This document shows positions 1 to 64,000 of a stretch of DNA of 64,000 bases, one piece after another. The DNA is from Parafrankia elaeagni (GTDB lineage: Bacteria > Actinomycetota > Actinomycetes > Frankiales > Frankiaceae). The DNA lies in the NCBI RefSeq assembly GCF_000374165.1, contig NZ_KB893714.1:79524-143523 (forward strand), given 5' to 3'. How positions within the stretch are numbered: the stretch's first letter is position 1; the number at the start of each line of letters is the position of its first letter. A program made the translations under genes and the position numbers. The notes below the pieces were generated by a model that was not told the origin of the DNA, ran no database searches, and saw only the letters and a program-made list of their open reading frames with translations.

Positions 1-1210
<1,210 letters not shown>

Positions 1211-1214
<4 letters not shown>

Positions 1215-2071
1215 CGTCCCCCCACGACGAGTACCGACTGGACGACAGCCGGGCCGGCGGGGACGCCGGCGCGGAGGAGCCCGTGGTCAGGGACCGGAGG
1301 CGCATCGACCCGGAAACCGGGCAGGTCCGCGTCGGTGCCGAGTCGGGCCCGGCCGGATCGGGCCCCGGCCCGGCCGGGCCGGGCTCGGGCGGCCCGGGCA
1401 CGGCCGGGCCGGAACCGGCCGGTGGCGAGACCGACTCCGAGCTCGCCGCGTCGCTGCGGCGTCAGCTCGGTGAGCGGACCGCCGACCTGCAGCGGCTGAA
1501 GGCCGAGTTCGACAACTACCGGCGCCGGGCGGCGCGGGAACGGGACGCCGCGGGCGACCAGGCCGTCTCCAAGCTGCTCACCGCACTGCTGGGCGTTCTG
1601 GACGACATCGGCCGCGCGCGGGACCACGGCGACCTCGAAGGGCCGTTCAAGGCGATCGCCGAGTCCCTCGAGGCGGCGCTGGAGTCGACCGGCCTGGAGC
1701 GGTTCGGCACACCGGGCGAGCTGTTCGACCCGCACCTGCACCACGCGCTGCTGCACTCGTACCGGTCGGACGTCAGCGAGACGACCTGCGTGGAGATCTT
1801 CCGCTCGGGTTACCGGCGCGGCAACGCGGTGCTGCGAGCCGCGCAGGTAGCGGTCGCGGAGCCCGCTGAGGACGGCGGCGACGGGCCGGATACCGGGCTC
1901 GACGGGACCGAATCGGGCACTCTTGGTGATAACGGGCACGCCGGGGCACACCCGGACGAGGGTCAGCCGGCCGGCGGCGCGTCTCCCGGAAGGGAGAACG
2001 CTCCCCTCCCGGACGACACCGGCAGCGTTCCCGGGCCGGACCGCGGGGGCCCGACCGTCAGCGCCGACTGA
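1211..2071 (+). CDS. grpE: Nucleotide exchange factor GrpE, with long C-terminal tail
   Basis: GrpE releases ADP from DnaK. The GTG start overlaps the dnaK stop. Residues 1-75 are low-complexity Gly/Pro/Ala. A coiled coil follows ([20 protein letters not shown]), then the beta-domain with the family signature ([19 protein letters not shown]) near residue 200. The protein is 286 residues against roughly 180-220 for most GrpE. The excess is the N-terminal linker plus about 75 acidic, Gly-rich residues after the beta-domain, which look disordered. Gene order dnaK-grpE-dnaJ-hspR is the standard actinobacterial heat-shock operon. Confidence 0.95.
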
Positions 2072-2129
2072 AGAGATGGCCAACTGAACCATGCCGATGG
2101 ACCGCTCGCGTGCCGCCCGCCCGGTGTTC

Positions 2130-2150
2130 CGCACCGGCCGGGCCGGTGCG
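2130..2150. terminator. Inverted repeat in the grpE-dnaJ spacer
   Basis: Arms CGCACCGGCC (2130-2139) and GGCCGGTGCG (2141-2150) flank a single G. This gives a very stable hairpin in the 171-bp gap between grpE and dnaJ. There is no T-tract, so it may be an attenuator, a processing or stability element, or simply GC-rich sequence. dnaJ has its own strong Shine-Dalgarno just upstream of its GTG. Confidence 0.4.
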
Positions 2151-2242
2151 TCCCGATCTGACCGGCGGCCGGGTGGCTCTGCCCGCCCGGATGCTTCCGA
2201 TACCCGCGTGCCGGGTTCGTTCATGACGGAAGGAGGGGCGCC

Positions 2243-3421
2243 GTGAGTGTTCGCGACATGGTTGAGAAGGACTACTACGCCGCTCTCGGCGTCCCCAAGG
2301 ACGCCTCCGCGGCCGACATCAAGAAGGCGTACCGCCGGCTCGCGCGGGAGCTGCACCCCGACAAGAACCCCGGGGATCTCAAGGCGGAGGCACGGTTCAA
2401 GGAGGTCTCCGAGGCCTACGACGTGCTCTCCGACGAGACCCGGCGGCGCGAGTACGACGAGGCCCGCGCGCTGTTCGCCTCGGGCGCGTATCCGGGTGCC
2501 GGCGGCGGGCGCGGCGGCATGGGCGGCTACGGCCAGCCGGGCGGCTACGGCCCGACGTCGGGTATCAACCTCGACGACCTGCTCAACGGCAGCGGTGGGG
2601 CCGGCTTCGGCGGGATCTTCGACAACCTCTTCCAGCGGTCCTCGCCCGGCCGCGCGCCCCGCCGCGGCACCGACATCGCGGCGGAGGTGACGATCCCGTT
2701 CGAGAAGTCGCTGACCGGGCTCGAGGCGACGGTGCGGCTGCCGGGCGCCGCCACCTGCACCACCTGCGGCGGCACCGCCGCACGGCCCGGAACCTCGCCG
2801 CGGACCTGTCCGGTCTGCCGGGGCCTCGGCGTGATCTCCCGATCCCAGGGCGGTTTCGCGCTCTCCGAGCCCTGCCGGGACTGCCTGGGCAAGGGCAGCC
2901 TCATCGACCATCCCTGCACCGACTGCCACGGCACCGGGCGCCGGGAGCGCGAGCAGCGCATCCGCATCCCCGCGGGCGTCAGCGACGGGCAGCGGCTGCG
3001 GGTCCGCGGGCGCGGCTCGCCCGGGGAGCGCGGCGGCGCCGCCGGTGACCTCGAGGTCACCGTGCACGTCCAGAGCCACCCCGTCTTCGGACGGGAAGGC
3101 CACAACCTGACTATCAGCCTGCCGGTGACCATCACGGAGGCGGCCCTCGGTGCCTCCGTGAAGGTGCCGACAATCGACGGGACCCCGCTGACGGTCAAGG
3201 TCCCGGCCGGCACCTCGAGCGGCCGCCGTCTGCGCGCCCGGGGGCGCGGTGTCCCGCGTCCCGGCGGGGAGAGCGGCGATCTCATCGTCACGCTCGAGGT
3301 CACGGTACCCAAACCGTCGGAGCTCTCGCCGAAGGCGCGCACCGCGCTCCAGGAGTTCGCGCGGGCGCATCCCGAGGACCCCCGTGAAACCCTGATAGCC
3401 CAGATGGAGGGACGGGCATGA
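2243..3421 (+). CDS. dnaJ: Chaperone protein DnaJ (type I Hsp40)
   Basis: Co-chaperone that stimulates DnaK ATPase and delivers substrates. The GTG start is preceded by GGAAGGAGGG. The J-domain is at residues 10-75 with the HPD motif ([11 protein letters not shown]). A Gly-rich linker runs from about 85 to 145. The zinc domain has four Cys pairs (CTTCGG, CPVCRG, CRDCLG, CTDCHG), and the substrate-binding beta-domains follow. The 392 residues fit type I DnaJ (DnaJ1 of actinobacteria). The last codons overlap the hspR start (ATGA), so the repressor is made with the chaperones. Confidence 0.96.
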
Positions 3422-4011
3422 ACGCGCGCCCGAACCGTACGTCCGATCCGCCCCAGACTCCGGGCCGCGCCGGGAGTCGCTCCCAGCCGGGAACCGGCGG
3501 GCTGTCCAGGGGCCAGACCGGTCCCGCCGGCGCACCAGCCTCCTCCCATCCCACCCACGAACCGGCGCCCGGCTACTACCAGCCCCCGGGCCCCGCGGCC
3601 GGACCCGCTCACGACGATGACGCGCCGGTCTACGTGATCTCCATCGCGGCGCAGCTCGCCGGCATGCACCCGCAGACACTGCGGTCCTATGACCGGCTCG
3701 GGCTGGTGACCCCCGGCCGCACCGCCGGCCGCGGACGCCGCTACTCGGCGCGTGACGTGGCACTGCTCCGCGAGGTCCAGCGCCTCTCCCAGGAGGAGGG
3801 CGTCAACCTGGAGGGCATCCGGCAGATCCTGCGCCTCGGTGCCCAGGTCGTCGCACTGCAGGCCCAGGTCCGCCAGCTCGCCGAGGAGCTGGCCGCCGCC
3901 CGCGCCGACGCCGACCGGCGCGTCGCCGAGGCGCATGCCAGCCACCGCCGTGATCTCGTCCCCATCGAGCGCGGCGCGGTCGTGGTCTGGCGGCCCGGCC
4001 ACCGCCGCTGA
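3418..4011 (+). CDS. hspR: Heat-shock repressor HspR (MerR family)
   Basis: Transcriptional repressor of the dnaK operon and clpB, known in actinobacteria to bind HAIR inverted repeats with DnaK as corepressor. Residues 1-60 are a Pro/Gly/Ser-rich extension not typical of the family. The MerR helix-turn-helix follows ([19 protein letters not shown], residues about 63-81, then [20 protein letters not shown]). Next come a short Leu-rich coiled coil and a basic tail. The ATG overlaps the dnaJ stop. A matching operator lies at 4168-4188, between this gene and clpB. Confidence 0.95.
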
Positions 4012-4167
4012 TCCCGGCCCGGCCGGGTGTGGGCGCCGCGCCTGTCCGCGCCCGCCTCCCTCGCGCCCCTGCCCGACCCCGCCCACCTCGCCCATCTGTT
4101 CACCCCGTCCGCCGCCGGCGAGGCCGGCGGGGTCGGCCGGCGGACACGAGCCCGAGAAGTCCGACAA

Positions 4168-4188
4168 GTTGAGCGGGAATGACTCAGG
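4168..4188. promoter_or_regulatory. HAIR operator (HspR-binding site) upstream of clpB
   Basis: The left half GTTGAGC (4168-4174) and right half ACTCAGG (4182-4188) are separated by seven bases. They match the HAIR consensus CTTGAGT-N7-ACTCAAG at 5/7 and 6/7 positions. A third half-site in the left-half-like orientation, CTGAGT, occurs at 4193-4198. It forms a second perfect inverted repeat ACTCAG-GTATG-CTGAGT (4182-4198) that shares the middle half-site. Position and gene context (hspR immediately upstream, clpB downstream) support HspR autoregulated control of clpB. Confidence 0.85.
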
Positions 4189-4201
4189 TATGCTGAGTGT
4201 T
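4176..4201 (+). promoter_or_regulatory. SigR/SigH-type (ECF, thiol-stress) promoter of clpB
   Basis: GGAAT at 4176-4180 is followed by exactly 18 bases and GTT at 4199-4201. This is the consensus of the SigR (Streptomyces)/SigH (Mycobacterium) regulons, which are known to include clp and dnaK genes. The -35 element sits inside the HAIR spacer, so HspR would cover it directly. Expected transcript start is about 4207-4209, leaving a leader of roughly 105 bases before the clpB ATG at 4314. Confidence 0.7.
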
Positions 4202-4313
4202 GTTACCGGAGGAGGCGGTGCCATCCGGCGCCGTTCGACACAGAACCCATCACGCGGAGCCGACAACTTCGGCACCGCCTGACACCGGATCGCTCCGAGA
4301 CACTGGGGTCGCC

Positions 4314-6926
<2,613 letters not shown>

Positions 6927-6957
6927 CCACCCCGGACCGGTCTCATACAGTCGGCGC

Positions 6958-7878
6958 ATGGTGCGGACGGGTCCGGTTCTGTCAGTCTCCGCCGAGGTCG
7001 AGGCCGCCCTGGCCGCCGGCGAGCCGGTGGTCGCGCTCGAGTCGACGCTGATCGCGCACGGCCTGCCGCGTCCCCGCAACCGCGGGTTCGCGGCGGAGCT
7101 GGAGGGGATGCTGCGCTCCCGCGGCGTCACCCCCGCCACCGTCGCCGTGATCGAGGGAGTCCCCACGGTCGGACTGGACGAGGCCGGGCTCGCCCGCGTC
7201 GCCGACGACCCCGCGGTGGCCAAGGCGTCCGTCCGCGACCTGCCCGCCGCCGTCGCGCTGGGCCGCACCTGCGCCACGACGGTCGCGGCCACCTCCGTCC
7301 TGGCGGCCCGCGCCGGCATCCGGGTGTTCGCGACCGGTGGCCTCGGCGGGGTGCACCGCGGCGCCGCCGAGACCTTCGACGAGTCCGCCGACCTGCCGAC
7401 GCTGGCCACCACGCCGATGACCGTTGTCAGCGCGGGGGTCAAGTCCATCCTGGATGTCGACGCGACTCTCGAGCGTCTGGAGACGCTCGGGGTCACCCTG
7501 CTCGGCTGGCGGACCGCCGACTTCCCAGGTTTCTATCTCCCGGCCACCGGCCGCCGGCTGGACTGGACGGTCCGGGATGCCCGAGAGGTGGCGGACGCCA
7601 TGGCGACCCGGGACGGTCTCGGCCTGGCGTCCGCGATCGTCGTCGCGAACCCGGTGCCGGCCGGGCAGGCCCTCGACCCGGCCGTGCACGACGAGGTGCT
7701 ACGGACCGCGCTGCGCCGCGCCGATGAGCAGGGCCTGCGCGGCAAGGCCGTCACACCGTTCCTGCTGGCGACCTTCCATACCGAGACCGGTGGCGCGAGC
7801 CTCGAGGTCAACCTGTCCGTCGTCCGCAACAACGCGGCGGTGGCGGCGGAGATCGCGACCGCGTGGGCGGCCCGCTGA
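6958..7878 (+). CDS. psuG: Pseudouridine-5'-phosphate glycosidase
   Basis: Reversible enzyme that splits pseudouridine 5'-phosphate into uracil and ribose 5-phosphate, or joins them. The 306-residue product starts at the ATG 31 bases after clpB and has family signatures throughout: ALESTLIAHGLPRPRN near the N terminus, ATVAVIEG, TGGLGGVHRGA, and SAGVKSILDVDATLERLE. The C terminus carries NLSVVRNNAAVAAEIA, typical for PsuG. No psuK kinase or transporter is adjacent, so the gene may work with a distant kinase. It could be read from clpB transcripts, since no terminator is visible in the short gap. Confidence 0.93.
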   Translation: MVRTGPVLSVSAEVEAALAAGEPVVALESTLIAHGLPRPRNRGFAAELEGMLRSRGVTPATVAVIEGVPTVGLDEAGLARVADDPAVAKASVRDLPAAVALGRTCATTVAATSVLAARAGIRVFATGGLGGVHRGAAETFDESADLPTLATTPMTVVSAGVKSILDVDATLERLETLGVTLLGWRTADFPGFYLPATGRRLDWTVRDAREVADAMATRDGLGLASAIVVANPVPAGQALDPAVHDEVLRTALRRADEQGLRGKAVTPFLLATFHTETGGASLEVNLSVVRNNAAVAAEIATAWAAR

Positions 7879-7921
7879 GACGTCCGCACGCCGCCCGCTG
7901 TCATCCGCTGTCATCCGCCGG

Positions 7922-8743
7922 TCACTGGATCTGCAGCTTGCCGGAGATCTGGTCCGCGATCCGCTGCAGATGCTCCTGCGACGGCAGGTTGTCGACATTG
8001 GAGTAGTTCACCGAGACCTCGACGCGCCCCTTGATGAAGAACAGGTTGTCCAGGACCAGGCCGACCGTCTCCCCGCCTGCCGTCACTCCCATGCTGATCC
8101 GCAGCAGGCCCTGGGCTCCGGCCGGGGGTGGGGGCGTCTCCGCGGCGACGATCTCAACCGTGGTGCCGCTGCTCGCGCTGGCGTCGAACTCGGCCTGCAG
8201 CGCCTGACCGAAGCACTCCCCGAACCGGGGGTTGGTCAGAATCTGCAGGTCGGTCGCGGCCTTCTCCGCAGAGACGATCTGGGCCGAGGAGGAGATCGAG
8301 ATCAGGCTGTCGGCGTCGTTGGTGAAGTCGGGGCCGTCGGCGGAATCCTGGTCCTCGTCATCCAGCTGCTCGGCCGGCACTCCGAGGCAGCGGGCCACCT
8401 CGACCATGGAGATGTCGTCCGAGTTGGACTGCGGGTCCGCGGGGGACGCGGTGAACCCGGCGGTGAGCGGGCCCTCCGTGAGTACGTAGTCCTCGGCGTT
8501 CAACGTGGCCTCGGTCGGCGACGGCGACGGCGCAGACAGGGACGCGGCCGAGGTCGGTGCACCCGACCGGCCGCCGGCGGTCGAGGTGGACCCGCCGCTC
8601 TGGCAGGACGCCACGGTCAGCGTGGCCGCCGCGAGCAGCAGCCCGCACCGCCCCGCGACCCGGCGCCCGCGTCGCGACGGCACGCCGGTGCCGCCCCGGC
8701 CGGATTCCGCCGTGACCTGCCGGACCGCGTCCCGCTCGTCCAC
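7922..8743 (-). CDS. Putative secreted lipoprotein, unknown function
   Basis: The 273-residue product is read from a GTG with a GGGGGTGG Shine-Dalgarno. A basic N-terminal region is followed by a hydrophobic stretch and a lipobox (LTVASC, Cys near residue 36), predicting lipidation and export. A Ser/Thr/Pro-rich linker follows, then a globular domain with no family I recognise (NVDNLPSQEHLQRIADQI at the C terminus). It resembles the many actinobacterial surface lipoproteins of unknown role. It is convergent with psuG and divergent from the MmpL-type gene; a link with that transporter is only inferred from position. Confidence 0.75.
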   Translation of the reverse strand: MDERDAVRQVTAESGRGGTGVPSRRGRRVAGRCGLLLAAATLTVASCQSGGSTSTAGGRSGAPTSAASLSAPSPSPTEATLNAEDYVLTEGPLTAGFTASPADPQSNSDDISMVEVARCLGVPAEQLDDEDQDSADGPDFTNDADSLISISSSAQIVSAEKAATDLQILTNPRFGECFGQALQAEFDASASSGTTVEIVAAETPPPPAGAQGLLRISMGVTAGGETVGLVLDNLFFIKGRVEVSVNYSNVDNLPSQEHLQRIADQISGKLQIQ

Positions 8744-9114
8744 AGTTCCACCCCCAGATAATGGCGGCACGATTTTCCGCGCCGCATCGGAAAGCGTCCG
8801 CCATGGCGGCGTTCCGCCGCCGTCGAACCCTCGTCCACAATGCCGGAAGAATGCGGCGAGCACCCGTCCGATCCGATGTCTTTGTCGGGACAGCAACCGG
8901 CGGGCCGGAGCGCTCGGTACCGCCCTTGACAGGGCTGATGCCTTCCGCCGCACTCCGCATGTCAGGCGCGCGCCGCTATCGTCCCGATACGGATCGTCAT
9001 GCCGGGTGGCTATTCGCTGCCCGCCGCGTGAGATCAGTCGGCGCGGCGCGCGCGTGACGCTCCGAGCTGGCAGCATCGGCGGAAAGCCGGCAGGTGAACG
9101 AGGGAGGGCGCAGC
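8744..9114. other. Divergent intergenic region (lipoprotein / MmpL transporter)
   Basis: This 371-bp spacer separates the divergent starts. A TTGACA hexamer at 8926-8931 has no convincing -10 element 16-19 bases downstream. Several overlapping GC-rich direct and inverted motifs surround 8800-8830. I see no RNA gene or coding potential. Confidence 0.5.
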
Positions 9115-11619
9115 ATGGACCAGCCGCGCCCCGACGGTGCCGCGGAGCCGGCCAGCACAGAGCCGGCCGGTGTGGCCCCGCCCGCCGGCTCAGGGCACGA
9201 TCCGGGCCCGGGGCACCCGCTACGGCGGTCGCGTTCAGCGCGCCTCGTACCCTGCCTGATCGTCCTGTGCTGGTTGGCGGTCGGCGTGGCGGTCAGTCCG
9301 CTCGCCTTCCGGCTCACTGACGCCCAGACGAACGACGCCTCGGCCTTCCTGCCGGAGGATGCCGAGTCGACCCGCCTGCTGGAGGCGCAGCGGACCCTGC
9401 CCGGCGGCGACGCCGTGCCCGCGGTGATCATCCTGGCGCGGGCGGACGGTCTGACTCCGGACGACCTGAGGGTCGCCGAGGCACTGCGGGCTGATCTCGG
9501 CGAGTTCGCGGCGAACACCATTCCGCCCGCTGTGCCCTCGGGTGACGGCAAGGCCGTGGTGCTCACGGTTCCGCTGCCGCAGTCAACGGACGCCGAACAG
9601 TTCACCGAAGATATCGGCCGTATACGAAACATCAGCGACGACGCGGCCGCGGCCGAACCGGGTCTCGATTCCGCCGTCACTGGTCCGGCTGGCCTGGTGG
9701 CCGACACCTACGATGTTTTCGCGGAAATCGAGAACGCGCTGCTGCTCGCGACCGCATCCATTGTGGCCGTGATTCTGCTGCTGGTTTACCGCAGCCCTTT
9801 CCTCTGGATTGTGCCACTACTCTCGGTCGGCATCGCGGACCAGGCGGCTGCCGGCCTGATCTACCTGCTAGCCCGGCACGCCGACCTCACGGTCAACGGC
9901 CAGAGCGCGGGCATGCTGCGGGTCCTCGTCTTCGGTGCCGGAACCGACTACGCGCTCCTGCTCATCGCCCGCTACCAGGAGGAGCTCACCAGGTACGCCG
10001 AGCCCGCCGCGGCCATGCGGGTCGCGCTGCACCGGGCCGGCCCGGCGATCCTGGCCTCCGCCGGCACCGTGATCATCGGAATGCTGTGCCTGCTGCTCGG
10101 TGAGCTGAACTCGCACCGCGGGCTCGGCCCGGTCTGCGCGATCGGCATCGTCGTCGCGCTGGTGACGATGCTCACGCTGCTGCCGGCCGCGATGGTGATC
10201 GGCGGTCGGCGGCTGTTCTGGCCGTTCGTGCCGCGGCTGGGCCACTACGAGCAGGCGGAGGAGACCGGCAGCGGCACCTGGGCCCGCGCCGGCGCCGCCA
10301 TCGCGCGCTACCCGCGGGTCATCTGGATCACCACGACGGTCGCGCTGGGCGCGCTGGTACTCGGCATGCTCGTCCTGCCCGGTGTCCTGCGCCAGGACGA
10401 GGCCTTCCGTGACCAGGTGGAATCGGTCGAGGGCCAGCATCTCGCCGAACAGAGCTTCCCACCGGGCGTCACGGCTCCGACGTTCGTCGTCGCGAACGCC
10501 GCGCAGACGGACGCGGTAGCCGACACCGTGCGCGCCGTTCCAGGTGTGGCCGCGGCGGCGGAGAGCGGCCGGACGGCCGACCTGGTCCAGTTCCTGGTGA
10601 TCCTGGAAGCGCCGCCGGACAGCTCGGACTCCTTCCGTACGGTCGAAGCTCTTCGCGACGCGGTCCACGCGGTCCCCGGCGCCGGGGCGCTCGTCGGCGG
10701 CAACACCGCCGTGAACCTCGACGTTCGCGACGCCGCGGTACGCGACCGCGAAGTGATCATTCCCGTGGTGCTCGTCGTGGTGCTGCTGATTCTCGCGCTG
10801 CTCCTGCGCGCGATCGTGGCGCCGCTGCTCCTCATGGCCACCGTCGTGCTGTCGTTCTTCGCGGCGCTGGGCGCGAGCGCGCTGATCTACCACTTCGTCT
10901 TCGGCTTCCCCGGCATCGATCCGGCGCTGCCGCTCGTCGGGTTCATCTTCCTGGTGGCACTCGGCGTCGACTACAACATCTTCCTGATGACACGCGTCCG
11001 CGAGGAGGCGGGCCGAATCGGGCACGAGGCCGGTGTGCAGCGCGGGCTGGCAGTGACCGGCGGTGTGATCACCTCGGCCGGGGTGGTGCTGGCCGCCACC
11101 TTCGCGGTGCTGCTCATCTTCCCCCTCGTCCAGCTCGCCGAGGTCGGGTTCCTGGTGGCCTTCGGGGTACTCCTGGACACCTTGATCGTCCGCTCGATCC
11201 TGGTGCCGGCGCTCGCGCTGGATGTCGGGCCGGCCGTGTGGTGGCCCAGCCATCCCACGGCTTCGGCGGACCGGGCGCTGGCGCTGCGGGCAGCCCAGGC
11301 GGCGCCGGCCAGGCCCGTACCGCTCGATGACGCGGCCGCGGCGGCCGAACTCGACCAGCCCGGAATCGCGCCGTCCGGCGCCTTCGCCGACTTCGGCACC
11401 GACACCATCGAACACGCCTACGAGATGTCCCGCCTGCAGATGCTTGACGAGGAGCAGGCCAACGGCCTCGAGACCGCGGAAACCGCGCGCACCACCGAAC
11501 CACCCGATTCCGCCGGCACCGCCGGCACCGGCGACACCGGCGATGCGCCCGGCAGCCAAAAGCAGGATGCATCCCCCACCGGTTCGCCACGGGACCCGCG
11601 CGCTGATCCGTCGCGCTGA
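9115..11619 (+). CDS. MmpL/RND-family membrane transporter
   Basis: Predicted lipid or hydrophobic-compound exporter of 834 residues. The ATG at 9115 is chosen because AGGGAGGG lies just upstream; an in-frame GTG at 9094 would add seven residues. The layout is a cytoplasmic N terminus, TM1, a large external loop, and a block of five helices with the MMPL signature (VLVFGAGTDYALLLIARYQEE). A second half repeats this (FLVALGVDYNIFLMTRVREE). About 110 hydrophilic residues (Asp/Thr/Gly-rich) form the C-terminal tail. The substrate is not predictable from sequence. The last codons begin a 13-bp tandem repeat array. Confidence 0.9.
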   Translation: MDQPRPDGAAEPASTEPAGVAPPAGSGHDPGPGHPLRRSRSARLVPCLIVLCWLAVGVAVSPLAFRLTDAQTNDASAFLPEDAESTRLLEAQRTLPGGDAVPAVIILARADGLTPDDLRVAEALRADLGEFAANTIPPAVPSGDGKAVVLTVPLPQSTDAEQFTEDIGRIRNISDDAAAAEPGLDSAVTGPAGLVADTYDVFAEIENALLLATASIVAVILLLVYRSPFLWIVPLLSVGIADQAAAGLIYLLARHADLTVNGQSAGMLRVLVFGAGTDYALLLIARYQEELTRYAEPAAAMRVALHRAGPAILASAGTVIIGMLCLLLGELNSHRGLGPVCAIGIVVALVTMLTLLPAAMVIGGRRLFWPFVPRLGHYEQAEETGSGTWARAGAAIARYPRVIWITTTVALGALVLGMLVLPGVLRQDEAFRDQVESVEGQHLAEQSFPPGVTAPTFVVANAAQTDAVADTVRAVPGVAAAAESGRTADLVQFLVILEAPPDSSDSFRTVEALRDAVHAVPGAGALVGGNTAVNLDVRDAAVRDREVIIPVVLVVVLLILALLLRAIVAPLLLMATVVLSFFAALGASALIYHFVFGFPGIDPALPLVGFIFLVALGVDYNIFLMTRVREEAGRIGHEAGVQRGLAVTGGVITSAGVVLAATFAVLLIFPLVQLAEVGFLVAFGVLLDTLIVRSILVPALALDVGPAVWWPSHPTASADRALALRAAQAAPARPVPLDDAAAAAELDQPGIAPSGAFADFGTDTIEHAYEMSRLQMLDEEQANGLETAETARTTEPPDSAGTAGTGDTGDAPGSQKQDASPTGSPRDPRADPSR

Positions 11620-11656
11620 TCCGTCGCGCCGATCCGCCGCGCCGATCCGCCGCACT
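11605..11656. repeat. Four 13-bp tandem repeats spanning the stop codon
   Basis: Four consecutive 13-bp units, GATCCGTCGCGCT-like, lie at 11605-11617, 11618-11630, 11631-11643 and 11644-11656, with one or two differences between neighbours. The first unit encodes the last codons of the MmpL-type protein. The remaining three extend into non-coding DNA. Confidence 0.85.
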
Positions 11657-11714
11657 GCTCCGCGCACCGCCTGAACCTTCGGGAAATCACGGCTTAAGCA
11701 CTTATGGTTGCCAG

Positions 11715-12239
11715 ATGGGCCCCGCGCCGCTCGACCTACCGGACACGGTGTCGATGCCGGACCTGTGGCGCGTCCCGCCGCAGGCCTGGCGGGGGCTGTC
11801 CCCCCAGCTGCGGCGGCTGCGGCGGCTGTTGCTCGCGGCCGGTGCGCTGCCCTCGGCCGCGCTCGCCGCGCTCGTCGGCGGCACCTTCCTGGGCCTGCCC
11901 GGGCTGCTCGTCGCGCTCGCGCCGCTCGGCGCCGCGGGCTGGGCCTGGCACGCGATCGGCCGAGCCTGGGATGCCTGGCGGTACGCCGAACGCGATGACG
12001 ACCTGCTCGTCCAGCACGGCGTCCTGGTGCGCAGACTCGCCGTGGTCCCCTACGGCCGGATGCAGCTTGTCGACGTCACAGCCGGACCGCTGGCGCGGCG
12101 CTTCGGCGTCGCGCAGGTGCGCCTGCACACCGCCGCCGCCACCACCGACGCCGTCATTCCAGGCCTGACACCGGACGAGGCGGCCCGGCTTCGGGACGCG
12201 CTGGCCGAGCGCGGCCGTGACCGGGCGGTCGGGCTTTGA
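11715..12239 (+). CDS. Bacterial PH-domain membrane protein (YdbS-like)
   Basis: The 174-residue product has two hydrophobic helices (about 35-75: LLLAAGALPSAALAALVGG and the following stretch). One bPH_2 domain follows (about 85-165), with DDDLLVQHGVLVRRLAVVPYGRMQLVDVTAGPL typical of YdbS proteins when read in shorter pieces. The role of this family is unknown; members are thought to act at the membrane. The stop codon overlaps the TTG start of the next PH-domain gene (TTGA), so the pair is coupled, as in ydbS-ydbT pairs of other Gram-positives. An internal ATG at 11754 is an alternative start. Confidence 0.85.
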   Translation: MGPAPLDLPDTVSMPDLWRVPPQAWRGLSPQLRRLRRLLLAAGALPSAALAALVGGTFLGLPGLLVALAPLGAAGWAWHAIGRAWDAWRYAERDDDLLVQHGVLVRRLAVVPYGRMQLVDVTAGPLARRFGVAQVRLHTAAATTDAVIPGLTPDEAARLRDALAERGRDRAVGL

Positions 12240-13603
12240 CCTCGGCGGGCTCGGAGCCGGCTGACGAGTACCACCATCTCCATCCGCTGACCCCCCTGCT
12301 GCGGGGTTGGCTGCTGGTGGGGGCCGTCGCCGCCAGCGTGCTCAGGAACTTCGTCGAGGAGATCTCCGCCCGCGGGGTACTGATCACTCTGCTTCTCCTG
12401 CTGCCCACCGCCTCCGCCTACGGCTACTGTGCCTGGCGCTTCACCCGTTACCGTGTCGGCGCCGAGAGCATCCGGCTCGAGACCGGCCTGCTGTTCAAGC
12501 GTTTCCGGGACGTCCGCCTCGACCGCCTCCAGGCGGTCGAGATCGCGCAGCCGCTGCTGGCCCGGGCCGCCGGGCTCGCGGTCCTCCGCCTGGACCTCGG
12601 CGGCGCGCATGACGGGGACGAGGAGTCGGGCACCAGCCTCAGCTACCTCTCGCTGGAGCGTGCGCGGACCCTGCGGGCGGAGCTGCTCGCCCGCGCCGCG
12701 GGTGTCACGCCCGACATCGGCGAGGCCCCCGAGCGGCCGCTCACCGTGGTGCCGCCGGGGCGCCTCGCAGCCTCCATCGCGCTGTCCCCCGCGCCGTGGC
12801 TGGCGCTCGCCGCGGCCTTCGTCCTCGTCACCCCGGCCCTGCTCACCGGGACGTTCGCCGGCTTCGTCGCGGTGGCACCGGCGCTGGTCGGAGTCTGGCG
12901 AACGTCGTTCCGCCGGTTCGCCAGCGGCTACCGCTTCACGGTGTCGGAGTCGCCGGACGGCCTACGGGTCCGTGGCGGGCTGCTGAACCGGGCCCATCAC
13001 ACCGTCCCGCACGGCCGGGTACAGGCGATCCGCCTGCGTTCGTCCCCGCTGTGGCGGTGGCCCGGCTGGGTCGAGGTGCAGATCAACGTCGCCGGGGAGG
13101 CCAGGAGCATGCTGCTGCCCGTCGCGCCGCGCGCGCAGGCCGTCGCACTGGTGGAGCGCCTGCTTCCGGAGGTCGATCTCGGCGCGGTGGCGATGCGCCC
13201 GCCACCCGGCCGGGCCCGGCTGCTGGCTCCGCTGCGCTGGCGTCACATCCGCTGCGGCGCCGACGACCAGGTCTTCGTCACCCAGTCCGGCCGCCTGTGG
13301 CAACGGACCGAGATCATCCCGCATCTCAAGGTGCAGAGCATCCAGGTCGTTCAACAGCCGCTCCACCGCGCGCTGCGGCTCGCGGACGTCCACCTGGACT
13401 GCACAGGTGGGCCGGTACGGATCCGGGCGGGGCTGCGGGACGTCCAGGAGGCCTACCGGATCGCCGCCGCACAGGCGGAGCGCTCCCGGCTCGGCCCCCA
13501 CGCCGCCCGGACCGACCGGACGGATGATCCGCCGCCCACCCGGGCGGAGTACGACCCGCCACTCGCCGCGGTCTGCGCCCCGGAGTACGGGCCGGCGGGC
13601 TAG
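12236..13603 (+). CDS. Multi-PH-domain membrane protein (YdbT-like)
   Basis: The 455-residue partner of the preceding gene has repeated units of two transmembrane helices followed by a bPH_2 domain. Repeats begin near residues 20, 180 and 325; the key strings are ESIRLETGLLFKRFRDVRLD, GLRVRGGLLNRAHHTVPHGR and RLWQRTEIIPHLKVQSIQV. The only start that keeps the conserved HHLHPLTPLLRGW opening is TTG at 12236, overlapping the upstream stop. Function is unknown. The C-terminal 45 residues are hydrophilic and poorly conserved in character. Confidence 0.85.
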   Translation: MTSAGSEPADEYHHLHPLTPLLRGWLLVGAVAASVLRNFVEEISARGVLITLLLLLPTASAYGYCAWRFTRYRVGAESIRLETGLLFKRFRDVRLDRLQAVEIAQPLLARAAGLAVLRLDLGGAHDGDEESGTSLSYLSLERARTLRAELLARAAGVTPDIGEAPERPLTVVPPGRLAASIALSPAPWLALAAAFVLVTPALLTGTFAGFVAVAPALVGVWRTSFRRFASGYRFTVSESPDGLRVRGGLLNRAHHTVPHGRVQAIRLRSSPLWRWPGWVEVQINVAGEARSMLLPVAPRAQAVALVERLLPEVDLGAVAMRPPPGRARLLAPLRWRHIRCGADDQVFVTQSGRLWQRTEIIPHLKVQSIQVVQQPLHRALRLADVHLDCTGGPVRIRAGLRDVQEAYRIAAAQAERSRLGPHAARTDRTDDPPPTRAEYDPPLAAVCAPEYGPAG

Positions 13604-13695
13604 CGCCGTGACCGGCCGGGGCGAAACCCGTCGGTCACGGCACCGCGCTGGTCTCGGCACCAGCCCATCCTCAGGTCACAGGTCAGCCGAGCAGG

Positions 13696-14787
13696 TCAGC
13701 CGAAGGTGGGGAACTCCGGGCCGAAGACAGCGCCCCACAGGCTCACGGCCTCCTCGTGGTTCCCGGCACGCTCGGCCGCCACCGCTCGCTGGGCGTAGAT
13801 CCGTGCCTGCCGGACGCCCGCCCCCAGGTCCTGGAGGTCGTCCGGACGCAGGTAGCTGGACAGGTCACCGCGGATGTCCGACGGATCGCCGACGGCGAGA
13901 CCCACCTCGTCCATGTAGCGGAACACCTCGGCGACGCCCTGGCGGGTGTTGAGCCCGCGGCCGGCAAGCACCTGCCCGGCGAGCGCCTCGATGTGGAAGG
14001 AACGCAGGTGGCTTCCACAGACCCGGTTCCACGCCTTCAGCAGCCGTACCGCGGAGATCACCCGGGGGCCGAGGTCCATGGTCCAGCTGGCGTGCCGCTC
14101 GGGCCTGGTGGGCAGCCAGCCCCCGATCCGGTCCGGAATGACGTAGCCGGCACGCGGATGGTCGAACGCGGGCACGAGGTGGACGTCCGGAGCGGCGTCG
14201 TACACGATGCGCAGCGCCTGGCCGCGGGTGCCGATCGTCTGCACCCGGTCACCGCCGATGGCGTTGCGGACGCAGACGAGCAGGTCCCGGGAATCCCACC
14301 GGAAGCGCTTCCACGCGCTGTTCGCGGCGCTGAAGACCACGAAGATGTCCACCTCGTCGAGCGGGCGGATCATCGTGTCGCGCCCGGCCGAGCCGATGGT
14401 GGCGACGCCGACCAGCGGCAGCGCGCAGCGCGGCGGGAAGATGGACCGCAGCGCCCGCTCGGCCTCGGCCCGACGGCCGTCGATCACCGCGCGGTCCTCC
14501 TCACTGAGCCGAACGAGATCGTCCAGCTTGGCGAAGGCGCGCGCCGTGGTGCCGACGAGCAGCGGGCCGGTCACCGGACCGGTCACCGGATTGATCGGCG
14601 ACGCACCGGTGACCGCCGGGCCCGGCGGCGGCGCGGCCGCCTGCTCGTCGACGGGGAAGAGGGTGTTGGGCTTCCCGGGCGCCGAGCCGGCCGGCCGCCG
14701 CCAGTGCGGCGGAATGATCAGATGGTCGTAGGTGACCTCGCTCGACAGAGTTCCAGTGGGAACTCCTTGACGGGCATCCACGCTCAT
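13696..14787 (-). CDS. CD-NTase-like (SMODS/OAS fold) nucleotidyltransferase, orphan
   Basis: The 363-residue protein uses the ATG behind GGGAGG. Residues 1-80 are variable and Pro/Gly-rich. The polymerase-beta core has GS at 132-133, then RDTMIRPL, then E145-V-D147 followed by hydrophobics (DIFVVF), matching the GS...[DE]x[DE] active site of cGAS/DncV-like and OAS-like enzymes. The third-carboxylate strand reads PDVHLVPAF (D201, H203). The usual metal-binding Asp position appears to be His, with an Asp two residues earlier. The next block, YVIPDRIGGWLPTRPERH, is typical of CD-NTases. No effector, ubiquitin-like or Cap gene is adjacent, so a defence role is only a hypothesis; it could instead make a housekeeping nucleotide signal. 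Confidence 0.75.
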   Translation of the reverse strand: MSVDARQGVPTGTLSSEVTYDHLIIPPHWRRPAGSAPGKPNTLFPVDEQAAAPPPGPAVTGASPINPVTGPVTGPLLVGTTARAFAKLDDLVRLSEEDRAVIDGRRAEAERALRSIFPPRCALPLVGVATIGSAGRDTMIRPLDEVDIFVVFSAANSAWKRFRWDSRDLLVCVRNAIGGDRVQTIGTRGQALRIVYDAAPDVHLVPAFDHPRAGYVIPDRIGGWLPTRPERHASWTMDLGPRVISAVRLLKAWNRVCGSHLRSFHIEALAGQVLAGRGLNTRQGVAEVFRYMDEVGLAVGDPSDIRGDLSSYLRPDDLQDLGAGVRQARIYAQRAVAAERAGNHEEAVSLWGAVFGPEFPTFG

Positions 14788-15285
14788 CGTGCCGACCTCC
14801 CAGGGACGCGGGTGACGCAATCGTGCGGGTACCCCTGCCAGACCACGACGTGCCCCCCAGGACGTCGTTGATGCCGTTGGCCGGAGTCGGCGGGCCGACT
14901 ACCGGTTGCGACATCGACTCCTATGGTGCCCCAGGACGTCACGTTCTGAACAGGGGGCTGTTGTATCGGCGTGTCCGGCCGGGCCCTGGCGTCCACGAAA
15001 CCACGAAGAAACCCTGTCGGATTGCCGACACCCCGAGCCCTGAAGGGTTCTCAGGGATACCACCTCTGGGGGGTGAGACGAAAGCTTTGACCAGCTCTTA
15101 TGGCACGTTCGGGGGATACGGGAGCCTGCTCGCCCGCCCCGGGCCCGCCGCGCCGGCCCTGGCACCCCACCCGGCAGGGGGCCCGCGGCCAGGGAAACCG
15201 GGCCGACCGCAGCACCACCAAATCTTACGTTGCGTTACTGATCACCGAGAGAACAACCCTGCCACGACAGGGCCACCCCGAACGG
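14788..15285. other. Intergenic region upstream of the CD-NTase-like gene
   Basis: This 498-bp region has no convincing gene. It holds two direct copies of CCCCAGGACGTC (14855-14866 and 14929-14940), 74 bp apart, upstream of the minus-strand nucleotidyltransferase gene. A complex stem region around 15010-15080 did not match any riboswitch I know. Confidence 0.5.
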
Positions 15286-15840
15286 TCAGACAGGCGGACG
15301 GATCCACAGCCGACGGCGCTCGGTGAGCAGGACGCCGGTCGGCACGAAGGCGGTCGACTGCGCCAGCCGTTTTCCCACCACATCCCCAACGCGGACCCGG
15401 GTCCCGACGATCACCCCACGCGATTCCAGCCAGCCCGCCAGGACACGAACGGCCTCGCTGGCATAGCCGTCACGCCGATAGGTGTGGCTCACCCGCACCC
15501 CGATCGCAGCCCTGGCTCCGTGGGCGTCCGCCGCCAACAACCCCAGAGCTGCACCGTCCGTGTTGCGCAGCACCCAGGTCAGAATGCCCCGGCCCGCGCC
15601 CACCCGACGACGCAGCTCTCTGCGCACGCCGGTGGGATCGATGGCTGCGGAATCCGCCGGCCCGGCCGCGGCGGAGTCGAGCGCGCCGCCGAACAACTCG
15701 CCCGCGGCCAACCGGATCGGCTCGCCGCGACCGGCCGCGACCATGGCCTGCGCCAGTTCCTCGGCGACGAAACCGGAGTTCCAGACAGTCAGGGGAAGCG
15801 CGCGCATCCGCGCTGTCGTGAGGGTGGGCCCCTCACCCAC
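15286..15840 (-). CDS. GNAT-family N-acetyltransferase
   Basis: The 184-residue product starts at a GTG overlapping the upstream epimerase gene by eight bases. The N terminus reads GEGPTLTTARMRALPLT, the pattern of RimJ/RimL-type acetyltransferases. The acetyl-CoA site region is IGVRVSHTYRRDGYASEAVR (pattern R-x-x-G-x-A), and the last strand (STAFVPTGV) completes the fold. The acceptor is unknown. The reading frame extends further upstream, but that part lies wholly inside the epimerase gene and is not believable. Overlap suggests co-transcription with the epimerase. Confidence 0.8.
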   Translation of the reverse strand: MGEGPTLTTARMRALPLTVWNSGFVAEELAQAMVAAGRGEPIRLAAGELFGGALDSAAAGPADSAAIDPTGVRRELRRRVGAGRGILTWVLRNTDGAALGLLAADAHGARAAIGVRVSHTYRRDGYASEAVRVLAGWLESRGVIVGTRVRVGDVVGKRLAQSTAFVPTGVLLTERRRLWIRPPV

Positions 15841-16939
15841 GACGCGTAGGTTCCGTGACGCCGAGCAGCCCACGGTCGCGCAGCCAGGCGCCGGTGCGGC
15901 GCATGCCCTCGTCGAGATCCACCCGGGCCTGCCACCCGACGAGCTCGGTGATCCGCCGGCCGGAGACGGCACTGGCCCTGGTCAGATCCTGGATCGTCAG
16001 AGGCCCGAGATCCACCCGGATCCGCGGGTCCACATGGGAGGCCAACGCCGCGCCGAGGCCCCGCAGCACGCCGGGGCGGCGGGCCGTCGACGCGGGCCGG
16101 CGGCTCGGCAGGCGGTCCACCGCGTCGACGACCTCACACAGCCGGGCGGGGACGGATCTCGGTGGCCTGACCTCGGCCATTTCGGCGTAACGACCGAAGA
16201 AGTCGGCGGCCGTCGACGAGCCCGGGCCCGTCACATGCAGCACTTGGCCGGCCACGACGTCGGTGGGCGCGGAGGCGACGGCGGTCACCGCTGCCACCAC
16301 GTCATCGACGTGGACGGGGCTGAGCTGGCCTCGCCCGCCGTCGACGAGGACGAAGCGGCCGGCGCGCATGAGCAGCACAGGCCACAGCGTCCAACGCCCG
16401 GCGCGCGGGCCGTAGGCGTCCGCGATCCGCAGCACTGTGACCGGCGCGCCGTGGGCCGCCGCCGCGCTGGCGGTCTGCTCGGCCGCCGCGATCGCGTCGG
16501 CGCGGGGCTCGCCGGTCAGGCCGATCGGCGCGGACTCGTCCGCCAGCGGCGGCGCGTCGTCGCCAAGCGCGCTCACACAGGACAGGTGGATGACCCGCCG
16601 GACACCGGCGCGCTGCGCAGCGTCCAGCACCGTCGCGGTGCCGCCGAGCAGCACCCTGCGCATCTGGGCGGCGGTGACCCTGCTCGGCGGCGTCGGACGC
16701 CCCGCCCGGACCGGGGTCAGTTCGCCCACGCCCCCCATACCGACCGCTGCGGCGTGGATAAGCAGGTCAGCGCCGTCGAGGGCCTTCTCCCAGTCGCCGG
16801 AGGTGGTGACATCGGCCAGGGTGATCCCGGGGCCGCGCCGGACGTCGAGTGCGACGACCTCGTCGCCGCGCCGGCGGAGCTCATGCGCCACGGCGCCGCC
16901 GAGGAATCCGGCCGCGCCGGTGACCACCGACCGAGCCAA
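15833..16939 (-). CDS. NAD-dependent epimerase/dehydratase (extended SDR)
   Basis: The Rossmann motif SVVTGAAGFLGGAVAHEL (T-G-x-x-G-x-x-G) is at the very N terminus. AAAVG, SCVSALGDD and a catalytic-region string ADAYGPRAGRW follow, as in 3-beta-HSD or nucleoside-sugar epimerases. The canonical YxxxK is not clear: the expected region reads EPRADAIAAAEQTA, so the active-site Tyr appears to be missing. The start is taken as TTG at 16939 behind GGGAGGG (368 residues); GTG at 16951 or 16927 is possible. It is followed by the overlapping GNAT gene. Substrate unknown. Confidence 0.75.
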   Translation of the reverse strand: MARSVVTGAAGFLGGAVAHELRRRGDEVVALDVRRGPGITLADVTTSGDWEKALDGADLLIHAAAVGMGGVGELTPVRAGRPTPPSRVTAAQMRRVLLGGTATVLDAAQRAGVRRVIHLSCVSALGDDAPPLADESAPIGLTGEPRADAIAAAEQTASAAAAHGAPVTVLRIADAYGPRAGRWTLWPVLLMRAGRFVLVDGGRGQLSPVHVDDVVAAVTAVASAPTDVVAGQVLHVTGPGSSTAADFFGRYAEMAEVRPPRSVPARLCEVVDAVDRLPSRRPASTARRPGVLRGLGAALASHVDPRIRVDLGPLTIQDLTRASAVSGRRITELVGWQARVDLDEGMRRTGAWLRDRGLLGVTEPTRRG

Positions 16940-17092
16940 TAGCCCTCCCACCCGCTGCCCGACCACCCGGCTGGTCCGCGCTCCGCGCGCGCCGGTGGCC
17001 GGGACCCGACACACCAGTCCGTTCCGGACCCAGACAATACGTGATCTACTGGCGCCCACCCGGCCGGAGCGGGAGTACGAGGCAGCGGCCGT

Positions 17093-17116
17093 GCTCCGGT
17101 GCCTCGGCACCGGAGC
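17093..17116 (-). terminator. Hairpin downstream of the CAP-domain gene
   Basis: A perfect 10-bp stem (GCTCCGGTGC at 17093-17102 with GCACCGGAGC at 17107-17116) has the four-base loop CTCG. It begins two bases after the minus-strand stop codon at 17119. There is no clear U-tract, as is common in actinobacterial terminators. Confidence 0.7.
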
Positions 17117-17118
17117 GG

Positions 17119-18504
17119 CTACGGCGTGCCGAAGTCCTGAACCCAGTAGGTGCCGTAGTCGCCACCGCTCGCCCGCCCGACCCCCACCTGAGTGAGCTCG
17201 CAGTTCAGGATGTTAGCGCGGTGCCCCGGGCTGGCCATCCAGTCCGCCACCACGGAGGCCGGGGCCCGCTGCCCGGCCGCGAGATTCTCGGCGGCCACCG
17301 AGAAGGAGTACCCGGCCGCCGCGATCCGGTCGAACGGCGACCGGCCGTTCCGTGCCGTGTGATCGAAGTAGTTGCCGGCAGCCATGTCCTCGCTGTGTGC
17401 CTGTGCGGCTGCACTCAGCCGGACGTCGATCGCCAGCGGCGGGCAGCCGGCCGCGGCACGTTGGGCGTTGGTCCGCTCGACCAGCTCGGCGATGAGCGCC
17501 GTGTGATCCTCCCCGGTCCCGCCGGCGGACTCGACAGGACGTTCGCCGGACGCCGCCGGAACCGCGGGAGCCGGCTCGGCCGGGGTGGTTTCCGGACGTG
17601 ACGGGACTGCGACGGTATCGGTCTCCGCCGTGCTGGCGCCGTCCACCGGTGCCGGTGCCGGTGCCGCTTCCGGAACCGAAGCTGGCACCGGTCGCGGGTC
17701 CACCGACGGCGCGCTGGTCGGCCCGGGGCGATCCTGGTCTGGACCGCCCGGATCGGGACCACCTGGAGCTGGATTCGCGCCAGGTGATGCGGCGCCATCC
17801 GGATCCGAGTGCGGAGCGCTGGAGTCCGAACCGCCCGGTTCCGCGCTGGAGCGGTCTGGTTCGGGCGGCACTGGTGCAGGTCGGGCCGCGCCGGCGGGAG
17901 CAGCCTCGGCGGGGGCGGCCAGCCCAGGTGCGGCTTCGGGCCGGGCGGGCCCGGTGCCGACCGCTCCGGATGGAGCTGGGACCGGAGCCGGAGCCGGAGC
18001 CGGGCGGCCGCCGAGCCCGGCGGGTTCCGCGGAACCGCGCGCCTGCGGCGGTGTCGTTCCTGACAACAGCGGTGTCGTTGCTGACGGCGGCGGGCCGGCC
18101 GCGGCATGCGCGTCGGCTCCGGGCGGGTTGGCGATCGGTACCCGCACGGCCCGCGGCGCGTCGGGGATGGCCAGGGCGGCCCGCCGGTCTCTGGAAGCCG
18201 GTGTGGGGCTCAGGTCGCCGCCGCCGGCGGAGCCGCCCGGCCGCGGGCCCGCCTCCGGTGGGAACGGCCCGCCCGTTCCCACGAGGACCGGCGGGGACCC
18301 CAGAAAGGCCACGCCTCGAGAAGGGACACCGACACCGGCCACGGCCACCAGCCCCAGCAGCACCACCGTCATGACCGCGCATCCACCGGCAGCACGGCGC
18401 TGCCGGGCGCGGCCGGACCAACGGACCACACGGAACGGCCGCAGCCGTCTCGAAGGCCGGGACGAGCCGGGCGCCCGGGGACGCTCAGGAGATGCTGACC
18501 GCAT
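17119..18504 (-). CDS. Secreted CAP/SCP-domain protein with long Pro/Ala-rich stalk
   Basis: The 461-residue product starts at ATG 18504 behind GAAGGCGG. A basic N terminus is followed by a membrane-spanning or signal helix (VMTVVLLGLVAVAGVGV, about 45-65). About 250 residues of Pro/Ala/Gly/Ser low complexity form a stalk. The C-terminal CAP domain (last 125 residues) keeps the conserved tetrad pattern: AQAHSEDMAAGNYFDHT, AAENLAAGQ and SPGHRANIL, so H, E and H ligands are present. Bacterial CAP proteins are extracellular; their activity is mostly unknown. The low-complexity middle explains several long spurious frames on the other strand. Confidence 0.88.
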   Translation of the reverse strand: MRSASPERPRAPGSSRPSRRLRPFRVVRWSGRARQRRAAGGCAVMTVVLLGLVAVAGVGVPSRGVAFLGSPPVLVGTGGPFPPEAGPRPGGSAGGGDLSPTPASRDRRAALAIPDAPRAVRVPIANPPGADAHAAAGPPPSATTPLLSGTTPPQARGSAEPAGLGGRPAPAPAPVPAPSGAVGTGPARPEAAPGLAAPAEAAPAGAARPAPVPPEPDRSSAEPGGSDSSAPHSDPDGAASPGANPAPGGPDPGGPDQDRPGPTSAPSVDPRPVPASVPEAAPAPAPVDGASTAETDTVAVPSRPETTPAEPAPAVPAASGERPVESAGGTGEDHTALIAELVERTNAQRAAAGCPPLAIDVRLSAAAQAHSEDMAAGNYFDHTARNGRSPFDRIAAAGYSFSVAAENLAAGQRAPASVVADWMASPGHRANILNCELTQVGVGRASGGDYGTYWVQDFGTP

Positions 18505-18636
18505 TCCGCCTTCTGTGTGGTCGGCAGTCTGACCGCCCGCCCGCCTGGTGGGATCGGCGATCAGTAACCGTACGGATCGGCCGCCGCCAGGACGAGCGAC
18601 ACCCACCCAGCAGGAAAGCCACCCGGACCCATCATG

Positions 18637-19254
18637 TCAACCGGCACTCGTTCCGCCTGTGCCCTCGGCGCCCCGCAGCCGCGCCACCCGGCGCCGGAGC
18701 AGTTCGCCGGCCACGCCGGCCAGGATGGAGACCACGATGACCACGATTCCGATCCACAACGCCGCGTCGCGCAGGCCCGGTACGGAAGACGCCGCGTAGC
18801 CGAGCAGGACGAGGCCGGTGCCCCACACCAGCGCCCCGGTGACCACCGCCACCCCGAAGCGGTGCCGGGGCATCGACACGGCACCTGCCAGCACCGGGGC
18901 GAAGGTCCGGGCCCAGGGGACGAAGCGCGCGGCGACGAGGGTGGCGGCACCGAACCGGCGGTAGAAGTCCTCGGTCCGGGCCAGCGCCGTGGTGTGTCTG
19001 CGCTCCAGGTACGGCCGACCGAGCCGACGACCTGTGATGTATCCCACAACGGCGCCGAGGGTGGCGGCCACCGGTACCCCGATCGCGATCACGACGATCG
19101 ACACGTTCGCGGCCGGGTCGGCCGCCAGCAGACCTGCCGCGAACAGCACGGTGTCACCGGGAAGCCAGAAGCCGACCAAGACCCCGCTCTCGACGAATAT
19201 CACCGCGAAGAGGATTGCGTACAGGGTCATCCCAGACAGGCTCTCGATGTCCAC
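18637..19254 (-). CDS. DedA-family membrane protein
   Basis: The 205-residue protein of the SNARE-associated/DedA family is thought to be a flippase or proton-linked transporter important for membrane homeostasis. It shows an N-terminal hydrophobic segment, then the signature FVESGVLVGFWLPGDTVLF and the second re-entrant motif ARFVPWARTFAPVLAGA, followed by two C-terminal helices and a basic tail. The GTG start (VDIESLSG) is chosen because the upstream extension lacks family character. It is divergent from fba with 262 bp between them. Confidence 0.88.
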   Translation of the reverse strand: MDIESLSGMTLYAILFAVIFVESGVLVGFWLPGDTVLFAAGLLAADPAANVSIVVIAIGVPVAATLGAVVGYITGRRLGRPYLERRHTTALARTEDFYRRFGAATLVAARFVPWARTFAPVLAGAVSMPRHRFGVAVVTGALVWGTGLVLLGYAASSVPGLRDAALWIGIVVIVVSILAGVAGELLRRRVARLRGAEGTGGTSAG

Positions 19255-19516
19255 CGACCCAGTCTGCCGGCCGGCGGCAACCCCGAGGCGACATCCGAGC
19301 AGCATCCGGCGATGTCGCGTGGAACCACACCCGTCCGAGCCGGGTGACGACATACCCTTCGGCCAACACCTGCCGTCGGCACGCGTCGGGCGCGACCGGT
19401 CTCCGGGTATCCGGGGCCCGGTGGCGGGTTCGGCGGCGCGTCCGGTGTCACGGCCAACGGTGGCTTCGCGCCACCTGGCGGCCGGGCGCCCCTACACCTT
19501 TCGAGGAGCTCCACCG

Positions 19517-20551
19517 ATGCCCATCGCCAGCCCAGACGTCTACGCCGAGATGCTCAGCCGGGCGAAGTCGAACGCTTACGCCTACCCCGCCATCAACGTG
19601 ACATCCTCGCAGACCCTCAATGCCGCGCTGCGGGGCTTCGCCGAAGCCGGCAGCGACGGAATCGTCCAGGTATCGACCGGTGGCGCCGAATTCCTCTCGG
19701 GAACCACCATCAAGAACATGGTGCTCGGGGCCGAGGCTCTCGCCGAGTACGCGCATCATGTCGCCAAGGCCTACCCCGTAAACATCGCTCTGCACACGGA
19801 CCACTGCCCTGCGGACAAGCTGGACACCTATATTCGCCCGCTCATCGCCATCTCTCGGGAACGTGTGTCGCAGGGACGCGACCCACTTTTTCAGTCCCAC
19901 ATGTGGGACGGCTCCGCGGTGGAGCTGGAGGAAAATCTCAAAATTGCGGACGAGCTCCTCGCCGACTGTCGCGCCGCGCGTATCGTTCTCGAGGTCGAAA
20001 TCGGTGTCGTGGGTGGCGAGGAGGACGGCGTCGTCGGCGCGATCGACGAGAAGCTCTACACCACCCCCGGTGACATGTTCCGCACCGCGGAGGTGCTGGG
20101 CACCGGGGAGAAGGGAAGCTACATGCTGGCCGCGACCTTCGGCAACGTCCACGGCGTGTACAAGCCCGGAAACGTCAAGCTCCGCCCCTCGATCCTCCGG
20201 GAGGGCCAGGAGCATGTTGCGGGGAAGCTCGGACTCGCGGCCGACGCCAAGCCGTTCAACCTCGTCTTCCACGGCGGAAGCGGGTCAGATCTCTCGGAGA
20301 TCCGCGAGACGCTCGACTACGGCGTCATCAAGATGAATGTGGACACAGACACCCAGTACGCCTTCACCCGACCCATCGCGGACCACATGTTCCGTAACTA
20401 CGACGGCGTCCTGAAGGTGGACGGCGAGGTCGGGGTCAAGAAGGCCTACGACCCGCGCACCTACGGGAAGGCCGCCGAGACGGCGATGGCCGCCCGTGTG
20501 GCCCAGGCCTGTGAGGACCTCCGATCGAACGGCCGCTCGATCGGGGTCTGA
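19517..20551 (+). CDS. fba: Class II fructose-bisphosphate aldolase
   Basis: Zinc-dependent glycolytic and gluconeogenic enzyme that interconverts fructose 1,6-bisphosphate with DHAP and glyceraldehyde 3-phosphate. The 344 residues and the ATG of MPIASPDVYAEMLSRAK fit the class IIA family. Zinc ligands and catalytic residues are visible: HTDHCPADKLDTYI, EVEIGVVGGEEDGV, NVHGVYKPGNVKLRP and FHGGSGS. GAGGAG stands upstream of the ATG. It is followed by a strong hairpin (20584-20612), so it is probably monocistronic. Confidence 0.96.
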   Translation: MPIASPDVYAEMLSRAKSNAYAYPAINVTSSQTLNAALRGFAEAGSDGIVQVSTGGAEFLSGTTIKNMVLGAEALAEYAHHVAKAYPVNIALHTDHCPADKLDTYIRPLIAISRERVSQGRDPLFQSHMWDGSAVELEENLKIADELLADCRAARIVLEVEIGVVGGEEDGVVGAIDEKLYTTPGDMFRTAEVLGTGEKGSYMLAATFGNVHGVYKPGNVKLRPSILREGQEHVAGKLGLAADAKPFNLVFHGGSGSDLSEIRETLDYGVIKMNVDTDTQYAFTRPIADHMFRNYDGVLKVDGEVGVKKAYDPRTYGKAAETAMAARVAQACEDLRSNGRSIGV

Positions 20552-20583
20552 CCCGCAGGCCCGGACGAGGGTCCGCTTTCGTT

Positions 20584-20612
20584 CTCCCGGGGGCGCTCGT
20601 GTCCCCCGGGAG
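20584..20612 (+). terminator. Hairpin downstream of fba
   Basis: Perfect 10-bp arms CTCCCGGGGG (20584-20593) and CCCCCGGGAG (20603-20612) flank a nine-base loop, 32 bp after the fba stop. No T-tract follows. Confidence 0.75.
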
Positions 20613-20687
20613 TATCCCTCCCGCGGCAGCGCATCTCCGGCGCACCGCACGACACCCCACCGCCCCACCGCACCCTCCTCGCCTCTT

Positions 20688-20729
20688 CACCTCTTCACTG
20701 TGCATCGGCACCTCTTCACTGTGCATCGG
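20688..20729. repeat. 21-bp tandem duplication
   Basis: Two identical, adjacent 21-bp units (20688-20708 and 20709-20729) each begin CACCTCTTCACTGTGC. They are non-coding and lie downstream of fba. Confidence 0.9.
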
Positions 20730-20952
20730 CGCTCCGGGCGGCCGGGTGTCCGTCGCCCGGACCGGTCACCCGAGCCGTGTGACGACACACCCGCCGGCTG
20801 ATACCGCGCACCGATGACCATCCGCACCGCCCGTCCGCCGGGTTGAAGGAGTGGACGGCCGGTCCGCCCGGCGGCATCCCAGAAAGATCGTGCGCTGCTC
20901 CGGCGCACGACTTCCCGGTATAACCGCCCAGGGCACCATCAAGGGCACAGTG

Positions 20953-20997
20953 GTCCGCCCCGTCCGCCCCGTCCGCCCCGTCCGCCCCGTCCGCCCC
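20953..20997. repeat. 9-bp tandem repeat (GTCCGCCCC x5)
   Basis: Five exact head-to-tail copies of GTCCGCCCC, plus a partial sixth, lie in non-coding DNA between fba and the first rpf gene. Confidence 0.9.
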
Positions 20998-21777
20998 GTC
21001 CGCGCGGCTGGTGCCGGCGGGCCTCGTCCTGGCCGAACCAGCCCCGAGTGGCCGGACCAGCGCTGAGCCGACGTCCGCGGCCGGGTGTGCACCAGGCGCC
21101 TGCGCCGCACCCCCACGAACGGGCCGTGGCCGCAATGTGTCCTCTTCTCCAGCAGTAGTCCCACCGTGTCCGGACTCCCGTGCGGTCGTACCGCGGACCC
21201 CATCCACCCCGATACGACCCTCCGAGATTAAAGAGACACAGAGAGGCATCAAGCGGGTCGGGGGCGCGCGGCTCCGCAGGGCCGCGCGGAGACCTAGCAA
21301 GATCCGCAAGACCGGAGTGGGAGCGTCACTCGACGCACCCGGGGGGCGCCCCAGCACTCCGGACACGGCAACGCAAGATACGTTTGAGTTAACACATAGT
21401 TACAGTTGCGTATCTCACATCACGCGGCACGCGCAGCCCCATCAGCACGACGATATGGATTCTTTGACCCGCGGCCGACAGCGCGTCGCCGACCGGTCAG
21501 CGTCGACGCATATTCCGGTCGATTGACCACAGCACAGGCATTGCCCGCGATCTTTCGCGAGTGTGATCAGCCGTCTCTAATCGCCCGCCCCGGAGCGTCA
21601 GCCAAGTTAATGAGCGCGCCTGCGCGCGCGATACCAGCGGTCTCGGCGGACCTCAAGGAGGCTCGCCGCAGTGTGCTCTTCTTCACGTAGGGCATTCAAT
21701 GCTTGTCGCCGGGCCGGACAGCGTGGTTATGGTCTTCGCCGTGCCCGGAGACAGGCCGGGCACCCGACGGGTGGCAC

Positions 21778-22002
21778 GCCGAATCCCTGCCCCCATCCGC
21801 CGGAAACAGAAACCCGATGGCAGGAGCGGGGGAACCAAATCCCGGGCGCCGAAGTCAGGCGTCCTTGGGGTGAAGCCGCGAGGCCGACGACACCGATGAA
21901 GAAAATTCTTCCTCGCTGCCGAAGGCACAGGATTTCCGGAGTTCCTGGCACGCGGCCGGGCTTGTTCCCTGCCCGAACCCGACAGCTCACCTCGCAGGCG
22001 TG
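21778..22002 (+). ncRNA. ydaO-type c-di-AMP riboswitch upstream of first rpf gene
   Basis: The leader shows the conserved ydaO blocks in order: GCCGAATCCCTGCCC (from 21778), GGCAGGAGCGGGGGAACC (from 21819), CCTTGGGGTGAA (21863 onward), and the 3' core CCCGAACCCGACAGCTCACC with CTCGCAGGCG (21971-22000). This family binds cyclic di-AMP and in actinobacteria usually precedes cell-wall hydrolase and Rpf genes. The aptamer ends about 20 bases before the ATG at 22021; control could be transcriptional or translational. Confidence 0.9.
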
Positions 22003-22020
22003 GGGAAGGAAAACTCACGC

Positions 22021-22704
22021 ATGTCCGACGCACGTACCAGTGGCCGACAACGCCGCAGCAGTACCCGCAGCCGGGCCCGCACCTTCGTCCCCGCAACCGC
22101 CCTTGTAGCGGCGGTCGGAGGCACAATCGCCATCAGCCAACCGGCGAGTGCCGCGACGACCTGGGAAGGTCTGCGGCAATGCGAGTCCGGTGGCAACTAC
22201 ACGACGAACACCGGTAACGGCTACTATGGCGCTTACCAGTTCTCCCCCAGTACCTGGCGCAGCCTCGGGTACGCCGGGCTCCCACACACGGCTCCGCCCG
22301 CCGTGCAGGACGAGGCAGCCCTGAAGCTCGCGCTCCGCTCCGGGTTCGGCCAGTGGCCGGTCTGCGGCAGCGGAATGAGCGGCAGCCAGCTCCTTCCCGG
22401 TTCCTCGTCGTCAGGCGCAGGCAGCCAGGCCTCCCGCGTGGCGGAGCGCACATCTCTGGTCGCACAACCCGCCACCGCGGGTCTGCCGACCCTGGGGCGG
22501 AACTACGCCCCGTCCGTTCACAACCAGGTCAGCGACGAGGTCAGGACCTGGCAGAGCAAAATGAACGCGCTCGGATACCCACTCACGGTTGACGGTTGTT
22601 ACGGGCCTCTGTCCGCGGCCGCGGCGCGTGACTTCCAAACGGCACGTGGCCTGATCGCCGACGGGATCCTTGGGCCACAGACCTGGGCGGCCACCTTCGG
22701 CTGA
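22021..22704 (+). CDS. Resuscitation-promoting factor, Rpf domain plus peptidoglycan-binding domain
   Basis: Secreted muralytic enzyme (lysozyme/lytic transglycosylase-like fold) of 227 residues. Signal peptide: TALVAAVGGTIAISQPASA-type stretch ending near residue 42. The Rpf domain follows at about 45-120, with the catalytic Glu in LRQCESGGNYTTNTGNGYYG and the paired Cys in QWPVCG. A Ser/Gly linker leads to a C-terminal PG_binding_1 domain (VRTWQSKMNALGYPLTVDGC ... FQTARGLIADGILGPQTW). The start is ATG 22021 behind GGGGAAGGA; the earlier GTG at 22000 lies within the riboswitch. Role inferred: wall remodelling during regrowth or spore germination. Confidence 0.92.
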   Translation: MSDARTSGRQRRSSTRSRARTFVPATALVAAVGGTIAISQPASAATTWEGLRQCESGGNYTTNTGNGYYGAYQFSPSTWRSLGYAGLPHTAPPAVQDEAALKLALRSGFGQWPVCGSGMSGSQLLPGSSSSGAGSQASRVAERTSLVAQPATAGLPTLGRNYAPSVHNQVSDEVRTWQSKMNALGYPLTVDGCYGPLSAAAARDFQTARGLIADGILGPQTWAATFG

Positions 22705-23623
22705 CGCCCTTGTCCCACGCAGCGGACCGCCCGGTCACCTGCCCGCGCCCGCCTACCGGCGAACACGGCGCGCTGGCCGACTGCCACCGGACACGTTGCG
22801 CCATTCCGCGAAGGCCGCCAGTTCTCCCCGCCAGGCCCTGCCAACCGACCGGGGAACCGGCTGGACGACGCGCATCCCATGCGAGCACAGATCACCTCCG
22901 GGCCCGGCGCCTTCCCTGCCGGCCTGCCTCAGGCCGAGCCCACGCGCCGACTTCCCCGCCCCGATCCGGACAGACCCTGTTCCGGGCAGCCCGAGGGCCC
23001 TGGATGCAACCGCACTCGCACCTGCCAATCGCAGCCGCCCCGTCACCACGCGGCCGCTGACCGGTCTCCTCTGATGTGCGACGGACCGACCGCCCGGCGT
23101 TGACCCCGCCGCAGGCGGCGGAACGCGACGCGGACCGCCCCAACGATCCGCGTGTCGCAGCACCGGGCGGCTCCCGCCACAGCAAGATCAGTACGGTGGC
23201 GGGGGCCTTACCACCATCTCGGGCCGTGGGTACCGGTCACAACGATGCGGAGGTTCCCCCGCGGTCCTTCTCCACGACCGCCGCCGCACCGCCCGCCGCC
23301 GCACCGCCCGTCGCCGCGCCGAGCCACGCCAACAACACCGGTCCTGGCCAGACCGACGCCGCCACACGCCGGTGACCCCGGCGGGCGAGCGTGGCTCGGC
23401 GCGATCCCCCGGCAGTCCCGCCCCGTGCCCCCGGGCGCTCACATCTCCTTCACGACCACCCCGTACCAGTTCACGACCACCCCGGTACCAGCCCGCCGCC
23501 ACCCCGGCCAGCCCGACGGGTTCACGCCCAGCTCGACGGGACATCCACAACGACCGCATCCGGCCGGTCCGCGCCGGACGGGACCCGCCGCGTGACGCCC
23601 GTCGTGGTAGCGGTAACGTTGTC
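22705..23623. other. Gene-poor region between the two rpf genes
   Basis: About 0.9 kb with open frames on both strands but no recognisable protein, signal peptide or codon pattern. It is rich in CCGCC runs (for example 23270-23330). It ends in the strong hairpin at 23624-23652. A small RNA or short unrecognised gene cannot be excluded. Confidence 0.45.
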
Positions 23624-23652
23624 AGGATGAGGCGTGATGACCGCCTCATCCT
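23624..23652 (+). terminator. Strong hairpin with T-rich tail between the rpf genes
   Basis: Perfect 11-bp arms AGGATGAGGCG (23624-23634) and CGCCTCATCCT (23642-23652) flank a seven-base loop and are followed by TCTGT. This is the best intrinsic-terminator-like hairpin in the region, yet the nearest recognised upstream gene ends 920 bp earlier. A second small stem AGGGG/CCCCT follows at 23658-23674. Confidence 0.6.
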
Positions 23653-23796
23653 TCTGTAGGGGAAAACAACCCCTTCGGGTGACTTTCATGTGGTCCTTCT
23701 GGATACCTCACAACCACCCGGATTTGCGCCGCCCAGGTAGATCTCGCTACAGTTCCGCCCACTCGCCTCCCCCGGGGCGAGGTCGCGTGGACGGAC

Positions 23797-24014
23797 GCCG
23801 AGTCCTGCCCCCGTCCACCCGGCCGGAACGAGAGCGGACGACACAAGGGCAGGAGCGGGGGACCCACATCCGGGCGTGCACCACGCGCCCTAGGGGTTAA
23901 GCCACTGCCACAGGTACCGCCAGGAGCGCAGCCGTCCTCAGGGACGGGCCTCCGGCACCCTGGGCGGCGACCGGGCAGCTTCCAGCCCGAACCCGACAGC
24001 TCACCCCGCAGGCG
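23797..24014 (+). ncRNA. Second ydaO-type c-di-AMP riboswitch
   Basis: The same conserved blocks as the first copy: GCCGAGTCCTGCCC (23797 onward), GGGCAGGAGCGGGGGACCC (about 23847), CCTAGGGGTTAAGCC (about 23889) and GCCCGAACCCGACAGCTCACC ending CGCAGGCG near 24014 (read in two pieces). The Shine-Dalgarno GGGAAGGA and ATG 24031 follow at once. Peripheral stems differ from the first copy, so this is not a recent simple duplication. Confidence 0.9.
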
Positions 24015-24030
24015 ACGGGAAGGACACCTG

Positions 24031-24774
24031 ATGCGGTCGCACGATCGTGATCCCGTCCGTTCGAACGGCCGCGGCGGCAGACACCGCGCCGTGCAGCCAC
24101 CCTCGGCGGCCACTCGCGCGCTGCGGACCACCGGAGCCGTCACGGCACTGGTCGGCACCGGGCTCGCCGTCACCGCGGCCCCGGCCGGGGCCGCCACCGC
24201 CGAGGACTTCAGCCGGCTGCGTCAGTGCGAGTCAAGTGGCAACTACGCCATCAACACGGGCAACGGCTTCTACGGGGCCTACCAGTTCGACCAGCGCACC
24301 TGGACGGGGCTCGGCTACCCCGGCCGGCCGGACCAGGCACCGCCCGCGATGCAGGACGAGGCGGCCTACAAGCTCTACAACAGCCGTGGCTGGTCGCCGT
24401 GGCCAGGCTGCACCAGCAAGCTCGGCCTCACCCGCAACGGCCCGGCACCGACGTCCTCGGGTGCCGGTGGCGATGTCATCGCCCAGGCGCTGACACCTGC
24501 CGAGCCGCCCATGACCCTCGACCGGGCGCGGTCCGAGGTCGGCAGCAGCTTCGGCGGCGAGGCGCTCAACGTCGGTATGGGCGACGAGGTCCGCGCCGAC
24601 GCCTTCGTGTGGCAGGCGGAGATGCGCGAGCGCAGGTTCGTCCTGACCGTCGACGGCAAGTTCGGCCCGGAGTCGCAGGGCATCGCCGCCCTGTACTCGT
24701 ACCTGACGAGAGTCAGCGACGGCCAGGCCGGTGTGGTCGGGCAGAACCTCTGGAGCGCGACAGTCAACGGCTGA
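24031..24774 (+). CDS. Resuscitation-promoting factor (second copy)
   Basis: The 247-residue secreted Rpf has a twin-basic N-terminal region, then a hydrophobic signal segment ending AAPAGAATA near residue 52. The Rpf domain has the catalytic Glu in LRQCESSGNYAINTGNGFYG, plus GAYQFDQRTWTGLGYPG and the second Cys in WPGCTS. The C-terminal region (FVWQAEMRERRFVLTVDGKF, NLWSATVNG) resembles a diverged peptidoglycan-binding domain. It sits behind its own c-di-AMP riboswitch. Similarity to the gene at 22021 is clear in the Rpf domain and weak elsewhere. Confidence 0.9.
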   Translation: MRSHDRDPVRSNGRGGRHRAVQPPSAATRALRTTGAVTALVGTGLAVTAAPAGAATAEDFSRLRQCESSGNYAINTGNGFYGAYQFDQRTWTGLGYPGRPDQAPPAMQDEAAYKLYNSRGWSPWPGCTSKLGLTRNGPAPTSSGAGGDVIAQALTPAEPPMTLDRARSEVGSSFGGEALNVGMGDEVRADAFVWQAEMRERRFVLTVDGKFGPESQGIAALYSYLTRVSDGQAGVVGQNLWSATVNG

Positions 24775-24783
24775 CGGGCGACA

Positions 24784-24803
24784 GGCCCCGCCTTGGCGGG
24801 CCC
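24784..24803 (+). terminator. Hairpin downstream of second rpf gene
   Basis: GGCCCCGCC (24784-24792) and GGCGGGCCC (24795-24803) pair with one mismatch around a minimal TT turn, followed by TCCCCC. It starts nine bases after the stop codon. Confidence 0.6.
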
Positions 24804-24816
24804 TCCCCCGGGCCTC

Positions 24817-24853
24817 ATGCCTGTCTGGCAGGTCGCGCTATGCCTGTCTGGCA
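24817..24853. repeat. Direct repeat of ATGCCTGTCTGGCA
   Basis: Two identical 14-bp copies (24817-24830 and 24840-24853) are nine bases apart. Each contains the small inverted repeat TGCC/GGCA. They lie between the rpf terminator and the DUF3151 gene. Confidence 0.85.
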
Positions 24854-24880
24854 CGAGGCCCTCCTGCTTCGTCCCCAGAA

Positions 24881-24906
24881 CTGATCAGAGCTGATCAGAG
24901 CTGATC
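24881..24906. repeat. 10-bp tandem repeat CTGATCAGAG
   Basis: Two full copies plus six bases of a third (24881-24890, 24891-24900, 24901-24906). Each holds the palindrome CTGATCAG. It lies about 75 bp upstream of the DUF3151 start and may be an operator array. Confidence 0.85.
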
Positions 24907-24978
24907 CAGCGCGGTTCCGCCGGGCCGCACCGCCCGGCGACGGTGGCGGGCGGGCGGGCGTCCGGCAGGATGGTGCCC

Positions 24979-25407
24979 ATGACGACACCGCCCGCAAACC
25001 CGAACCTGTTGTCGGGCCCGCCGCCCACGCTGCTGCCGTCGGACGCGACGGTGGCTGAGGCGGTCGCCTCCGGTGCCGCCGCGGAGACCATCGCCGCCCG
25101 CTTTCCCGCTGCGAGCATCGGCTGGGCGCTCCTCGCCGAAGAGGCGATGCGGGACGGTCGGCCGGTGGCGGCGTACGCCTACGCGCGGACCGGCTATCAC
25201 CGGGGCCTCGACCAGCTGCGGCGCTCCGGCTGGAAGGGGCATGGGCCCGTCCCGTGGTCCCATGAGCCGAACCGCGGGTTCCTGCGCGCGCTCGCCGCGC
25301 TGTCCCGCGCCGCCGCGGAGATCGGCGAGACGGACGAGGCCGCCCGGTGCCGGCAGTTCCTCGGCGACAGCGACCCGGTGGCTGTGCGTGAACTCGGCCT
25401 CGCATAG
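24979..25407 (+). CDS. DUF3151 domain protein
   Basis: The 142-residue protein matches the actinobacterial DUF3151 family. Signatures are NLLSGPPPTLLP at the N terminus, ARFPAASIGWALLAEEAM, AYAYARTGYHRGLDQLRRSG, and GHGPVPWSHEPNRGFLRAL. Function is unknown. In other actinobacteria the family often lies near purA and fba, as here. The ATG at 24979 has AGGA nine bases upstream; an in-frame ATG at 24970 would add three residues. Confidence 0.9.
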   Translation: MTTPPANPNLLSGPPPTLLPSDATVAEAVASGAAAETIAARFPAASIGWALLAEEAMRDGRPVAAYAYARTGYHRGLDQLRRSGWKGHGPVPWSHEPNRGFLRALAALSRAAAEIGETDEAARCRQFLGDSDPVAVRELGLA

Positions 25408-25495
25408 TCACCGGCAAGGCACCTGACGTGACCGGCTGGCCCGGCTCTCTTCCGGACGGGCCCCGACGGGCCGATATCCCTAGTAACCTCGCCCG

Positions 25496-26779
25496 GTGCC
25501 CGCTCTAGTCCTCATCGGCGCCCAGTGGGGTGACGAGGGAAAAGGAAAGGCGACCGACCTGCTGGGCGGCGCCGTCGACTACGTCGTCCGCTACCAGGGC
25601 GGTAACAACGCCGGCCACACCGTCGTGATCGGTACGGAGAGCTACGCTCTGCACCTGATCCCGTCCGGTGTGCTCCGCACGGACTGCGTACCCGTGATCG
25701 GAAACGGTGTCGTCATCGACCCCGGCGTGCTGCTCGCCGAAATGGACGGGCTACAGGCCCGGGGGGTCGATGTCACCCGGCTTCTGATCAGCGCCGACGC
25801 GCACCTGATCATGCCGCATCATCGCGCGCTGGACCGGGTCACCGAGCGGTATCTGGGCAAGGCCCGGATCGGCACGACAGGCCGCGGCATCGGGCCCGCC
25901 TACGGCGACAAGGTGGCCCGTACCGGCATCCGTGTGCAGGATCTGCTCGACCCGGGCATCTTCCGGCAGAAGCTGGAACTCGCGCTGCGGGAGAAGAACC
26001 AGGTCCTGACGAAGGTCTACAACCGGCGCCGGATCGAGGTCGACGAGGTCGTCGAGGAGTACGCCGCCTACGCGCGGCGGCTGACTCCGCACATCGCCGA
26101 CACCGGCCTGCTGCTCGACACCGCCCTGCGCGACGGCAAGGTCGTCCTGCTCGAAGGCTCGCAGGGCACCCTGCTGGACGTCGACCATGGCACGTATCCG
26201 TTCGTGACCTCCTCGAACCCGACGGCTGGCTACGCGGCGACCGGCGCGGGGATCGGCCCGACCCGCATCAGCCGGGTCGTCGGGATCATCAAGGCCTACA
26301 CCACGCGGGTGGGGTCCGGCCCGTTCCCGACCGAACTGGACGACAAGGTCGGCGAGGAGCTACGCCGCATCGGCGGCGAGTTCGGGGTGACCACCGGGCG
26401 CGCTCGCCGCACCGGCTGGTTCGATGCGGTGATCGCCCGGTACGCGGTGCGGGTCAACGGCCTCACCGACCTCTTCCTCACCAAGCTCGACGTGCTCTCG
26501 GGCTTCGACACCGTGCCGGTCTGCGTCGGCTATGAGATCAACGGCCGGCGGACCGACGAGATGCCGATGACCCAGACGGACTTCCACCACGCGAAGCCGA
26601 TCTACGAGGAACTGCCCGGCTGGCACGAGGACATCTCTCAGGTCACCGAGTTCGACGATCTTCCGGAGGCGGCGCGGGCCTACGTGTCGACGATCGAGGA
26701 GATGGCGGGCGCCCCGGTGTCGGCCGTCGGCGTCGGCCCGGGTCGCACACAGACCCTGGTGATCAACGAGCTCATCTGA
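25496..26779 (+). CDS. purA: Adenylosuccinate synthetase
   Basis: Cytoplasmic enzyme joining IMP and aspartate with GTP hydrolysis, first step of AMP synthesis. The 427 residues start at GTG. The GTP-binding motif [16 protein letters not shown] is near the N terminus. IMP-site blocks follow: [43 protein letters not shown] and [12 protein letters not shown]. No residue appears missing. The other purine genes in the window (purD, purE, purB, purC) follow after one unknown gene. Confidence 0.97.
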
Positions 26780-26884
26780 CGCGAGGGCTACACGCCAGGC
26801 GCCGTTCCCCGCCCGGCTTGCACTACGGAGAGCTACGGTCGACGCTTGTAACGTCACAGTGGGCGACGACCGGGGGTGATACCG

Positions 26885-27844
26885 ATGGCGGGGCTACCAC
26901 CACGTGCCTCCTGGGATGACGAGGGCACCGACACCACCGACAACGCATCGGCCCCGTCGACGGAACTCGCCACGACCGCCCCGAACGCCCTGAGTGCGCC
27001 GACCGCGCCGCGCCAGCCGAGCCCCGCGCGCTGGTCGCCGACGGTCCGGCCGGACAGCCCGTTGCGACGCGGGATCGACCCGGCCACCTGGCCGGTCGGG
27101 TTCTCCCCCACCGGGGAGGCACTCCCGGAGACGCTGACCGACGTCCTGCTGCGCGGCAGCCACGCGATCCGCAGCTCGAAGCGCGCCGAGGCCCTGCGGC
27201 TGGAGCGGGCCGCGGCGATCGCCGATCATGTCGAAGCCCAGATCCTGGACTTTCTGACGTTCTGCGCGACGGAGGATCTGGTTCCTCCGGTCATCGTCCG
27301 CACGAACGGGCGCCGCCCGGACCGGGCCTGGGAAAGTGACCTGGCGGCCGGTCTCCCGGGACGGTCGCACGGGCCCGCCGCCACCGAGGAGGCCGGGCTC
27401 GACGAGGACGAGGGCCAGGACCAGGACCAGGACCAGGACGACGATGATCGCGCTCCCGGTCACGACGATCCCGCCGGGACCGATGACGCGACACGGCGGC
27501 CGCCCACGGCCCGCCGCCGGGCACCGCGGGCGGGAACGCCGTCCGGGCACCGGCGGCGGTTGCGACGGGAGCGGCTGCAGGCCTGGCCGCTCCTCTACTG
27601 GCGGTGTGAGAGCTTCCCCGCGCCCGGCCGGTCCCTGCACCTGTTCGTCGAGCCCGGCGGGCGCACCTTCGAGGGCCGGGACGACCCGGCCCCGCTGACC
27701 GTGCTCGGCCGGGAGGTCCGGGTGTGGCAGGTCGACGCCCCCGCGATCGTCGCGGGCATGGCCGAGGTGGATGCCCGACGCTGCGCGCTGCACCTGGTGC
27801 ACGGGATGGCCCACATGCTGTGGCAGGCGGGGGTCGGCCTGTAA
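26885..27844 (+). CDS. Hypothetical protein in purine cluster
   Basis: The 319-residue protein uses ATG 26885 behind GGGGGTGA. I recognise no family. Three parts are visible: a Thr/Ala/Pro-rich N terminus (1-75); a helical, charged segment (80-140: LTDVLLRGSHAIRSSKRAEA, HVEAQILDFLTFCATEDLVP); and an acidic Asp/Gln repeat encoded by four CAGGAC units (27416-27439) plus a basic stretch. The C-terminal domain is compact (AWPLLYWRCESFPAPGRSLH to MAHMLWQAGVGL), with several Trp and two Cys. It lies between purA and purD in the same direction, so co-expression with purine genes is plausible, but no enzymatic motif is seen. Confidence 0.7.
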   Translation: MAGLPPRASWDDEGTDTTDNASAPSTELATTAPNALSAPTAPRQPSPARWSPTVRPDSPLRRGIDPATWPVGFSPTGEALPETLTDVLLRGSHAIRSSKRAEALRLERAAAIADHVEAQILDFLTFCATEDLVPPVIVRTNGRRPDRAWESDLAAGLPGRSHGPAATEEAGLDEDEGQDQDQDQDDDDRAPGHDDPAGTDDATRRPPTARRRAPRAGTPSGHRRRLRRERLQAWPLLYWRCESFPAPGRSLHLFVEPGGRTFEGRDDPAPLTVLGREVRVWQVDAPAIVAGMAEVDARRCALHLVHGMAHMLWQAGVGL

Positions 27845-28062
27845 GCCTGGTGGAGCATGGACGTCCGATGCCGACGGCGGCGTGACCGTGGTCTCGTGTT
27901 GCGCCAGCGCAAACGGCCGTTGCCGAGGCCGGCCGGAGCCCGGGAGACTCGTGGGGCACCGCCGACCGCGCAGTCCCGCGCACAACGGCAAAGGATGATC
28001 AACGTGCACGCTAACCTGGACCCCGTGACCTCCTCCTTGTCCCTGCCTGTCCGCACCGGCCG

Positions 28063-29343
28063 ATGAAGCTCCTCGTCGTCGGTTCCGGCGGGCGGGAGCA
28101 CGCGCTGTGCCGCGCGCTCGCCCGGGACCCGGCGGTGGACGCGATCGTCTGCGCCCCGGGCAACGCCGGCACCGCCCAGATCGCCGAGCCGCGGCCGGTG
28201 CAGGTGGCGGATCCCGATGCGGTGGCCGGGCTGGCCGAGGCCGTCCAGGCCGACCTGACCATCGTCGGCCCGGAGATCCCACTGGTCGCCGGCGCGGCGG
28301 ACGAGATCCGGGCCCGGGGCATGGCGGTCTTCGGCCCGTCCGCCGCGGCAGCCCGGCTGGAGGGCAGCAAGGCCTTCGCGAAGGAGGTCATGCGCGCCGC
28401 GGGCGTCCCGACCGCCGACTCCCGGGATCACACCGAGATCTCCTCGGCGCTGGCCGATCTCGACACGTTCGGCCCGCCCTACGTCGTCAAGTACGACGGC
28501 CTGGCGGCGGGCAAGGGCGTCACGGTCACGACCGACCGGGATGCGGCGGTCGAGGCTGTCCGGGCCAGCCTGCGCGGCCCGGAGGACCGGGTCGTCCTCG
28601 AGGAGTACCTCGACGGGCCCGAGGTCTCGCTGTTCGCGATCGTGACCGCCACCGGCGCCGTCGTACCGCTGCTCCCCGCCCAGGACCACAAGCGGGTAGG
28701 TGACGGCGACACCGGGCCGAACACCGGCGGCATGGGCGCGTACACCCCGCTGCCGTGGGCGCCGCCGGGCCTGACTGCCGAGGTGGTCTCGACCGTGGTC
28801 CAGCCGACCGTGGACGAGATGGCCCGGCGCGGGACGCCGTTCAGCGGGCTTCTCTACGTCGGGCTCGCCCTGACATCCCGTGGCCTTCGTGTGGTCGAGT
28901 TCAACGTCCGGTTCGGCGATCCCGAGGTGCAGGCCATCCTGGCCATGCTGAACACGCCGCTGACCGAGGTCCTGTCCGGCCGCCGGGCTCCGGTGTGGCG
29001 CTCCGGCGCCGCGATCACCGTCGTGGTCGCCGCCGCCGGGTACCCGGCGAAGCCGCGGCTCGGTGATCCGATCCGTGGTCTCACCGCGGCCGGCGCGCTG
29101 ACCGGGGTCGACATCCTGCACGCCGGGACCCGCCGCGACGAGCAGGGCCAGGTCGTCACCGCGGGCGGCAGGGTGCTGTCAGTCACGGCCATCGGCTCGA
29201 ACCTCGAATCCGCGCGAGGATCGGCCTACGAGGCCATCAGCCGGATCTCGCTCGACGGTGCCCACTACCGCACCGACATCGGGGATCCGTCCCGGATGCA
29301 GCACCGCAGCACCCGCACAGCCGGCAGGACGTCAGAGGAGTGA
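28063..29343 (+). CDS. purD: Phosphoribosylamine-glycine ligase (GAR synthetase)
   Basis: ATP-grasp enzyme of purine synthesis making GAR from phosphoribosylamine and glycine. The 426-residue product starts at ATG (MKLLVVGSGGREHALCRAL). ATP-grasp blocks PPYVVKYDGLAAGKGV and EEYLDGPEVSLFA, and the GAR-synthetase signature (VEFNVRFGDPEVQA), are intact. No clear Shine-Dalgarno precedes it. The stop overlaps the purE start, forming purD-purE-purB. Confidence 0.97.
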   Translation: MKLLVVGSGGREHALCRALARDPAVDAIVCAPGNAGTAQIAEPRPVQVADPDAVAGLAEAVQADLTIVGPEIPLVAGAADEIRARGMAVFGPSAAAARLEGSKAFAKEVMRAAGVPTADSRDHTEISSALADLDTFGPPYVVKYDGLAAGKGVTVTTDRDAAVEAVRASLRGPEDRVVLEEYLDGPEVSLFAIVTATGAVVPLLPAQDHKRVGDGDTGPNTGGMGAYTPLPWAPPGLTAEVVSTVVQPTVDEMARRGTPFSGLLYVGLALTSRGLRVVEFNVRFGDPEVQAILAMLNTPLTEVLSGRRAPVWRSGAAITVVVAAAGYPAKPRLGDPIRGLTAAGALTGVDILHAGTRRDEQGQVVTAGGRVLSVTAIGSNLESARGSAYEAISRISLDGAHYRTDIGDPSRMQHRSTRTAGRTSEE

Positions 29344-29888
29344 GCGTGTCACAGGGCAAGTCGTCGCAGGGTAACGGATCGCGCACCGGTTCCGCCGGGC
29401 CACAGGTGGCGATCGTCTACGGCTCGCCGTCGGACACCCAGACCATGAGCAAGGCCGGCGCCACGCTGGAGCGGTTCGGCGTCACCTATGAAGAGGTCTC
29501 CCTCTCGGCGCACCGTGCCCCCCGCACCCTGGCCGAGTACGTCGGGCAGCTGCGCACGCGGGAGATCTCCGTCGTGATCGCGGGCGCCGGGCTCGCCGCG
29601 GCACTGCCCGGGGCCGTCGCCGCGATGACCACGCTCCCGGTCATCGGCGTACCGATCTCCGGCGGGGCGCTGGACGGCATGGATTCGATGCTCGCGATCG
29701 CCCAGATGCCGCCCGGGGTGCCGGTGGCGACCGTCGGGCTGAACAACTCGACGAACGCGGCGATCCTCGCGATCCAGATCCTCGCCCTCGGCGACCCGGA
29801 CCTGGGCCTCAAGCTGGCGACCTTCAAGGACGAGTTCGAGCAGGCGGCGGCCGACTCGCTCGCCGACGTCGCGGCAGCCCGCGCATGA
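29340..29888 (+). CDS. purE: N5-carboxyaminoimidazole ribonucleotide mutase
   Basis: Converts N5-CAIR to CAIR in IMP synthesis. GTG start overlaps the purD stop. The short Ser/Gly N-terminal extension (about 20 residues) precedes the core VAIVYGSPSDTQTMSKA; SLSAHRAPRTLAEYV holds the catalytic His region. AGLAAALPGAVAAMTTLPVI and the C-terminal GDPDLGLKL complete class I PurE. The partner purK is not in the window. Confidence 0.96.
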   Translation: MSVSQGKSSQGNGSRTGSAGPQVAIVYGSPSDTQTMSKAGATLERFGVTYEEVSLSAHRAPRTLAEYVGQLRTREISVVIAGAGLAAALPGAVAAMTTLPVIGVPISGGALDGMDSMLAIAQMPPGVPVATVGLNNSTNAAILAIQILALGDPDLGLKLATFKDEFEQAAADSLADVAAARA

Positions 29889-31192
29889 TCGGTCGTTACA
29901 CGCTGCCCGACATGGGCCGGGTGTGGTCCGAAGCCAACAAGTACGAGCTGTGGTGCAGGGTCGAGGTCCTCGTCATGGAGGCGCACGCGGCGGCCGGGCG
30001 CATCCCGGCCGACGCGGTCGACCCGGTGCGCGCCGCGCCGGCCCCCACGCCCGAGGCGGTCGCCGAGATCGAGGCCGTCACCCAGCACGACGTGATCGCC
30101 TTCCTCACCGCCTGGGCGGACCGGACCGAGCCGCGCTCGGCCGCGGCCTACGTGCACTTCGGCATGACCTCGTCCGACCTGCTCGACACCGCGCTCGCCT
30201 GCCAGCTCGTCGAGGCCACCGACCTGCTGCTCGCCCGCGCCGACCGCCTCGTCGCCGCGCTGCGCGACCTCGGCCTGGCGCACCGGGCGACCCTGCGGGT
30301 CGGGCGCACCCACGGCATCCACGGCGAGCCCACCGTGTTCGGGCACCGCGTCGCCGACCTCGCCTTCGGCATGGCGCGCTGCCGCGACCGGCTGCGCGCG
30401 GCCCGGGCGGACGTCGGCGTGGCGAAGATCTCCGGGGCCGTCGGCACCTACTCCAACATCGACACCGACGTGGAGACGTACGTCGCGGACCGGCTCGGGC
30501 TGACCCCGGCCCCGGTCGCGACACAGGTCGTGCTGCGGGACGGGATCGCCTCCTGGGTGGCGGCGCTCGCCGGGCTGGCGACCGTCTGCGAGGCGATCGC
30601 GCTGGAGGTCCGGCACGGACAGCGCACGGAGGTCCGCGAGCTGTCGGAGCCGTTCGGGTCGGGTCAGAAGGGCTCGTCCGCGATGCCCCACAAGAAGAAC
30701 CCGATCATGTCGGAGCGCATCGCGGGGCTCGCCCGGATCGTCCGGGCCCAGTACGTGCCCGTCCTGGAGGGGGTCGCGCTCTGGCACGAGCGGGACATCT
30801 CGCACTCGTCGACGGAGCGGATCGCGCTTCCGGACGCGGCCTGTGGGGTGGACTACCTGCTGCACCTGACCACCCGGCTCGTCGACGGCCTCGTCGTCGA
30901 CGGTGCGCGGATGCGCGCGAACCTCGACGCCACCGGGGGGCTGGTCTACACGTCCGCGGTGCTGCTGGAACTGGTCGAGACCGGGCTGTCCCGTGAGGAC
31001 GCCTACGCCGTCACCCAGGCGGCGGCGATGGAGACCTGGCAGACCGGTGTGCCGTTCCGCGAGACGCTGCGCAAGCACGCCGGTGACCGCGGCCTGCCGG
31101 TCGACGAGCCCCGCCTCGACGAGGTCAGCCGGCCGGAGCGCTACGTCGAGCGGCTCGCCCCGGTCTTCGACCGGCTCGCCGCGCTGAGCTGA
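29885..31192 (+). CDS. purB: Adenylosuccinate lyase
   Basis: Fumarase-superfamily enzyme acting twice in purine synthesis, on SAICAR and on adenylosuccinate. The 435 residues start at ATG overlapping the purE stop (ATGA). Conserved regions are HFGMTSSDLLDT, VGRTHGIHGEPTVFGH with a catalytic His, and the flexible signature loop SSAMPHKKNPIMSER. It completes a tightly coupled purD-purE-purB unit; purC follows after 67 bp. Confidence 0.97.
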   Translation: MIGRYTLPDMGRVWSEANKYELWCRVEVLVMEAHAAAGRIPADAVDPVRAAPAPTPEAVAEIEAVTQHDVIAFLTAWADRTEPRSAAAYVHFGMTSSDLLDTALACQLVEATDLLLARADRLVAALRDLGLAHRATLRVGRTHGIHGEPTVFGHRVADLAFGMARCRDRLRAARADVGVAKISGAVGTYSNIDTDVETYVADRLGLTPAPVATQVVLRDGIASWVAALAGLATVCEAIALEVRHGQRTEVRELSEPFGSGQKGSSAMPHKKNPIMSERIAGLARIVRAQYVPVLEGVALWHERDISHSSTERIALPDAACGVDYLLHLTTRLVDGLVVDGARMRANLDATGGLVYTSAVLLELVETGLSREDAYAVTQAAAMETWQTGVPFRETLRKHAGDRGLPVDEPRLDEVSRPERYVERLAPVFDRLAALS

Positions 31193-31259
31193 GGCCCGTG
31201 CCCGACCAGGCTGCTGTGGTCCGGCCCCCTGACCTGGGGCCGGACGGTACGGTCAGGAC

Positions 31260-32171
31260 ATGCCGCTGACACACGAGGAGTTCGCCGGGCTGACGCATCT
31301 CGGCTCCGGGAAGGTGCGGGAGCTGTTCGCCGTCGGGGACGACGCGGTGCTGCTCGTCGCGAGCGACCGCATCTCGGCGTTCGACGTGGTGCTGCCCACC
31401 GAGATCCCCGACAAGGGTGCCGTGCTCACCGGGCTGTCCCTGTGGTGGTTCGACCAGCTCAGCGACCTCGTCCCGAGCCATGTGATCAGTTCGAGTGTGG
31501 ACGAGTACCCCGCGGAGCTCGCGCCGTACGCCGAGCAGCTCCGCGGGCGCTCGATGCTGTGCCGGCGCCTCGACATGGTCCTGATCGAGTGCGTCGCCCG
31601 TGGCTACCTCACCGGCAGCGGGCTGAAGGACTACCGCCGCACCGGCGCCGTGAGCGGGCATCCGCTCCCCGCCGGTCTGGAGGACGGGAGCAAGCTTCCC
31701 GCCACGATCTACACGCCGTCGACGAAGGCGCCGATCGGCGAGCACGACGAGAACATCAGCCGGGACGACGCCGCCGACCGGGTCGGCGGGGAGCTCGCGG
31801 CCGAGCTCGAGCACCTCACTCTGCAGATCTTCGGGCGGGCCAGCGATCTGGCGGCCGAGCGCGGGATTCTGCTCGCCGACACGAAGTTCGAGTTCGGCCA
31901 TGACAAGGACGGCGTGCTGCGGCTCGCCGACGAGGTGCTGACCCCGGACTCGTCCCGTTTCTGGCCCGCGGACACGTGGGTGCCCGGCGGCGCGCAGCCG
32001 TCCTTCGACAAGCAGTTCATCCGCGACTACCTGGTCAGCACCGGGTGGGACCGCAACCCGCCGGCGCCGGAACTGCCCGACGACATCGTCGAGTCAACCC
32101 GCGCCCGGTACGTCGAGGCCTACGAGCGGCTGACCGGGATCTCGTTCAAGGACTATCTCTCCACAGCCTGA
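31260..32171 (+). CDS. purC: SAICAR synthetase
   Basis: Joins CAIR and aspartate with ATP. The 303-residue product starts at ATG (MPLTHEEFAGLTHLGSGKVR). Signature blocks: LLVASDRISAFDVVLPTEIP, ECVARGYLTGSGLKDYRRTG and the aspartate-site strings KFEFGHDKDG and LADEVLTPDSSRFWPAD. Length fits the longer, yeast- and actinobacterial-type PurC. A separate short gap before it suggests read-through from purB. Confidence 0.97.
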   Translation: MPLTHEEFAGLTHLGSGKVRELFAVGDDAVLLVASDRISAFDVVLPTEIPDKGAVLTGLSLWWFDQLSDLVPSHVISSSVDEYPAELAPYAEQLRGRSMLCRRLDMVLIECVARGYLTGSGLKDYRRTGAVSGHPLPAGLEDGSKLPATIYTPSTKAPIGEHDENISRDDAADRVGGELAAELEHLTLQIFGRASDLAAERGILLADTKFEFGHDKDGVLRLADEVLTPDSSRFWPADTWVPGGAQPSFDKQFIRDYLVSTGWDRNPPAPELPDDIVESTRARYVEAYERLTGISFKDYLSTA

Positions 32172-32311
32172 CCCTGCCGCGGGGGGCAGCCGCGGAGCGG
32201 ACGGCCTCGCGTGCTGGGGACAGCCCCACCCCGGCTCCGGCGGCTCCCCGTACCCGCAACCCGGTAGTGGGCTCCAATGACGTTGAACGCCTGGAGCGAG
32301 ATCGTCGTTCC

Positions 32312-34699
32312 ATGCGCTCGAGACCTCCGACGGCACCGTCGTCGCGCCACTCGTCCACCCCACGCGGGCCCGAGTCCTCCCCCGGCAGTCCGGCGGGATC
32401 CGGGTCGGCCCGCCACGCCACCCACCTCGCCGCCCGGGCGGCCAGGTGGAGTGTGCGCCACCGGCGGCTGGCGATCGGCGGCTGGTTGCTCGGCGTGGTC
32501 CTCCTGACGGTGCTCGGCTCGCTGGTGGGGACGCACACGCTCAAGGACAGCGACTACAGCGTCGGCGAGGACGGGCGGGCCCAGCGCACCCTCGCCGACC
32601 ACGGCTTCGCGACGCCCGCCAGCGAGAGTGTGCTGATCCAGCGGCCGCAGCCGGCCGCGGACCGGACGGCGGTGCTCGCCGACGCCGACCTGCGCGCCGC
32701 CATCGGCGACGTCTCGGCCCGGATCACCGAAACCGGCGAGGTGGACGGGCTGCGGGCGCCGATCCCACTGCCCGGCGCCGAGACGGATCCCAACCTCGTC
32801 TCCACCGACCTTCGCTCGGTCCTCGTCACCTTCGAGATGCGCGGCGACGAGGAGACCGCGGCGGACCGGATCGAGCCGGTCCTCGCCGCTGTCGACGCCG
32901 CGGCCCGGGAGCATCCGGGTCTGCTGGTCGAGCAGGTCGGGGAGGCGAGCGCCGACAAGGCACTCGGAGACACCGTCGGCAAGGACTTCAAACGCGCGGA
33001 GCTGCTCGCGATCCCGCTGACCCTGGGCATCCTGCTGGCGGTCTTCGGCGCCGTCGTCGCCGCGCTGATCCCGGTCGCGCTCGCACTGACCGCCTTCGTC
33101 GCGGCACTGGGCGTGGTCGCCTTCACCAGCCGGCTGCTGCCGACGGACGAGACGGCGACGTCCGTCATGCTGCTCATCGGCCTGGCGGTCGGCGTCGACT
33201 ACGCGCTGTTCTACGTCCGCCGCGAGCGGGAGGAGCGGGCCGCCGGGCGCAGCCCGCGGGAGGCGCTGGAGATCGCCGCGGACACCTCCGGGCACGCGGT
33301 CCTGGTCTCCGGCCTGACCGTCGCCGTGTCCATGGCCGGCCTGCTGATCACCGGCCTGAGCGTGTTCAGCGGGATCGCCGGCGGCACCGTGGTCGTGGTC
33401 CTGATCGCGGTCCTCGGTTCGCTGACCGTGCTGCCGGCCGTCCTGTCCGCGCTGGGTGACCGGGTCGAACTGCTGCGGCTGCCCTGGCACCGGCGTCCCG
33501 AGCAGCGCGGACGCCGCGCCCGCGCCCAGGCGCACGCCCAGGCCCAGGCCCAGGAGCCGGCCCGCCCGGGGATCATGGGCCACCTGCTGCGCCACCCCGG
33601 CCCCGTCGCGGTGGTCACCGGCGGGCTCCTGATCGCGCTCGCCGTCCCCGCGCTCGGGTTGCGGACCAGCGAGCCGGGCATGGACGACCTGCCGGACGAC
33701 CTGCCGATCATGCAGTCCTACGACCGGGTGCAGGACGCCTTCCCGGGCGAGCAGACAGCGGCGGTGGTCGTGGTCTCGGCCGACGACGTGCGCTCGCCGG
33801 ACGTGTCCGCGGCTCTCGACGGCCTGCGCCGGCTGGCGGTCGACAGCGGCGTGATGTTCGAGCCGGTCACGACCGAGATCAGCGCGGACGGCGAGGTCGC
33901 GAAGGTCGCGATCCCGATCGCCGGCAGCGGGACGGACGAGGAGTCCCAGCAGGCGCTCACGCGGCTGCGGGAGGAGGTCATCCCGGCGTCGATCGGCACC
34001 CTGTCCACCGTGACGGCGGACGTCACCGGGTGGACCGCCGGCTCGGTCGACTTCAACGAGCAGCTCAACGGGCGGACGCCGCTGGTGATCGGGTTCGTCC
34101 TGGTGCTGGCCTTCCTCCTGCTGCTGGCCGCCTTCCGCAGCGCGATCGTCGCCGCGGCCGCCGTGGCGCTGAACCTGCTGTCGGTCGCCGCCGCCTACGG
34201 GCTGCTCGTGGTGGTCTTCCAGCATCACTGGGCGGACGGGCTGCTCGGCTACACCTCGACCGGCGCCATCACCAACTGGCTGCCGCTGATGCTCTTCGTG
34301 ATCCTCTTCGGCCTGTCCATGGACTACCAGGTCTTCGTGCTCAGCCGGGTCCGCGAGGCCTACGACTCGGGCCTGCCGATGCGCGAGGCGGTACTCACCG
34401 GCGTCCGCCGCAGTGCCGGCGTGGTGACCAGCGCGGCTGTGATCATGGTGGCGGTGTTCAGCATCTTCGCCACGCTGTCGCAGGTCAGCATGAAACAGCT
34501 CGGTGTCGGTCTCGGCGCGGCGATCCTGCTGGACGCGACCGTGATCCGGGTGATCCTGATGCCCGCCGTGCTGACCCTGATCGGCGACCGGGCGTGGCCC
34601 CGCCAGGCCGGCCCCGGCGGCCCCGGCGGCGCCGAGCGCGGCGCGGACACCGCGGACACCGCGACGACGGAGCTGCTGGCCGCCACCGACCGCCGCTGA
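32312..34699 (+). CDS. MmpL/RND-family membrane transporter (second)
   Basis: The 795-residue predicted exporter follows purC. The frame stays open into purC, but the first plausible start after purC is ATG 32312 (MRSRPPTAPS); GTG 32267 is an alternative. The first membrane helix (RLAIGGWLLGVVLLTVLGSL) is near residue 55. An external loop follows, then the first MMPL block (LLIGLAVGVDYALFYVRRER) and the second (LFGLSMDYQVFVLSRVREAY). It differs from the transporter at 9115 in loop sequence and tail, so they are not recent duplicates. Substrate unknown. It ends before the 46-bp palindrome. Confidence 0.88.
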   Translation: MRSRPPTAPSSRHSSTPRGPESSPGSPAGSGSARHATHLAARAARWSVRHRRLAIGGWLLGVVLLTVLGSLVGTHTLKDSDYSVGEDGRAQRTLADHGFATPASESVLIQRPQPAADRTAVLADADLRAAIGDVSARITETGEVDGLRAPIPLPGAETDPNLVSTDLRSVLVTFEMRGDEETAADRIEPVLAAVDAAAREHPGLLVEQVGEASADKALGDTVGKDFKRAELLAIPLTLGILLAVFGAVVAALIPVALALTAFVAALGVVAFTSRLLPTDETATSVMLLIGLAVGVDYALFYVRREREERAAGRSPREALEIAADTSGHAVLVSGLTVAVSMAGLLITGLSVFSGIAGGTVVVVLIAVLGSLTVLPAVLSALGDRVELLRLPWHRRPEQRGRRARAQAHAQAQAQEPARPGIMGHLLRHPGPVAVVTGGLLIALAVPALGLRTSEPGMDDLPDDLPIMQSYDRVQDAFPGEQTAAVVVVSADDVRSPDVSAALDGLRRLAVDSGVMFEPVTTEISADGEVAKVAIPIAGSGTDEESQQALTRLREEVIPASIGTLSTVTADVTGWTAGSVDFNEQLNGRTPLVIGFVLVLAFLLLLAAFRSAIVAAAAVALNLLSVAAAYGLLVVVFQHHWADGLLGYTSTGAITNWLPLMLFVILFGLSMDYQVFVLSRVREAYDSGLPMREAVLTGVRRSAGVVTSAAVIMVAVFSIFATLSQVSMKQLGVGLGAAILLDATVIRVILMPAVLTLIGDRAWPRQAGPGGPGGAERGADTADTATTELLAATDRR

Positions 34700-34744
34700 C
34701 CGCCGCTGGCCGCCGCTGACCGGGACGCGCAGGACGCCCCGTCC

Positions 34745-34790
34745 CGAGGCCGCGCCCCACCCGTTTCGAAACGGGTGGGGCGCGGCCTCG
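34745..34790. terminator. 46-bp perfect palindrome
   Basis: Two 23-bp arms meet with no spacer and no mismatch; the centre is TTCGAA at 34765-34770 and the outer ends read CGAGGCCGCG and CGCGGCCTCG. It lies 45 bp after the MmpL-type stop and about 125 bp before panC. On either strand it would form an extremely stable hairpin, so a bidirectional terminator is the simplest reading. Confidence 0.8.
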
Positions 34791-34915
34791 TCATGTCCCC
34801 CCCGATCGGGGCGGGAAGAAAGACAGGCAGGTCACAGAGGGGTTCTGAGGACGTTGCGGGCGAGCTACAGTGTCCGCGACGTCCGGTACCCCGTCCGAGG
34901 ACTGGAACTGACCCC

Positions 34916-35845
34916 ATGCCTGTTCACATGCCTGCACAGACCCCTGTCGCCGCTGCCCCTGTCGCCGCCAGGACCCTCGTCGTCCGCACCCGCGCCGAGC
35001 TGGCGGCGGCGCTGGGCGGCCCCGCCCGCGGCGTCCGCGGGGTCGTCATGACGATGGGTGCCCTCCACCGCGGTCACGCCACCCTCATCAGGGAGGCCCG
35101 CCGCCGCGCCGACCAGGTGATCGTCACGATCTTCGTCAACCCGCTGCAGTTCGGGCCGGGTGAGGATCTCGACCGCTACCCCCGCACGTTCGACGCCGAT
35201 CTCGACGTGTGCAGGCGGGAGGGCGCGGACATCGTCTACGCGCCGAGCGCGGTCCACGACCCGGCGCCGCTGGTCACGCTGAGCGCCGGGCCGCTCGGCG
35301 GCATCCTGGAGGGGGCCTCCCGGCCGGGCCACTTCGACGGGATGCTGACCCTGGTGGGAACGTTGTTCCACCTGGTCCGCCCGGACGTGGCCTTCTTCGG
35401 CCGCAAGGACGCCCAGCAGCTCGTCTGCATCCGCCGGATGGTCGCCGACCTGGCCTTCCCGCTGGAGGTCGTGGGCGTGCCGACCGTGCGCGACGAGGAC
35501 GGCCTGGCGCTGTCCAGCCGCAACGCCTACCTCGACGCCGGTCAGCGGCGCAGCGCACTCGCGCTGGTCCGGTCCCTCACCGCGGGCGCCGCACGCGCGG
35601 CGGAGGGCCCGACGGCCGTCCTCGCCGCGGCCCGCGAGGTACTGGCCATGGAAGCCGGTCTCGACCTGGACTACCTGACGCTGGCGGACCCGTCCGATCT
35701 GGGCCCGGTGGCGGAGGGGCCGGCGCTGCTGCTGGTCGCCGCCCGGGTCGGCACCACCCGTCTCATCGACAACATCGATCTGGTGCTGGCCGGGGCCTCC
35801 CAGCCGGCCGCGGTCTTCGCACACGACGGTTACCAGGGGGTCTGA
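34916..35845 (+). CDS. panC: Pantothenate synthetase
   Basis: Condenses pantoate and beta-alanine with ATP, last step of vitamin B5 synthesis. The 309-residue product uses ATG 34916; the frame is open to 34775 but that part would overlap the palindrome. The HIGH-like motif is in [56 protein letters not shown] and ALSSRNAYL (KMSKS-like) follow. First gene of the panC-panD-nadB-nadC-coaX cofactor group; panD starts three bases after its stop. Confidence 0.96.
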
Positions 35846-35848
35846 CCG

Positions 35849-36295
35849 GTGTTTCGAAGCATGCTCACCTCCAAGATCCACCGAGCGACGGTCACCCAGG
35901 CGGACCTGAACTACGTGGGTTCCGTCACGATCGACGCCGACCTGATGGAGGCCGCCGACCTGCTGCCCGGCGAGCAGGTCACCATCGTCGACATCAACAA
36001 CGGGGCCCGACTGGAGACCTACGCGATCACCGGCCCGGCCGGCAGCGGCGTCATCGGGATCAACGGGGCCGCCGCGCGGCTGGTGCACCCCGGCGACCTC
36101 GTGATCATCATCTCCTACGGGATCATGGACGACGCCGAGGCCCGCCGGCACACCCCTCGGGTCCTTTTCGTCGACGCCGAGAACCGGATCATCGGGCGGG
36201 GCGGCGACCCCGCCGAGGCGCTGCCGGACGACCCGTCCAGCCTGCGCGGTGACGTCCTGGGCCCGGCCGGGCTCATCAGCCAGCGGACGGCGTAG
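35849..36295 (+). CDS. panD: Aspartate 1-decarboxylase proenzyme
   Basis: Pyruvoyl enzyme making beta-alanine for PanC. With the GTG start ([20 protein letters not shown]) the self-cleaving Gly-Ser pair in NYVGSVTID falls at residues 24-25, exactly the family position; a start at ATG 35861 would shift it to 20-21. [22 protein letters not shown] and the C-terminal [18 protein letters not shown] region are standard. Because panC and panD are adjacent and in phase with each other's pathway, they are almost certainly one operon. Confidence 0.96.
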
Positions 36296-36299
36296 CACG

Positions 36300-38009
36300 G
36301 TGCGTGCCCTCCCGCACCGGCTCGGCGCCCCCCGCCCGGGCTGGACCCGGGACGCCGACGTCGTGGTCATCGGGTCGGGGATCGCCGGTCTCACCGCGGT
36401 CCTGCGCATCCGGGCGGCCAGCCCGTGGCGCCGCGTCCTGCTGGTCACCAAGGCCCTGCTGGACGCCGGGTCGACCCGCTGGGCCCAGGGTGGCATCGCC
36501 GCGGCCCTGGGCGCGGAGGACTCGCCGGCCGAGCACCTGCGTGACACCCTCGTCGCCGGCGTCGGCCTGTGTGACCCGGCGGCGGTCGAGATCCTGGTCA
36601 CCGAGGGCCCGCCGCGGGTGCGCGAGCTCGCAGCCCTCGGCGCCCGGTTCGACCGTGATCCCGACGGGGCGTTCTCGCTCACGCGCGAGGGTGGGCACCT
36701 GCGGGACCGGGTCGCGCACGCCGGTGGCGACGCGACCGGCCTGGAGGTCGAGCGGGCACTGATCGCCGCCGTCCGCGCCGACCCGTCCATCGAGGTGCTG
36801 GAGCACGCGCTCGTCCTGGACCTGCTCACCGACCAGTCCGGCCGGGCCGTCGGTGCGACGCTGCACGTGCTCGGCGAGGGCAGCCAGGACGGTGTCGGCG
36901 CCGTCACTGCCCGCGCGGTGGTCCTGGCCACCGGCGGCATGGGGCAGATCTTCGCGTCGACGACCAACCCGGCGGTCTCCACCGGCGACGGGGTCGCACT
37001 CGCCCTGCGGGCCGGTGCCGTCGTGACCGATCTCGAGTTCGTCCAGTTCCATCCGACGGCGCTCTGGCTGCCCGAGGCGGGCCCCGGGCAGCAGCCGTTG
37101 GTCAGCGAGGCGATGCGGGGTGAGGGCGCGCTGCTGGTCGACGCGGCCGGGCGGCGGGTGATGGCGGGTGTCCACCCGCTGGCCGACCTCGCGCCGCGGG
37201 ACGTCGTCGCCAAGCAGATGTCGCGGGTGATGGCCGAGCAGGGCGTCGACCACCTCTACCTGGACGCTCGGCACCTCGGGGTCGAGACCCTGCTGCGCCG
37301 GTTCCCGACCATCACGGCGCGCTGCCGGGACGCCGGCGTCGACCCGGTGACCAGCCCGATCCCGGTCGCTCCGGCGGCGCACTACGCCAGCGGCGGGGTC
37401 CGGACGGACATGTGGGGCCGCACCAGCGTCCCCGGGCTGTACGCCTGCGGGGAGGTCGCCTGCACCGGGGTGCACGGCGCCAACCGGCTCGCGTCGAACA
37501 GCCTGCTCGAGGGCCTCGTCTTCGCGGCCCGGATCGCGGGGCACATCGCCGGCACCGGTGACGCGGGTGACGCGGGTGAACCCGGCGCTCCGGAGGCTCC
37601 ACTGCCGGCGGGCGTCGCGGTCGGCGCGCGCGGCTCGGGCCTGACGGACCCGGCGGAGCGGGCGGACCTGACCCGTGCCATGACGGACGGTGCCGGCGTC
37701 CTGCGCAGCGCCCAGAGCCTGCGGGCGACCGCGAAGATGCTCGCCGGCCTCGGTGACCTGCGGGTCAGCGGCGCCACCGTCAAGGCCGGTCCCCAGGCCT
37801 GGGAGATGACGAACCTGCGTACCGTGGCAGCCGCGCTGGTCGCCGCGGCGGCGCTGCGCACCGAGACCCGCGGCTGCCACTGGCGCGAGGACTTCGCCGA
37901 CCGCGACGACGGGAACTGGAACGGACACGTGCTGACCAGGCTGGACCCGGAGGGGGAACTGATCGTTACCTACGAGGCGCAGCCGGCCGCCCAGGTCGGG
38001 CCCGCGTGA
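36300..38009 (+). CDS. nadB: L-aspartate oxidase
   Basis: FAD enzyme that oxidises aspartate to iminoaspartate, entry to de novo NAD synthesis. The 569-residue product starts at GTG 36300, four bases after panD; the frame opens earlier inside panD. FAD-binding DVVVIGSGIAGLTAVLRIR is near residue 22. RWAQGGIAAAL, EFVQFHPTAL, SEAMRGEGALLVD and HGANRLASNSLLEGLVF follow. It is coupled to nadC by a four-base overlap. Quinolinate synthase (nadA) is not in the window. Confidence 0.95.
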   Translation: MRALPHRLGAPRPGWTRDADVVVIGSGIAGLTAVLRIRAASPWRRVLLVTKALLDAGSTRWAQGGIAAALGAEDSPAEHLRDTLVAGVGLCDPAAVEILVTEGPPRVRELAALGARFDRDPDGAFSLTREGGHLRDRVAHAGGDATGLEVERALIAAVRADPSIEVLEHALVLDLLTDQSGRAVGATLHVLGEGSQDGVGAVTARAVVLATGGMGQIFASTTNPAVSTGDGVALALRAGAVVTDLEFVQFHPTALWLPEAGPGQQPLVSEAMRGEGALLVDAAGRRVMAGVHPLADLAPRDVVAKQMSRVMAEQGVDHLYLDARHLGVETLLRRFPTITARCRDAGVDPVTSPIPVAPAAHYASGGVRTDMWGRTSVPGLYACGEVACTGVHGANRLASNSLLEGLVFAARIAGHIAGTGDAGDAGEPGAPEAPLPAGVAVGARGSGLTDPAERADLTRAMTDGAGVLRSAQSLRATAKMLAGLGDLRVSGATVKAGPQAWEMTNLRTVAAALVAAAALRTETRGCHWREDFADRDDGNWNGHVLTRLDPEGELIVTYEAQPAAQVGPA

Positions 38010-38962
38010 GCGTCGCGCACGTGCCCGCCGGACGCCCGGCGGGCGCCCAGCGGCTCACCGGGGCTGTGCTCACCGGTCTGCGGTCCGCGGGACTGGCCGA
38101 GTCCGTGGTCCTCGATGTGATCCATCGAGCGCTGACCGAGGATCTTCCGGAATCGGGAACCGGCTGGGCGGTGGACGCGACGTCCGCGGCGACCGTGGAT
38201 GCCGCGCTGACCAGCCATGGTTCGGTCGTGTCCCGGGCCCACGGGGTGGTCGCCGGCGTGCCGGTCGCGGCAGCGGTGTTCGAGACCCTGCTCGGCGACG
38301 CCGTCACCGTTCTTCCGGTGGCCGCCGACGGTGACCGGGTCGCCCCCGGTACCGAGGTTCTCCGGGTAAGTGGCCCGGTACGTGGTCTGCTCACCGCCGA
38401 ACGGACCGCGCTGAACCTGCTCTGCCACCTCTCCGGGGTGGCCACGGCGACCAGACGCTGGGTGGACGCGGTCGCCGGCACCGGCGCCGCCGTCCGGGAC
38501 ACCCGCAAGACCCTCCCCGGTCTGCGGGCGCTGGAGAAGTACGCGGTGCGCTGCGGCGGCGGGCACAACCACCGGATGTCGCTGACGGACGCCGCGCTGG
38601 TCAAGGACAACCACGTGATCGCGGCCGGTGGCGTCGCGGCGGCCTTCGCCGCGGTACGCGCCCACTTCGCGGACCTGCCGGTCGAGGTCGAGTGCGACAC
38701 CGTCGAGCAGGTCGCCGAGGCGGTGGGCGCCGGGGCCGACCTGATCCTCTGTGACAACATGTCGCTGGATGATCTGCGCGCGTCGGTGGCCATCGCCCAC
38801 CCTGCCGGCGTCCTGCTGGAGGCGAGCGGCGGCCTCACCCTCGACGTCGCCGCGGCGGTGGCCTCGACCGGGGTGAACTACCTGGCGGTCGGCGCGCTCA
38901 CCCATTCGGCGCCCGCGCTGGACCTCGGCTTCGACCTCGCGGTGACCACCGCCTCCCAGTGA
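38006..38962 (+). CDS. nadC: Nicotinate-nucleotide pyrophosphorylase (carboxylating)
   Basis: Quinolinate phosphoribosyltransferase converting quinolinate and PRPP to nicotinate mononucleotide. The 318-residue product starts at GTG overlapping nadB. Typical strings: RTALNLLCHLSGVATATRRW, DTRKTLPGLRALEKYAVRCG, NHRMSLTDAALVKDNH, and the C-terminal beta-barrel EASGGLTLD and VNYLAVGALTHSAPALDLG. About 20 residues of extra N terminus precede the conserved part. Confidence 0.96.
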   Translation: MSVAHVPAGRPAGAQRLTGAVLTGLRSAGLAESVVLDVIHRALTEDLPESGTGWAVDATSAATVDAALTSHGSVVSRAHGVVAGVPVAAAVFETLLGDAVTVLPVAADGDRVAPGTEVLRVSGPVRGLLTAERTALNLLCHLSGVATATRRWVDAVAGTGAAVRDTRKTLPGLRALEKYAVRCGGGHNHRMSLTDAALVKDNHVIAAGGVAAAFAAVRAHFADLPVEVECDTVEQVAEAVGAGADLILCDNMSLDDLRASVAIAHPAGVLLEASGGLTLDVAAAVASTGVNYLAVGALTHSAPALDLGFDLAVTTASQ

Positions 38963-39035
38963 CCACCGCCTCCTGGCACGCACGGCGCGCGCAGGATCCC
39001 CCGCCCGCAGAAGATGGAGCCAGGACGGCCGACTG

Positions 39036-39797
39036 ATGCTGTTGACGATTGACGTAGGCAACACGAACACCGTCCTGGGTGTGTTCGACGGTCACCGGCT
39101 CGCCAGTTCGTGGCGCATCCGCACCGATCCGCAGGCCACCTCGGACGAGCTGGGCTTCCTCTATGCCGGCCTGCTCGGCGGCCACCAGATCGATGGTGTC
39201 TCCGTGTGCTCCACCGTGCCAGCCGCGCTGCGCGAGATCCGCCGGATGGTGAGCCGCGCCTACCAGGACATCCCGACCGTCGTCGTCGAGCCGGGAACGC
39301 GGACCGGTGTGCCGATCCTCATCGACAACCCGAAGGAGGCGGGCGCCGACCGGATCATGAACACTCTGGCCGCGCACCACCTCTACGGTGGCCCGGCGAT
39401 CGTGGTCGACTTCGGGACGTCCACGAACCTCGATGTGGTCTCCGAGCGCGGGGAGTTCCTCGGTGGCGCCCTGGCGCCCGGCATCGAGATCGCGCTGGAC
39501 TCGCTGGCCTCCCGGGCCGCCCAGCTCCGGAAGGTCGAGCTCACCACCCCGCGGTCCGTCATCGGCAAGAGCACCGTCGAGGCGCTCCAGTCAGGCATGA
39601 TCTACGGTGCCGCGGGGCAGGTGGATGCGCTGGTCCGGCGGATCCGGGCCGAGCTGGGTACGCCGGCCACCGCGATCGCCACCGGCGGTCTGGCCTCCCT
39701 CGTGCTCAAGGAAAGCGAGACACTCGACAACCACGAGCCGCATCTGACCCTGATCGGGCTGCGGCTGGTCTTCGAGAAGAACACCGATCCCCGCTGA
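39036..39797 (+). CDS. coaX: Type III pantothenate kinase
   Basis: Phosphorylates pantothenate, the committed step to CoA. The 253-residue product belongs to the ASKHA fold: MLLTIDVGNTNTVLGVFDGH at the N terminus (phosphate loop), PKEAGADRIMNTLAAH, VVDFGTSTNLDVVSERGEFL and ALAPGIEIALDSLASRAAQL. It starts at ATG 73 bp after nadC and closes the pan-nad-coaX group. Type III kinases are known to be insensitive to CoA feedback. Confidence 0.95.
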   Translation: MLLTIDVGNTNTVLGVFDGHRLASSWRIRTDPQATSDELGFLYAGLLGGHQIDGVSVCSTVPAALREIRRMVSRAYQDIPTVVVEPGTRTGVPILIDNPKEAGADRIMNTLAAHHLYGGPAIVVDFGTSTNLDVVSERGEFLGGALAPGIEIALDSLASRAAQLRKVELTTPRSVIGKSTVEALQSGMIYGAAGQVDALVRRIRAELGTPATAIATGGLASLVLKESETLDNHEPHLTLIGLRLVFEKNTDPR

Positions 39798-39932
39798 GGC
39801 CGACAGGCACCACTCGTTCCGTTCTCGGCAGGCCCGACACACCGGGCGTTCCGACCGTGGTCCCCGAGTCGTCACCCTCGAAGCGGGCCAGAATTGCGTC
39901 GCGGAGAGGCGGGCCGGGTTAGCCTTTCCTCC

Positions 39933-40928
39933 ATGCGGCACAGAGCGTGGGCGGTCTCACGATTCATCGGCCCACGCGGGCGACGTATGGCAGGGCCAGC
40001 CCGGACCTTCCGGTCCGGGCCCGGCAGCGCGGAACACACGGCGCCGTTCCCGAACGCGTCCTTCCTGCGCACGCCCGTCGCCTGGGTCGCGTTCACGGCC
40101 GCGGCGGCCCTGTTCCTCCTCGTCGGAGCGCCGGCCACCTCCGCGGGGGCGGCACCCCCGGCGCCGGGCCAGCTGACGGTCGCCGCCCTCGGCGACTCCT
40201 ACTCGTCCGGGGAGGGGACGCCCCCGTTCGATCTCGCCATCGCGAGCTGCCGGCGCAGCGCCGGAGCCTGGCCGAGACTGCTGGCAACACTGGACCCACC
40301 GGTCACCCCGGTCCTGCACGCCGCCTGCGGCGGGGCGACGACGCGGAACCTGACCTCCTCCCAGCGGGACAACCCGCCGCAGCTCGACCAGCTGCGCGGC
40401 CTGGCGACGGCGCCCGACGTGGTCACGATCACCATCGGCGGGAACGACGCCGGATTCAGCCGGGTCGTCCTGAGCTGCGTGGCATGGAAGTGTTTCTGGA
40501 GCGGTGACGACAAGCGCAAGCGGAAGTACCTGCAGGACGAGCTTCCGGGCATTCTTGTCACCACTTACAAAGAAGTCAGGGAAGCCGCACCGAATGCCCG
40601 GATAATCGTCATCGGATATCCCGACATCTTCCCTCGGTCGCAGCGCGACAACACCTGCCGCTGGCTTGACAGCGGTGAGCGCAGGCAGCTCGTCAGCCTC
40701 AACAACGCGCTCAACCGGACGATTCGCAACGCGGCTCGCGAGGCCGGGGTCGAGTTCGTGTCCACCAGCCGCTCGCTACGCGACCACGAAATGTGTACGG
40801 ATGACTCGTGGGTCAACCCGGTCGGTCTTTTCGGCGCGGGGCGGGACCTCAGCGCTCATCCCACCCAGGCAGGCCAGGAAGCCATAGCCCGGACGGTTCA
40901 CGAGGCGATCGTCGACGACCGCCGCTGA
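39933..40928 (+). CDS. Secreted SGNH/GDSL hydrolase
   Basis: The 331-residue predicted secreted esterase or lipase starts at ATG 39933 (MRHRAWAVSRFIG); ATG 39987 is possible. An N-terminal hydrophobic signal (VAWVAFTAAAALFLLVGAPA, about 50-70) precedes the catalytic blocks. Block I is AALGDSYSSGEGTPP with the Ser nucleophile. The block III pattern GGNDAGF and the C-terminal DLSAHPTQAGQEAIA (Asp/His) complete the set. Six Cys (for example CRRSAGAW, HAACGG, CVAWKCFW, NTCRW, HEMCTDD) suggest disulphides, as in Streptomyces SGNH esterases. Substrate unknown. Confidence 0.88.
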   Translation: MRHRAWAVSRFIGPRGRRMAGPARTFRSGPGSAEHTAPFPNASFLRTPVAWVAFTAAAALFLLVGAPATSAGAAPPAPGQLTVAALGDSYSSGEGTPPFDLAIASCRRSAGAWPRLLATLDPPVTPVLHAACGGATTRNLTSSQRDNPPQLDQLRGLATAPDVVTITIGGNDAGFSRVVLSCVAWKCFWSGDDKRKRKYLQDELPGILVTTYKEVREAAPNARIIVIGYPDIFPRSQRDNTCRWLDSGERRQLVSLNNALNRTIRNAAREAGVEFVSTSRSLRDHEMCTDDSWVNPVGLFGAGRDLSAHPTQAGQEAIARTVHEAIVDDRR

Positions 40929-40937
40929 CGCCGGCGG

Positions 40938-40992
40938 TCAGCGGGGCAGCGGGGCAGCGGGGCAGCGGGGCAGCGGGGCAGCGGGGCAGCGG
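40938..40992. repeat. 8-bp tandem repeat CAGCGGGG x6
   Basis: Six exact CAGCGGGG units (40938-40985) plus a partial seventh lie in the 75-bp gap between two convergent genes. It may be a variable-number array between strains; no terminator hairpin is visible in the gap. Confidence 0.95.
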
Positions 40993-41003
40993 GAGTCTGC
41001 CTG

Positions 41004-41546
41004 TCAGCCGGAAGCGGCCGTCGGGGTGCCGAGCTTGCGGAGCACCCGTTCGCTGTCGGTGGAGTCCCAGCCGCCGGCCTGGTCGGGACCTCGTGGCGAC
41101 CAGCGGTCCAGCAGCTGGACGCCAGCCCCGCGCAAAGTCCGCCACGACGTCTCGTAGGCGGGGTGCGCCGCCTGCGCCGCGGCGAGGCAGGGCGCGGCGA
41201 CGATGGGCAGCCGCAGGCCGAGGGCCTCGGTCAGCAGACCCAGGGCCAGGGTGTCCGCGATACCGGCCGCCCACTTGTTGATCGTGTTGAAGGTCGCCGG
41301 AACGACCGCGAAGGCGTCCGGCGGCGGCAGCACGTCCGGCTGGCCGGGACGTTTGTAGTCGGTCCTCACCGGGTGCCCGGTCAGTTCGGCGAGCGCCGGC
41401 AGATCGAGCCATTCGCCGGCACGGGCGGTGGTGATGACGCAGACGTCCCAACCGGCCTGCTGCGCCTCGGTCACGAAGCCGGCGGCGGCCAGAGCCGGCG
41501 ATGCGGCGCACACGACGTGGTACAGCACCGGCTGCGCAGTGGTCAT
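41004..41546 (-). CDS. Flavoprotein of the PPC-decarboxylase family
   Basis: The 180-residue protein has the flavodoxin-like fold of HFCD/PPC decarboxylases: PVLYHVVCAASPALAAAGFV at the N terminus, then VVPATFNTINKWAAGIADTL. The latter is the FMN-binding and catalytic-loop region, equivalent to the APMTANT motif of Dfp but with TFNT. It lacks the CoaB half, so it is not the bifunctional coaBC product. It may decarboxylate a peptidyl cysteine or act as a flavin reductase. An iron box lies 82 bp upstream of its ATG (41628-41646), and the divergent gene is fhuF-like, so an iron-related role is inferred. Confidence 0.8.
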   Translation of the reverse strand: MTTAQPVLYHVVCAASPALAAAGFVTEAQQAGWDVCVITTARAGEWLDLPALAELTGHPVRTDYKRPGQPDVLPPPDAFAVVPATFNTINKWAAGIADTLALGLLTEALGLRLPIVAAPCLAAAQAAHPAYETSWRTLRGAGVQLLDRWSPRGPDQAGGWDSTDSERVLRKLGTPTAASG

Positions 41547-41627
41547 AAGCCCAGTCTGGACCGGGTGGCCCCGTTCGGAGACAACCTGCCACGGAGCGGC
41601 GGCGAGGCATCACTCAGCACACCAGGG

Positions 41628-41646
41628 TAAGGTAAGGCTCACCTGG
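41628..41646. promoter_or_regulatory. Iron box (IdeR/DtxR site) in front of the flavoprotein gene
   Basis: TAAGGTAAGGCTCACCTGG matches the DtxR/IdeR consensus TWAGGTTAGSCTWACCTWA at 15 of 19 positions. It lies 82 bp upstream of the minus-strand flavoprotein start. On that strand it covers the likely promoter region. Confidence 0.65.
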
Positions 41647-41934
41647 TGATCTCGTCATGTGGTGCCCACTCGGCACGCTCGGTTCGGATGCTGGACGCAC
41701 CGCCGGCGGCAGGGGCGACGCGAGGCCACCAGGCAGTGCGCGGAAGCCGGGCGGGTCCCGGTGGCAGGGGCGGCGCCGGATTTCCACCCCCACCCTTCGC
41801 TCACGCTCGCAGGATTGTGACCTTCTTCAAACACCGAGCCTGCCGAGCTCGAAGACGCAGGCCAACGGCCTGTCGCCGGGCCACCAACGCCCGGGGGCCG
41901 GCCCGCTCGGCCGAGGTCGAGTTGACCAGGCAGA

Positions 41935-41953
41935 TGAAGTTAGGCTTACCTAA
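41935..41953 (+). promoter_or_regulatory. Iron box (IdeR/DtxR site) in front of fhuF-like gene
   Basis: TGAAGTTAGGCTTACCTAA matches the 19-bp iron-box consensus at 16 positions and contains the perfect inverted repeat TTAGG-CTTA-CCTAA. It overlaps the inferred -10 element of the fhuF promoter. Iron-loaded IdeR would block transcription. Confidence 0.8.
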
Positions 41954-42128
41954 TAACCATGTCTCCCGTGTCATGCCGCCGGCCACGCCCCACGCCGACG
42001 GACGCCTCCCTGGCTCCGGCCTCGTCCTCACTGGCCGCCGCCTGGTGCCGGACCTCGCCACAGGCGCCCGCCCACAGCGGGACACACACCACCGTCCGCA
42101 CCGCCGCGGCCAGCACGAGACCCGTGAC

Positions 42129-43052
42129 ATGATCCCGTCATCCCACCTGGCCGCCGACCCGGCGGGCCCGGCCGCAGCCGGTATCACCGGGGTCGCCAGG
42201 GTCATCTCCGGCACCGACCTCGCCGCGACGCTGCAGGCGGTGGGCCCCGCGCTCGACCACCGCTGGGCGATCGTCGGGCCACCGCCATCACCCGATGGCT
42301 GGATCCGGGCCTCCGACCTGCTCGACCCCGAACACCTGGACGAGGCTCTCGCCGTGGTGCGCGAGCACCACCAGGCCACGCCGGAGGTCGCGGTCAGCTA
42401 CTTCACCGCCTGGTACGCCGCGACCATCGTCGGTCCGGCGATCGCCACCTTCGTCCTGACACGCCGGGTCCCCGACCTCGACCCCACCGAGATCTGGGTG
42501 CACCGTCACGAAGGCGGATGGTTCGACGCCACCGCCTTCCGCCGTCCCCGCATGACCCTCCTGCCCGGGGACCCGGCGGTTGCCGGGTGTGCGCCGGAGA
42601 CGATTCCGGCCGAGGTTGTGGCGGTCGCGGCGGATCTGGATGCGCTGCGCGCGCGGCTCGTGGAGGAGATCATCGGCCATCTGGAGCCGATCATCACCAG
42701 CCTGCGCAAGCGCGCGCGGCTGGGGCTGGCGGCACTGTGGGGCGCGGTGGCCGCCCAGTGCGGCCGCACCTTCCTTCTCACGGAGCGGGTGAGCCGCGAC
42801 CCGCACCTGGGTCGGCTGGAGGCGGACGCGTTCTTCGCCGCCGCCACGCCCACCCTGCGGGCCCGGCCGACCTGGCAGCAGTTCATCCACCGCGGTCGGT
42901 GCTACACGGGTATGCGGCGCGGCTCCTGCTGCCTGGCACACCGGGTCACCGAGGAGTTCTGCACCGCATGTCCCTTTGTGGCCGCGCCGGAACGCGAGAG
43001 CCGGCTGCGGGAGTGGATCGACAGCCAGGGACCAGGCGGGCTGGCCGTCTGA
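42129..43052 (+). CDS. FhuF-like ferric-siderophore reductase
   Basis: The 307-residue cytoplasmic [2Fe-2S] protein is predicted to reduce ferric siderophores and release iron. The start is ATG 42129 (MIPSSHLAADP); the upstream open frame is non-coding in character. The body has the FhuF/IucA-like region (VAVSYFTAWYAATIVGPAIA, WGAVAAQCGRTFLL). The C-terminal cluster motif reads RRGSCCLAHRVTEEFCTACP, a CC-x9-C-x2-C arrangement; E. coli FhuF is described as CC-x10-C-x2-C. The iron box at 41935-41953 supports iron-starvation induction. No siderophore biosynthesis gene is nearby. Confidence 0.85.
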   Translation: MIPSSHLAADPAGPAAAGITGVARVISGTDLAATLQAVGPALDHRWAIVGPPPSPDGWIRASDLLDPEHLDEALAVVREHHQATPEVAVSYFTAWYAATIVGPAIATFVLTRRVPDLDPTEIWVHRHEGGWFDATAFRRPRMTLLPGDPAVAGCAPETIPAEVVAVAADLDALRARLVEEIIGHLEPIITSLRKRARLGLAALWGAVAAQCGRTFLLTERVSRDPHLGRLEADAFFAAATPTLRARPTWQQFIHRGRCYTGMRRGSCCLAHRVTEEFCTACPFVAAPERESRLREWIDSQGPGGLAV

Positions 43053-43434
43053 GACCGCCTCCGGCCGGGCAGGGGAGCCCTGGGGAGCGGCAGCGTCCCG
43101 GAGGACTCCGCAGGAGGAACGAGCCGAATCGAGGTGGCCGTGATGCGTTGATCAACAGCCAGGAGTGGCACGCGACATGTGGCGCGGCGGAACGCGACGA
43201 CCACAGCAGACCACGTGTGATCTGAATCACTTCAACCGCCCGACGGCATCAGCTACCGTCGGTAGTGCCGGCCTCGAGCCGGCCGGCGGTTGGGCCTTGT
43301 CCACTCCCGTTCCCGCCGCCAGCACGGAGCACCGCGGCTCCGAGCGCGAATCTGATCATCATCGCCCGTCGAGACCCCACACCGGAGTTGTCGGGGTCGA
43401 CATGTCCGTTCCGCTCTTGGCGGAACCACGTGAC
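43053..43434. other. Intergenic region upstream of the clpC promoter
   Basis: No coding frame is convincing here. It holds a 7-bp stem CCGACGG/CCGTCGG (43240-43246 with 43256-43262) followed by a GCCGGC stem, which may end the fhuF transcript. The clpC promoter begins at 43435. Confidence 0.45.
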
Positions 43435-43460
43435 GGAATCATGCCTGGTCGGCCACGGTT
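43435..43460 (+). promoter_or_regulatory. SigR/SigH-type promoter of clpC
   Basis: GGAAT (43435-43439), 18 bases, then GTT (43458-43460, in the context CGGTT) match the SigR/SigH consensus exactly. The expected start of transcription is near 43467, giving a leader of about 165 bases to the clpC ATG. In Streptomyces and Mycobacterium clpC-type genes are known members of this thiol-oxidative-stress regulon. Confidence 0.7.
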
Positions 43461-43630
43461 GCCATGAACGTCTCCGCTGGTCGGCCGGCGATCCGGCCGC
43501 AGAGCTGTCCCCGACGAAGGGGGCGGTTCCGGCGGGTAGGTTTCTGTTCGATGCGTGAGGACATGCCTCGGCGGAGCTAGCATGCGGATACCGGCTGTCG
43601 TGTGGTCGGTCGCAGCTCGAAGGAGCGCAC

Positions 43631-46135
43631 ATGTTCGAGAGGTTCACCGACCGGGCACGTCGGGTCGTCGTCCTGGCTCAGGAAGAAGCCAGGATGCTCA
43701 ACCACAACTACATCGGGACCGAGCACATCCTGCTCGGCCTGATCCACGAGGGCGAGGGCGTCGCCGCTAAGGCCCTCGAGTCGCTCGGGATCTCGCTCGA
43801 GGGTGTGCGGTCGCAGGTCGAAGAGATCATCGGCCAGGGTCAGCAGGCGCCGAGCGGGCACATCCCGTTCACGCCGCGAGCCAAGAAGGTCCTTGAGCTC
43901 TCGCTGCGCGAGGCCCTCCAGCTCGGTCACAACTACATCGGCACCGAGCACATCCTGCTCGGCCTCATCCGCGAGGGCGAGGGCGTCGCCGCCCAGGTGC
44001 TGGTCAAGCTCGGAGCGGACCTCAACCGGGTCCGCCAGCAGGTCATCCAGCTCCTGTCCGGCTACCAGGGCAAGGGCGACCCGGCGACCGCCGGCGCCCC
44101 GGCCGAGGGCACGCCGTCGACCTCGCTGGTCCTCGACCAGTTCGGCCGCAACCTCACCGCGGCCGCTCGTGAGTCCAAGCTCGACCCGGTCATCGGGCGC
44201 GAGAAGGAGATCGAGCGCGTCATGCAGGTGCTGTCGCGCCGGACCAAGAACAACCCGGTCCTCATCGGCGAGCCCGGCGTCGGCAAGACCGCCGTCGTCG
44301 AGGGGCTGGCGCAGGCGATCGTCAAGGGCGAGGTCCCCGAGACCCTGAAGGACAAGCAGCTCTACACCCTCGACCTCGGCGCTCTGGTCGCCGGGTCCCG
44401 CTACCGCGGTGACTTCGAGGAGCGGCTGAAGAAGGTCCTCAAGGAGATCCGCACCCGCGGCGACATCATCCTGTTCATCGACGAGCTCCACACGCTCGTC
44501 GGTGCGGGTGCCGCCGAGGGCGCGATCGACGCCGCCTCCATCCTCAAGCCGATGCTGGCGCGCGGTGAGCTGCAGACGATCGGCGCGACCACCCTGGACG
44601 AGTACCGCAAGCACCTGGAGAAGGACGCTGCGCTCGAGCGCCGCTTCCAGCCCATTCAGGTCGCGGAGCCGTCGGTGGCGCACACCATCGAGATCCTCAA
44701 GGGTCTGCGCGACCGGTACGAGGCGCACCACCGTGTCTCGATCACCGACGCCGCCCTGGTCGCCGCGGCCTCCCTGGCCGACCGCTACATCTCCGACCGG
44801 TTCCTGCCGGACAAGGCGATCGACCTGATCGACGAGGCCGGCTCCCGGATGCGCATCCGCCGGATGACCGCTCCGCCGGACCTGCGTGAGTTCGACGAGC
44901 GCATCGCGAACGTCCGGCGCGACAAGGAGTCCGCGATCGACGCGCAGGACTTCGAGAAGGCCGCGTCGCTGCGGGACAAGGAGAAGACCCTGCTGGCCGA
45001 GAAGGCCAAGCGGGAGAAGGAGTGGAAGGCCGGCGACATGGACGTCGTCGCCGAGGTCGGCGACGAGGAGATCGCGGAGGTCCTCGCGATCTGGACCGGC
45101 ATCCCGGTCTTCAAGCTCACCGAGGAGGAGACCGCGCGTCTGCTCCGTATGGAGGACGAGCTCCACCGCCGGGTCATCGGCCAGGAGCAGGCCATCAAGG
45201 CCGTCTCCCAGGCGATCCGGCGTACCCGCGCCGGTCTGAAGGACCCGAAGCGCCCCGGCGGCTCGTTCATCTTCGCCGGCCCGTCCGGTGTCGGTAAGAC
45301 CGAGCTGTCGAAGACGCTGGCGGAGTTCCTCTTCGGCGACGAGGACGCGCTCATCCAGCTCGACATGTCCGAGTACATGGAGAAGCACACCGTCTCGCGG
45401 CTGGTGGGCTCCCCGCCCGGCTACGTCGGGTACGAGGAGGGCGGCCAGCTCACCGAGCGGGTGCGGCGCAAGCCGTTCTCCGTGGTCCTCTTCGACGAGG
45501 TCGAGAAGGCCCACCCGGACGTGTTCAACACCCTCCTGCAGATCCTGGAGGACGGTCGTCTGACCGACTCCCAGGGCCGGCTGGTCGACTTCAAGAACAC
45601 CGTCCTGATCATGACCTCGAACCTGGGCACCCGAGACATCTCCAAGGGCCCCGGCATCGGCTTCGCCACCGGTCAGGGCGCGGTCGACTACGAGCGCATG
45701 AAGGCCAAGGTCCAGGACGAGCTCAAGCAGCACTTCCGGCCTGAGTTCCTGAACCGGATCGACGACATCATCGTCTTCCACCAGCTCTCCGAGGCCGAGA
45801 TCATCCAGATCGTGGACCTCATGCTGGCCCGGGTCGACGGCCAGCTGAAGAACAAGGACATGGCGCTGGAGCTCACTCCGGCGGCCAAGGCCCTGCTCGC
45901 CAAGCGCGGCTACGACCCGGTGCTGGGTGCCCGTCCGCTGCGCCGGACGATCCAGCGGGAGATCGAGGACGTCCTGTCCGAGAAGATCCTCTACGGGACG
46001 CTGCGTCCCGGTGAGATCGTCGTCGGCGATGTCGAGGGTGAAGGCGAGGAGGCGAAGTTCGTCTTCCGCGGCGAGACCAAGCCGAACTCGGTCCCGGACG
46101 CTCCCCCGATCGACCTGGCCAAGTCCAGCGAATGA
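43631..46135 (+). CDS. clpC: ATP-dependent Clp protease ATP-binding subunit ClpC
   Basis: AAA+ unfoldase feeding ClpP; cytoplasmic, essential in many actinobacteria. The 834 residues start at ATG ([20 protein letters not shown]). Two Clp-N repeats contain [14 protein letters not shown] twice. First AAA+ has GEPGVGKT and [12 protein letters not shown]; a UVR-type motif lies in the linker ([20 protein letters not shown]); second AAA+ has GPSGVGKTE and [10 protein letters not shown]; the end is Glu/Asp-rich. A UVR motif and short middle domain separate it from ClpB. Its strong codon and sequence conservation stand out here. It is followed by a perfect hairpin terminator. Confidence 0.97.
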
Positions 46136-46140
46136 TGTGA

Positions 46141-46179
46141 CCGAAGGGCGGTCGCGCGACCCGCGTGACCGCCCTTCGG
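46141..46179 (+). terminator. Hairpin terminator of clpC
   Basis: A 13-bp perfect stem (CCGAAGGGCGGTC at 46141-46153 and GACCGCCCTTCGG at 46167-46179) has a 13-base loop, five bases after the clpC stop. It ends just before an ATG at 46181, which argues that the next gene starts later. Confidence 0.85.
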
Positions 46180-46210
46180 CATGTCCGTCGCGCCGCTGTC
46201 TCCGGAAGTC

Positions 46211-47698
46211 ATGCCTCGACACCTCGACGAAGATCTGCCCAGCTCCTCGACCGTGCCCGGTTCCGGTCCGAGCGCCGAACACGGCGTGCACCTCACCTTC
46301 GGTGCGGACCCGGCCACCTCGATGGTTGTCTCGTGGATCACCCGGGCGCCGGTCCGGCAGCCCCAGGTCCACATCCGCGCCACCCGCCCAGGCGCTCCGG
46401 CGGGCTCGTCCGTCGGAGCCGTCACGCGCAGCTACACCGACTCGACCACGCGACGTGAGATCTTCGCGCACCACGCGCTGCTGGACGGTCTGCAGCCGGA
46501 CACCGAGTACCGGTACGAGCTGTCCTTCCGGGCAGGCCGGGCCCGCACCGCGACCGGCGCCACTTTTCGCACCGCACCGCGGGGACGGGCCGCGTTCACC
46601 TTCACCTGCTTCGGGGATCACGGCACGGACCGGCCCGCCGACCCGCACGGGACCGCGGCCTCCGGCACCCTGGTGACGGGGCTCGAGCGACTCGCACCGC
46701 TGTTCACCCTGGTGAACGGCGACCTGGCCTATTCGAACGTGCGGGACATCCCGCCGACCGCCTGGTCGGACTGGTTCGCGATGATCAGTCCCTCGGCCAC
46801 CCGCCGCCCGTGGATGCCGGCTCCGGGGAACCACGAGACCGAGCGCGGCAACGGCGCCCTCGGTCTGGCCGCGTACCAGACCTACTTCCAGCTGCCGGGC
46901 AACGGCGCGGAACCGTACCTGAACGGCCTCTGGTACGCCTTCGCCGTCGGCGGGGTGCGGTTCATCGTCCTCAGCGGCGACGATGTCTGCCACCAGGACG
47001 CAGGGCGGGTCTACCTGCACGGCTACAGCTCCGGGCGGCAGACCGCCTGGCTGGAGCAGGAGCTGAAGCAGGCCCGTGCCGACCGGGACGTCGACTGGGT
47101 GATCGTCGCCGTGCACCAGGCGGCCGTGTCCACCGCCGAGTTCCACAACGGCGCTGATCTGGGCCTGCGCGAGGAATGGCTGCCGTTGTTCGACCGGTAC
47201 GGGGTCGATCTGGTGCTCAGTGGGCATGAGCACCACTACGAGCGGACCCATCCGCTGCGCGGCGTTGTCGCGGGGACGCCGACGCGCACCCCGCGGCCGG
47301 TACCGGGAGCGACGACCGTCGTGGACGGAGAGACCACCATCGACACCTCGGCCGGTGGTGTCCACATGCTCGTCGGCACGGGCGGCTCGTCCACCCCGTC
47401 CGCGCACCGGTTGTTCGACCCGCCGGCCTGCCGGGTGACCGTCGGGGTGCGCGAGCCCGAACCGGGCCAGCGGCATCATCCGTCGGTGCGGGTGACGGAG
47501 TCCGCGCCCTGGCTCGCGGCCCGGTTCCCGGAGCATCCCTACGCCTTCGCCGGCTTCGCCGTGGAGCCCGGAGCCGACGGCGGGCCCACCCGGATCCGGG
47601 TGACGGTCTACGACTCGTCGACGGCCGAACCCGTCCCGTTCGACACGTTCACCCTGGTGCGCCCCCGCGGCGACAGCGGCGACAGCGGCGACGCCTGA
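46211..47698 (+). CDS. Purple-acid-phosphatase-like metallophosphoesterase
   Basis: The 495-residue product has an N-terminal fibronectin-III-like domain (about 25-120: GVHLTFGADPATSMVVSWIT). A metallophosphoesterase domain follows. Metal-ligand strings are visible: FTCFGDHGTD, VNGDLAYSN, APGNHETERG, AVHQAAVST and LSGHEHHYERTHPL. The order GDxG/GDxxY/GNHE/H/GHxH is that of purple acid phosphatases. No signal peptide is evident in the chosen start (ATG 46211, GGAAG just upstream), which is unusual for a family that is mostly secreted. ATG 46181 abuts the terminator and is less likely. Confidence 0.87.
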   Translation: MPRHLDEDLPSSSTVPGSGPSAEHGVHLTFGADPATSMVVSWITRAPVRQPQVHIRATRPGAPAGSSVGAVTRSYTDSTTRREIFAHHALLDGLQPDTEYRYELSFRAGRARTATGATFRTAPRGRAAFTFTCFGDHGTDRPADPHGTAASGTLVTGLERLAPLFTLVNGDLAYSNVRDIPPTAWSDWFAMISPSATRRPWMPAPGNHETERGNGALGLAAYQTYFQLPGNGAEPYLNGLWYAFAVGGVRFIVLSGDDVCHQDAGRVYLHGYSSGRQTAWLEQELKQARADRDVDWVIVAVHQAAVSTAEFHNGADLGLREEWLPLFDRYGVDLVLSGHEHHYERTHPLRGVVAGTPTRTPRPVPGATTVVDGETTIDTSAGGVHMLVGTGGSSTPSAHRLFDPPACRVTVGVREPEPGQRHHPSVRVTESAPWLAARFPEHPYAFAGFAVEPGADGGPTRIRVTVYDSSTAEPVPFDTFTLVRPRGDSGDSGDA

Positions 47699-47919
47699 CC
47701 GGGGGGAGGTCTGACCTTCCGGCGCCCCGGACATCTTCCCGACACCCGCACCCTGCGACCCGACAAGCCGAAACGCCGCGTCTCCGGCAGCTGGTGGCCC
47801 CATGTCGGTGTCCTGACACGGATCCGATCGTCCCCAAGTTGACGCCTTTGATTATGTATGGGGACGGCTACCGACACGTCCTATAGCGTGATCGGGTTGG
47901 CGTGGCGGGGACGGAGGCC

Positions 47920-49590
47920 ATGGGTAGCTCACTAGTACCAATCATGCTCATCGTGGTGCTGCTCGTGGGCGCCGTTGTCTTTGTGGTGCTCTCCAGTCGA
48001 GCCCCGCGCACCGGCTACGAGTCGGGGCGCCGGCGGACGCTGGAGACACGACGCGCCCGCAGGGGCGGCATTCCACTGCGGGACACCCCGCCCCCCGAAC
48101 CACCGGACGGCGTCGGGCCGGATCTCCCGGCCGCTTCGGCCGCGCCCGTCGCCGCCGCCCCCGTGATCACAATGGCGGACGGGGGCGAGCCCGGCGGCGG
48201 ATCCGACAGCGACCCCGGCGCGGCCGGCCCGGCCTGGGGCGACGGTACCGGATGGGTCGACTGGGACGGTGCGGAGGCCACCCAGGTCACCAGTCTGAGC
48301 GACCCCGGGGCCGACTCACCCGACGTGACCGGAGCCACAGCCGTGGGCGGGTATGCCGACACAGCCACCTCCGTGACAGACGGTGTGCCGGGGGCGGGTC
48401 ACAATATCGGTGGCGCGTACCCAGCACGCGCCGGCACCGCCGCGGACCAGGCGGATACCCCGTACCACGGGGAGTACTTCGCCACCGGAGCCCAGACCGG
48501 TGAATCCCATGCCAACGCACACAGCAGGGACACCTCTATGAACGACAGCCGGGACCCGGATGCCACCGGGTGGACCCCGCCGCCCAGTGGCCGTCCGCAC
48601 CACACCGAGGTGGACGACTCCGCCTACCGGTTGCCGATGGACGACCAGCCGGGCCTGAGCGGCTACAGCGGGCCGGCGTCCTACCCCGACCCCACGGCGG
48701 GTGAGACGCAGCGCGTCAGCGCCGGCCCGGACGGCCCGGACGCCCCCGGCCAGGCACCGACCTGGCCGGACCCGGCCTGGGGCGGTGCCGGCGCCGCCGG
48801 CGACACGGCGGCCACGGTGGCGGACACGGCCCTGTCGCCCGAGTCGGGAGCGGCCGGGATCGTGGCGCCCGAGCCGGCCCAGACCACCGCGCCCGCCCTG
48901 CGGCTCGCCGCCGCCGGCCGCACGCGGCGCGGCAAGCGCGGCGGTCCCAACGAGGACGCCTACGTGGTCTCCGACGGCCTGCTCGCGGTCTCGGACGGGG
49001 TCGGAGGCGAGGCCGCCGGCCAGATCGCCTCCACCCTGACGGTCACCACCGTCGCCGGCTTCCGCCCCCAGTACGCCCGGGACCCCGCCGACGGGCTCCG
49101 GCAGGCCGTCGCACGCGCCAACCAGGTGGTGCGGGAGAAACCCCGGGAGGAACCGGCCTGGCGGGGCATGGCGTGCACCCTCGACGTCGTCATCCTCGGG
49201 CGGCAGCAGTCCACCGGCGAGACGCTGTTCATCGCGCACGTCGGCGACAGTTCGGTGTGGCTGCAGCCGCGGAAGGGGCGCCCGCACCAGATCACCACCC
49301 CGCATGCGATCAAGAACGGCCCGCTGCTCAACGCGGTCGGTCTCGCGGACCACATCGAGGCCGACATCCTGCGTGAGCCGGTCCGGGCCGGCGACCGGGT
49401 CATCCTGGCCAGTGACGGCATCACCAAGGTGATGACCCCGGAGCAGCTGCTCGGGCTGATGGCCGAGCTCGGTGCCGAGCCGCCGGAGCGGGCCGCCGAC
49501 GCTCTCGTGGAGGCAGCGCTGCTGGCCGGCGCGCGGGACGACACCACGATCGTGGTCGCTGACGTGGTCTCCGAGCCCGCCGCACGGTGA
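47920..49590 (+). CDS. Membrane-anchored PP2C-family protein phosphatase
   Basis: The 556-residue protein has an N-terminal membrane helix (SLVPIMLIVVLLVGAVVFVV, residues 4-23), then about 310 residues of Gly/Asp/Pro/Thr-rich linker. The C-terminal PP2C domain (last 240) has metal-binding motifs intact: GPNEDAYVV, AVSDGVGGEAAGQ, FIAHVGDSSVWL, LASDGITKVM and ARDDTTIVV. It likely dephosphorylates Ser/Thr proteins at the membrane face. GTG 47902 would add six residues. The gap to the next gene is seven bases, so it shares an operon with the TrkA-N/RyR protein and may act on it. Confidence 0.88.
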   Translation: MGSSLVPIMLIVVLLVGAVVFVVLSSRAPRTGYESGRRRTLETRRARRGGIPLRDTPPPEPPDGVGPDLPAASAAPVAAAPVITMADGGEPGGGSDSDPGAAGPAWGDGTGWVDWDGAEATQVTSLSDPGADSPDVTGATAVGGYADTATSVTDGVPGAGHNIGGAYPARAGTAADQADTPYHGEYFATGAQTGESHANAHSRDTSMNDSRDPDATGWTPPPSGRPHHTEVDDSAYRLPMDDQPGLSGYSGPASYPDPTAGETQRVSAGPDGPDAPGQAPTWPDPAWGGAGAAGDTAATVADTALSPESGAAGIVAPEPAQTTAPALRLAAAGRTRRGKRGGPNEDAYVVSDGLLAVSDGVGGEAAGQIASTLTVTTVAGFRPQYARDPADGLRQAVARANQVVREKPREEPAWRGMACTLDVVILGRQQSTGETLFIAHVGDSSVWLQPRKGRPHQITTPHAIKNGPLLNAVGLADHIEADILREPVRAGDRVILASDGITKVMTPEQLLGLMAELGAEPPERAADALVEAALLAGARDDTTIVVADVVSEPAAR

Positions 49591-49597
49591 CAGCTCG

Positions 49598-51493
49598 TTG
49601 GCCGGGGTGACCGGCGGGCTGGTCGGCCGGACGGGCCGGTGGCTGCGCCGGCACCTGCTCGGGCTGTTCGGGGTCCTCGGGCTGGTCGCGATGGTGCTGA
49701 GCCTGATCGGCACCTATCAGCACTTCGCGGCGACGCCGGAGACCTTCACCTGGGCCAACGTGGTCTTCTTCGCCTCCACCCTGTTCCTCGCGGACGGGAC
49801 GATGTTCGAGGGCGGCGGGCAGTTCCCGCCCGCCCTGGAGGTGGCCCGCTTCCTCGCCCCGCTGGCGACCGCGGTCGGTGTCGCCGACGCCGTGAGCACC
49901 CTGTTCGCCCACCGGTTCGAGCGGTTCCGGGCCCGGCACGCGCGCCGGCACGTCGTCGTCTGCGGCAGTGGGCCGACCGCGTCCGCGCTGGTCGACAAGC
50001 TGGTCGGCAGCAACCGCGTGGTGCTGGTCGCCCAGGACGCCGGGCAGGAGTACCCGGACGCCGAGCGGCCCCCCAACCTGCTGCGGATCAACGGCGACCC
50101 GGTGGAGCGGATCGTTCTGCAGGGCGCCGGGATCGCGCGCGCCGACGTCGTCTACAGCTGTCTGGGCGACACGGCGTCCAACCTGGCGGTGACCCTCACC
50201 GCCAGGGGGGTGGTGCGGGCCGGGCGTACCCGGTACCGCCGCACCGCGGACGCCCGGGTGGACAACCCCCTGCGCTGCCTCGCCCAGGTCGGCGACCTGT
50301 CACTGCTGCCGCACCTGCGGGCCCGCCGGATCGGGCTGGAGAACGACCCCGGCTTCCGGCTCGACTTCTTCGCGATCGAGGTGCTCGGCGCGCATTCCCT
50401 GCTCAACAGCAATGCGCCGGCCTGGGCCCGGCCCAACCGGGCGCCCGATCTGCCCGCACGGCCGCCGCACCTGGTCGTGCTGGGGATGTCCGGCCTGGGC
50501 CTGGCGCTCGTGATGGAGCTCGCCCGGCGGTGGCGGGATTCCAGCGCCCCCGGCGATCCCCTGCTGCGCATCGTGCTGTCGGGGCGGGATGCCTCCGGGC
50601 ACGCCGCCGCTATGCGCTCCCGCGAGCCGGCGCTGGCACGGGTCGAGCTGCTGGCCCACGACAGTGCGTCCGGGGAGCTGCCCACCGGTCTGATCCTCGC
50701 CCAGGACGGCCCGGGCGAGCCGCCGGAGTTCGTCTACGTGTGTCACCGTGACGAGGAGGAGGCCCTGCTGCGCGGGCTGGAGGTGCTGCGCGCGGTCGGC
50801 GCCACCGGCCTCGGCGAGCGCCGGACCAGGATCGTCGTGCGCACCGGCCGCCAGCGCAGCTTCGAGGACGTCTTCGGCTCCCGCAACCCGCCCGTCGACG
50901 AGGACCCGCTGCCGCTGGATGACAGCGGGCTGCTGGACAGCGTCCAGGGCGGGCTGCGTTTCTTCGCCGTGAACGATCAGGCACTGCCGCTGGACCCCGG
51001 CGCGAACGACCTCATCGAGCGGTTCGCCCAGATCATCCACGAGAAGTACCTGGCGAAGGAGCGGGCCGGCGGCGCGGCGATGGGCAGCCGGCGCAGCCTG
51101 CGTCCGTGGGAGGAGCTGGACCACGATCTCCAGGCGTCGAACCGGGCGCAGGCGATCGGCTACAGCGACGTCCTGCGGCGGCGGAACTGGATGCTGGTGC
51201 CGCTCGGCGAGCACGATCCGGAGTTCTCCTTCACCGCGGACGAGGTGGACCAGCTGGCGCGGGAGGAGCATCTGCGCTGGTGGCGGGAGCGGGAGAGCCG
51301 CGGAGTCCGGTACGGGCCGCTGGAGCTGGACGGCTCGGACCCGCGCCATCCCTCACTCGTCGACTGGGAGAACCTCTCCCGCGACGACCGGTTGCGCAGT
51401 GAGGCGGTCGTGCTCAACATGCCCGCCGTCCTGGCCGCCGCCGGGCTGGGCATCGTGCGGATGACCCCGCGGCCGCCGGACCCCGTCGCCTGA
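49598..51493 (+). CDS. Membrane TrkA-N / RyR-domain protein (putative gated channel)
   Basis: The 631-residue product appears to start at TTG 49598 (or GTG 49607), directly after the PP2C stop. Two helices flank a re-entrant, pore-like segment (LLGLFGVLGLVAMVLSLIGT; TWANVVFFASTLFLADG; FLAPLATAVGVADAVSTLFA). An NAD-binding TrkA-N domain follows (HVVVCGSGPTASALVDKL ... VVYSCLGDTASNLAVTL). A second Rossmann-like part comes next (PHLVVLGMSGLGLALVMELA). The last about 85 residues form an RyR domain (REEHLRWWRERESRGVRYGP, HPSLVDWENLSRDDR). This resembles K+-channel RCK architecture, but no TVGYG-type selectivity filter is seen. Ion, ligand and role are unknown. Confidence 0.75.
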   Translation: MAGVTGGLVGRTGRWLRRHLLGLFGVLGLVAMVLSLIGTYQHFAATPETFTWANVVFFASTLFLADGTMFEGGGQFPPALEVARFLAPLATAVGVADAVSTLFAHRFERFRARHARRHVVVCGSGPTASALVDKLVGSNRVVLVAQDAGQEYPDAERPPNLLRINGDPVERIVLQGAGIARADVVYSCLGDTASNLAVTLTARGVVRAGRTRYRRTADARVDNPLRCLAQVGDLSLLPHLRARRIGLENDPGFRLDFFAIEVLGAHSLLNSNAPAWARPNRAPDLPARPPHLVVLGMSGLGLALVMELARRWRDSSAPGDPLLRIVLSGRDASGHAAAMRSREPALARVELLAHDSASGELPTGLILAQDGPGEPPEFVYVCHRDEEEALLRGLEVLRAVGATGLGERRTRIVVRTGRQRSFEDVFGSRNPPVDEDPLPLDDSGLLDSVQGGLRFFAVNDQALPLDPGANDLIERFAQIIHEKYLAKERAGGAAMGSRRSLRPWEELDHDLQASNRAQAIGYSDVLRRRNWMLVPLGEHDPEFSFTADEVDQLAREEHLRWWRERESRGVRYGPLELDGSDPRHPSLVDWENLSRDDRLRSEAVVLNMPAVLAAAGLGIVRMTPRPPDPVA

Positions 51494-51497
51494 GCCA

Positions 51498-53078
51498 TCA
51501 GTGCAGGCGCTGGTCGGCGGGGCAGTCGAGGGCGCTGGCGCGGGTCAGGCCGTCCACCGAGAGGCGGGCCGACAGCCGCACCGCGCCACTGGACTGGGTG
51601 AGGATGCCCGTCCACCCGCCCGCTGCCCGGAATACGCAGGCATCACCTTCAGTAATCTGCCAGTACGGCGTGTAGTGCACCAGGACGGTGGCGACGCCGG
51701 GGTGCGCGAACGACACCGCGACCGAGCTGACGTCCAGCTCGGTGAGGGTCGCCGGGCCGTGGACGAGGCCGGGGGAATCCCGGACCAGCCACACCGTCCA
51801 GTCGGCATTGCGCCAGGCGAGCTCCAGGTAGGGCAGCCCGGACCTCAGCAGCTCGGCCTCCGCGACACCGGCCGGGTCGAGCTCGACGTTCGGCAGCGCG
51901 ACATACGTGACGCCGCGGGCGAGCAGCCATTCGTGGTAGGTCGCCGCCGACAGCGTCCCGTCGTAGAACAGGGCGTTGTACTTGCTGTCGAGCTGACGCA
52001 GCCAGCCACGGGTCATGGGTACCCGCGGCGGGACGTAGCGGGCCTCCCAGTGCGACCGGGTGAACGGGATCTCGACCCGCCCTCCCGGGACCGGGCTGTC
52101 GTTGTCCAGGTAGTCGAGCAGCTCCGTGTAGTAGTCGGGCGAGGCGGACGGGTCGCCGTGGGTCACCAGCGCCCCGTGGATGGGACCGATCTGCCAGGCG
52201 ATCAGGGGGATCGAGGCGAGCGCGAGCGCGCGCGGCCGGCTGGCCAGGAACACCGCCGCGGCCGGCCCGGCGAGCATCGTCGCCGGGCGGGCGATGTTGC
52301 CCCCGATCTGCGTCGGGACGAAGAAGAAGACGATCGCCGAGGCCGCCCACAGCAGCAGGCCGTTGCGGACCGCCCGCTGCTCCCGGGGGACCAGGACGAG
52401 CCCCACCCCGATCAGTGTCAGCAGGGAGAGGAAGGTGACGGCCGGGAAGGGCTGGTAGCCCTCCTCCGGGAAGGCGAGCGCCACCGCGATCCCCGCGCCG
52501 GCTCCGAGGAACCCGACGAGCACCCGCCGCGGCAGGGTCCCGAGCAGCGCCAGCCCCACCATGAGGACGAATCCGGCGGCGAGCGGCGACGCGAGGGACG
52601 ACAGCACCGCCCCCGCCCACACCAGCCGCACCCGCCGCTCCCGCGCGCCGACCAGCGCGAGCGCGCCGAACGCCATCCCGAGCGCGAACGGCATGCGGCC
52701 GACGACGAGGTTCGCCACCGTCGCGACCGCGAACCACACGAGCGCCAGATCGTGACCGCGCCGGGCACCGGGCCCGCGCAGCAGCCGGGTCACGACGACC
52801 GTCGACGCGATGCAGGCGAGCGCGCCGACGGTCTGGACGCCCAGCAGGGCGCCCAGCGGGGGAAAGAGCACACTGTAGCCGGGTATGGTGTGGCCGCCGT
52901 ACCAACCGTCGTCCCACAGGACCGCGCCGCCGTGCTCGAAGAGCCAGACCCGATACTCCTGGGCAGGGGTGTCCGGCCCGGTGACACCGAGGCACACCGA
53001 GATCAGGCACAGCACCGCGGTGAGCAGCCAGGGCCGGCGCACGACCGCGGTTCCCAGGGCGGCGGCGCCCTCGGCCAC
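51498..53078 (-). CDS. Polytopic membrane protein, GT-C-like, unknown
   Basis: The 526-residue product has at least ten hydrophobic helices in its first 330 residues and a hydrophilic C-terminal domain of about 190 residues that would lie outside. An acidic, Gly/Tyr-rich external loop after TM1 (VLWDDGWYGGHTIPGYSVLF) recalls the catalytic loops of GT-C glycosyltransferases; this is inference, not a family match. The start is taken as GTG 53078, leaving 47 bp to the divergent MptB-type gene, whose own start is fixed by a strong Shine-Dalgarno. Two envelope mannosyltransferase-like genes follow in the neighbourhood. Confidence 0.7.
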   Translation of the reverse strand: MAEGAAALGTAVVRRPWLLTAVLCLISVCLGVTGPDTPAQEYRVWLFEHGGAVLWDDGWYGGHTIPGYSVLFPPLGALLGVQTVGALACIASTVVVTRLLRGPGARRGHDLALVWFAVATVANLVVGRMPFALGMAFGALALVGARERRVRLVWAGAVLSSLASPLAAGFVLMVGLALLGTLPRRVLVGFLGAGAGIAVALAFPEEGYQPFPAVTFLSLLTLIGVGLVLVPREQRAVRNGLLLWAASAIVFFFVPTQIGGNIARPATMLAGPAAAVFLASRPRALALASIPLIAWQIGPIHGALVTHGDPSASPDYYTELLDYLDNDSPVPGGRVEIPFTRSHWEARYVPPRVPMTRGWLRQLDSKYNALFYDGTLSAATYHEWLLARGVTYVALPNVELDPAGVAEAELLRSGLPYLELAWRNADWTVWLVRDSPGLVHGPATLTELDVSSVAVSFAHPGVATVLVHYTPYWQITEGDACVFRAAGGWTGILTQSSGAVRLSARLSVDGLTRASALDCPADQRLH

Positions 53079-53125
53079 CCGACTGCGGCGCCGAGGACCA
53101 ACGGCGAGGCAGGAGGTCTGCGGGA

Positions 53126-54898
53126 GTGAGTCGCGGCGACGACCGTTCTCGCCGGCGGGGGTTCCGAGCGGCGGGTCAGGCGTCGCGAGCAGACCCACCC
53201 GTCACCTCCCCGCCCTCCGCGGCCGGCCCGTCCGGCACCACGACAGTCGACATCTTCACCGCGGGCACCGCGGGTGCGCGGACCGGCACGGACACGCCGC
53301 CTGGGCGTGGGATGTCATGGCTGATCGCAACCGGCACGATCGCCGCGAGCGCCGCCATGATCGGCGAGGCTCGGCTCGGCCCCCGGGATCCCCAGACAAG
53401 CGACCCGTCATCCTGGTGGGGAATTCTCCCATCCACGCCGCCTTCGGACACCGACAGGGGCGTGCTTGCGGCCACAGCGGCCGTGGCTGTGATCCTCCTG
53501 TGCCTGAGCTGGCTGCTTCTCCTGACCCGGGCGCTCCGCCACACGCTCCCCCCGCGTGCGGCCGCCATCGCCGCCCTCGCGTGGGCAACCCCGTTCGCGC
53601 TGGGACCGCCGCTGTTCAGCCGGGACGTCTATGCCTACGCCGCGCAGGGGGAGCTCGCCCGACACGGACTGGACCCGGCCACCCACGGCGTCAGCGCCCT
53701 GCTCGCGCGCGGCCCGACCGGAGAGATCTTCGTCGCCGCCGTGGATCCGCGCTGGCGCGAGACCCACGCCCCCTACGGCGGGCTGGGCGTCGGCGTCGAG
53801 CGGCTGGCCGCCACCCTCGGCGACCTCTTCGGCGCCGGCCCGGCCGGGGCGATCGCGGCGCTGCGTGTCGTCGCGGTGCTGTCGACCGCTGCTCTCGTCC
53901 TGCTCGCGCTGCGCCTCCTGCGCGCCCGGTGCCCGGCGCACGGCGCGGGCAGCCGCCTCGCGGTGGTGCTCGTTCTCCTCGCCGCCAACCCGTTCGTGAT
54001 CATTCACCTGATCGGGGGCTCCCACCTGGACGCCCTCGCCGCCGCCCTGCTCGCCGGGGCGCTGGTGGCCGATCAGGCGAGGCGGGCCACGACGGGCACC
54101 GGCCGGGCACTGGACACCGGCCGGGCACTCAGCCTGGCGGCACTGGCCATGGTCCTCGCGTGCCTGGCCGGCAGCGTCAAAGCCACCGCCTTTCTCGGCG
54201 CCGGCTGGTTGCTCTTCGCCCATCTGCGGGACGCCCGGCGCGTCCGCGCGGCAGCGGCGGTTCTCGGCACCGACCTGATCGCCGGTTCCGCGGCACTGCT
54301 GGCCGCCATGGCCGCGGGCGGTTTCGGACCGACCTGGATCAGCGCCCTCGCCACCTCCGGCACTCTGGAGACCGGCGTCGCTCCCGCGTCGATGCTCGCG
54401 ACCGGGCTGGCCGCGTCGGCGGGACTGGTCGGGCTGGACGTCGCCGACGGCACGGTGCTCGACGCGACCCGGGCCCTGACCCTGGCCCTGGCCGGCCTGA
54501 TCGTCGTCTGGCTCGCGCTGCGGACCTGGCCGCATCCCCGCCCGCGCGACGGCCTGGCCGTCCTGGGATACGGCGGCATGGCCGTCGCGCTGGGATCCCC
54601 GGTGGTCTATCCGTGGTATCTCGCTCTGAGCGTGCCGTTCCTGGCCGTGCTCGTCGCGCTCGACCGGGCGGACCCGCCGCCGCACCGCGCCGGACCCGTG
54701 GTCTGGCTGGTCGTCGTCACGTCGGTGTGGCTGTGCGCCGCCACGCTGTCCCCGCTCGCCGCCACCTGGCGGCTGCTCGGGCGAGCCGGGCCGCTGCCGG
54801 TCGTCGCCGCGGTCGCGGTCGCGGCGCTGCTGGGCGGGATGGCGCTGGCAGCGGCGGGCTGGCCACGCTGGTCCGGAGCGCATACCAGGCGACGATGA
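53126..54898 (+). CDS. MptB-type polyprenol-phosphomannose mannosyltransferase
   Basis: The 590-residue polytopic enzyme is predicted to add alpha-1,6-mannose from polyprenyl-phosphomannose to lipoglycans outside the membrane. The start is GTG 53126 with AGGAGG ten bases upstream. The signature loop after the first helices reads LFSRDVYAYAAQGELARHGL. A second is LIGGSHLDALAAALLAGALV, where other members have H-N-D. About 13 helices and a repeated Ala/Leu-rich membrane core follow. The last 182 bases overlap the convergent GT87 gene. mptA and mptB are not distinguishable here by sequence alone. Confidence 0.82.
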   Translation: MSRGDDRSRRRGFRAAGQASRADPPVTSPPSAAGPSGTTTVDIFTAGTAGARTGTDTPPGRGMSWLIATGTIAASAAMIGEARLGPRDPQTSDPSSWWGILPSTPPSDTDRGVLAATAAVAVILLCLSWLLLLTRALRHTLPPRAAAIAALAWATPFALGPPLFSRDVYAYAAQGELARHGLDPATHGVSALLARGPTGEIFVAAVDPRWRETHAPYGGLGVGVERLAATLGDLFGAGPAGAIAALRVVAVLSTAALVLLALRLLRARCPAHGAGSRLAVVLVLLAANPFVIIHLIGGSHLDALAAALLAGALVADQARRATTGTGRALDTGRALSLAALAMVLACLAGSVKATAFLGAGWLLFAHLRDARRVRAAAAVLGTDLIAGSAALLAAMAAGGFGPTWISALATSGTLETGVAPASMLATGLAASAGLVGLDVADGTVLDATRALTLALAGLIVVWLALRTWPHPRPRDGLAVLGYGGMAVALGSPVVYPWYLALSVPFLAVLVALDRADPPPHRAGPVVWLVVVTSVWLCAATLSPLAATWRLLGRAGPLPVVAAVAVAALLGGMALAAAGWPRWSGAHTRRR

Positions 54899-56168
54899 CC
54901 AGCAGGACGTTGCGCGCAAGCAGCAGCAGGCTGCCGACGACCCGGCCCTGAACCACATCGTTGTACCGCCACGGGTAGACGACCTGCGTCAGCACGGCGG
55001 CGACGGCGAGCAGCACCGCCGGGTCCATCGACCGGCCTCTTCCGCCCAGGCGGTCCGGCCGGACCGGCCGGACTGGCCGGACTGGCCGGACTGGTTCCGC
55101 GGAGCCGTCAGGAGTGAGCGCGACGCGGGCCGCGACCAGGACGAGCATCCAGATCAGGTACTGCGGGCTGAGTACGCGGGAGGTGACAGAAATGATCATC
55201 ACCAGCGCGAGGGCCCGGCCGGCGGCGGCCGCGGCGGTGGGCTGCCCGACGTCCGACCCTGGCCGCCGCGCCCACCAGAACAGCACCGCGACCAGGATCA
55301 GGATCATCTCGACCACCGAGCAGGCGGTCGCGACGCCCCGGGCGATGGTTCCGCCGAACTGCAACGACCCGTGGGAGTACGCCGGCGCCTCCCCGGCCCC
55401 GAACATCCGGGCCACCACGAACGGTGTGGCCGGCACCGCCTCGATCTGCAGGCCCCGTGCGCTCTGGGCGCCGAGAAATCCGAGGGCGCCCCGCCACCAC
55501 CCGGCGAGCACGAGGGCCACAGCCAGGCCCGCCACCACCGCGGCCCCACCGGCCGCGATCCGCCCGCCGCGTGCCAGGACATCCCCGCGCCGGCCCGCCA
55601 GGCCGCCACGGCCGAGCGCGACGAGCAACAGACCGGGCCACACCTTGACGGCCGCGCCCAGCGCCACCCAGCCGCCGAAACGGCCGGGGCGGGCGTCGAG
55701 CGCCAGCAGGGCGGCGAGGGCGGCGGCGGCCGGCACCAGATCGAAGCGGGCCACCGTGACCGGCCCCAGGGCCAGCGTGGTGAGCAGCCAGTAGCGCGCC
55801 GCGCGGTGGGAGCGGCGGGCGAGTGCCCAGGTCACGGCCGCGTCGACCGCGAGGATCAGCAGGAGGAACGAGACCTCGTAGGGGACACCGAGCCACTCGC
55901 GGGGTGCTCCGGGGAGCGCGAGCAGGACCGCGGCACCCGGCGGGTACTGCCACTTCTCGTCGCCGGGGACGGCCCCGTCATGAACGAGGATGCGGCCCCA
56001 GGCCCGGTAGAGATCAAGGTCGCCGCGCACGCTCTGCTGCGCCCCGAACACCTGGCCGTGCACCGCGAGGAGGAGCAGCAGGGCGCGGCTCAGGATCCAC
56101 CCGGCAAGCAGCGGCCTGTCCCCGTAACCGTCCCGTGCTCGGCGCATCCCTCGGAAAGTACCGGCCAT
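54717..56168 (-). CDS. GT87-family (DUF2029) mannosyltransferase
   Basis: The 483-residue polytopic membrane protein of the GT87/DUF2029 family includes mycobacterial PimE and arabinofuranosyltransferases that use polyprenyl-linked sugars. The N-terminal loop holds acidic residues (SVRGDLDLYRAWGRILVHDG). KVWPGLLLVALG and SRVLSPQYLIWMLVLVAARV are family-typical. A PVRPVRPVRPVRP segment comes from a 9-bp repeat (55057-55092). The basic, Arg/Pro-rich C-terminal 50 residues are coded opposite the end of the MptB-type gene, a 182-bp convergent overlap. It starts at ATG 56168, divergent from gdh. Confidence 0.82.
   Translation of the reverse strand: MAGTFRGMRRARDGYGDRPLLAGWILSRALLLLLAVHGQVFGAQQSVRGDLDLYRAWGRILVHDGAVPGDEKWQYPPGAAVLLALPGAPREWLGVPYEVSFLLLILAVDAAVTWALARRSHRAARYWLLTTLALGPVTVARFDLVPAAAALAALLALDARPGRFGGWVALGAAVKVWPGLLLVALGRGGLAGRRGDVLARGGRIAAGGAAVVAGLAVALVLAGWWRGALGFLGAQSARGLQIEAVPATPFVVARMFGAGEAPAYSHGSLQFGGTIARGVATACSVVEMILILVAVLFWWARRPGSDVGQPTAAAAAGRALALVMIISVTSRVLSPQYLIWMLVLVAARVALTPDGSAEPVRPVRPVRPVRPDRLGGRGRSMDPAVLLAVAAVLTQVVYPWRYNDVVQGRVVGSLLLLARNVLLVIVAWYALRTSVASPPLPAPSRPAAPRPRPRRRPAAARLARAAARWRRAGTAWRRTATPT
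55057..55092. repeat. 9-bp tandem repeat within GT87 gene
   Basis: Four 9-bp units, GGCCGGACC then GGCCGGACT three times, encode the PVR repeats of the GT87 protein on the minus strand. The repeat keeps the frame, so copy-number changes would lengthen a hydrophilic loop by three residues each. Confidence 0.9.
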
Positions 56169-56259
56169 GGCGACGACCGCGGCACCGGCGTGGGAAAGTC
56201 ATAGCTATGCGAGTACGCTTCGCCACCTAGCGTCACCGACAGCGCCGCGGAGGTGCTCT

Positions 56260-57516
56260 GTGATCCTCGGGACCGGTTCCGCCTGGGACACGGCGTGCGT
56301 GCAGCTCGCCGATGCGGCCCACCACCTGGGCCTGGACGACGGCATGCACGATCTGTTGCGGACCCCCCGCAGATCGATCACCGTCTCCGTCCCCCTGCTG
56401 CGCGACGACGGCCAGCTTCTCGTGCTGTCCGGCTACCGGGTCCAGCACAACCTCGCCCGCGGGCCGGCCAAGGGTGGCCTGCGCTACCACCCGGCCTGCG
56501 ACCTGGACGAGGTCAAGGCCCTCGCCATGTGGATGACCTGGAAGTGCGCGCTGATGGGGATTCCCTACGGCGGAGCCAAGGGGGGCATCGCGGTCGAGCC
56601 CGGCCTGCTCTCCCGGCAGGAGCGGGAGCGGATGACCCGCCGCTACGCCGCCGAACTGGTGCCGCTGATCGGCCCGGACAAGGACATCCCCGCCCCTGAC
56701 GTCGGCACCGACGAGCAGACCATGGCGTGGATCATGGACACCTACTCCACGCACACCGGTCACACCGCGCCCGGCGTGGTCACCGGCAAGCCGCTGTCGA
56801 TCGGCGGCTCCGCGGGCCGGGCCGGCGCGACCAGCCGGGGCGTCCAGCTCGCCGCCTTCGCCGCACTCCGCGAGCTGAACAAGGACCCGCGGGAGACAAC
56901 GGTCGCCGTCCAGGGATTCGGCAAGGTCGGCGCGCTCGCCGCCCAGTACCTGCATGACGCCGGCTGCCGGCTCGTCGCGGTGTCCGACGTCAAGGGGGGT
57001 GTCCACAACCGTGCCGGGCTGAACCCGACAGCGCTGATCCGCCACGTCGCCCGCGGGGGTGACACGGTCGTCGGCTACCCGGGCACCGACACGATCACCA
57101 ATACCGAGCTGCTCGAACTGGACGTGGACATGCTGGTCCCCGCCGCCATGGAAGGTGTGATCAACTCCGGGAACGCGGACCGGGTGCAGGCACCACTGAT
57201 CGTCGAGGGCGCGAACGGCCCGGTGACGGCGGAGGCCGACAAGGTCCTGGCCGGCAACGGCACCGTGATCGTGCCGGACATCCTCGCCAACGGCGGCGGG
57301 GTCGCGGTCTCCTACTTCGAGTGGGTGCAGGACATCCAGGCCTACTTCTGGTCCGAGGACCAGGTGAACGACCGGCTGCGCGAGCTGATGCAGCGCGCGT
57401 ACCGGGAGGTCTCGGCGCTGGCCCGGGAGCGGCGGGTCAGCCTGCGTACCGCCGCGCACATCATCGGCGTCGCCCGCGTCGCCGAGGCGCATCGGACCCG
57501 GGGCCTCTATCCCTGA
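56260..57516 (+). CDS. Glu/Leu/Phe/Val dehydrogenase (glutamate dehydrogenase)
   Basis: The 418-residue product starts at GTG 56260 behind GCGGAGG. It catalyses reversible oxidative deamination, probably of glutamate. Visible blocks: HNLARGPAKGGLRYHP, KCALMGIPYGGAKGGIAVEP with catalytic Lys, IPAPDVGTDEQTMAWIMDTY, the Rossmann motif VAVQGFGKVGALAAQY, and PAAMEGVINSGNAD. The hexameric short-chain (about 420 residue) GDH class fits. Coenzyme preference is not evident. The 3' end overlaps the convergent RNHCP gene by 56 bp. Confidence 0.93.
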   Translation: MILGTGSAWDTACVQLADAAHHLGLDDGMHDLLRTPRRSITVSVPLLRDDGQLLVLSGYRVQHNLARGPAKGGLRYHPACDLDEVKALAMWMTWKCALMGIPYGGAKGGIAVEPGLLSRQERERMTRRYAAELVPLIGPDKDIPAPDVGTDEQTMAWIMDTYSTHTGHTAPGVVTGKPLSIGGSAGRAGATSRGVQLAAFAALRELNKDPRETTVAVQGFGKVGALAAQYLHDAGCRLVAVSDVKGGVHNRAGLNPTALIRHVARGGDTVVGYPGTDTITNTELLELDVDMLVPAAMEGVINSGNADRVQAPLIVEGANGPVTAEADKVLAGNGTVIVPDILANGGGVAVSYFEWVQDIQAYFWSEDQVNDRLRELMQRAYREVSALARERRVSLRTAAHIIGVARVAEAHRTRGLYP

Positions 57517-57844
57517 ACTCCCCCGCCACCCGGGCGGCCAGCGCGAACAGGGCGTCCTCGTCGTCGGCCGGCGACGTCCGGTTGCGCCGCTGATGGCCGC
57601 AGCTCTCGCAGTGGTGGGTCAGAACGGTCTCCCGGGCCCGCAGCTCCACCGCCACCGGACGCATCAGCCCCTGGCAGGCCGCCGCGCGGTCGCCCGGGTG
57701 GACGTCAACATGGCGTGACCACAGGCAGGACGGGCAGTGGTTGGTGTAGCCGTTGCCGCGGACCGCGCGTCCGCAGACGAGGCAGGCGAAGTTCTCGGGC
57801 GTGCGGGCGAACCGCCGGCCGGAGACGTCATCAGGCGGCTGCAC
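57461..57844 (-). CDS. RNHCP-domain zinc-ribbon protein
   Basis: The 127-residue protein from GTG matches the RNHCP family: FACLVCGRAVRGNGYTNHCP, CLWSRHVDVHPGDRAAACQG and LMRPVAVELR. The hallmark R-N-H-C-P reads T-N-H-C-P here. Four to six Cys (CLVC, HCPSC, CQG, HHCESCGH) would bind zinc. Function unknown. It is divergent from the DUF3263 gene over a repeat-bearing spacer, and its last 56 bp overlap gdh. Confidence 0.85.
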   Translation of the reverse strand: MQPPDDVSGRRFARTPENFACLVCGRAVRGNGYTNHCPSCLWSRHVDVHPGDRAAACQGLMRPVAVELRARETVLTHHCESCGHQRRNRTSPADDEDALFALAARVAGEFRDRGPGSDAPRRRGRRR

Positions 57845-57864
57845 CCGTCAACGGTATGGGGCCC

Positions 57865-57909
57865 ACGGACTTTCGGGTGTACGGACTTTCGGGTGTACGG
57901 ACTTTCGGG
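57865..57909. repeat. 16-bp tandem repeat between RNHCP and DUF3263 genes
   Basis: Two exact copies of ACGGACTTTCGGGTGT (57865-57880, 57881-57896) and 13 bases of a third (57897-57909) occupy the centre of the divergent spacer. They begin 20 bp from the RNHCP start. A cis-regulatory array is possible. Confidence 0.9.
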
Positions 57910-57977
57910 CGCGCGTGACCGACGCGCCGGGTGTGTCCGCGGGACGAACGGGGATGTCGGGCCCAGGGGGTGAAATA

Positions 57978-58274
57978 GTGGGCGACGTGGACGTGGAGGG
58001 CCTGAGCGAGCGGGACGCCCGGGTGCTGGCCTTCGAGAAACTGCGCTGGCAGCACCCGGGAGCCAAGGACGCCGCCATCCGCGCCGAGTTCGGCCTGTCG
58101 TCGACCCGTTACTACCAGCTCCTGCACGTTCTGATCGACTCACCAGCCGCGCTGGCCACGGACCCGATGCTCGTCCGCCGGCTGCAGCGGCTGCGTGACG
58201 AACGCCGTCGCGCCCGCTCAGGCCCCCTGGACGGCGCCGGCGAACCCGGCCACGACGGTCCCGACGACGCCTGA
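57978..58274 (+). CDS. DUF3263 family protein
   Basis: The 98-residue actinobacterial DUF3263 protein is read from GTG 57978 with GGGGGTGA upstream; ATG 57954 is a longer alternative. Typical blocks: LSERDARVLAFEKLRWQHPG, AKDAAIRAEFGLSSTRYYQL, LHVLIDSPAALATDPMLVRR. The small helical protein resembles a winged-helix or helix-turn-helix binder; role unknown. A LytR_C gene follows after 10 bp, the usual partner in actinobacterial genomes. Confidence 0.92.
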   Translation: MGDVDVEGLSERDARVLAFEKLRWQHPGAKDAAIRAEFGLSSTRYYQLLHVLIDSPAALATDPMLVRRLQRLRDERRRARSGPLDGAGEPGHDGPDDA

Positions 58275-58284
58275 GGAGAGCCCC

Positions 58285-58887
58285 GTGCCCAGTGGCTCCC
58301 ACGACACCTTCCGGCACCGCGAAGGTGACCGCCTGCGCATGGCGGCTGCCACCGCCGTAGCCGTGCTGGCCGTACTGGCCGGCATCCTGCTGGTGAACCT
58401 GTTCAACGGCCCGCCCGACTCCGACCCGGACGACGCCGCCCCACCCCCGCCCGCCGTCGCGGACACCCCGTCACAGCCGTCGACGCCGCCACAGACCCCG
58501 ACGCGGTCCCCGACGCCGACCGCCGTCCCGACGCCGCCGCCGTCGCCCATGCCGCAGTCCGCTCCGGCGGCTCCGGCGGCTCCGCGGGTCTTCGCCCCTG
58601 TCGTCGTGCTGAACAACTCCCGGATCAAGGGCCTCGCCGACGACGCCGCCGACCGGGTGGAGGCGGCCGGCTTCCGGGTCGAACGGGTCGGAAACTACCT
58701 CTCCAGGTACAACGTTCCCGTATCGACCGTCTTCTACGATCCCGAGGACGCCGACGCCGCCCGCACCCTGCTGGAGACCGTTCCCGGAGTCGAGCGCATG
58801 GTTCCCCGCGAGGAGACGAGGATCATCGAGACGGACACGCTCATCCTGGTCGTCACCCGGGACTTCCCGGCCGGCAACCAGCCCTGA
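58285..58887 (+). CDS. LytR_C-domain membrane protein
   Basis: The 200-residue protein starts at GTG 58285, GAGGAG just upstream. One N-terminal membrane helix (MAAATAVAVLAVLAGILLVN, about 13-35) is followed by a Pro/Thr-rich wall-spanning stretch. The C-terminal LytR_C fold (VVVLNNSRIKGLADDAADRV, AGFRVERVGNYLS, VSTVFYDPEDADAARTL) lies outside. Without the LytR-CpsA-Psr catalytic domain it is a probable accessory or peptidoglycan-binding factor. Paired with DUF3263. Confidence 0.9.
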   Translation: MPSGSHDTFRHREGDRLRMAAATAVAVLAVLAGILLVNLFNGPPDSDPDDAAPPPPAVADTPSQPSTPPQTPTRSPTPTAVPTPPPSPMPQSAPAAPAAPRVFAPVVVLNNSRIKGLADDAADRVEAAGFRVERVGNYLSRYNVPVSTVFYDPEDADAARTLLETVPGVERMVPREETRIIETDTLILVVTRDFPAGNQP

Positions 58888-58934
58888 CGGCAGCCCACCA
58901 GCCACTCACCCCTCACGTGACCGGGGAAGGGACC

Positions 58935-59813
58935 GTGACCGAACCCTCGCCACCCGCCCGTGCCGGCTCTCCAGCCACCGTCGAGCCCACTCCGACCCCG
59001 CGCACCCCTGCCGGCGGCGCGGGCCTGGCCGCGCTGCTCACGGCCCCGGAGAAGGCTCTGGTCGCCCTCGACTACGACGGCACCCTCGCGCCGATCGTCT
59101 CCCGGCCCGGTGACGCGGTCCCCGCCCCCGGTGCCATGGCCGCGCTGCGCCGGATCGCCCGTCGGGTCGGCACCCTGGCGATCATCACCGGCCGCCCGGT
59201 GGAGGCCGTCCTCGAACTCACCGAGGCCGAGCGGTTCACCGACCTGGAACGGCTGGTCGTCCTGGGCCAGTACGGCCTGCAACGGTGGGACGCCCAGACC
59301 GGGCAGACCGTCGGTCCCGAGCCGCTGCCCGGGGTCACCGCCCTGCGCGGCGCGCTGGCCCAGGCCCTGCTCGACGCCCCCGCCGGGACGTCCGTCGAGG
59401 ACAAACGGCACGCCCTGGTCGTCCACGTGCGGCGCACCGCCGACCCGGACGCGGCACTCGCCGCGCTCACGCCTGCCCTCAGCCGGCTCGCGCAGGAACA
59501 CGGGCTGGAGGCGGCGCCCGGCAAACGGGTCCTGGAACTGCGCCCACCGGGGCACGACAAGGGCGGGGCGCTGCGCACACTGGTCGCGCAGCGCCACGCC
59601 CGGTCGGTGCTGGTGGCCGGCGACGACCTCGGTGACCTCCCGGCCTTCGAGGCCGTCGACGAGCTGCGGGCCGGCGGCATCGGCGGGATCACCGTGTGCA
59701 GTGACAGCCCCGAGGTGCCGGAGGTGCTGCGTTCCCGCGCTGACCTGGTGGTCGGCGGGCCCGCCGGCATGGTCACGCTGCTGGAGGTCCTGGCCGACCG
59801 CATCGGGGCCTGA
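58935..59813 (+). CDS. otsB: Trehalose-6-phosphate phosphatase
   Basis: HAD-superfamily phosphatase making trehalose. The 292-residue product uses GTG 58935 behind GGGGAAGGGA; GTG 58917 is possible. Motif I is VALDYDGTLAPIVS, motif II region IITGRPVEAVLEL, and motif IV VLVAGDDLGDLPAFEAVDEL. The Asp nucleophile, Thr, Lys (GKRVLEL) and acidic pair are present. It faces otsA tail to tail, 19 bp apart. Confidence 0.93.
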   Translation: MTEPSPPARAGSPATVEPTPTPRTPAGGAGLAALLTAPEKALVALDYDGTLAPIVSRPGDAVPAPGAMAALRRIARRVGTLAIITGRPVEAVLELTEAERFTDLERLVVLGQYGLQRWDAQTGQTVGPEPLPGVTALRGALAQALLDAPAGTSVEDKRHALVVHVRRTADPDAALAALTPALSRLAQEHGLEAAPGKRVLELRPPGHDKGGALRTLVAQRHARSVLVAGDDLGDLPAFEAVDELRAGGIGGITVCSDSPEVPEVLRSRADLVVGGPAGMVTLLEVLADRIGA

Positions 59814-59832
59814 TCCAGTGCCGTGACCGGCG

Positions 59833-61332
59833 CTAGGGGCCCGAGCGGATCTCCGCGAGCTGTGCGCCGAACCAGGCGCTGGGCGGCAGCGCGCCGGCGA
59901 CGGTGGCGAGCCGCCCGGCCCGGGCACGCCGCTCGGCCGGGGGCATCGTCAGCCCCGCGTGCATCGCGTCCGCGGTGGCGGTCACGTCGTACGGGTTCAC
60001 CACGAGGGCGTCGGCGGCCATCTCCGAGCAGGCACCTGCCTCCCGGGAGAGGACGAGCACGGCGCCCTCGGCCGAGACGACCATCCCCTCCTTGGCGACC
60101 AGGTTCATCCCGTCCCGGATCGGGTTCACCACCAGCACGTCGGCGAGGGTCATGGCGGCCAGGGACCGCGGGAAGTCGTCACTGATCTCCAGGTGCACCG
60201 GCAGCCAGGTGTCGGTGCCGAACTCGTCCTCGATCTCGGCGGCGAGCCGCTGCACGGCCGCTGTGTACTCGCGGTACTCCGGCAGGTCGTGCCGGGACGG
60301 GTAGGCGCACACGAGGTGCATGACCCGCCCGTGCCACTCGGGGTGCGCGCGCAGGAACTCGCGGTAGGCGTCCAGGCCGCGGACGATGTTCTTCGACAGC
60401 TCGGTGCGATCGACCCGGACCACCAGGCGGCAGTCCCCCGCCAGCTCCCGCAGCTCGGCCGCGCGGGCGCGGACGTCCGGACGGGAGGCGCGGTCCCGCA
60501 GCTCGGGGGCGTCCACGCCGAGTGGGTACAGGCTCGTCCGCACCGAACGGCCGCCGGCCGAGACGGTGTCACCCTCGATCCGGGCGCCGAGGATCTCCGC
60601 ACAGCAGTCCCGGAACGCCGCCGCCCAGGCCGGGGCGAGGAAGCCGAGACGGTCGGCGCCGAGCATGCCCGCCAGGATGGCGGCGGCGACGCTGTCCGGC
60701 AGCATCCGGAAGTACTCCGGCGGCGACCACGGGGTGTGGCTGAAGTGCGCGATGCGCAGATCCGGCCGGATCTGGCGCAGCAGAGCCGGCACCAGTGTCA
60801 GGTGGTAGTCCTGCACGAGCACGCACGCCCCCGGAGCGGCCTGCTCGGCGAGCGCCTCGGCGAAGGCGCTGTTGTAGTGCTCGTAGGCGGCCCAGTCCCG
60901 CCGGAACGACGCGCCGAAACTCGGTTCCATCGACGGCGAGTGCAGCAGGTGCAGGACGAACCAGAGCGTCCGGTTCGCGACCGCGTTGTAGGCACGGTCG
61001 AACAGCACCCGGTCCAGGTCGAGCATCTTCACCGAGGCGCCACCGGTGTCGAAACCGACCTGGTCGAGACGCCCACCCGGCGCCGAGCGGGCGGCCCGCC
61101 GGTCGGCTTCACTGAGCGCCGTGCAGACCCACAGCAGCTCGCCGTCGCCGTCCGGCGTGTCCTGCACGACCTGGGCGAGGCCGCTGACCAGCCCACCGCC
61201 GCCGCGCCGCGCAAGCAGCTCGCCGTCGCCCCCGATGGCGAAGGACACCGGCCCCCGGTTCGACGCGACCAGCAGTTCCGCCTGGGACGAACGCTCACCC
61301 CCCGGCGCCGCGAGCTCCCCGATGCCCGGCAT
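59833..61332 (-). CDS. otsA: Trehalose-6-phosphate synthase (GT20)
   Basis: UDP- or GDP-glucose-dependent synthase of trehalose 6-phosphate. The 499-residue product starts at ATG 61332 (MPGIGELAAPGG); longer frames are possible but not family-like. LLVASNRGPVSF opens the GT20 fold. HFSHTPWSPPEYFRMLPDSV, LVQDYHLTLVPALLRQ and the C-terminal ADVLVVNPIRDGMNLVAKEG and VLSREAGACSEM are standard donor and acceptor site blocks. The gene lies 55 bp downstream of a HAD phosphatase in the same direction. Confidence 0.94.
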   Translation of the reverse strand: MPGIGELAAPGGERSSQAELLVASNRGPVSFAIGGDGELLARRGGGGLVSGLAQVVQDTPDGDGELLWVCTALSEADRRAARSAPGGRLDQVGFDTGGASVKMLDLDRVLFDRAYNAVANRTLWFVLHLLHSPSMEPSFGASFRRDWAAYEHYNSAFAEALAEQAAPGACVLVQDYHLTLVPALLRQIRPDLRIAHFSHTPWSPPEYFRMLPDSVAAAILAGMLGADRLGFLAPAWAAAFRDCCAEILGARIEGDTVSAGGRSVRTSLYPLGVDAPELRDRASRPDVRARAAELRELAGDCRLVVRVDRTELSKNIVRGLDAYREFLRAHPEWHGRVMHLVCAYPSRHDLPEYREYTAAVQRLAAEIEDEFGTDTWLPVHLEISDDFPRSLAAMTLADVLVVNPIRDGMNLVAKEGMVVSAEGAVLVLSREAGACSEMAADALVVNPYDVTATADAMHAGLTMPPAERRARAGRLATVAGALPPSAWFGAQLAEIRSGP

Positions 61333-61387
61333 GTGACGCACACAGCGGAGCGTAGGCCATCGGGTGCCGTGCTGTGGCGTCATCCGG

Positions 61388-62194
61388 TCAGGGAGCGGCG
61401 ATGGCGCCGCGCACGGCGCTCGCCCAGCCGAGCCCGACCGAGCCGGCTTCCAGCACCACGTTGGTGTGCCCGGTGAGCAGCGCCGCGATGTCCGGATGGC
61501 GGATCGCGTTGGCCACCAGGTGCATCCGGCCCACCGAGCGGGCCATCTCCAGGTCGCTGGCCGAGTCACCGATGGCGATCGCCTCGGTCGGGTCGAGCCC
61601 GCGCCGCTTGAGGTCGTAGGCCACGGCCTCTCCCTTGCTGACCCCGTCCGGCACCAGGTGGTACACGTGCGGGACCACGTCGAGATCGGGCATGTTCGCC
61701 TGCGCGATGAGACCGTTGTCACGCATGCTCAGCCACCCGAAGCCCGTCTCGGTGAGCCAGGCGTCGACCTCGGCGACATCGATCCGGCCACGGAGCATGA
61801 CGTCGATCTCGCGGCCGGCGTGCCACGGTGTGTGCAGCTCCAGCCGATCCGGGTGCAGCCCGATCAGCTCGTCCAGCAGGCTCTCGGGCACCCGCTCGTA
61901 CGACTCCGGCATCGCGCCGCGCAGGATCTCGCTCTCGATCAGTCGTTCGCCGTTCCAGCCGATGATCGCGCCCATCTCACCGATGAACCCGTCCGCACCG
62001 AAGATGCCGGCGGCCTCCACCAGCTGCGGCCTGGTCCGCCCGGAGACCAGGACGAGGGCGATGCCCGCGTCGAGCAGCTCCACGAGCGCGCGGGCCGGCT
62101 CCAGGGTCGTCGGGCCCCCTTCCGCTCGGAAGAAGCAGCCGCGCGGACCGACCATCGTTCCATCAAGATCGGTGTAGACGACACGTACTGTCAC
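61388..62194 (-). CDS. HAD phosphatase of the sucrose/mannosyl-phosphoglycerate type
   Basis: The 268-residue HAD-IIB hydrolase starts at GTG 62194. Motif I is VVYTDLDGTMVGPRG, motif II VLVSGRTRP, a Cof-type cap with a Lys region (GVSKGEAVAYDLKRRG), and motif IV AIAIGDSASDLEMARSVG. It could act on mannosyl-3-phosphoglycerate, glucosyl-phosphates or another sugar phosphate; sequence alone does not tell. It precedes otsA on the same strand, so it may be a second phosphatase in the compatible-solute pathway. Confidence 0.85.
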   Translation of the reverse strand: MTVRVVYTDLDGTMVGPRGCFFRAEGGPTTLEPARALVELLDAGIALVLVSGRTRPQLVEAAGIFGADGFIGEMGAIIGWNGERLIESEILRGAMPESYERVPESLLDELIGLHPDRLELHTPWHAGREIDVMLRGRIDVAEVDAWLTETGFGWLSMRDNGLIAQANMPDLDVVPHVYHLVPDGVSKGEAVAYDLKRRGLDPTEAIAIGDSASDLEMARSVGRMHLVANAIRHPDIAALLTGHTNVVLEAGSVGLGWASAVRGAIAAP

Positions 62195-62375
62195 GCTACG
62201 GTCTCCCTGTGGTGGGTCCGACGGGTCACAGGCCTATAGGCAACAGCATGCGACAGCCGCCGGGGGCACTGATGCGGGCCCGGCGACGACAGGTACGTGA
62301 CAGCGATCCGACCGGAGAAACTACGATGCACGTCCGCCTGCACGCGGACTACAGTACGGACAGACAACTTCATCT
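62195..62375. other. Divergent spacer before the thrC riboswitch
   Basis: No gene is visible. A TACAGT at 62350-62355 could be a -10 element for the riboswitch transcript, but its -35 is poor. A small inverted repeat GTCCGC/GCGGAC (62332-62337 with 62344-62349) overlaps this area. Confidence 0.4.
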
Positions 62376-62497
62376 GGCTCATCCAGAGGGGCAGAGGGAA
62401 CGGCCCAGCGAAGCCCCGGCAACCACCGACGCATCCCTGCGCGGCAGGTGCTAATTCCGACCCGGGGCGCACGCCGGCGCCCGGGAAAGATGAGGAG
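62376..62497 (+). ncRNA. SAM-I (S-box) riboswitch upstream of threonine synthase
   Basis: The canonical SAM-I blocks are present in order: CTCATCCAGAGGGGCAGAGG (62378 onward), GGAACGGCCCAGCGAAGCCC, CGGCAACC, GGTGCTAATTCC (62447-62458), then GGGAAAGATGAGG. P1 pairs CTCATC (62378-62383) with GATGAG (62489-62494). The last three bases of that strand are part of the Shine-Dalgarno GAGGAG (62492-62497), seven bases before the ATG. SAM binding should therefore hide the ribosome site. Confidence 0.93.
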
Positions 62498-62504
62498 TTC
62501 CCGC

Positions 62505-63779
62505 ATGACTCTCGCGCCCGAGCGCGCCTCTCTCCCGAGCGCGGAAGCCGCGAATCCTGCCGTTTCGCTCTCCTGTCGGCACTGCGGAGCCACCTACCCG
62601 CTGTCCCCCACCCATGTCTGCATCGAGTGCTTCGCCCCCCTCGAGATCGCCTACGACGAGGACCGGCTGCGTACGGTCACCCGGGAGTCGATCGAGGCCG
62701 GGCCGCGCAACCTGTGGCGTTACGTGGGCCTGCTGCCCGCCGGGCACGTCGCCCAGCGGCGGGTCTCCCTCGACGCCGGCTGGACGCCGCTGCGCCCCGC
62801 GCCACGCCTCGCCGCCGCGCTGGGGATGCGCACCCTGTGGGTGAAGGACGACAGCGCGAACCCGACCCACTCCTTCAAGGACCGGGTCGTCTCGGTGGCG
62901 CTGACCGCCGCCCGCGAACTGGGCTTCACCACCGTCGCCTGCGCCTCGACCGGCAACCTCGCCCAGTCCGTCGCCGCGCACGCGGCGTCCGCCGGGCTAC
63001 GGTCCGTCGTGCTCGTCCCGCACGACCTGGAGGCCGGCAAGACCGTGTCCACCGCGGTCTACGGCGGCGCCCTGGTCGCCGTCAAGGGCAACTACGACGA
63101 CGTGAACCGCCTGTGCAGCGAGCTCGCCGGCGAGTACGAGTGGGCGTTCGTGAACGTCAACGTCCGGCCGTTCTACGCCGAGGGTTCGAAGACCCTCGGC
63201 TACGAGGTGGCCGAGCAGCTCGGCTGGCGGCTCCCCGGCCAGGTCGTGATCCCGATCGCCTCCGGTTCGCTGCTCACCAAGGTCGACAAGGCCTTCGGGG
63301 AGCTCGGCCGGCTCGGCCTCGTCGAGCCCACCCCGTACAAGGTCTTCGGAGCCCAGGCCGCCGGCTGCAACCCGGTGGCGTCCGCCTTCGCCCGGGGCGT
63401 CGACACGGTCGCTCCGGTGAAGCCCTCGACGATCGCCAAGTCGCTGTCGATCGGCAACCCGGCGGACGGCCCGTACGCCCTCGATGTGGCCCGCCGCACC
63501 GGCGGGGCCATCACCGACGTCACCGACGAGCAGATCGTCGACGGCATCCGCCTGCTGGCCCGCACCGAGGGGATCTTCGGCGAGACCGCGGGCGGCGTCA
63601 CTGTCGCCTGCCTGCGCCGCCTGCTGGACGAGGGGCGCCTCGACCCTGACGTCGAGACCGTCGTCTACAACACCGGCGACGGCCTCAAGACCCTCGACCC
63701 CCTCGTGCCCACCGGCGGCCCGACCGCGACGATTCCCCCTTCCCTCGCCGCCTTCGAGGCCGCGGGGCTGGGTGACTAG
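62505..63779 (+). CDS. thrC: Threonine synthase
   Basis: PLP enzyme converting O-phosphohomoserine to threonine. The 424-residue product uses ATG 62505; the frame opens earlier in the riboswitch. A zinc-ribbon-like N terminus (SCRHCGATYPLSPTHVCIEC) precedes the PLP domain. PLP Lys lies in NPTHSFKDRVVSVALTAARE; STGNLAQSVAAHAAS binds phosphate. SAM control fits the shared branch point, since O-phosphohomoserine or homoserine feeds both threonine and methionine. Confidence 0.95.
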   Translation: MTLAPERASLPSAEAANPAVSLSCRHCGATYPLSPTHVCIECFAPLEIAYDEDRLRTVTRESIEAGPRNLWRYVGLLPAGHVAQRRVSLDAGWTPLRPAPRLAAALGMRTLWVKDDSANPTHSFKDRVVSVALTAARELGFTTVACASTGNLAQSVAAHAASAGLRSVVLVPHDLEAGKTVSTAVYGGALVAVKGNYDDVNRLCSELAGEYEWAFVNVNVRPFYAEGSKTLGYEVAEQLGWRLPGQVVIPIASGSLLTKVDKAFGELGRLGLVEPTPYKVFGAQAAGCNPVASAFARGVDTVAPVKPSTIAKSLSIGNPADGPYALDVARRTGGAITDVTDEQIVDGIRLLARTEGIFGETAGGVTVACLRRLLDEGRLDPDVETVVYNTGDGLKTLDPLVPTGGPTATIPPSLAAFEAAGLGD

Positions 63780-63830
63780 CCGGGTCTTCCGCACATGGGG
63801 ATTCGATGCTTCGACCTGCCTGACTGGTGA

Positions 63831-64000
63831 TCAAGGTGGTCGGGTCGGGTCGACGCCGAGGATGTCGAGGATGTCGAGGAGGTCGAGGAGGTGTTGGTGA
63901 AGGTGTGGTGGGCGGGGGATGTAGGCGGGCTGGCCGTCGCGCGCGGGCATGAGGCGCAGCGTGTTGAGCGCGCCGAGGACGAGTGCGCCGGTGGGGCGGG
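63831..64000 (-). CDS. C-terminal end of a cut-off protein, possibly a transposase
   Basis: About 56 codons are open from the right edge to a TGA at 63831-63833 on the minus strand. The visible peptide includes RPTGALVLGALNTLRLMPAR, PAYIPRPPHLHQHL and a Leu/Asp repeat LLDLLDILDILG produced by a 9-bp GTCGAGGAT-like repeat. The style resembles tails of actinobacterial transposases, but no catalytic region is in view; the call is weak. Confidence 0.4.
   Translation of the reverse strand, partial: RPTGALVLGALNTLRLMPARDGQPAYIPRPPHLHQHLLDLLDILDILGVDPTRPP

What the first reader, a model, noticed from the sequence alone, without database searches (positions are those of the whole stretch)
47920..51493. 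PP2C phosphatase coupled to a membrane TrkA-N/RyR protein
A membrane-tethered PP2C is separated by only seven bases from a protein joining a pore-like two-helix membrane part, two Rossmann-type domains and a C-terminal RyR domain. RyR domains are rare in bacteria. The layout suggests a phosphorylation- and nucleotide-gated channel or sensor, but I know no characterised system of this make-up.
Basis: partly seen in the sequence, partly recalled or inferred. Interest (0 to 1): 0.7.

Follow-up and report, generated by a model that had tools for sequence, protein, structure and literature searches.

The report
Membrane nucleotide sensor beside a phosphatase
A soil bacterium's gene pair encodes a membrane phosphatase and a membrane protein that joins potassium-channel-type regulatory domains to the nucleotide-binding module of animal ryanodine receptors; in another large group of actinobacteria such proteins sit near TIR immune-signal genes, which suggests a bacterial counterpart of animal cyclic-ADP-ribose signalling.

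Summary
At 47920-49590 lies a PP2C phosphatase with one N-terminal membrane helix and intact active-site motifs. Seven bases on, at 49598-51493, lies a protein with two membrane helices, a TrkA-N (RCK) domain, a second Rossmann unit and a C-terminal RyR module. That module is a full tandem "Repeat12". Three of the four ligand residues of phage RyDEP are present (H558, W561, H584); the catalytic Asp is Ser601. The pore is unproven: no potassium filter, no Pfam ion-channel match, low-confidence models.

The PP2C partner is real but narrow: adjacent in 18 of 18 readable Parafrankia/Frankia loci, yet an older core gene that stands without the channel in other Frankiaceae. In another genus (inferred Mycobacterium), 61 of 65 RyR places lie within 8 kb of a TIR match (0.56 expected for all 73 places tested), and TIR occurs in 49 of 50 RyR-positive against 5 of 20 RyR-negative genomes. 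TIR enzymes make cyclic ADP-riboses and phage RyR proteins bind them, so I read the family as membrane effectors gated by ADP-ribose-type nucleotides. The window gene has no TIR neighbour; its genome has 16 TIR matches elsewhere. My searches found no description of this pairing, but one key preprint could not be read.

The parts
47920..49590 (+). PP2C-type Ser/Thr phosphatase gene, membrane-anchored by one N-terminal helix, long low-complexity linker, C-terminal catalytic domain
   Evidence: start ATG supported by conserved MGSSLVPIM start in four Frankia copies
47932..47991 (+). N-terminal membrane helix of the PP2C (residues 11-30 of the 562-aa frame from GTG 47902)
   Evidence: hydropathy maximum 3.28
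48919..49566 (+). PP2C catalytic domain, motifs NED, VSDGVGG, GDS, SDG, DD present
   Evidence: Pfam PF13672 / PF00481, NCBIfam Stp1 109.8 bits, below its 230 cut-off, motifs
49598..51493 (+). gene of the membrane RCK/RyR-Repeat12 protein (TTG start; GTG 49607 possible)
49649..49717 (+). first membrane helix (about residues 18-40)
   Evidence: hydropathy 2.52 at 20-38; helix in models
49751..49822 (+). helix and loop between the membrane helices (residues 52-75), where a pore helix and filter would lie; reads ..STLFLADGTMFEGGGQ, no GYG-type filter
49829..49912 (+). second membrane helix (residues 78-105); L(E/Q)xARF motif in 19 of 26 homologues
49949..50317 (+). TrkA-N / RCK Rossmann unit (about residues 118-240)
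   Evidence: Pfam PF02254 3.7e-11
50465..50887 (+). second Rossmann-like unit (about residues 290-430)
   Evidence: profile match to the first unit E 4e-6 over only 21 columns; full-length model best matches the TrkA gating ring 4j9v, 4.2e-7, but TM-score only 0.16-0.20
51005..51463 (+). RyR Repeat12-like tandem module (residues 470-622), repeat 1 about 470-535, repeat 2 about 546-622
   Evidence: Pfam PF02026 (second repeat); repeat 1 vs 2 E 6.8e-10; Foldseek RyR3 Repeat12 6uhe, target TM 0.57
51269..51280 (+). H558 and W561, the HxxW ligand motif (H75, W78 of RyDEP)
   Evidence: kept in 26 of 26 aligned homologues; register inferred from matched ranges with 35tm and PMC13232231 section 4
51347..51349 (+). 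H584 (H100 of RyDEP, same inference)
   Evidence: 24 of 26 homologues
51398..51400 (+). S601, at the place of RyDEP catalytic D117 (same inference)
   Evidence: D in 14 of 26, A in 5, N in 4, S in 3

Best explanation
The second protein is a membrane-bound nucleotide receptor-effector. Its C-terminal tandem RyR Repeat12 module most likely binds an adenine or ADP-ribose-type nucleotide in a clamshell cleft (H558, W561, H584). Closure of the cleft would be passed through the two RCK/Rossmann units, probably as an oligomeric ring, to the two-helix membrane part, changing ion permeability or membrane integrity. In other actinobacteria the nucleotide is probably a cyclic ADP-ribose made by a neighbouring TIR enzyme, as in Thoeris defence. 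In Parafrankia and Frankia the gene is a fixed chromosomal gene with no TIR neighbour, so it would answer in trans to the genome's TIR enzymes or to metabolic ADP-ribose/ADP. The membrane PP2C next to it, inherited jointly in that clade, may reset or tune it by dephosphorylation. Shown: domain make-up, tandem repeat, ligand-residue conservation, PP2C adjacency in one clade, TIR linkage in other genera. Inferred: ligand identity, gating, oligomer, conduction, PP2C substrate, role in defence.
For: Domains. Tandem Repeat12. Ligand residues. Repeat12 of RyR3 binds ADP/AMP-PCP and closes like a clamshell (passages of PMC12627627, part of its abstract included). Phage RyR proteins bind or cleave 2'/3'cADPR (sections 4, 5 and 22 of PMC13232231). 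TIR linkage: 61 of 65 RyR places in 57 genomes of one genus (inferred Mycobacterium) within 8 kb of a TIR match, 38 within 1.5 kb; 4 of 8 places in other genera; 0.56 of 73 expected. TIR in 49 of 50 RyR+ vs 5 of 20 RyR- genomes of that genus, Fisher p 3e-10, relatedness not corrected. Two adjacent TIR genes confirmed by Pfam as TIR plus PknH_C. Rhodococcus qingshengii plasmid homologue with annotated TIR genes on both sides, about 7 and 3.6 kb away. PP2C adjacency 18 of 18 readable loci. 20 of 20 Frankiaceae genomes with a homologue that were tested hold TIR matches, 16 in the own genome; the two Frankiaceae without any match to the protein hold none (one of them 63% complete).
Against: No TIR gene in the 64-kb window or in any fetched Frankiaceae RyR locus (home-made profile), so the TIR link is borrowed from homologues with about 30-41% identity in the RyR module. 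A pore is not shown: no ion-channel Pfam match with a working positive control, membrane-part profile comparison with K+ channels weak, model confidence low. PP2C is an older core gene without the channel next to it elsewhere. No hit in PADLOC for the RyR protein. 4 of 8 RyR genomes outside that genus have no TIR match at all; one of these, G147, carries the full TrkA_N-RyR form. Near-copies and shared ancestry inflate the counts. No ligand has been measured for any bacterial membrane RyR protein in what I could read.
Confidence: 0.5

Rival explanations
1. House-keeping energy or osmotic sensor: the protein is a non-defence channel or sensor that reads ADP/ATP or NAD(H) through its RCK and Repeat12 units, as TrkA reads ATP/ADP, with PP2C as its regulator; the TIR link in other genera is a separate use of the same module.
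For: Core chromosomal locus beside clpC and kept in Parafrankia and Frankia; no TIR nearby; RyR Repeat12 of animals binds ADP and an ATP analogue; TrkA closes its channel with ADP and opens it with ATP (start of abstract of PMC6987127 in a search listing); best Foldseek match is the TrkA gating ring.
Against: The family's strongest genomic association is with TIR genes, and TIR-linked rows fall both in the mycobacterial-type clade and among rows that group with Frankiaceae.
Confidence: 0.28
2. Sponge or sink: the Repeat12 module only binds or hydrolyses ADP-ribose-type molecules near the membrane, limiting TIR signalling as a self-protective brake, with no gating of the membrane part.
For: Phage RyR proteins act as sponges or glycosidases against Thoeris; stand-alone RyR proteins of about 150-190 aa occur in Frankia; H558, W561, H584 kept.
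Against: Catalytic Asp is Ser here and D in only 14 of 26 homologues; a sponge needs neither two Rossmann units nor a conserved membrane part.
Confidence: 0.12
3. Chance neighbours (a rival for the PP2C pairing only): the PP2C and the RyR protein share a locus but not a function; the RyR gene came to lie once downstream of an older PP2C gene and stayed there by descent.
For: PP2C-linked proteins form one clade (100/100, 9 rows); in 8 Frankiaceae loci read out the PP2C stands without the RyR gene, one of them a Frankia, G014; PP2C ortholog in 32 of 35 Frankiaceae genomes at E < 1e-89.
Against: Same order and strand in 18 of 18 readable loci of two genera down to 54-61% identity of the RyR protein, with a 7-base gap here; both proteins have membrane helices.
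Confidence: 0.4

Closest known systems
Thoeris and other TIR-based defence (TIR enzyme plus nucleotide-gated effector)
   Same: Homologues in other genera pair a membrane RyR protein with a TIR gene, some with sensor parts (PknH_C, nSTAND1-WD40); RyR modules of phages bind 2'/3'cADPR (PMC13232231, sections read).
   Different: Sensor of the effector would be RyR Repeat12 rather than SLOG or Macro (those two recalled, from no call); the window gene has no TIR next to it; PADLOC finds nothing for it; no defence test exists in what I read.
Animal ryanodine receptor Repeat12 domain (PF02026)
   Same: Tandem repeat, HxxW and second His, fold match in the model, sequence match of a related module at 2.5e-21.
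   Different: No other RyR parts found by Pfam; 631 residues instead of about 5000; attached to RCK units and two membrane helices.
Phage RyDEP (DyoEdafos gp78; taken to be PDB 35tm from its name and the matching residues)
   Same: Ligand residues H75, W78, H100 correspond to H558, W561, H584.
   Different: Catalytic D117 is Ser601; membrane protein with RCK units; cellular gene.
RCK-gated K+ channels and TrkA gating rings (MthK, GsuK, TrkH/TrkA)
   Same: Two-helix membrane part followed by TrkA_N and a second Rossmann unit; paralogue L123 aligns from the first helix to RCK (29%, E 3e-13).
   Different: No GYG-type filter, no Ion_trans_2 match, RyR module at the C terminus.
Stp1/PstP-type PP2C phosphatases
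   Same: Catalytic motifs present; PF13672 and PF00481 above cut-off.
   Different: N-terminal anchor; NCBIfam Stp1 score 109.8 under its cut-off 230; the other PP2C match of the genome (C48, 37%) may be the usual PstP (inference).

Membership tests
RyR / Repeat12 domain (PF02026) | Profile match above the curated cut-off | tested here: met
   30.0 bits vs 27.4; 25.9, below, in the six-frame scan
RyR / Repeat12 domain (PF02026) | Tandem two-repeat fold | tested here: met
   repeat 1 vs 2 E 6.8e-10; Foldseek 6uhe target TM 0.57, on a model with block pLDDT 60-83 in this part except residues 571-580
RyR / Repeat12 domain (PF02026) | Ligand residues HxxW and second His | tested here: met
   H558, W561, H584
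RyDEP glycosidase | Catalytic dyad His + Asp | tested here: not met
   H558 present, S601 at the Asp place
Ryanodine receptor Ca2+-release channel | Other RyR domains and channel core | tested here: not met
   Pfam finds only TrkA_N and RyR above cut-off in 631 aa
K+ channel with RCK domains | GYG-type selectivity filter and Ion_trans_2 pore | tested here: not met
   no GYG, GFG or TxG(Y/F)G in 26 N-terminal parts; no Pfam ion-channel match in 6 while control L123 matches 7.4e-9
K+ channel with RCK domains | TrkA_N/RCK domain behind a membrane part | tested here: met
Ion channel in general | Tetrameric pore, conductance | tested here: inconclusive
   helix, short helix, helix order in models, pLDDT under 50 over about residues 52-95 or more
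Thoeris-like TIR system | TIR gene in the same locus | tested here: not met
   no TIR in window or fetched Frankiaceae loci; met in other genera
Thoeris-like TIR system | Known effector family in defence database | tested here: not met
   PADLOC: none for the RyR protein, one weak hit (3.2e-3) for the PP2C
Thoeris-like TIR system | Effector activated by a TIR product; phage protection | not testable with these tools
   needs biochemistry
PP2C Ser/Thr phosphatase | Domain and metal-binding motifs | tested here: met
Stp1/IreP equivalog (NF033484) | Score above curated cut-off | tested here: not met
   109.8 vs 230 bits

The most novel reading that the evidence does not exclude
Bacterial membrane RyR proteins are the missing bacterial form of a cyclic-ADP-ribose-gated RyR channel: TIR enzymes make the signal and Repeat12 senses it. 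In Frankiaceae one constitutive RyR channel serves as a shared executor for many dispersed TIR sensors (6 to 43 matches per genome in 20 genomes), much as helper channels serve many TIR receptors in plants (recalled), with the membrane PP2C as off-switch. Phage RyDEP would then be a copy of the effector's own sensor turned against it.
Probability: 0.2. Interest if true: 0.88.

Novelty: new variant of a known kind. Interest (0 to 1): 0.66.

Why it matters
Whether cyclic ADP-ribose acts directly on ryanodine receptors has been argued over for decades (recalled; the RyDEP preprint raises it too). A small bacterial membrane protein that carries the same Repeat12 module, and whose homologues in other genera sit beside TIR genes, offers a simple, testable system for that question. 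It would also add an RCK/RyR membrane effector to the list of TIR-signalling outputs and suggest where phage RyR proteins came from. The PP2C pair in Parafrankia and Frankia would add phosphorylation control, which I have not seen described for such effectors in the passages read here.

Tried and rejected
PP2C as the defining partner of the family: rejected as a general rule, since the pair is limited to one clade and the PP2C is found without it elsewhere. Known defence system: PADLOC gave nothing for the RyR protein. K+ channel by sequence: Pfam on the N-terminal parts and the membrane-part profile comparison failed to support it. Pore by structure: two AlphaFold2 jobs, mean pLDDT 56.6 and 44.8, inconclusive; they were built from 8 and 7 rows because, of what I held, only window and the search for related loci sequences are allowed there. 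The residue ranges of the RyR match in the model could not be read, because the second aligner was busy; the tandem repeat was shown by sequence profiles instead. Plasmid search with a second homologue found nothing. Phage search with the window's own module found nothing at E 0.01, while a related module found 236 phage records at E 0.1, best 3e-8. TIR tests in the genus of G098 used 50 of the 92 further RyR-positive genomes and 20 of the 149 RyR-negative ones, in list order; no correction for relatedness was made. The per-match list was cut; absence of TIR near the Frankiaceae RyR loci rests on a home-made TIR profile over the window and the fetched loci. My script labels for some flanking genes (such as inositolP, otsA, otsB, thrC) were guesses; Pfam shows the first to be a Glu/Leu/Phe/Val dehydrogenase and 58917-59813 to be trehalose-phosphatase-like. 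The alignment of RyDEP chain 35tm was never printed: the residue register is inferred from the matched ranges (557-602 to 75-119; 94-144 to 74-124, equal lengths) and a one-residue offset of the chain.

Literature: 10 searches; in the titles and abstract starts listed I saw no paper on a TrkA-RyR protein or a TIR-RyR membrane pair. Several lists were cut (20 of 1,671; 20 of 38; 20 of 323; 12 of 28) and most listed papers were not opened. [quoted passage not shown] Two further papers tried by DOI are not held. PMC7159879 and PMC8195603 were searched for terms only (none found; two ryanodine entries that read like references).
Full report
What is there. The window lies in a Parafrankia-like genome: a full-length copy of the protein, 99% identical, is in Parafrankia colletiae, and the own genome is G000 with 7.6 Mb in 135 contigs. 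At 47920-49590 is a PP2C phosphatase with one N-terminal membrane helix, a long low-complexity linker and a C-terminal catalytic domain with its motifs present. Seven bases later starts a 631-residue protein (TTG 49598; GTG 49607 also possible), ending at 51493. Pfam gives TrkA_N at residues 119-207 (3.7e-11) and RyR at 550-617 (6.1e-7). Before TrkA_N are two hydrophobic helices with a short predicted helix between them. Between TrkA_N and RyR is a second Rossmann-like unit: the two units match each other as profiles at E 4e-6, though over only 21 columns, and the best fold match of the full model is the TrkA gating ring, at a low global TM-score.

The RyR part is a complete Repeat12. Profiles of residues 468-537 and 545-623 match each other at 6.8e-10, while comparisons with the Rossmann parts give 0.31 to 0.43. 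The model, of modest confidence, matches RyR3 Repeat12 crystal structures (6uhe 2.4e-4, target TM 0.57; also 9l9b with ADP and dantrolene, 2.0e-3). The window module alone reaches RyR1 at 3.5e-4 and 35tm, taken to be RyDEP, at 0.0073; a related Frankiaceae module (L041) reaches a RyR1 chimera at 2.5e-21 and 35tm at 2.3e-6 over stretches of equal length. From those ranges, with a one-residue offset of the chain, RyDEP H75, W78, H100 and D117 correspond to H558, W561, H584 and S601 here; the alignment itself was not printed. The residue roles come from sections 4 and 5 of PMC13232231. Among 26 aligned full-length homologues, many closely related, HxxW is kept in 26, the second His in 24, and the Asp in 14. 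Animal Repeat12 binds ADP or an ATP analogue with clamshell closure (passages of PMC12627627). So the module should bind a nucleotide; the Ser at the catalytic place argues against a glycosidase in this copy. Both are inference.

The pore question. The order helix, short helix, helix, RCK is that of two-helix RCK channels, and a paralogue in the same genome with a TVGYGD filter aligns from the first helix through the RCK unit at E 3e-13, 29% identity. But that score probably leans on the RCK part: the membrane part alone gives an hhalign probability of 3.5% and P 0.012, Pfam finds no ion-channel domain in six N-terminal parts of the family while the paralogue control matches at 7.4e-9, none of the 26 rows shows a GYG-type filter, and models stay below pLDDT 50 from about residue 52 to 95 or further. 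A membrane effector is likely; an ion channel is possible but not shown.

The PP2C partner. In 18 of 18 loci (the window, 6 other genomes of the Parafrankia genus g1, 11 of the Frankia genus g5; genus names from the records) the PP2C lies directly upstream on the same strand; a nineteenth, L019, starts at a contig end and could not be judged. In 11 more distant Frankiaceae loci (L020-L030) none is found in the fetched flanks. A strong PP2C ortholog (E below 1e-89) is in 32 of 35 other Frankiaceae genomes. In eight of these read out (L114-L121), one of them of the Frankia genus (G014), it stands without the RyR gene, in 6 of the 8 with clpC in the same stretch as in the window. The PP2C-linked proteins (9 rows) form one clade, 100/100. 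The pair therefore seems to have arisen once and been kept in two genera; that is moderate evidence of function.

The TIR link. Outside Frankiaceae, RyR genes of Actinomycetes sit near TIR genes. In 15 RyR-positive genomes, 11 have any TIR match, and in all 11 the nearest lies on the same contig within 8 kb. Outside that genus it is 4 of 8 places, the other four being in genomes with no TIR match. Random placement in 6 Mb would give 0.56 of all 73. TIR occurs in 49 of 50 RyR-positive against 5 of 20 RyR-negative genomes of that genus (Fisher p 3e-10, not corrected for relatedness). Pfam shows TIR plus PknH_C in the genes next to the RyR gene in L107 and L109, and TIR in nearby genes of L099 and L103 and L098 (there with a PNP match below cut-off). 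In L048 and L106 neighbouring nSTAND1-WD40 proteins carry the TIR part by genome scan and home-made profile. Seven of the eight printed TIR stretches (L107, L109, L103, L101, L048, L099, L111b) show a Glu about where TIR NADases have their catalytic Glu; the eighth is cut off before it (the role of that Glu is recalled and the placement is by eye). A 39%-identical homologue of the L107 protein lies on a Rhodococcus qingshengii plasmid with annotated TIR genes on both sides, about 7 and 3.6 kb away; its own RyR Pfam score is below cut-off. TIR-linked proteins occur in a clade of their own and also among rows that group with Frankiaceae, G233 and G232 (G232 is on a long branch).

Frankiaceae. 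No TIR lies in the window or in any fetched Frankiaceae RyR locus. Yet all 20 tested Frankiaceae genomes with a homologue hold TIR matches, 6 to 43 each, 16 in the own genome. The two relatives of the family without a match to the protein, G008 (63% complete) and G012, hold none. Of 55 genomes without a listed RyR match, those two included, 16 have TIR, 1 to 3 each. This fits an effector serving TIR enzymes in trans, but kinship alone could produce it.

Most likely working. A nucleotide made or released in the cell closes the Repeat12 clamshell; the RCK/Rossmann ring passes this to the membrane helices; the membrane becomes leaky to ions or the potential drops; the PP2C may reset it in Parafrankia and Frankia. 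Steps shown: anatomy, residues, neighbourhoods. Steps inferred: everything dynamic. The strongest rival is a house-keeping energy sensor, since the window gene is a core chromosomal gene without a TIR neighbour.

Novelty. Ten paper searches, several with cut lists, showed no TrkA-RyR or TIR-RyR membrane system in the titles and abstract starts listed (calls in Tried and rejected). PMC13232231 (abstract, sections 4, 5 and 22, part 1 of section 26, and passages elsewhere) deals with phage RyR proteins and compares them with animal RyR and a Bacteroides RyR-like protein. The TIR-system survey it cites is not held, so priority cannot be judged. I rate it a new variant of a known kind, TIR-type nucleotide signalling, with the Parafrankia/Frankia PP2C pair as a further variation.

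Noticed in passing
L107:4944-6482, L109:8977-10533: TIR domain fused to a PknH_C extracellular-type domain next to the membrane RyR gene: a possible envelope-sensing TIR receptor.
   Followed up: partly
L043:7307-7867, L044:7445-7954, L046:7231-7779, L047:5688-6254: Stand-alone RyR proteins of 169-188 aa in Frankia-genus genomes, next to a 1320-1360-aa membrane-type protein (arabinofuranosyltransferase-like by my recall, not tested); possible sponge or soluble sensor.
   Followed up: no
L032:1188-1727: A stand-alone RyR gene of 179 aa directly downstream of the membrane RyR gene in G009.
   Followed up: no
L036:7575-9851: In G014 the distant membrane RyR gene is split by stop codons; intact copies exist in other genomes. 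Its PP2C locus (L118) lacks the RyR gene.
   Followed up: no
L099:4792-6722: Next to a membrane RyR gene in G233: a TPR-S protein and a weakly SLOG-like (YAcAr, below cut-off) protein, both of kinds linked to nucleotide conflict systems (recalled).
   Followed up: partly
L098:6926-9332: A TIR gene (with a below-cut-off PNP match) overlapping a 100-aa RyR gene in G125, perhaps a minimal sensor pair.
   Followed up: partly
L101:1550-4324: 924-aa protein with two RyR-like stretches by home-made profile (Pfam below cut-off), beside a stand-alone RyR gene; four TIR matches on the same contig of G192.
   Followed up: no
window 36300-38962: Likely NAD biosynthesis genes about 9-11 kb upstream (first one matches FAD_binding_2; nadB/nadC names by recall).
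   Followed up: no
window 43577-47803 (-): A 1408-codon open frame antisense to clpC and the purple acid phosphatase gene, probably a high-GC artefact.
   Followed up: no
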